Translations under genes and position numbers: made by a program
Assembly: GCA_021166815.1 (NCBI GenBank)
Contig: JAJPEO010000215.1
Coordinates: 1 to 17,207 of the forward strand
Direction of reading: 5' to 3'
DNA length: 17,207 nt
Origin: Nocardioides sp.
Lineage (GTDB): Bacteria > Actinomycetota > Actinomycetes > Propionibacteriales > Nocardioidaceae
The notes under the pieces: model-generated
Database searches by the model: none
Told to the model about the DNA's origin: nothing
What the model saw: only the letters and a program-made list of their open reading frames with translations
Part shown: one piece after another, positions 1-17,207 of the stretch
How the letters are laid out: every line of letters starts with the position of its first letter
Numbering within the stretch: the stretch's first letter is position 1

Positions 1-408
1 TTCACCTCCGTCAGCACCCAGGACCGCCTGCAGCTGCTCCTGGAGTTCAGCCGTGAGCTGCCCGAGCTGCCCGAGCGCTACGCCGACCACCCCGAGCTGC
101 TCGAGCCGGTGCCGGAGTGCCAGTCCCCCATCTTCCTCGTCACCGAGGTCGAGGGCACGGGTCCCGACGGCGTCGTACGGCTGTTCTTCTCGGCTCCGCC
201 GGAGGCGCCCACCACCCGTGGCTTCGCCGGGATCCTGCACGAGGGCCTGGACGGGATGAGCGTCGCGGAGGTGGAGGCCGTGCCCAACGACTTCTCCCAG
301 CGGCTGGGCCTGGAGGAGGCGGTCAGCCCGCTGCGACTGCGCGGCATGGCCGCGATGCTGGCGCGCATCAAGCGCCAGGTGGCCGAGAAGAGCGCGACCG
401 GCGGCTGA
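1..408 (+). CDS. sufE: SufE family Fe-S cluster assembly protein (5' truncated by window edge)
   Basis: The reading frame is open from the first base to a TGA at 406-408 and shows 135 residues; the start codon lies outside the window. SufE proteins accept persulfide sulfur from a SufS-type cysteine desulfurase on one conserved cysteine and pass it to cytosolic Fe-S scaffold proteins. The visible motif PECQSPIFL (Cys at visible residue 40, codon 118-120) matches the family's GCQS-type active-site loop. The later segments [14 protein letters not shown] and [26 protein letters not shown] also follow the SufE pattern, ending in the usual C-terminal helix. Only the extreme N-terminus should be missing, since family members are about 140-150 residues. 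The next gene is convergent, so this is the last gene of its transcription unit. In many actinobacteria such a gene follows a rhodanese-type sulfurtransferase, but that cannot be seen here. Confidence 0.9.
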
Positions 409-436
409 CCCCCTGGGGGGCCGCCGCCGGTGGCGG
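409..436. terminator. Possible hairpin terminator between convergent genes
   Basis: The 36-bp gap between the sufE stop and the convergent VOC gene stop holds a C5-T-G5 palindrome (about 410-419). It also holds a GC stem: CCGCCG at 421-426 pairs with TGGCGG at 431-436 (one G-T pair) around a 4-nt loop. There is no T-run on either strand, so it is not a canonical intrinsic terminator. The position between two gene tails is the main support. Confidence 0.3.
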
Positions 437-444
437 GTGGTCGC

Positions 445-813
445 TCAGCGCGGCAGCGGGCTGTAGAACACCAGCCCGTTGCCCTTGTTGTCGTAGGCCA
501 CGACCCGGCGCTCGTGGGCGTCGTCGTACGGGCCCTTGACGATCGCCCCGCCGTTGGCCTCGACCTCGCGTGCCGCGGCGTCGACGTCGGCGGTCTTGAT
601 GCCGACGACGACCTGGCCGGGGATCGGGTGGTCGACGCTGGTGGCCAGCGCGATGGTCACCGACCCGCCGTCCAGGGCGGCGAAGTGGGTGCCGTCGCGG
701 AACTTCAGCGGCATGCCCAACGTGTCGACGTAGAACGCGATCGAGGCGTCCAGGTCGTCGGTGGAGAGCATGATCATGCGGACGTCGAGGTCGCGCTTCG
801 GGGTGTCAGTCAT
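445..813 (-). CDS. VOC family protein (glyoxalase/bleomycin-resistance fold)
   Basis: The product is 122 residues, the size of a single-module VOC protein with two beta-alpha-beta-beta-beta units. The first unit runs from about residue 10 (VRMIMLSTDDLDASIAFYV) with the characteristic FYVDTLGMPLKF segment. The second begins near GQVVVGIKTADVDAAAREV and ends with the usual NGLVFYSPLPR strand. VOC proteins include metal-dependent glyoxalases, dioxygenases and binding proteins, and the substrate cannot be told from sequence. The ATG at 811-813 lies inside the end of the upstream DUF2249 gene (8-bp overlap), so translation is probably coupled and this is the last gene of a four-gene operon. Whether it takes part in the same process as the DUF2249 proteins is unknown. 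Confidence 0.85.
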   Translation of the reverse strand: MTDTPKRDLDVRMIMLSTDDLDASIAFYVDTLGMPLKFRDGTHFAALDGGSVTIALATSVDHPIPGQVVVGIKTADVDAAAREVEANGGAIVKGPYDDAHERRVVAYDNKGNGLVFYSPLPR

Positions 814-1054
814 GGATGGCTCCTTCGTCGATCCTGCCCACCCACACCCTCCACACGTCCGGGCCCTCCTGCAAGGAGGTCCACGTGAACTCGCCGCGCC
901 GCTCAGCGTTGAGCATGTACCGCAGCGGCGTCGGGTCGTGGTCGGAGAGCAGCATGAAGTGGTCGCCGGCGATCAGCTCGGCGAACGCTCGGCCGACCTG
1001 GTCGGCACAGCTCAGCGTCGGGTCCGTGCGGGTGTCGACGACCACCGGGCTCAC
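806..1054 (-). CDS. DUF2249 domain protein (copy 2 of an adjacent pair)
   Basis: The product is 82 residues. It carries the DUF2249 core: FMLLSDHDPTPLRYML at about 33-48, then GEFTW and the closing QEGPDVWRVWVG. The start is GTG at 1052-1054, overlapping the TGA of the preceding gene as GTGA, which argues for translational coupling. Aligned without gaps, its residues 33-73 match residues 34-74 of the neighbouring DUF2249 protein at 23 of 41 positions, so the two are diverged tandem duplicates. The biochemical role of DUF2249 is not established; such genes often sit near nitrogen-oxide or anaerobic respiration genes, so a redox or NO-related role is only inference. The open frame continues far upstream, but the overlap with the preceding gene makes this start the likely one. 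Confidence 0.8.
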   Translation of the reverse strand: MSPVVVDTRTDPTLSCADQVGRAFAELIAGDHFMLLSDHDPTPLRYMLNAERRGEFTWTSLQEGPDVWRVWVGRIDEGAIHD

Positions 1055-1281
1055 TGCTTGCCGATCCGGACCCGCCACACCTCCGGGCCCTCTTCCTGGT
1101 AGTTCCACGAGAACTCGCCGTTGTGCTCGGCGTCGAACTGGTAGTAGAGCGGCTTGGGGTCGTGGTCGTTGACCAGCTCGAAGGCCGTGCCGGGCTCCAG
1201 CGCGTGCCACGTCTCGAAGATCAGGGTGTGGCGACGGGCCGGGACCTCGTTGCGGACGTCGAGCTGCTGGTCGGTGCTCAT
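1051..1281 (-). CDS. DUF2249 domain protein (copy 1 of an adjacent pair)
   Basis: The product is 76 residues. After an N-terminal LDVRNE strand come HTLIFETWHAL (about 18-28), the family hallmark NDHDPKPLYYQF (38-49) and the closing GEFSWNYQEEGPEVWRVRIG (55-74). This is a complete, compact DUF2249 domain. The ATG at 1279-1281 overlaps the TGA of the previous gene as ATGA, and GGAG lies 5 bases before it, which fixes the start inside a longer open frame. It lies between a small helical protein gene and its own paralogue in an operon with no gaps. Function is unknown. The His and Asp residues of the core motif could bind a metal or small ligand, but this is not established. Confidence 0.85.
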   Translation of the reverse strand: MSTDQQLDVRNEVPARRHTLIFETWHALEPGTAFELVNDHDPKPLYYQFDAEHNGEFSWNYQEEGPEVWRVRIGKQ

Positions 1282-1532
1282 GGGTTCTCCTCGGTGACGG
1301 GTGCGGAGGTGGCAGGGGCGCCGTCCTCGACGGGCAGCCGGGCCAGGAAGTGCAGCACGCCGTTGACGTGCTCGGCCTGGCGCGGGTGCTGCGCGTCGAG
1401 CACCCACCAAGCCTTGGCCGCGAGCCGGCTGGCCGCGTCGGGGAAGCCCGCCTGACCGAGCGAGCGCAGCGCCTTGACGAGGATCCGAGTGGTCTCCTCC
1501 ACGACGTCGCGGTCGTCCGCCTGGTCGGCCAT
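1278..1532 (-). CDS. Small helical protein of unknown function, first gene of the DUF2249 operon
   Basis: The product is 84 residues. I do not recognise the family. Residues from about 8 to 68 look helical and amphipathic (EETTRILVKALRSLGQAGF, AASRLAAKAWWVLD, AEHVNGVLHFLARL), followed by a Pro/Ala-rich tail. There is no signal peptide, membrane segment or cysteine. The start ATG at 1530-1532 is preceded by a strong ribosome site, GGAGG, with 4 bases of spacing, and it is the first gene after a large palindrome at 1549-1578. Its stop overlaps the start of the first DUF2249 gene. The tight coupling suggests that it works with the DUF2249 pair, perhaps as a partner subunit; that is inference. 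Confidence 0.7.
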   Translation of the reverse strand: MADQADDRDVVEETTRILVKALRSLGQAGFPDAASRLAAKAWWVLDAQHPRQAEHVNGVLHFLARLPVEDGAPATSAPVTEENP

Positions 1533-1548
1533 CCCACCTCCACGGGAA

Positions 1549-1578
1549 CAATATCCACGGACTTTTCCGTGGTTATTG
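1549..1578. promoter_or_regulatory. 30-bp near-perfect palindrome, candidate operator of the DUF2249 operon
   Basis: Two 13-base arms, CAATATCCACGGA (1549-1561) and TCCGTGGTTATTG (1566-1578), flank a 4-base centre. They are reverse complements at 12 of 13 positions. The element ends 16 bases before the ATG of the operon's first gene. On the minus strand its downstream arm contains TATTGT, which fits an actinobacterial -10 (TANNNT) just upstream of the GGAGG ribosome site. A repressor bound here would cover the promoter. A transcribed hairpin is the alternative. It does not match any operator consensus I know. Confidence 0.6.
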
Positions 1579-1633
1579 CCGACCTTACTCCATGGTGGTG
1601 CCAGCTGCCGACCCCTCCCCGTCGCACGATGGG

Positions 1634-2368
1634 TCAGTGGCGCGCATGCCGTTCGACGAACGCTCGGATGAAGGCCGGCGCCTCGACCACCCCGCTCGCG
1701 TACGCCGCGGCGAGGGTCTCCTCGACCTGCTCCGGGGAGAAGTAGCCCTCGTGGCGATAGGCCTCCACCCGCAGGCGCAGCCCCTCCTGGTCGAGCTCGG
1801 GGTGGAACTGGGTCGCGTAGACGTTGGCACCGACGCGGAAGGCCTGCACCGGGCACGACGGCGAGGTCGCCAGGACCGTGGCGTGCGTCGGCAGCGTGTT
1901 GACCGCCTCCTTGTGTCCCACGTAGGCGCCGAACTCGCTCTGCACGATGCCGAAGACCGGGTCCGCGGCGCCGGCCTCGGTGAGCGTGCAGGTCACCCCG
2001 CTGACGGGCTCGCCGTACGTCCTGTCGACGACCGCGCCCTGGTGCCGCCCCAACGTCCCGATGCCGTAGCACGCGCCGAGGAACGGGAAGTCGGCCGCGA
2101 CCACCAGGTCGAGGAGCCCGGCCAGCTCCGCCTCGACGCGACGCTGGACGGGCGACTTCTCGTGCTCGGGGTTGCTGACCTCGAACGGCCCGCCGCCGAG
2201 GATGATGCCCGACCAGTCGGCCAGGTCGACGCGGCCCAGCCCGTGGCGCTCGAGGCGGTGCCGACGCAGGTCCCGCTCCGCGAGTGCGGCGTGGCGCAGG
2301 AAGGCTGCGTACTCGTCATCGGCGAGGTGGTCGTCCTCGCGGATGCCGAGCAGCAGGAACGGCTTCAC
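1634..2368 (-). CDS. Class-I glutamine amidotransferase-like protein (GMP synthase type)
   Basis: The product is 244 residues with the full class-I amidotransferase triad. The nucleophile is Cys100 in FLGACYGIG, and His189 and Glu191 lie in ATQFHPEL. The oxyanion-side strand GIILGGGPFEVSN (about 54-66) is present as well. Such domains release ammonia from glutamine or, in stand-alone proteins, act on gamma-glutamyl compounds. The partner or substrate of this free-standing copy cannot be deduced. The start is GTG at 2366-2368, overlapping the TGA of the CBS gene as GTGA, so it is translated coupled to that gene. It lies too far from the amine oxidase cluster, and looks too unlike PuuD (peptidase C26), to be called gamma-glutamyl-GABA hydrolase. 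Its end lies 101 bp upstream of the DUF2249 operon start on the same strand. Confidence 0.88.
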   Translation of the reverse strand: MKPFLLLGIREDDHLADDEYAAFLRHAALAERDLRRHRLERHGLGRVDLADWSGIILGGGPFEVSNPEHEKSPVQRRVEAELAGLLDLVVAADFPFLGACYGIGTLGRHQGAVVDRTYGEPVSGVTCTLTEAGAADPVFGIVQSEFGAYVGHKEAVNTLPTHATVLATSPSCPVQAFRVGANVYATQFHPELDQEGLRLRVEAYRHEGYFSPEQVEETLAAAYASGVVEAPAFIRAFVERHARH

Positions 2369-2754
2369 GCGCCAGCGAGATCGGCATCGAGCAGGTCACG
2401 GATCGACAGGAAGCCCACCAGCTCCTGGCCGTCGAGCACGGGCAGGTGGCGTACGGCCGCCTCACGCATCAGGGCTGCCGCTGCGTCGAGGGTGTCGCCG
2501 GGGGCGACGGTCACGAGCTCGGTGCTCATCATGTCGGCGGCGCGGGTGTGGTCCGGGTCGGCGCCCGCAGCCACGTGCCGCACGACGTCGCGCTCGGCGA
2601 TGACGCCGATCAGGGCGTGGTTCTCCACGACAGCCAGGGCCCCCAGCTCGTCGGCCACCAGAGCCTCGGCGACGTCACGCATCGGCGTCGCGCCGCCGAT
2701 CGTGGCGACGGGCCACCTCATGCGGGACTTGACCGGGCTGGATGCGGTGTTCAT
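2365..2754 (-). CDS. Two-CBS-domain protein
   Basis: The product is 129 residues, made of two consecutive CBS domains and nothing else. The first includes VAEALVADELGALAVVENHALIGVIAERDVVRHV. The second runs from MMSTELVTVAPGDTLDAAAALM to RHLPVLDGQELVGFLSIRDLL. CBS pairs bind adenine nucleotides and similar ligands and act as energy or redox sensors. The start chosen is the ATG at 2752-2754, because GAGGAGGT stands 8 bases upstream; an in-frame ATG 33 bases earlier lacks such a site. The gene overlaps the following glutamine amidotransferase gene. A DosR/DevR-like palindrome lies about 60-70 bp upstream, and small CBS proteins such as Hrp1 (Rv2626c) are known DosR regulon members, so hypoxic control is a reasonable inference. 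Confidence 0.88.
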   Translation of the reverse strand: MNTASSPVKSRMRWPVATIGGATPMRDVAEALVADELGALAVVENHALIGVIAERDVVRHVAAGADPDHTRAADMMSTELVTVAPGDTLDAAAALMREAAVRHLPVLDGQELVGFLSIRDLLDADLAGA

Positions 2755-2812
2755 CGCGATCGACCTCCTCTGTCGTGGCTCCATCATCGGCCATCGGAGC
2801 GACCAGCCACGA

Positions 2813-2826
2813 GGGACCTTGGTCCC
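2813..2826. promoter_or_regulatory. DosR/DevR-like box upstream of the CBS gene
   Basis: The sequence GGGACCTTGGTCCC is two perfect 6-base arms around TT. It keeps the GGGAC-N4-GTCCC frame of the mycobacterial DosR box (core GGGACTWWAGTCCC) and differs only in one symmetric pair (C/G in place of T/A). The centre is about 65 bp upstream of the CBS gene ATG at 2754, between the tail of the phosphodiesterase gene and the CBS gene, so a role as an activator site is plausible. It could instead be a hairpin terminating the phosphodiesterase transcript, since it lies 28 bp past that gene's stop, but no T-run follows. Confidence 0.5.
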
Positions 2827-2853
2827 ACCTCGTCACCCACTGGACCCGGTCGG

Positions 2854-4323
2854 TCAGGCGGCCGGGCGCGGCGGGTCGACCACCTCGGCCAATCGGGCCG
2901 GGAAGTCGGTGATGACCCGGTCGGCGCCGGAGGCCAGGGCCAGCCGGAAGTCCGCGACCGTCCGCACCGTCCACACGCTGCTGGTCATCCCGCGGGAGCG
3001 GATCGCGTCCGCGTCGCTGCGCGTGAGGAAGAGGTTGTTGGGATGGACCTCCTCGGCCCACGGCTGCCAGGCGTCGAGGTCGGCTGCGCTGGGTGGCGCC
3101 ACGGTGAGCACCCCCACCGGGACGTCGGGGTGGGCCGTCGCGAAGGCCTCCAGCCACCCGTGGTCGAAGGAGGACACAGTGATCCGTCCGGCAGCGGCGA
3201 GGTCGCCCAGCGGGCCCGAGGCCAGCTCGGCCGCCAGCTCGTCGGCGATGCCGGCGTTGCCCGGCAGGGCCGGCTCCTTGACCTCCAGGACCAGGCCGGC
3301 CTCCCCGCCCATGGCGGCGATGACCTCGTCGAGCGTGGGGATGCGCTCACCGGCGAACTCGGGCGAGAACCACGACCCTGCGTCCAGCTGCTTGATCTCA
3401 GCGAGGGTGAAGGTCCCCACGGGGTCGGAGCTGCGGTCGGGGAAGACCGTCTCGACGTCCGTGGTCCGCTTCAGGTTGAGGTGGTCGTGCACGATCACGA
3501 GCTCGCGGTCCGCGCTCAGCTGGACGTCGACCTCCATCGCGGGCGCCGCGTCGGCCCGGGCGCGCTGCACCGCGGCCAGGGTCTGCTCCGGGGCCACACC
3601 GGCACCGGCGCGGTGGGCGACCACGCCCGGCACCCGGTCCAGGGTGGTGCGCACCGGTGCCGTCGTCAGCGCGGGAACGCCGTTCCACGCGGGCGCCACC
3701 ACGCGGTACCAGACCGGGTGGGCGGGTGCCTGGGTGCCGACGACCACCGCGATGGTCGAACCGAGGGTGCGCGTGGCCACAGCGGTCCAGGCACCGTCCC
3801 GATGCTCCTGCAGGCTCACCGGCCGTCCGGCACGCAACGGCGTCAACGTGGTGGCGAAGGCCACGGAGGACCGGGTCGTCAGCGCGCCCGGCTCCGACGA
3901 GAGTCGCTGCGCGACGACGGGCAGGGAGAGACGCCCGCCCCGGAACGTACGCCCGCGCAGCTTCCCGACCGTGCGCAGCGTCAGGGTGCCGCGAGCGCTC
4001 CTCGGCGCGGAGTAGGCGAACCGGACCCTCGTGGTCCGTAGCCGCTGGGCAGCCACCTTGACCCACGCGCCGTCGACACGGCGCTGGAGGACCAGTCGGG
4101 TCCGCCTGCGGTCGGCCCGGCTCAGGCTCGTGTAGCCCGCGCCGGTGGGCGCGCCGGCGACGAGGGTGATCCGCTCCCCCGGGATGATGTCGGGCTGGGA
4201 GGCCCGGAGGACGGCCGCCTGACGGGTCGACGGCTCGGCGGTGGCCGGCGCGATGAACGCGACCGGGGCCGAGACGAGCAGGGCGAGGACGCCGGCCATG
4301 AGGGGGCGCGGGAGCAGGACCAC
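2854..4323 (-). CDS. Secreted glycerophosphodiester phosphodiesterase with N-terminal beta-rich region
   Basis: The product is 489 residues. A signal peptide covers about residues 1-29 (basic start, hydrophobic MAGVLALLVSAPVAFIA, then an ATA/E cleavage site). Residues 35-230 form a beta-rich region with two similar-looking halves (LVLQRRVDGAWVKVA, VSLQEHRDGAWTAVA), probably Ig-like or wall-associated. The GDPD TIM barrel starts near 234. It carries His237-Arg238, Glu246 (APEQT), Glu264 and Asp266 (MEVDVQ), His279 (IVHDH), and LEVKE at 346-350. The enzyme hydrolyses glycerophosphodiesters, or wall teichoic acid-type polymers, to glycerol 3-phosphate and an alcohol outside the membrane. The start is the GTG at 4321-4323, preceded by GGAGGT with 4 bases of spacing; an ATG 24 bases downstream is an alternative. 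The gene follows the FAD oxidoreductase after 64 bp and has no evident functional link to it. Confidence 0.88.
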   Translation of the reverse strand: MVLLPRPLMAGVLALLVSAPVAFIAPATAEPSTRQAAVLRASQPDIIPGERITLVAGAPTGAGYTSLSRADRRRTRLVLQRRVDGAWVKVAAQRLRTTRVRFAYSAPRSARGTLTLRTVGKLRGRTFRGGRLSLPVVAQRLSSEPGALTTRSSVAFATTLTPLRAGRPVSLQEHRDGAWTAVATRTLGSTIAVVVGTQAPAHPVWYRVVAPAWNGVPALTTAPVRTTLDRVPGVVAHRAGAGVAPEQTLAAVQRARADAAPAMEVDVQLSADRELVIVHDHLNLKRTTDVETVFPDRSSDPVGTFTLAEIKQLDAGSWFSPEFAGERIPTLDEVIAAMGGEAGLVLEVKEPALPGNAGIADELAAELASGPLGDLAAAGRITVSSFDHGWLEAFATAHPDVPVGVLTVAPPSAADLDAWQPWAEEVHPNNLFLTRSDADAIRSRGMTSSVWTVRTVADFRLALASGADRVITDFPARLAEVVDPPRPAA

Positions 4324-4387
4324 TGGTACCTCCGGGTGACGGGATCGGGCGATTGTGCCAGCGCCGGTGCGCGCGCGGGCGGGAAAT

Positions 4388-5788
4388 TCAGGAGTCGAAG
4401 CCCAGACCCGCGGCGTCGAGGCCACGCAGGAAGAGGTTGCGCCGCCCGCGCCGGTGGTCGGCCCGGTCGAGGGACCACCGGGTGAGGTTGATCCCCACGC
4501 CCGCCAGCGGCTCGGGCGGGAAGGGCCACGGCCTGCTGCGCACGATGGGGTTCTCGGTGCGCGGGGTCGCCTCGCCGGCGAGGAGGTCGAGCAGCACCTC
4601 CGAGGAGAAACGGGTGGCGCCGACGCCGAGCCCCGTGAACCCGGCCGCGTACGCGACCCGTCCCTGTCGCGCCAGTCCGTGGAAGGCGGCGAACCGCGTG
4701 CACGTGTCGATCGCGCCGGCCCACCGGTGCGAGAAGCGCACTCCCTCCAGCTGCGGGAAGGTGGCGAGGAAGTGCGAGGCCAGTCGGGAGAAGGTCTCCG
4801 GCCGGGCCTCCTGGCTGGCGTCGATCCGGCCGCCGGCCGGGTAGATCGCGTCGTAGCCGCCCCACAGGACGCGGTCGTCGGCGGTCAGCCGGGCGTAGTG
4901 GAACTGGTTGGCGAGGTCGGACAACCCCTCGCGTCCCTGCCAGCCGATGCTCGCCCGCTGCTCGCGGCTGAGCGGCTCGGTCACCAGGACGTAGTCGTAG
5001 ACCGGCACGGTCATCCGGCGGTTGCGGCGCAGCAGCGACGGGAAGACGTTGGTCGCCAGCACGACCTGCTCGGCCACGACGGAGCCGTGCTCGGTGCCGA
5101 CCCGGCAGCCGCCGCCGCGGGGTGTGTCGATGGACGTCACCGCGCTGTCCTCGTGGATCACCACCCCCGCCCTCTCCGCGGCGCGGGCGAGGCCGACCGC
5201 CAGACGAGCCGGGTGCACCAGGGCGCTCTCGTCCGGCTCGAACACGCCGGCCAGGAACAGCGGGCTGTCGATGCGCCGCCGGGCGCCGGCGGCATCGAGG
5301 GCGTCCGGGCCCAGCCAGGGCACCTGGTGGTCCTCGACGGCGACCTGGAGGACACCCGTACGCTCCCACTGGCAGTCCAGGCCGAGGCCCTCGACGTCGC
5401 GCTCGAACGCGGCGAGGTTGTCGTGGCCGAGTCGCTCCAGGGCGGCGTACTCCTGCGGCCACCGGGCGCGGCCGTTGGCCTCGCCGTGGGTGATCGACGC
5501 CTCGCAGAACCCGCCGTTGCGGCCCGACGCCGCCCACCCGACCGTGTTGGCCTCCAGCAGCACCACCCGTCGGCCCGGGTCACGGCGCACGGCGTTGAGG
5601 GCGGCCCAGAGCCCGAGGTAGCCACCACCCACCACGACCAGGTCGGCACGCTCCTCGCCGTGCAGCCGCGGCCGCGCCTCTCGTGCCGGCAGGTCCTCGA
5701 GCCAGAACACCGCCTGGCGCGACGCCTCGAGGGACTGCGCCACCAGGCGCGGGTCGGGGGCGTGGCGCTCGTAGGCGGTGGGATGCAC
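4388..5788 (-). CDS. FAD-dependent amine oxidoreductase, DAO family (PuuB-like)
   Basis: The product is 466 residues of the D-amino acid oxidase/GlpO superfamily. The dinucleotide-binding motif is VVVGGGYLGLWAAL (51-64), preceded by a roughly 45-residue N-terminal extension with FWLEDLP, and followed by the GRNGGF segment (89-94) typical of gamma-glutamylputrescine oxidase-like proteins. A C-terminal AGFTGLGVGATRFSSEVLLDLL segment completes the FAD site. PuuB-type enzymes oxidise a primary amine to an aldehyde with H2O2 and ammonia release. The exact substrate here (putrescine, gamma-glutamylputrescine or another amine) is not decidable, and no PuuA-like ligase is in view. It lies 7 bp after the aminotransferase gene, with AGGA 5 bases before a GTG start, as third gene of a catabolic operon. 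An aldehyde dehydrogenase for its likely product is encoded divergently nearby. Confidence 0.85.
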   Translation of the reverse strand: MHPTAYERHAPDPRLVAQSLEASRQAVFWLEDLPAREARPRLHGEERADLVVVGGGYLGLWAALNAVRRDPGRRVVLLEANTVGWAASGRNGGFCEASITHGEANGRARWPQEYAALERLGHDNLAAFERDVEGLGLDCQWERTGVLQVAVEDHQVPWLGPDALDAAGARRRIDSPLFLAGVFEPDESALVHPARLAVGLARAAERAGVVIHEDSAVTSIDTPRGGGCRVGTEHGSVVAEQVVLATNVFPSLLRRNRRMTVPVYDYVLVTEPLSREQRASIGWQGREGLSDLANQFHYARLTADDRVLWGGYDAIYPAGGRIDASQEARPETFSRLASHFLATFPQLEGVRFSHRWAGAIDTCTRFAAFHGLARQGRVAYAAGFTGLGVGATRFSSEVLLDLLAGEATPRTENPIVRSRPWPFPPEPLAGVGINLTRWSLDRADHRRGRRNLFLRGLDAAGLGFDS

Positions 5789-5795
5789 AGCGGTC

Positions 5796-7157
5796 CTAGG
5801 AACCGTGCTCCGCGTGGGCAGCGGCGATCGCCCGGTCGATGATCGCCACTCCCTCCAGCGCGTCCTCGTCGCTGATGGTCAGCGGCGGCACCACGTGGAT
5901 GCGGTTGTAGTTGGAGAACGGCAGCGCTCCCCCGGCGACGCACTCGCGCACCACGGCCGCCATCGCCGGGCTGCTGCCGCCGTAGGGCGCCAGCGGCTCC
6001 CGCGTCTCGCGGTCGCTGACGAGCTCGATCGCCCAGAACGCCCCGGTGCCGCGCACCTCGCCGACCCACGGGTGGCGCGCGGCCAGGTCCCGCAGCGCCG
6101 GCCCCAGGACCTGCTCACCGAGCCGCGCCGCACGGGCGACGACGTCGTCGTCCTCCATGGAACGGATCGTCGCGACCGCCGCCGCACACGCCAGCGGGTG
6201 GCCGGAGTAGGTCAGGCCGCCGGGGTAGGGCCGGTGGGCGAAGGTGGCGTACACCGCGTCGGAGATCGCGACGCCGCCCAGCGGCACGTAGCCGGAGTTG
6301 ACGCCCTTGGCGAAGGTCATCAGGTCGGGCACCACGTCGGCGTGCTCGATGGCGAACCAGCGCCCGGAGCGTCCGAAGCCCGACATCACCTCGTCGGCGA
6401 CGAGCAGGATGCCGTGGCGGTCGCACAGCTCACGGACCCCGGCGAGGTAGCCGGGCGGGGGCACCATGATGCCCGCCGTCCCCGGGATCGACTCCAGCAC
6501 GATCGCGGCGATCGTGGCTGGGCCCTCGTACACGATGACGCTCTCGAGATGCTCCAGCGCACGCTGGGCCTCCTGGCGCTCGTCGGTGGCGTGGAAGGCG
6601 CTGCGGTAGAGGAAGGGCCCATGGAAGTGGACCGTCCCCGTGGAGGCGTGGTCGCTGGGCCAGCGGCGTGGGTCGCCGGTGAGGTTGACGGCCAGCTGGG
6701 TGCCCCCGTGGTAGGAGCGGTAGCGCGAGAGCACCTTGTGGCGCCCGGTGTGCAGGCGCGCCATGCGTACGGCGTGCTCGACCGCGTCGGCGCCGCCGTT
6801 GGTGAAGAAGACGTGGTCGAGGTCGCCGGGAGTGTGCGAGGCGATCAGCCGGGCCGCCTCCGAGCGGGTGCCGTTGGCGTAGGCGGGGGCGACCGTGCAC
6901 AGCCGCGCCGCCTGCTCCTGCACGGCGGCCACGATGCGGGGGTGCTGGTGGCCCATGTTGGTGAAGACCAGCTGGGAGGTGAGGTCCAGCAGGCGCCGTC
7001 CGTCGCCGTCCCACACGTGGGACCCCTCGGCCCGGGTGATCACCATGGGGTCGAGCTCGGCCTGGGCCGACCAGGAGTGGAAGACGTGGGCGCGGTCCAA
7101 CGCACGGGCCCGGGTCGCGTCGAGGGTGGGGGCGAGGTCGTCCCAGGTCTCAGTCAT
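5796..7157 (-). CDS. Class-III PLP-dependent omega-aminotransferase
   Basis: The product is 453 residues, a full-length class-III aminotransferase. Visible landmarks are FFTNGGADAVE (117-127) binding the PLP phosphate, SYHGGT (148-153), the cofactor Asp255 in LLVADEVMSGFGRSG, and the Schiff-base Lys284 in TFAKGVNSGYVPLGG. GLTYSGHPLACAAA follows at about 314-327. The NSGYVPLGG wording resembles the taurine/beta-alanine/putrescine group of omega-transaminases, which move an amino group from a terminal amine to pyruvate or 2-oxoglutarate. Its ATG lies 8 bp inside the end of the (methyl)malonate-semialdehyde dehydrogenase gene. Pairing with that enzyme favours beta-alanine (giving malonate semialdehyde) or 3-aminoisobutyrate as substrate. 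Taurine transaminase is the main alternative, but no sulfoacetaldehyde acetyltransferase (xsc) gene is in view. Confidence 0.88.
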   Translation of the reverse strand: MTETWDDLAPTLDATRARALDRAHVFHSWSAQAELDPMVITRAEGSHVWDGDGRRLLDLTSQLVFTNMGHQHPRIVAAVQEQAARLCTVAPAYANGTRSEAARLIASHTPGDLDHVFFTNGGADAVEHAVRMARLHTGRHKVLSRYRSYHGGTQLAVNLTGDPRRWPSDHASTGTVHFHGPFLYRSAFHATDERQEAQRALEHLESVIVYEGPATIAAIVLESIPGTAGIMVPPPGYLAGVRELCDRHGILLVADEVMSGFGRSGRWFAIEHADVVPDLMTFAKGVNSGYVPLGGVAISDAVYATFAHRPYPGGLTYSGHPLACAAAVATIRSMEDDDVVARAARLGEQVLGPALRDLAARHPWVGEVRGTGAFWAIELVSDRETREPLAPYGGSSPAMAAVVRECVAGGALPFSNYNRIHVVPPLTISDEDALEGVAIIDRAIAAAHAEHGS

Positions 7158-8676
7158 TGCGCGGGAACCCCAGCTCGAGGCCGCCCTCGGGGCGGTTGGC
7201 CGGGTCGATCCACCGGGTGGTGACGACCTTGCCGCGGGTGAAGAAGTGGACGCCCTCGGCGCCGTGGGCGTGGGTGTCGCCGAAGAGGGAACGCTTCCAC
7301 CCGCCGAAGGAGTAGTAGGCCACGGGAACCGGCACCGGGACGTTGACGCCGATCATGCCGACCTGCACGTCCTCCTCGAAACGCCGTGCCGCACCTCCGT
7401 CGTTGGTGAAGATCGCGGTGCCGTTGCCGTACGGGTTGGCGTTGACCAGGGCCACGGCCTCGTCGTAGGAGCCCACCCGGACGACCGACAGGACGGGGCC
7501 GAAGATCTCCTCGCGGTAGACGTCCATGTCCGGGGTGACGTGGTCGAACAGCGTGGGGCCGAGCCAGAAGCCGTCCGCGGCGCCGCGCGCCTTCACGCCG
7601 CGGCCGTCGACCACGACCTTCGCCCCGGCCTCCTCCCCGGAGTCGATGAAGCCGGCGACGCGGTCGCGGTGCTCGCGGGTCACCAGCGGGCCCATGTCGG
7701 CGTCGCTGCCGTGCTCGGCCGCGGAGTCGGCGCCGCCGTCGCCGATGACCAGGGTGCGCGTGCGCTCGGCCACCCGCGCGACCAGGTCGTCTGCCACGGG
7801 CTCCACCGCGACCAGCACGCTGATCGCCATGCACCGCTCGCCCGCACTGCCGTAGCCGGCGCTCACGGCCGCGTCGGCGGCGAGGTCGAGGTCGGCGTCG
7901 GGGAGCACGACCATGTGGTTCTTGGCCCCGCCCAGCGCCTGCACGCGCTTGCCGTGCCGGCTGGCCTCCTCGTAGACGTACTGCGCGATCGGGGTCGACC
8001 CGACGAAGCTGATCGCCTGCACCGTGGGGTTCGAGAGCAGCTCGTCGACGGCCACCTTGTCGCCCTGCAGGACGTTGAAGACGCCGTCGGGCAGCCCCGC
8101 CTCCTGCCACAGGCGGGCCAGCCAGATCGCCGCGCTCGGGTCCTTCTCGCTCGGCTTGAGGATGAACGCGTTGCCGCAGGCGATGGCGTTGGCGCACATC
8201 CAGAGCGGCACCATGGCCGGGAAGTTGAAGGGCGAGATGATGCCGACGACGCCCAGCGGCGCCCGCTTGCTGTGCACGTCGATGCCGGTCGAGACCGACT
8301 CGCTGTGGCCGCCGCGCAGGTGGTGGGCGATGCCGCAGGCGAACTCGACGACCTCGAGGCCGCGCGAGACCTCCCCGACCGCGTCGGAGTGCACCTTGCC
8401 GTGCTCGCGGGTGATGATCGCGGCGAGGTCGTCCTTGCGGGCGTTGAGCAGCTCGCGGAACGCGAACACCACCTGCGTACGCCGCGCCAGCGAGGTCGCA
8501 GCCCACTCGGGCGCCGCGGCCGCGGCCGCGTCGATGACGCGACGGGCGTCGTCCTGGCTGGCCATCGCAACCTGCCCGACGACCGAGCCGGTGGCCGGGT
8601 TGGTCACCTCGCCCCACCGGTCGGAGCCGCCTGCCCACTCTCCACCGTCGACCCAATGACTGATTCGTGACGTCAT
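7150..8676 (-). CDS. mmsA: CoA-acylating methylmalonate-semialdehyde dehydrogenase
   Basis: The product is 508 residues, the normal length for this ALDH subfamily. It converts methylmalonate or malonate semialdehyde, CoA and NAD to propionyl- or acetyl-CoA, CO2 and NADH. The nucleophile is Cys282 in GYGSAGERCMA, and the substrate-loop Asn151 lies in ISPFNFPAMVP. The usual general-base glutamate motif is replaced by QALGGAKNHMVVLPDAD (246-261), a hallmark of the CoA-dependent MMSDH group. The ATG at 8674-8676 is chosen because AGGA lies about 8 bases upstream; an ATG 27 bases earlier would add a nonconserved leader. It is the first gene of the operon continuing into the aminotransferase and the FAD oxidoreductase, and is divergent from the aminobutyraldehyde dehydrogenase gene. 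It would feed carbon from beta-alanine, valine or 3-aminoisobutyrate into central metabolism. Confidence 0.92.
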   Translation of the reverse strand: MTSRISHWVDGGEWAGGSDRWGEVTNPATGSVVGQVAMASQDDARRVIDAAAAAAPEWAATSLARRTQVVFAFRELLNARKDDLAAIITREHGKVHSDAVGEVSRGLEVVEFACGIAHHLRGGHSESVSTGIDVHSKRAPLGVVGIISPFNFPAMVPLWMCANAIACGNAFILKPSEKDPSAAIWLARLWQEAGLPDGVFNVLQGDKVAVDELLSNPTVQAISFVGSTPIAQYVYEEASRHGKRVQALGGAKNHMVVLPDADLDLAADAAVSAGYGSAGERCMAISVLVAVEPVADDLVARVAERTRTLVIGDGGADSAAEHGSDADMGPLVTREHRDRVAGFIDSGEEAGAKVVVDGRGVKARGAADGFWLGPTLFDHVTPDMDVYREEIFGPVLSVVRVGSYDEAVALVNANPYGNGTAIFTNDGGAARRFEEDVQVGMIGVNVPVPVPVAYYSFGGWKRSLFGDTHAHGAEGVHFFTRGKVVTTRWIDPANRPEGGLELGFPRND

Positions 8677-8723
8677 GTCGGCATCCTGCCCCGGAATCCT
8701 CACTCCGTCGAGGGATCGGATGG

Positions 8724-8736
8724 CAGAATCCCAACA
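8724..8736 (+). promoter_or_regulatory. Candidate leaderless promoter for the aldehyde dehydrogenase gene
   Basis: CAGAAT at 8724-8729 fits the actinobacterial -10 pattern at the conserved A2 and T6. Exactly 6 bases separate it from the ATG at 8736, so transcription would begin on the A of the start codon. No Shine-Dalgarno sequence lies at proper distance, and no convincing -35 is seen. The whole divergent gap to mmsA is only 59 bp. Confidence 0.35.
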
Positions 8737-10154
8737 TGGTGCACAACTACATCGACGGCGCGGTGGCGCCCTCGAGGAGCAGTGAGTCCATCGAGCTGGT
8801 CGACCCCGCCACGGGCGAGCCGGACGGCCGCAACCCCGTCTCGTTGCCCGAGGAGGTCGACGCCGCGTACGAGGCCGCCGGTCGCGCGTTCGAGTCGTGG
8901 AAGCGGCTCTCGCCGAAGGCGCGGCAGAAGTACCTCCTCGACCTGGCCGACGCGGTGGCCGCCCACCGTGACGAGCTCTCGGCGCTCCAGGCCCGCGACA
9001 CCGGGCAGCCGGTGCGCTACATCGCGAGCGAGGAGGTCGACCAGGGCGTGGACCAGCTGCGCTTCTTCGCCGGTGTCTGCCGCCTGCTCGAGGGCAAGTC
9101 CGCCGCGGAGTACCTCGAGGGCCACACCTCCCACATCCGCCGCGAGCCGGTCGGCGTCATCGGCCAGGTCTGCCCGTGGAACTACCCCCTCGCCATGGCG
9201 ATCTGGAAGATCGCGCCCGCCCTGGCCGCAGGCAACACCGTGGTCCTCAAGCCGAGCGACACCACCCCACGCTCGACGGTGCGCCTGGCCGAGATCGCCG
9301 GGGAGGTCCTGCCGCCCGGGGTCTTCAACGTGGTCAACGGCGACGCCTCGACGGGCCGCTACCTCGTCGAGCACCCGCGCGCGGACATGGTGGCCATCAC
9401 CGGCTCGGTGCGAGCCGGCAAGGAGGTCGCCGCCTCCGCGGCCTGGTCGCTCAAGCGGGTCCACCTGGAGCTGGGCGGCAAGGCCCCGGCCGTGGTGTTC
9501 GCCGACGCCGACCTCCCGGCTGCCGCCGAGGCCATCGCGGCGGCGGCGTACTTCAACGCCGGCCAGGACTGCACCGCCGCGACCCGCGTGATCGCGCACG
9601 AGAGCGTCCACGACGAGCTGGTGGGGCTGCTGGTCGCCGCCGCCGAGGCCACCACCCCGGGCGCGAGCGACGACGAGGGTGCGGACTACGGCCCGCTCAA
9701 CAACGCGCGGCACTTCGCCAAGGTGGCGTCCTACCTCGAGGACCTGCCCGCGCACGCCACGGTCGCCACCGGTGGGACCCGCGCAGGAGACCGGGGCTTC
9801 TACTGGTCCCCCACCGTCGTCACGGGCGTGCGGCAGGACGACCGCATCGTCCAGGAGGAGGTCTTCGGACCGGTCCTGACGGTGCAGTCGTTCGGTGACG
9901 AGGCAGACGCGATCGCCATGGCCAACGGCGTGGAGTACGGCCTGTCCGCCAGCGTGTGGACCCGTGACCACGGCACCGCCGAACGACTCACCCGCGAGCT
10001 CGACTTCGGCTGCGTGTGGGTCAACACCCACATCCCCTTCGTCTCCGACATGCCCCACGGAGGGTTCGGGTCATCGGGCTACGGCAAGGACCTCTCGGGC
10101 TACGGCTTCGACGACTACACCCGCATCAAGCACGTGATGAGCGCGCACTACTGA
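8736..10154 (+). CDS. Gamma-aminobutyraldehyde dehydrogenase-like NAD-dependent aldehyde dehydrogenase
   Basis: The product is 472 residues, nearly the length of E. coli PatD/YdcW (474), which it resembles from MVHNYIDGAV through the C-terminus. It oxidises 4-aminobutanal to GABA, and could also take 3-aminopropanal to beta-alanine. Catalytic residues are in place: Asn149 in QVCPWNYPLAM, general base Glu245 in HLELGGKAP and nucleophile Cys279 in FNAGQDCTAATR. The ATG at 8736 matches the family N-terminus; the open frame runs further upstream into the divergent mmsA start, which is not credible coding. The gene is divergent from mmsA-aminotransferase-FAD oxidoreductase and would use the aldehyde made by the oxidoreductase. 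Its last 7 bp overlap tail-to-tail with the GMC oxidoreductase gene. Confidence 0.9.
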   Translation: MVHNYIDGAVAPSRSSESIELVDPATGEPDGRNPVSLPEEVDAAYEAAGRAFESWKRLSPKARQKYLLDLADAVAAHRDELSALQARDTGQPVRYIASEEVDQGVDQLRFFAGVCRLLEGKSAAEYLEGHTSHIRREPVGVIGQVCPWNYPLAMAIWKIAPALAAGNTVVLKPSDTTPRSTVRLAEIAGEVLPPGVFNVVNGDASTGRYLVEHPRADMVAITGSVRAGKEVAASAAWSLKRVHLELGGKAPAVVFADADLPAAAEAIAAAAYFNAGQDCTAATRVIAHESVHDELVGLLVAAAEATTPGASDDEGADYGPLNNARHFAKVASYLEDLPAHATVATGGTRAGDRGFYWSPTVVTGVRQDDRIVQEEVFGPVLTVQSFGDEADAIAMANGVEYGLSASVWTRDHGTAERLTRELDFGCVWVNTHIPFVSDMPHGGFGSSGYGKDLSGYGFDDYTRIKHVMSAHY

Positions 10155-12229
10155 CCGGGCGTCGGGGTCAGCAGGAAGGGCGTGCCGCCGAGGCGCCGCA
10201 GGCCGGGCAGGTCGACGAAGGTCATGCCCACGAAGCCGGTCCCGTCCGGGGCCCGGCGCACCTCGTCGCGCACCCACCTCCACGGCCGCGGCGCGTCGGA
10301 CGCGTACGAGACCACGAGGGCGGGGCGTCCGTCGGCCAGGGACGTGCCCGTCGCCAGCGTCATCGGCAGGACCTCGGCAAGGCCGCCTGCCTGCCGGACG
10401 AGGTTGACGCCCTCGATACCGGCTCCCGCACGGCGGAAGCGCTTGCCGTGCCAGCGGGGCAGTCCGACCAGGCCGAGGCCAGGCGGGGCGATGCGGGTGA
10501 GCGGAGCCACGAAGGACGCGGCGAGGTCACCGGCCCGCTCGGCGAGCAGGTCGTCGGCGTCGGGCGCCGCGAGGTCGCTCCACGCACGCTTGAGGGACGC
10601 GACGGTGTGGGACCTGGCGGTGTGGGACATGGCGGCTCCCTGGGGTGCTGGCGCATCGGCGGGCGGGGGCGGGAAGGTGCTGGCGAAGCGTTCGGCGAGC
10701 GCGGTGATGGTCAGCGACGGGTTGACCCCGAGGTTGGCCGGGATGACGCTCGCGTCGGCGACGTAGAGGCCGGGGTGGCCGTGGACCTCGTGCCGGGCAT
10801 CCACCACTCCCCTGGTCTCGTCGGTGCCCATGACCGCTCCCCCGAGGATGTGCGCGGTGACGGACAGGCCGCCGACCGACTCGCCCAGCAGGTTGAGCGG
10901 GCGCCCGCCCGAGGCGGCGGCGAAGGCCCGCGTCACCCGGTTGGCGACGGGGAGGTTGCTGGGCGGGCGTACGCCCCCCACCAGGCGCGAGCGCAGCACC
11001 CGGCGCCACGGCTGCCACGGTGAGCGGCGCAGGTCGAGGGCGAGCTCGCTGTCGTGGCGCTGCATGGTCGTGAGCACGGTCAGCCGCTCGAGGAAGTCGC
11101 GGGCGCCCACCAGGCGGGCCTGGGCCAGCGGGTGCGCCGCGAGCGCGCCGACCACGCGGCGGGCCCGTCGCGCAGGCACGTCGTCGTCGACCATCGGGCC
11201 GAGCTGGGCCCGCATGTGCCAGCCGCCCATGTAGCGGTTCTGGGTCACGTGGGTGGTGGGGTCGGGGTGGAAGTGGCTGGAGATCGTCGGGCCGTGCGAC
11301 AGGTCGTCGCCGGGCGGTTGCAGGACCGCGGTCAACGCCTCGGAGTTGGTCCGCACGTGGCGACCCAGCAACGGCGAGACGTGCGGCAGCGTGGCGAGCT
11401 CCCCGCGGCAGCGGTGCAGCAGCTCGACTGTGCCGAGCACGCCCCCGGCGAGGACCACCCGGCGCGCTGCGAGGGTCGAGCGCCGTCCCCGGCGCCACGG
11501 GTGGCGGGTCTCGACGAGGTAGCCGCCCTCGACGGGGCGCAGCGCCACGACCTCGTGCTCGGCACGGATCTCGGCGCCCTCCTGCTCGGCGAGGTGGAGG
11601 TAGTTGTGCCGGAGCTCGTTCTTGGCGCCGTAGGGACACCCGAGCAGGCACTCCCCGCACAGCCGGCAGCCGGTGCGCTCGGGTCCGCGCCCGCCGAAGA
11701 ACGGGTCGGGCTCCGTCACGCCGGGACGGCCGAAGTGGATGGCGGTGGGCACCGGTCCGAAGGTGTCGCCCGCGCCGATCGCGCGGGCCGCCGCCTGCAG
11801 GTGGTCGTCCATCCGGTCGTGGTGGGGGCTGGTGACGCGGCCCAGCATCGACGCGGCCCGCGCGAGGTGGGGGGCCAGAGCCGCCCGGTCGATGCCCAGA
11901 TCGGCCAGGGCCGGGGCGGCGTAGAAGTCGTCACCGGGCTCCAGCAGCACGCCGGCCCACACGATCGACCCGCCGCCGACACCCGTGCCGCCGATGATCG
12001 CGACGTGCTTGAAGATGCGCTGCCAGAAGAAGCCGCGCAGGCCCGCGCCCGGCTGCCACAGGTAGGCGCGCGGGTCCCGGCGCGCGCGCAGCAGGTCGGC
12101 GTCGCTGAGGCGCCGGCCCTTCTCCAGCACGACCACCCGGTGTCCGGCCTCGGCCAGCCGCAGGGCCGCCACGGCGCCGCCGAACCCACTGCCCACCACG
12201 ACGACGTCGGCATCCCATCCCTGAGCCAC
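10148..12229 (-). CDS. Cholesterol oxidase-like GMC oxidoreductase with fused C-terminal domain
   Basis: The product is about 693 residues (696 if it starts at the TTG at 12238; residue numbers below use that longer form). The FAD motif is VVVVGSGFGGAVAALRLAEAG (12-32), then IIGGTGVGGGSIVWAG. A four-cysteine motif C-x2-C-x2-C-x3-C-P is at 191-202, followed by KNELRHNYLHLAE as in ChoD-type sterol oxidases. Active-site His463 (TAHILGGAVMG) and Asn506 (VNPSLTITALAERF) are present. Expected activity is FAD-dependent oxidation of a sterol or other alcohol. A Pro/Ala linker (523-536) leads to an extra domain (537-696) that I do not recognise. The GTG at 12229 is preferred because a weak AGG lies 9 bases upstream. 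The gene follows modC by 28 bp, so it may be co-transcribed with the mod operon, although it has no evident molybdenum link. Confidence 0.88.
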   Translation of the reverse strand: MAQGWDADVVVVGSGFGGAVAALRLAEAGHRVVVLEKGRRLSDADLLRARRDPRAYLWQPGAGLRGFFWQRIFKHVAIIGGTGVGGGSIVWAGVLLEPGDDFYAAPALADLGIDRAALAPHLARAASMLGRVTSPHHDRMDDHLQAAARAIGAGDTFGPVPTAIHFGRPGVTEPDPFFGGRGPERTGCRLCGECLLGCPYGAKNELRHNYLHLAEQEGAEIRAEHEVVALRPVEGGYLVETRHPWRRGRRSTLAARRVVLAGGVLGTVELLHRCRGELATLPHVSPLLGRHVRTNSEALTAVLQPPGDDLSHGPTISSHFHPDPTTHVTQNRYMGGWHMRAQLGPMVDDDVPARRARRVVGALAAHPLAQARLVGARDFLERLTVLTTMQRHDSELALDLRRSPWQPWRRVLRSRLVGGVRPPSNLPVANRVTRAFAAASGGRPLNLLGESVGGLSVTAHILGGAVMGTDETRGVVDARHEVHGHPGLYVADASVIPANLGVNPSLTITALAERFASTFPPPPADAPAPQGAAMSHTARSHTVASLKRAWSDLAAPDADDLLAERAGDLAASFVAPLTRIAPPGLGLVGLPRWHGKRFRRAGAGIEGVNLVRQAGGLAEVLPMTLATGTSLADGRPALVVSYASDAPRPWRWVRDEVRRAPDGTGFVGMTFVDLPGLRRLGGTPFLLTPTPGQ

Positions 12230-12257
12230 GGGGCTCAACCTAGACGCTGGCGGGTCC

Positions 12258-13319
12258 TCACGGGGCGGCTGGACAGATCTCGACCTCCGCGGCCTTGACC
12301 ACCAGTCGCACGCGAGTCCCCGGCGCCAGCCCGAGGTCGGCCACCGCCGCCGGCGTGACGTCGGCGTTGAGCCCGTCGGCGCGCACGCGCACGAGGTCGC
12401 CGTACGGCTCCAGCGTCTGGACCGTGGCGTCGAAGACGTTGCGGGGCGAGCCGGGCACGGCGTCGAGGTAGACCGCGACAGCAGAGGGCCGGAAGATCGC
12501 GACCACCGGTGAGCCGTCCGTGACGCGCTCGCCGGCGGTCCGCCCGTGGACCACCGTCCCCGCGGTGGTCCGCAGCGCGTCGCCGTCGGCGACGCCGGCC
12601 ACCAGGTTGAGCCCCGCGATGCGGGCTCCGAACGGGCTGCGGGGCCGGGTCAGGACCTCCCGGGTGGGACCGTGCTCCACGATGCGGCCACCGTCGATGA
12701 CCGCGACGGCATCGGCCAGCAGCACGGCGTCGAGGATGTCGTGGGTCGCGATCACGGCCGTACGGCCTGCCAGCACGGTTCGCAGCGTCTGGCGCAGGGC
12801 CGGCGTGACGTCGACGTCGAGCGCGGCCAGTGGTTCGTCGAGCAGGACCAGGTCGGGGTCCGCGGCCAGGGCCCGCGCGATGGCCACCCGCTGGGCCTGG
12901 CCGCCCGAGAGCTGACCCGGGCGCCGGTGGCCGAGGTCGGCGAGGTCGACGCGTCGCAGCCACTCCCCCGCCACCCGGCGCGCGGCTGCCCGCGAGGTGC
13001 CGCGGCTGCGTGGGCCGAAGGCGACGTTGTCGAGGGCACTGAGGTGGGGGAACAGCCGCGGCTGCTGGGCGAGCAGCCCCACCTGGCGCTCGTGCGGAGG
13101 CAGCCAGGTGCGGGTCGACCCGCCCTCGACCCGCGCGAGCACCCGCCCGTCGAGGCTGATGCTCGCGTCGCTGGGGCGCAGCAGCCCGGCAGCCGCAGCC
13201 AGCAGGGTGGACTTGCCGGAGCCGTTGGGGCCCAGCAGCGCGAGGGTCTGGCCGGCCGGCACCTCGAGGTCGACGTCGAAGCGGCGCTCGGGGATCCGTG
13301 CCACGAACCGCAGGCTCAC
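12258..13319 (-). CDS. modC: Molybdate ABC transporter ATP-binding protein with TOBE/Mop domain
   Basis: The product is 353 residues, typical for ModC. The nucleotide-binding domain has Walker A GPNGSGKS (30-37), a Q-loop glutamine at 85-86 in [13 protein letters not shown], signature LSGGQ (137-141), Walker B LVLLDEP (157-163) and the switch histidine in ATHD (193). From about residue 290 a TOBE/Mop-type domain ([23 protein letters not shown] and onward to VVKAAEVEI) is expected to bind oxyanion or regulate transport. It energises import of molybdate through ModB. The start is GTG at 13317-13319, overlapping the modB stop as GTGA. It is the last transporter gene of the operon. Confidence 0.93.
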
Positions 13320-14107
13320 AGCATGCTCCTTCCACGCCGCGAGAACCCGATGACCAGCACGGCCACCAGCACGAGCACCAGGGACAGCGCCACCGCCGCG
13401 TCCGGGTCGCTCTCGCGCTGGAGGTAGATCTCCAGCGGCAGGGTGCGCGTGACGCCCTGCAGGCTGCCGGCGAACGTGATCGTCGCGCCGAACTCCCCCA
13501 GTGCGCGGGCGAACGCCAGCACCGTGCCGGAGCCCAGGGCGGGCAGGATCAGCGGGAGGGTCACGTGGAAGAGCACCCGGCTCGGCCGGGCGCCCAGCGT
13601 CGCCGCGACCACCTCGTAGCGCTCCCCCGCCGTGCGCAGCGCACCCTCGAGACTGATCACGAGGAAGGGCAGCGCCACGAAGGTCTGCGCGAGCACCACG
13701 GCCGCCGTCGAGAACGCGATCTGCAGGCCCAGCACCTCCAGGGACTCCCCCAGCAGGCCGCGTCGGCCGAACGTGTAGAGCAGGGCGATGCCGCCGACGA
13801 CCGGTGGCAGCACCAGGGGCAGGAAGACCAGCGAGCGCAGCAGCCCCTGCCCGGGGAAGCGGGTGCGGGCGAGCACCAGGGCCATGGGGACGCCCATCAC
13901 GACGCAGGACAGCGTGCTCAGCACCGACGTACGCATGCTGAGGGCGAACGCGGCGCGGGACGACTCGCTCGTGACCAAGCCCCAGAAGTCGCCCCAGCTG
14001 ACCCGGCTCAGCATCGCCACGAGCGGGAGCAGCACGAAGACCGCCCCGAGCGCCGCGGGGACGAACGCCCAGGCGGGGAGCGTGGCGGTGTGCTGCCTCG
14101 TGCTCAT
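13316..14107 (-). CDS. modB: Molybdate ABC transporter permease
   Basis: The product is 263 residues with about six predicted membrane segments: roughly 12-33, 60-80, 92-112, 131-152, 189-210 and 241-256. The cytoplasmic coupling (EAA) loop is [20 protein letters not shown] near 161-180, followed by the ModB-type segment [15 protein letters not shown] (201-215). The protein forms the dimeric membrane channel for molybdate (or tungstate), docking ModA outside and ModC inside. The ATG at 14105-14107 overlaps the modA stop as ATGA, and the gene's own stop overlaps the modC start, so the three subunits are translationally coupled. Confidence 0.93.
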
Positions 14108-14871
14108 CGGCGGGGCCGGGCGAAGCCCGCCTCCGCGAGGACGCGCTGCCCGGTCGCGCCGAGGACTAGGTCCATGAACTGACGGGCCAGTCCCGCCGCA
14201 TCGCTGCCCGCGACGGTCGCGATCGGGTAGTCGTTGACCACGCCGGCGGACTCCTCGAAGTCGATGCCCTCGACGGTGTCCCCGGCCACGGTCACGTCGG
14301 TGCGGTAGACCAGGCCTGCGTCGGCCTCACCGGTGACCACCTTGTTGAGCACGTCGGTGACGCTCTGCTCCTCGCTCACCGGGCTGAGGTCGAGTCCGGC
14401 GGCCCCTTCCAGACGGATGGTGGCGGCCCCGCAGGGAACCTCCGGTGCGCACACGACCAGCTTGACGCTGGGACCGGCCAGGTCCGCCAGGCTCGTGATG
14501 CCGGCAGGATTGCCCGGGGCCACCGCGATCTGCATGGTGTTGGCGGCGAAGAGCTCCGGCCCCTCACCGACCAGGTCGTCTGCCACCAGCTTGTCCATGT
14601 TGGCCGTGTCGGCGGAGGCGAACACGTCGGCATCGGCGCCCTGCTGGACCTGGGCCACGAGGTCGGAGGAGCCGGCGAAGCTGAGCGCGACCTCGACACC
14701 GTCATGGGCCTCCTCGAACTCCTCCCCCAGCTGCTCGAACGTCGAGCGCAGGGACGCTGCGGCATAGACCGTCAGCGTCGGGGAGTCGCCCTGGTCAGCA
14801 ATGCCACACGCCGCCAGCCCGGGTGCGAGCAGGGCGAGGGGGATGGCAGCCCAGAGGCGGCGTACGGACAT
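14104..14871 (-). CDS. modA: Molybdate ABC transporter substrate-binding lipoprotein
   Basis: The product is 255 residues. Residues 1-22 form a lipoprotein signal with lipobox LAAC, giving lipidated Cys22, which anchors the binding protein in this monoderm cell. The mature ModA fold shows the usual oxyanion-binding segments: Ser40 in [11 protein letters not shown], Ser68 in SFAGSSDL, the CGAA turn near 147-150, and Tyr189 in GLVYRTDV. These correspond to the molybdate-coordinating positions of E. coli ModA. The DVFASAD and ANTMQIAV segments are also typical. The start ATG at 14869-14871 has GGAG upstream and gives a proper signal peptide; the open frame continues upstream through the regulator gene as a shadow. 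It lies 5 bp after the HTH-Mop regulator gene and overlaps modB. Confidence 0.93.
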
Positions 14872-14876
14872 CGCTC

Positions 14877-15284
14877 TCACTCCCTGCCCTGGCCGACGAC
14901 CTCGACGACCACCTGGGTCGACTTGATCGAGGCCACGGCCGCCGAGCCGAGCTCGAGGCGCAGGTCCCGCACGGACTCGCTGCTCATCAGGGAGACGACG
15001 CGGAACGGGCCGCACTGGAGCTCGACCTGCGCCATCACCTCGTCCATGCGGATGTCGGTGACCAGGCCGACGAACCGGTTGCGGGCCGAGCTCGTCACCC
15101 CGCCGGGAAGGCCAGGCGGCGCGGCGTGCTCCCGGGCCACCATCGCCACCGAGTAGCCGTCGACGACCTTGCGCCCGGCGTCGTCGGTCGACGCCTGCAG
15201 CAGCCCACGGTCGATCCACCGGCGCACCGTGTCGTCGCTGACGCCGAGGTAGACCGCTGCCTCACTGACCCGCATCTCCGGCAT
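14877..15284 (-). CDS. HTH-Mop (TOBE) molybdate-responsive regulator
   Basis: The product is 135 residues. Residues 4-25 form a MerR/excisionase-type helix-turn-helix (MRVSEAAVYLGVSDDTVRRWID) with the RGLLQAS wing. Residues about 67-132 form one Mop/TOBE domain (SARNRFVGLVTDIRMDEVMAQV to LGSAAVASIKSTQVVVEV), which binds molybdate or tungstate. This architecture is common in actinobacteria directly ahead of modABC, where it is presumed to control uptake in response to intracellular molybdate. It differs from E. coli ModE in its HTH type and in having one Mop unit. The start at 15284 is preferred because TAGCCT, a -10-like element, stands 7 bases upstream, suggesting near-leaderless mRNA. ATG at 15275 or an upstream in-frame codon at 15317 are alternatives. 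Confidence 0.85.
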   Translation of the reverse strand: MPEMRVSEAAVYLGVSDDTVRRWIDRGLLQASTDDAGRKVVDGYSVAMVAREHAAPPGLPGGVTSSARNRFVGLVTDIRMDEVMAQVELQCGPFRVVSLMSSESVRDLRLELGSAAVASIKSTQVVVEVVGQGRE

Positions 15285-15297
15285 GCAGACGAGGCTA
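15285..15297 (-). promoter_or_regulatory. Candidate promoter -10 of the mod operon
   Basis: On the minus strand TAGCCT (15297-15292) fits TANNNT and lies 7 bases before the chosen ATG of the HTH-Mop gene. There is no Shine-Dalgarno sequence, so the transcript would be leaderless or nearly so. A good -35 is not seen. The gap to the upstream flavoprotein gene is 58 bp, so read-through from that gene is also possible. Confidence 0.3.
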
Positions 15298-15342
15298 CAC
15301 CCGTAGATGCGCCTCAAGCAGCGAAAAGAACCCGCATGTGCG

Positions 15343-17049
15343 TCACACCACCGAGGTGGTCGGGCGACGGCGGGCCGCTCGACGGATCACCGAACCGGGC
15401 TTGGACGCCAGCAGCGGGTCGAAGTCGTCGGTGATCTCGGTCAGGCGCGCCTCGTCGACGAAGACCGCGCCGTCCTTGACCTCCTGCTCGAGGTCACGGC
15501 CGAGCACCTCCCCCGCCGTGCGCATGCCACCCCACATCGTGGCGTTGATGCCGAACAGGTTCTGGGTGCTGTTGCCGGCCAGGAACAGCCCCGGGATGTG
15601 GGTCCTGACTCGCGGGCGGAAGGGCCCAAGGTTCTTCAGCAGCGGGGCGATGCCGTAGCAGTTGCCGTCCGTCGTCAGCGTGAAGCGCTCCTGGGTGATC
15701 GGGGTGGATGCCTCGCAGAAGACCAGGCGCTCCCGGATGTCGGGGATCATCAGCTCCGCGGTGTCCAGGACCCGCTGGGTGAGCTCCTCCTTGAGCTGGC
15801 GGTAGCGCTCGTCGCGGCCGTAGCCGTCACCGTCGCCCGGGTCGGTGGTGACGTTCCAGAAGGCGTGCTCCTTCGGCGCCCAGCTGACCAGCTCGAGCGT
15901 GGAGAAGCCGGGCGGAGCCGAGTGCGTGCCCTCGGGGTCCTTGGCGGTCGGGCAGCTGATGCCGACCGGCATCTTGTCGGGACACCGGCCGGCGGCGACC
16001 TCGCGGTAGTAGCCGTCGACGTCGTTGGTCGGCCACACCCACGCCAGCGGCGGGGTGCCGCGCTCGCGCAGGTCGACGTCGAGGGCGACGTAGACGGCGA
16101 ACATCGGCAGGGTCATCTCGAGGTCGGCCAGCCGCTTGCGCAGGCGCCGGGTGAGGTGCTCCTCCCCGACGAGCTCGGCCCACGTCCTCTTGAAGTCCGC
16201 GGCCGAGACGACGACCTCCGAGCGGATCTCCTCGCCGCCACGCACGCGTACGCCGACCGCGCGGCGGTCCTCGACCAGGATCTTCTCGACGCGCGTCTTG
16301 GTGCGCACCCGACCGCCGTAGGACTGGATGACGTCGGTGAGGTGGGCGCCGATCATCTGGCCCCCACCGCGCGGGTAGTAGGCACCGGCCTGGAGGTAGT
16401 GGTCGAGGAAGCCGGCGTGGAACGCGGCCGGCGTGCGGTGCGGCGGCCAGGTGTAGTCGCCGTTCTCCGCCAGGATCACCGCCTGCGCGTCGGCGCTGAG
16501 CCCGCAGGCGTCCATGAGCGTCGTGATCGGGCGCATCCCCCAGCGCAGCAGGTCGAAGGGGCGCTTCCAGCGGACCTGGTTGGTGGCGATGCCGCGCATG
16601 ATGCCCACGCAGCGGCGCAGGCCGGACTCCTCGTCGGGGAACGCCGCGACGAGCCGCTCGAGGTAGGTGTCCCAGCCGGTCGGCGTCTGCACAGTGGTGC
16701 CCGGGATCATGATCTGGCAGTGGCCCTCGGGGCGCTGGCGCAGCCACGTGATGCGCTCGGTGAGCGCCAGCCCGGACAGGGTGGTCTGCATCCGTCCGCC
16801 CGGACCGCACTCGCCGACGTAGTGGGTGCCGACGTCGAACTCGAACTTGTTGCCCGCGCGCCGGAACGTCTGGGTGCTGCCGCCCACGACCTGGTTGGCC
16901 TCCAGCACCAGCACCTTCTTGCCGTTGGCAGCGAGGTACGCGGCCGTGGTCAGTCCACCCGGACCGGCGCCGACCACCACGGCGTCCCACACCTCGGGGT
17001 CGGTGGCGGGCGTGGGGTCCGGCCCGGCGGGCTGGGTCGTCTGCGTCAT
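15343..17049 (-). CDS. Phytoene desaturase/RetSat-like FAD-dependent oxidoreductase
   Basis: The product is 568 residues. The N-terminal FAD site is VVVGAGPGGLTTAAYLAANG (24-43) with Glu50 at the ribose-binding position and VVGGSTQTF after it. The central segment YYPRGGGQMIGAHLTDVI and the C-terminal IPGLFLAGNSTQNLFGINATMWGGMRTAGEVLG complete the CrtI/CrtISO/retinol saturase pattern. Family members desaturate, isomerise or saturate polyenes, and many bacterial copies with this pattern have unknown lipid-like substrates. No other carotenoid gene is in the window, so carotenoid synthesis should not be assumed. The ATG at 17047-17049 follows a promoter/operator-like region, but the ribosome site is weak. 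It is the most upstream gene of the minus-strand series and lies 58 bp before the mod regulator gene. Confidence 0.85.
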   Translation of the reverse strand: MTQTTQPAGPDPTPATDPEVWDAVVVGAGPGGLTTAAYLAANGKKVLVLEANQVVGGSTQTFRRAGNKFEFDVGTHYVGECGPGGRMQTTLSGLALTERITWLRQRPEGHCQIMIPGTTVQTPTGWDTYLERLVAAFPDEESGLRRCVGIMRGIATNQVRWKRPFDLLRWGMRPITTLMDACGLSADAQAVILAENGDYTWPPHRTPAAFHAGFLDHYLQAGAYYPRGGGQMIGAHLTDVIQSYGGRVRTKTRVEKILVEDRRAVGVRVRGGEEIRSEVVVSAADFKRTWAELVGEEHLTRRLRKRLADLEMTLPMFAVYVALDVDLRERGTPPLAWVWPTNDVDGYYREVAAGRCPDKMPVGISCPTAKDPEGTHSAPPGFSTLELVSWAPKEHAFWNVTTDPGDGDGYGRDERYRQLKEELTQRVLDTAELMIPDIRERLVFCEASTPITQERFTLTTDGNCYGIAPLLKNLGPFRPRVRTHIPGLFLAGNSTQNLFGINATMWGGMRTAGEVLGRDLEQEVKDGAVFVDEARLTEITDDFDPLLASKPGSVIRRAARRRPTTSVV

Positions 17050-17064
17050 GGCGGGTCGCTTTCG

Positions 17065-17093
17065 AAAGTGATCTGGAGTCGGACTCCAGTCAA
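17065..17093 (-). promoter_or_regulatory. Promoter with embedded palindromic operator ahead of the flavoprotein gene
   Basis: On the minus strand, TTGACT (17093-17088) is a near-consensus -35. After a 17-base spacer, CACTTT (17070-17065) fits the minimal -10 pattern. The spacer is almost filled by a perfect inverted repeat at 17073-17089: 8-base arms CTGGAGTC and GACTCCAG around one G. Repressor sites, especially those of TetR-family proteins, often sit like this between -35 and -10. A second short palindrome, CTTTCGAAAG (17059-17068), overlaps the -10. The regulator is not in the window. Confidence 0.55.
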
Positions 17094-17100
17094 CTCCCTG

Positions 17101-17116
17101 TGGCGCCCCGGCGCCA
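17101..17116. repeat. Short inverted repeat in the right-end intergenic region
   Basis: TGGCGCC and GGCGCCA are perfect 7-base arms around CC. It lies 11 bp beyond the operator palindrome of the flavoprotein promoter. It could be a second protein-binding site or a chance GC palindrome. Confidence 0.35.
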
Positions 17117-17167
17117 GTCGTGCCCGTGGCGTGGACGCGCTGCCAGAGGTCCGGCGGTCCCGGCCCG

Positions 17168-17183
17168 AGGGTCCAAGGACCCT
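17168..17183. repeat. Short inverted repeat near the right edge
   Basis: AGGGTCC and GGACCCT are perfect 7-base arms around AA. The size and spacing resemble the GGGACC palindrome at 2813-2826, but with A and T swapped at the fourth arm position, so it is not the same motif. A regulatory role for a plus-strand gene beginning beyond the window is possible. Confidence 0.35.
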
Positions 17184-17201
17184 GCCGTGCGGCGTCCCCG
17201 C

Positions 17202-17207
17202 GGAGGA
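17202..17207 (+). promoter_or_regulatory. Probable ribosome binding site of a gene starting beyond the window
   Basis: The window ends with GGAGGA on the plus strand, a strong Shine-Dalgarno sequence. No credible plus-strand coding frame precedes it in the last 150 bases. A divergent gene, possibly the regulator of the flavoprotein gene, may start a few bases outside; that is inference. Confidence 0.35.

Follow-up and report, generated by a model that had tools for sequence, protein, structure and literature searches.

A small helical protein paired with DUF2249 and a putative operator suggest a possible nitrite/nitric oxide response module in Nocardioides

The window analyzed here, a stretch of 17,207 nucleotides, is a whole contig of a Nocardioides sp. 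genome (2.83 Mb, 400 contigs, 89.7% complete). At 445-1532, the four overlapping open reading frames originally noted lie on the minus strand. The first of them encodes P0001 (1278-1532, minus strand), a helical protein of 84 residues which was characterized by Pfam and homologue searches, matches no Pfam family above cut-off and belongs to an undescribed family. It is followed by two DUF2249 proteins, P0002 (1051-1281, minus strand; 76 residues, TusA-like fold) and P0003 (806-1054, minus strand; 82 residues, GTG start), which score 102.1 and 64.3 bits, respectively, against PF10006 (gathering cut-off 29.5), and by P0004 (445-813, minus strand; 122 residues), a VOC/glyoxalase-fold protein matching Glyoxalase PF00903 with 58.1 bits. 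These genes are joined by overlaps of ATGA (P0001/P0002), GTGA (P0002/P0003) and 8 bp (P0003/P0004). Ahead of them, at 1549-1578, stands the expected 13+4+13 palindrome, a putative operator whose 13-nt arms are 92% complementary (12/13), with 4 nt between them and a conserved core at 1552-1575. Immediately 5′ of it, the hexamer TAAGGT (1582-1587, minus strand), assigned by eye and not mapped, resembles a -10 element. The range of 806-1578 first given to the operon leaves most of the VOC gene outside. Elsewhere in the window, a SufE-family gene (PF02657, 4-408), cut off at the contig end, is convergent to the VOC gene, and an HTH and TOBE-domain gene (14877-15317) lies beside genes which, by eye, resemble those of a molybdate ABC transporter.

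A first search with P0001 retrieved 25 proteins, the nearest of which (99% identical) was the window's own, and a profile search gave 269 matches from 8000 scored candidates, of which the best 120 were examined. The distribution of the family is patchy: within the genus, the window's genome is the sole carrier of P0001 among 147, and P0001 is further present in two of the 391 genomes of the order, in nine of the 186 genomes of the family around G450 (Intrasporangium) and, with a wider profile, in five of the 394 genomes of the class, one of these five being judged false. In addition, a pattern scan of contigs gave 131 matches, from which four loci were confirmed. Counting each genome once, 14 genuine loci were obtained, and a P0002-type DUF2249 lies directly downstream of P0001 in every one of them (14/14). 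Homologues of the 84-residue protein thus exist next to DUF2249, as had been anticipated. Separate genes occur in 11 loci (the window, L009 from G451, L010 from G449, L011 from G450, L012 from G452, and those of G403, G506, G514, G536, G555 and G577), the P0001 gene of G514 lacking its first part, and in the remaining three (G673, G690 and G716) P0001 and DUF2249 share one open frame. Among cultured relatives, Intrasporangium chromatireducens carries the pair. With G514 left out, a script measured an overlap of exactly 4 nt at seven of the ten two-gene junctions, a 2-nt gap at two and a 23-nt overlap at one.

Fusions with DUF2249, of 152-158 residues, account for five of the best 120 among the 269 profile matches, and the Pfam search was repeated on two of these five. 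They were seen in different families, one fusion cluster being found on 64 contigs. Such fusions are weaker evidence than usual, since a small indel suffices to fuse the ATGA junction, and the inner methionine has been retained. P0002-type proteins greatly outnumber P0001, with 2654 matches; L017-L021 contain a P0002-type DUF2249 without P0001, and a search of the order located DUF2249 in 105 genomes out of 293. The pairing is one-way: in the loci found, P0001 always comes with a P0002-type protein, which itself often occurs without P0001. Collectively, gene order and frame structure indicate that P0001 and P0002 are, with high probability, a constant gene pair, at times made as one polypeptide. 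The P0001 family is real and is an undescribed partner family of DUF2249. Around the pair in L009 (1055-10050), the neighbors are a tryptophanase-family gene, a urocanase and an aromatic amino-acid lyase, all of amino-acid breakdown; by eye, L010 also has a tryptophanase-like gene.

The original prediction of a fixed trio including both DUF2249 copies did not hold. P0003 is not a constant member, a second DUF2249 downstream of P0002 being found in the window only. In G536, a DUF2249 gene stands upstream of P0001. In G449 (L010), the gene most like P0003 stands apart, about 2 kb downstream, in an operon of its own and with a separate copy of the site; in the remaining P0001 loci, no second DUF2249 was seen. 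Similarly, a scan of the 13 other P0001 loci gave no VOC match, some of these loci being just 2.4-3.2 kb long. The G536 cluster (L060, 9138-11189) is compact and reads DUF2249, P0001, DUF2249, hemerythrin and SufR-like regulator. By eye, the palindrome ahead of this cluster is another one and reads TTTGCACCA-ATAA-TGATGTAAA.

Under a first-order Markov model (13-nt arms, at most one mismatch, gap of 0-10), 1.0 inverted repeat of such quality is expected per sequence of the window's length and 1 was seen; the palindrome by itself is therefore no evidence, and its weight rests on conservation. In relatives, a TANNNT -10-like hexamer is visible by eye directly 5′ of the palindrome. Since this box lies just upstream, the palindrome would cover the expected transcription start and not, as first proposed, a possible -10. 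The site plan TTAACACGGA-N4-TCCGTGTTAA, located between the TANNNT box and the start codon, recurs in L009, L010, L011, G506 and G514, and a weaker version (score 11.5) precedes P0001 in G403. A matching site is thus found ahead of P0001 in seven of the 11 two-gene loci, the window and the weak G403 site included. G506 and G514 are close relatives, their NirK-like proteins being 93% identical, and their sites amount to little more than one observation. Conservation upstream of orthologous operons, which had been predicted, is accordingly partial: the sequence scanned in G452, G536, G555 and G577 holds no site scoring above 5.3, and the three fused loci none above 9.6.

With a matrix built from the seven sites, the window palindrome scores 29.7 (25.8 when left out). 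No site reached 12 in 1 Mb of simulated sequence, and real sequence gave two matches of 12-14 without placement. To avoid circularity, two matrices were trained with the window site excluded. The palindrome scores 19.2 when the matrix is built on five P0001- or P0003-type sites other than its own and 23.6 when it is built on hemerythrin-DUF2249 promoters, six in number, of the order; with both, it is the top site of the window, and none as high was found in 1.5 Mb of simulated sequence. When the genome of the window was scanned with the pattern, allowing up to three mismatches, six sites were obtained versus seven for the reversed control, so the three-mismatch level is noise. The matches with zero and one mismatch are those of the window operon and of the third DUF2249 gene of the genome, on contig C240, whose site scores 23.2 and was outside the training set. 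A 2-mismatch version (L008, 1498-1521; C285:7324-7347 in the genome) lies between an aromatic amino-acid lyase gene (hutH-like, PF00221) and a membrane-type open reading frame of 49 residues.

The palindrome could also act as RNA, forming a 5′-leader hairpin for mRNA stability or translation instead of a DNA operator. Its position, past the TANNNT box and ahead of the ribosome-binding site, would place it in the transcript, and the G403 version reads by eye as a hairpin with a loop of 3 nt rather than 4. This explanation is improbable, as it is the sequence itself that is kept and not pairing alone; one G449 copy is flanked by two genes pointing away from it, at distances of 111 and 64 nt, and no Rfam match at the gathering threshold was obtained in the window, L010 or L011. 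The palindrome is quite probably a DNA operator. Other short AT-rich inverted repeats (TTGTACAAACGAGTTGTAC and ATTACAAATACTTTGTAGT) occur in L017 and L019 just before stand-alone P0002-type genes and are perhaps other operators. A perfect 14-bp palindrome, GGGACCTTGGTCCC (2813-2826), also stands immediately ahead of the window's CBS-domain gene (PF00571; 2365-2787, minus strand) and resembles the DosR/OsdR hypoxia box.

Further copies of the site occur in relatives. The G449 genome (4.6 Mb) contains just three sites within three mismatches of TTAACACGGNNNNNNCCGTGTTAA (control, zero): one before the P0001 pair, one before the P0003-type gene and one between a membrane-protein gene, after which comes a NirK-like gene, and a divergent cytochrome b561/molybdopterin gene. 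G450 and G451 have one site each at this level, both before the pair (the G450 control also gave one), and G403 and G452 have none. A NirK-like gene immediately precedes the pair in G506 and G514, and such genes are present in nine of the 11 P0001 genomes, the window's included; G451 and G536 have none, G536 carrying the module despite this. The NirK-like gene of the window's genome lies outside the window (C235:9505-10821), with a SufR-like regulator gene upstream and a hemerythrin gene directly downstream. Its product contains cupredoxin and multicopper-oxidase domains, and TIGR02376 is its best NCBIfam match. "NirK-like" is a name by nearest family, since the two proteins scored against TIGR02376 gave 137 and 160 bits (160.1 for the C235 protein), far below the equivalog cut-off of 296.3. 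In both G403 and G536, the pair has hemerythrin genes as neighbors, and four of the six DUF2249 proteins of the order that were scanned are hemerythrin-DUF2249 fusions.

As the palindrome looks common to other DUF2249 genes and to nitrite-reductase-linked genes, the pair probably takes part in a nitrite/NO response. Judged from sequence, the palindrome, the DUF2249 genes and the nirK-linked promoter fairly probably form one nitrite/NO regulon. The repression initially called dedicated is, accordingly, shared, and among the NO, redox or metal signals then suggested, NO/redox is favored.

A co-occurring regulator was also looked for, and a candidate was found. Relatives of P0030, the winged-helix protein ending the G536 cluster, occur in all 11 P0001 genomes (11/11), several per genome except in G403; the window's genome has three, on C235, C353 and C238. 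A P0030-like (SufR/ArnR-like) gene is divergent to a DUF2249 gene in 22 of 29 loci (L017-L045, stretches of about 3 kb around the highest scores of the order search). The regulator gene is present in ten of the 11 C240-type loci, and in six of the 11 a site with the half TTTCCACGGA (TTTTCACGGA in one) stands between it and the DUF2249 gene; a P0030-like gene lies at most about 5.4 kb from the NirK-like gene in six of the nine genomes that have one. The spacing C-x13-C-x26-31-C is found in 27 of 29 regulator rows, two of which are one gene. The candidate on C235 has an N-terminal winged HTH (HTH_IclR, 27.2 bits, cut-off 22) and cysteines spaced C-x13-C-x28-C; its own site scores 18.0 with the hemerythrin-DUF2249 matrix and just 3.3 with the P0001-trained one. 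Because sites in regulator promoters overlap a leaderless-type GTG start and the TANNNT box, part of their likeness may be promoter or codon sequence. Major-facilitator genes (PF07690) that by eye resemble nitrate/nitrite transporters accompany further P0030-like regulators, divergent in L072 (171-1466) and co-directional upstream in L083 (66-1340).

A link of this regulator to the operator is likely, and that the three-cysteine SufR/ArnR-like protein is itself the repressor of the palindrome has nearly even odds. Somewhat less probable is that the palindrome is a real operator of a nitrite/NO or hypoxia regulon under another regulator, be it one of the other SufR-like paralogues or a repressor of some unrelated kind. 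A regulator gene stands in the pair's own cluster in G536 only, the window's genome offers three P0030-like genes, and the promoter motif varies between lineages. The divergent arrangement found in 22 of the 29 loci argues for the three-cysteine protein, and the site, even-centered and with 4 nt between its halves, does not resemble the NsrR consensus gATGyAT-N5-ATrCATc given in the consulted part of PMC1274295.

Taken as a whole, we consider that the operon is a small nitrite/nitric oxide response module with a probability of about 50%. As long as NO is absent, the palindrome over the transcription start would be occupied by a winged-helix repressor, a dimer whose three cysteines are conserved; its first candidate in the window's genome is the C235 gene near the NirK-like gene. 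NO would then attack the Fe-S cluster of the repressor, which would leave the DNA, and the pair would be made with other nitrite/NO genes. P0001 would dock on P0002, and the two might serve as a carrier or chaperone through the conserved histidines of P0002 and not through a thiol; the cargo would be a metal, haem or a nitrogen oxide, in order to support or protect nitrite/NO enzymes. This carrier or chaperone role is speculative and rather unlikely as it stands. More tentatively than the module itself, it may be proposed that P0001 founds a family of dedicated partners of cysteine-less TusA-fold DUF2249 proteins, forming a two-part carrier for nitrite/NO enzymes, and that the palindrome is the hallmark of an actinobacterial NO regulon not yet described (DUF2249, NirK-like, hemerythrin) under a SufR/ArnR-like three-cysteine repressor distinct from NsrR.

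DUF2249 was tied to NO reductase genes in 2005, and its function is still unsettled. In the portions of the literature consulted, its context is already in print (nor linkage, DrpA/DrpB, Haloferax denitrification). The two-protein module described here is real and conserved, has a putative shared operator and belongs to a probable nitrite/NO regulon; to the known association it adds a partner family so far undescribed. A constant and at times fused partner, a thiol-less TusA-like fold, an operator and a candidate repressor make the function of DUF2249 testable. If true, this reading would provide a second NO-sensing repressor circuit in actinobacteria with NirK-like genes.

In proteins of the TusA family, the first helix opens with the catalytic cysteine. 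P0002 is modeled with the TusA/SirA fold, TusA and YeeD being the best structural matches (PDB 3lvj, 8k1r), but it lacks this TusA-type residue: its sequence contains no cysteine, and the aligned sequences keep none at a conserved column. An involvement of the pair in sulfur transfer or Fe-S assembly, which the fold and the SufE gene adjoining the operon would suggest, is accordingly very unlikely; without a cysteine, P0002 would have no thiol carrier chemistry, and the SufE gene is convergent and noted in the window only.

DUF2249 corresponds to COG4309. In the part of the study by Rodionov et al. (2005, PMC1274295) that was consulted, COG4309 occurs with nor genes under NnrR or NsrR, and in Haloferax mediterranei four DUF2249 genes rise under denitrification, according to the corresponding part of PMC11218638. 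These genes share with ours the domain and the nitrite/NO link and, as far as these excerpts go, differ in their regulators (NnrR, NsrR and a haloarchaeal motif). No mention of a helical partner of the P0001 kind was found in the portions of the DUF2249/COG4309 literature searched.

The closest parallel in gene organization is DrpA/DrpB of Thermus thermophilus, proposed as nitrate sensors in the consulted part of PMC6282519. As described there, it is also a two-gene unit tied to nitrogen-oxide respiration, in which a DUF2249 protein of one domain is encoded together with a partner. P0002, by its Pfam match, is likewise a single-domain, DrpA-like protein. In contrast, DrpB is described in the same excerpt as membrane-bound, with DUF1858 and two DUF2249 domains, whereas P0001 is a free three-helix protein without DUF2249, and a search at E 0.5 with P0001 and 29 relatives matched 14 families, none of them DUF1858. 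The drp genes adjoin nar in that account, whereas the P0001/P0002 pair appears to lie by nirK or alone; among the open reading frames of the window, no nar gene was recognized by eye.

Regarding the regulator, ArnR of Corynebacterium is, in the part of PMC12343034 consulted, a [4Fe-4S] repressor whose DNA binding is abolished by NO. Its cysteines 179, 193 and 223 resemble the C-x13-C-x26-31-C pattern of our candidates, and both are winged-helix proteins linked to nitrogen-oxide genes. ArnR, as reported in that excerpt, controls narKGHJI and hmp, whereas the candidates adjoin DUF2249, hemerythrin and NirK-like genes.
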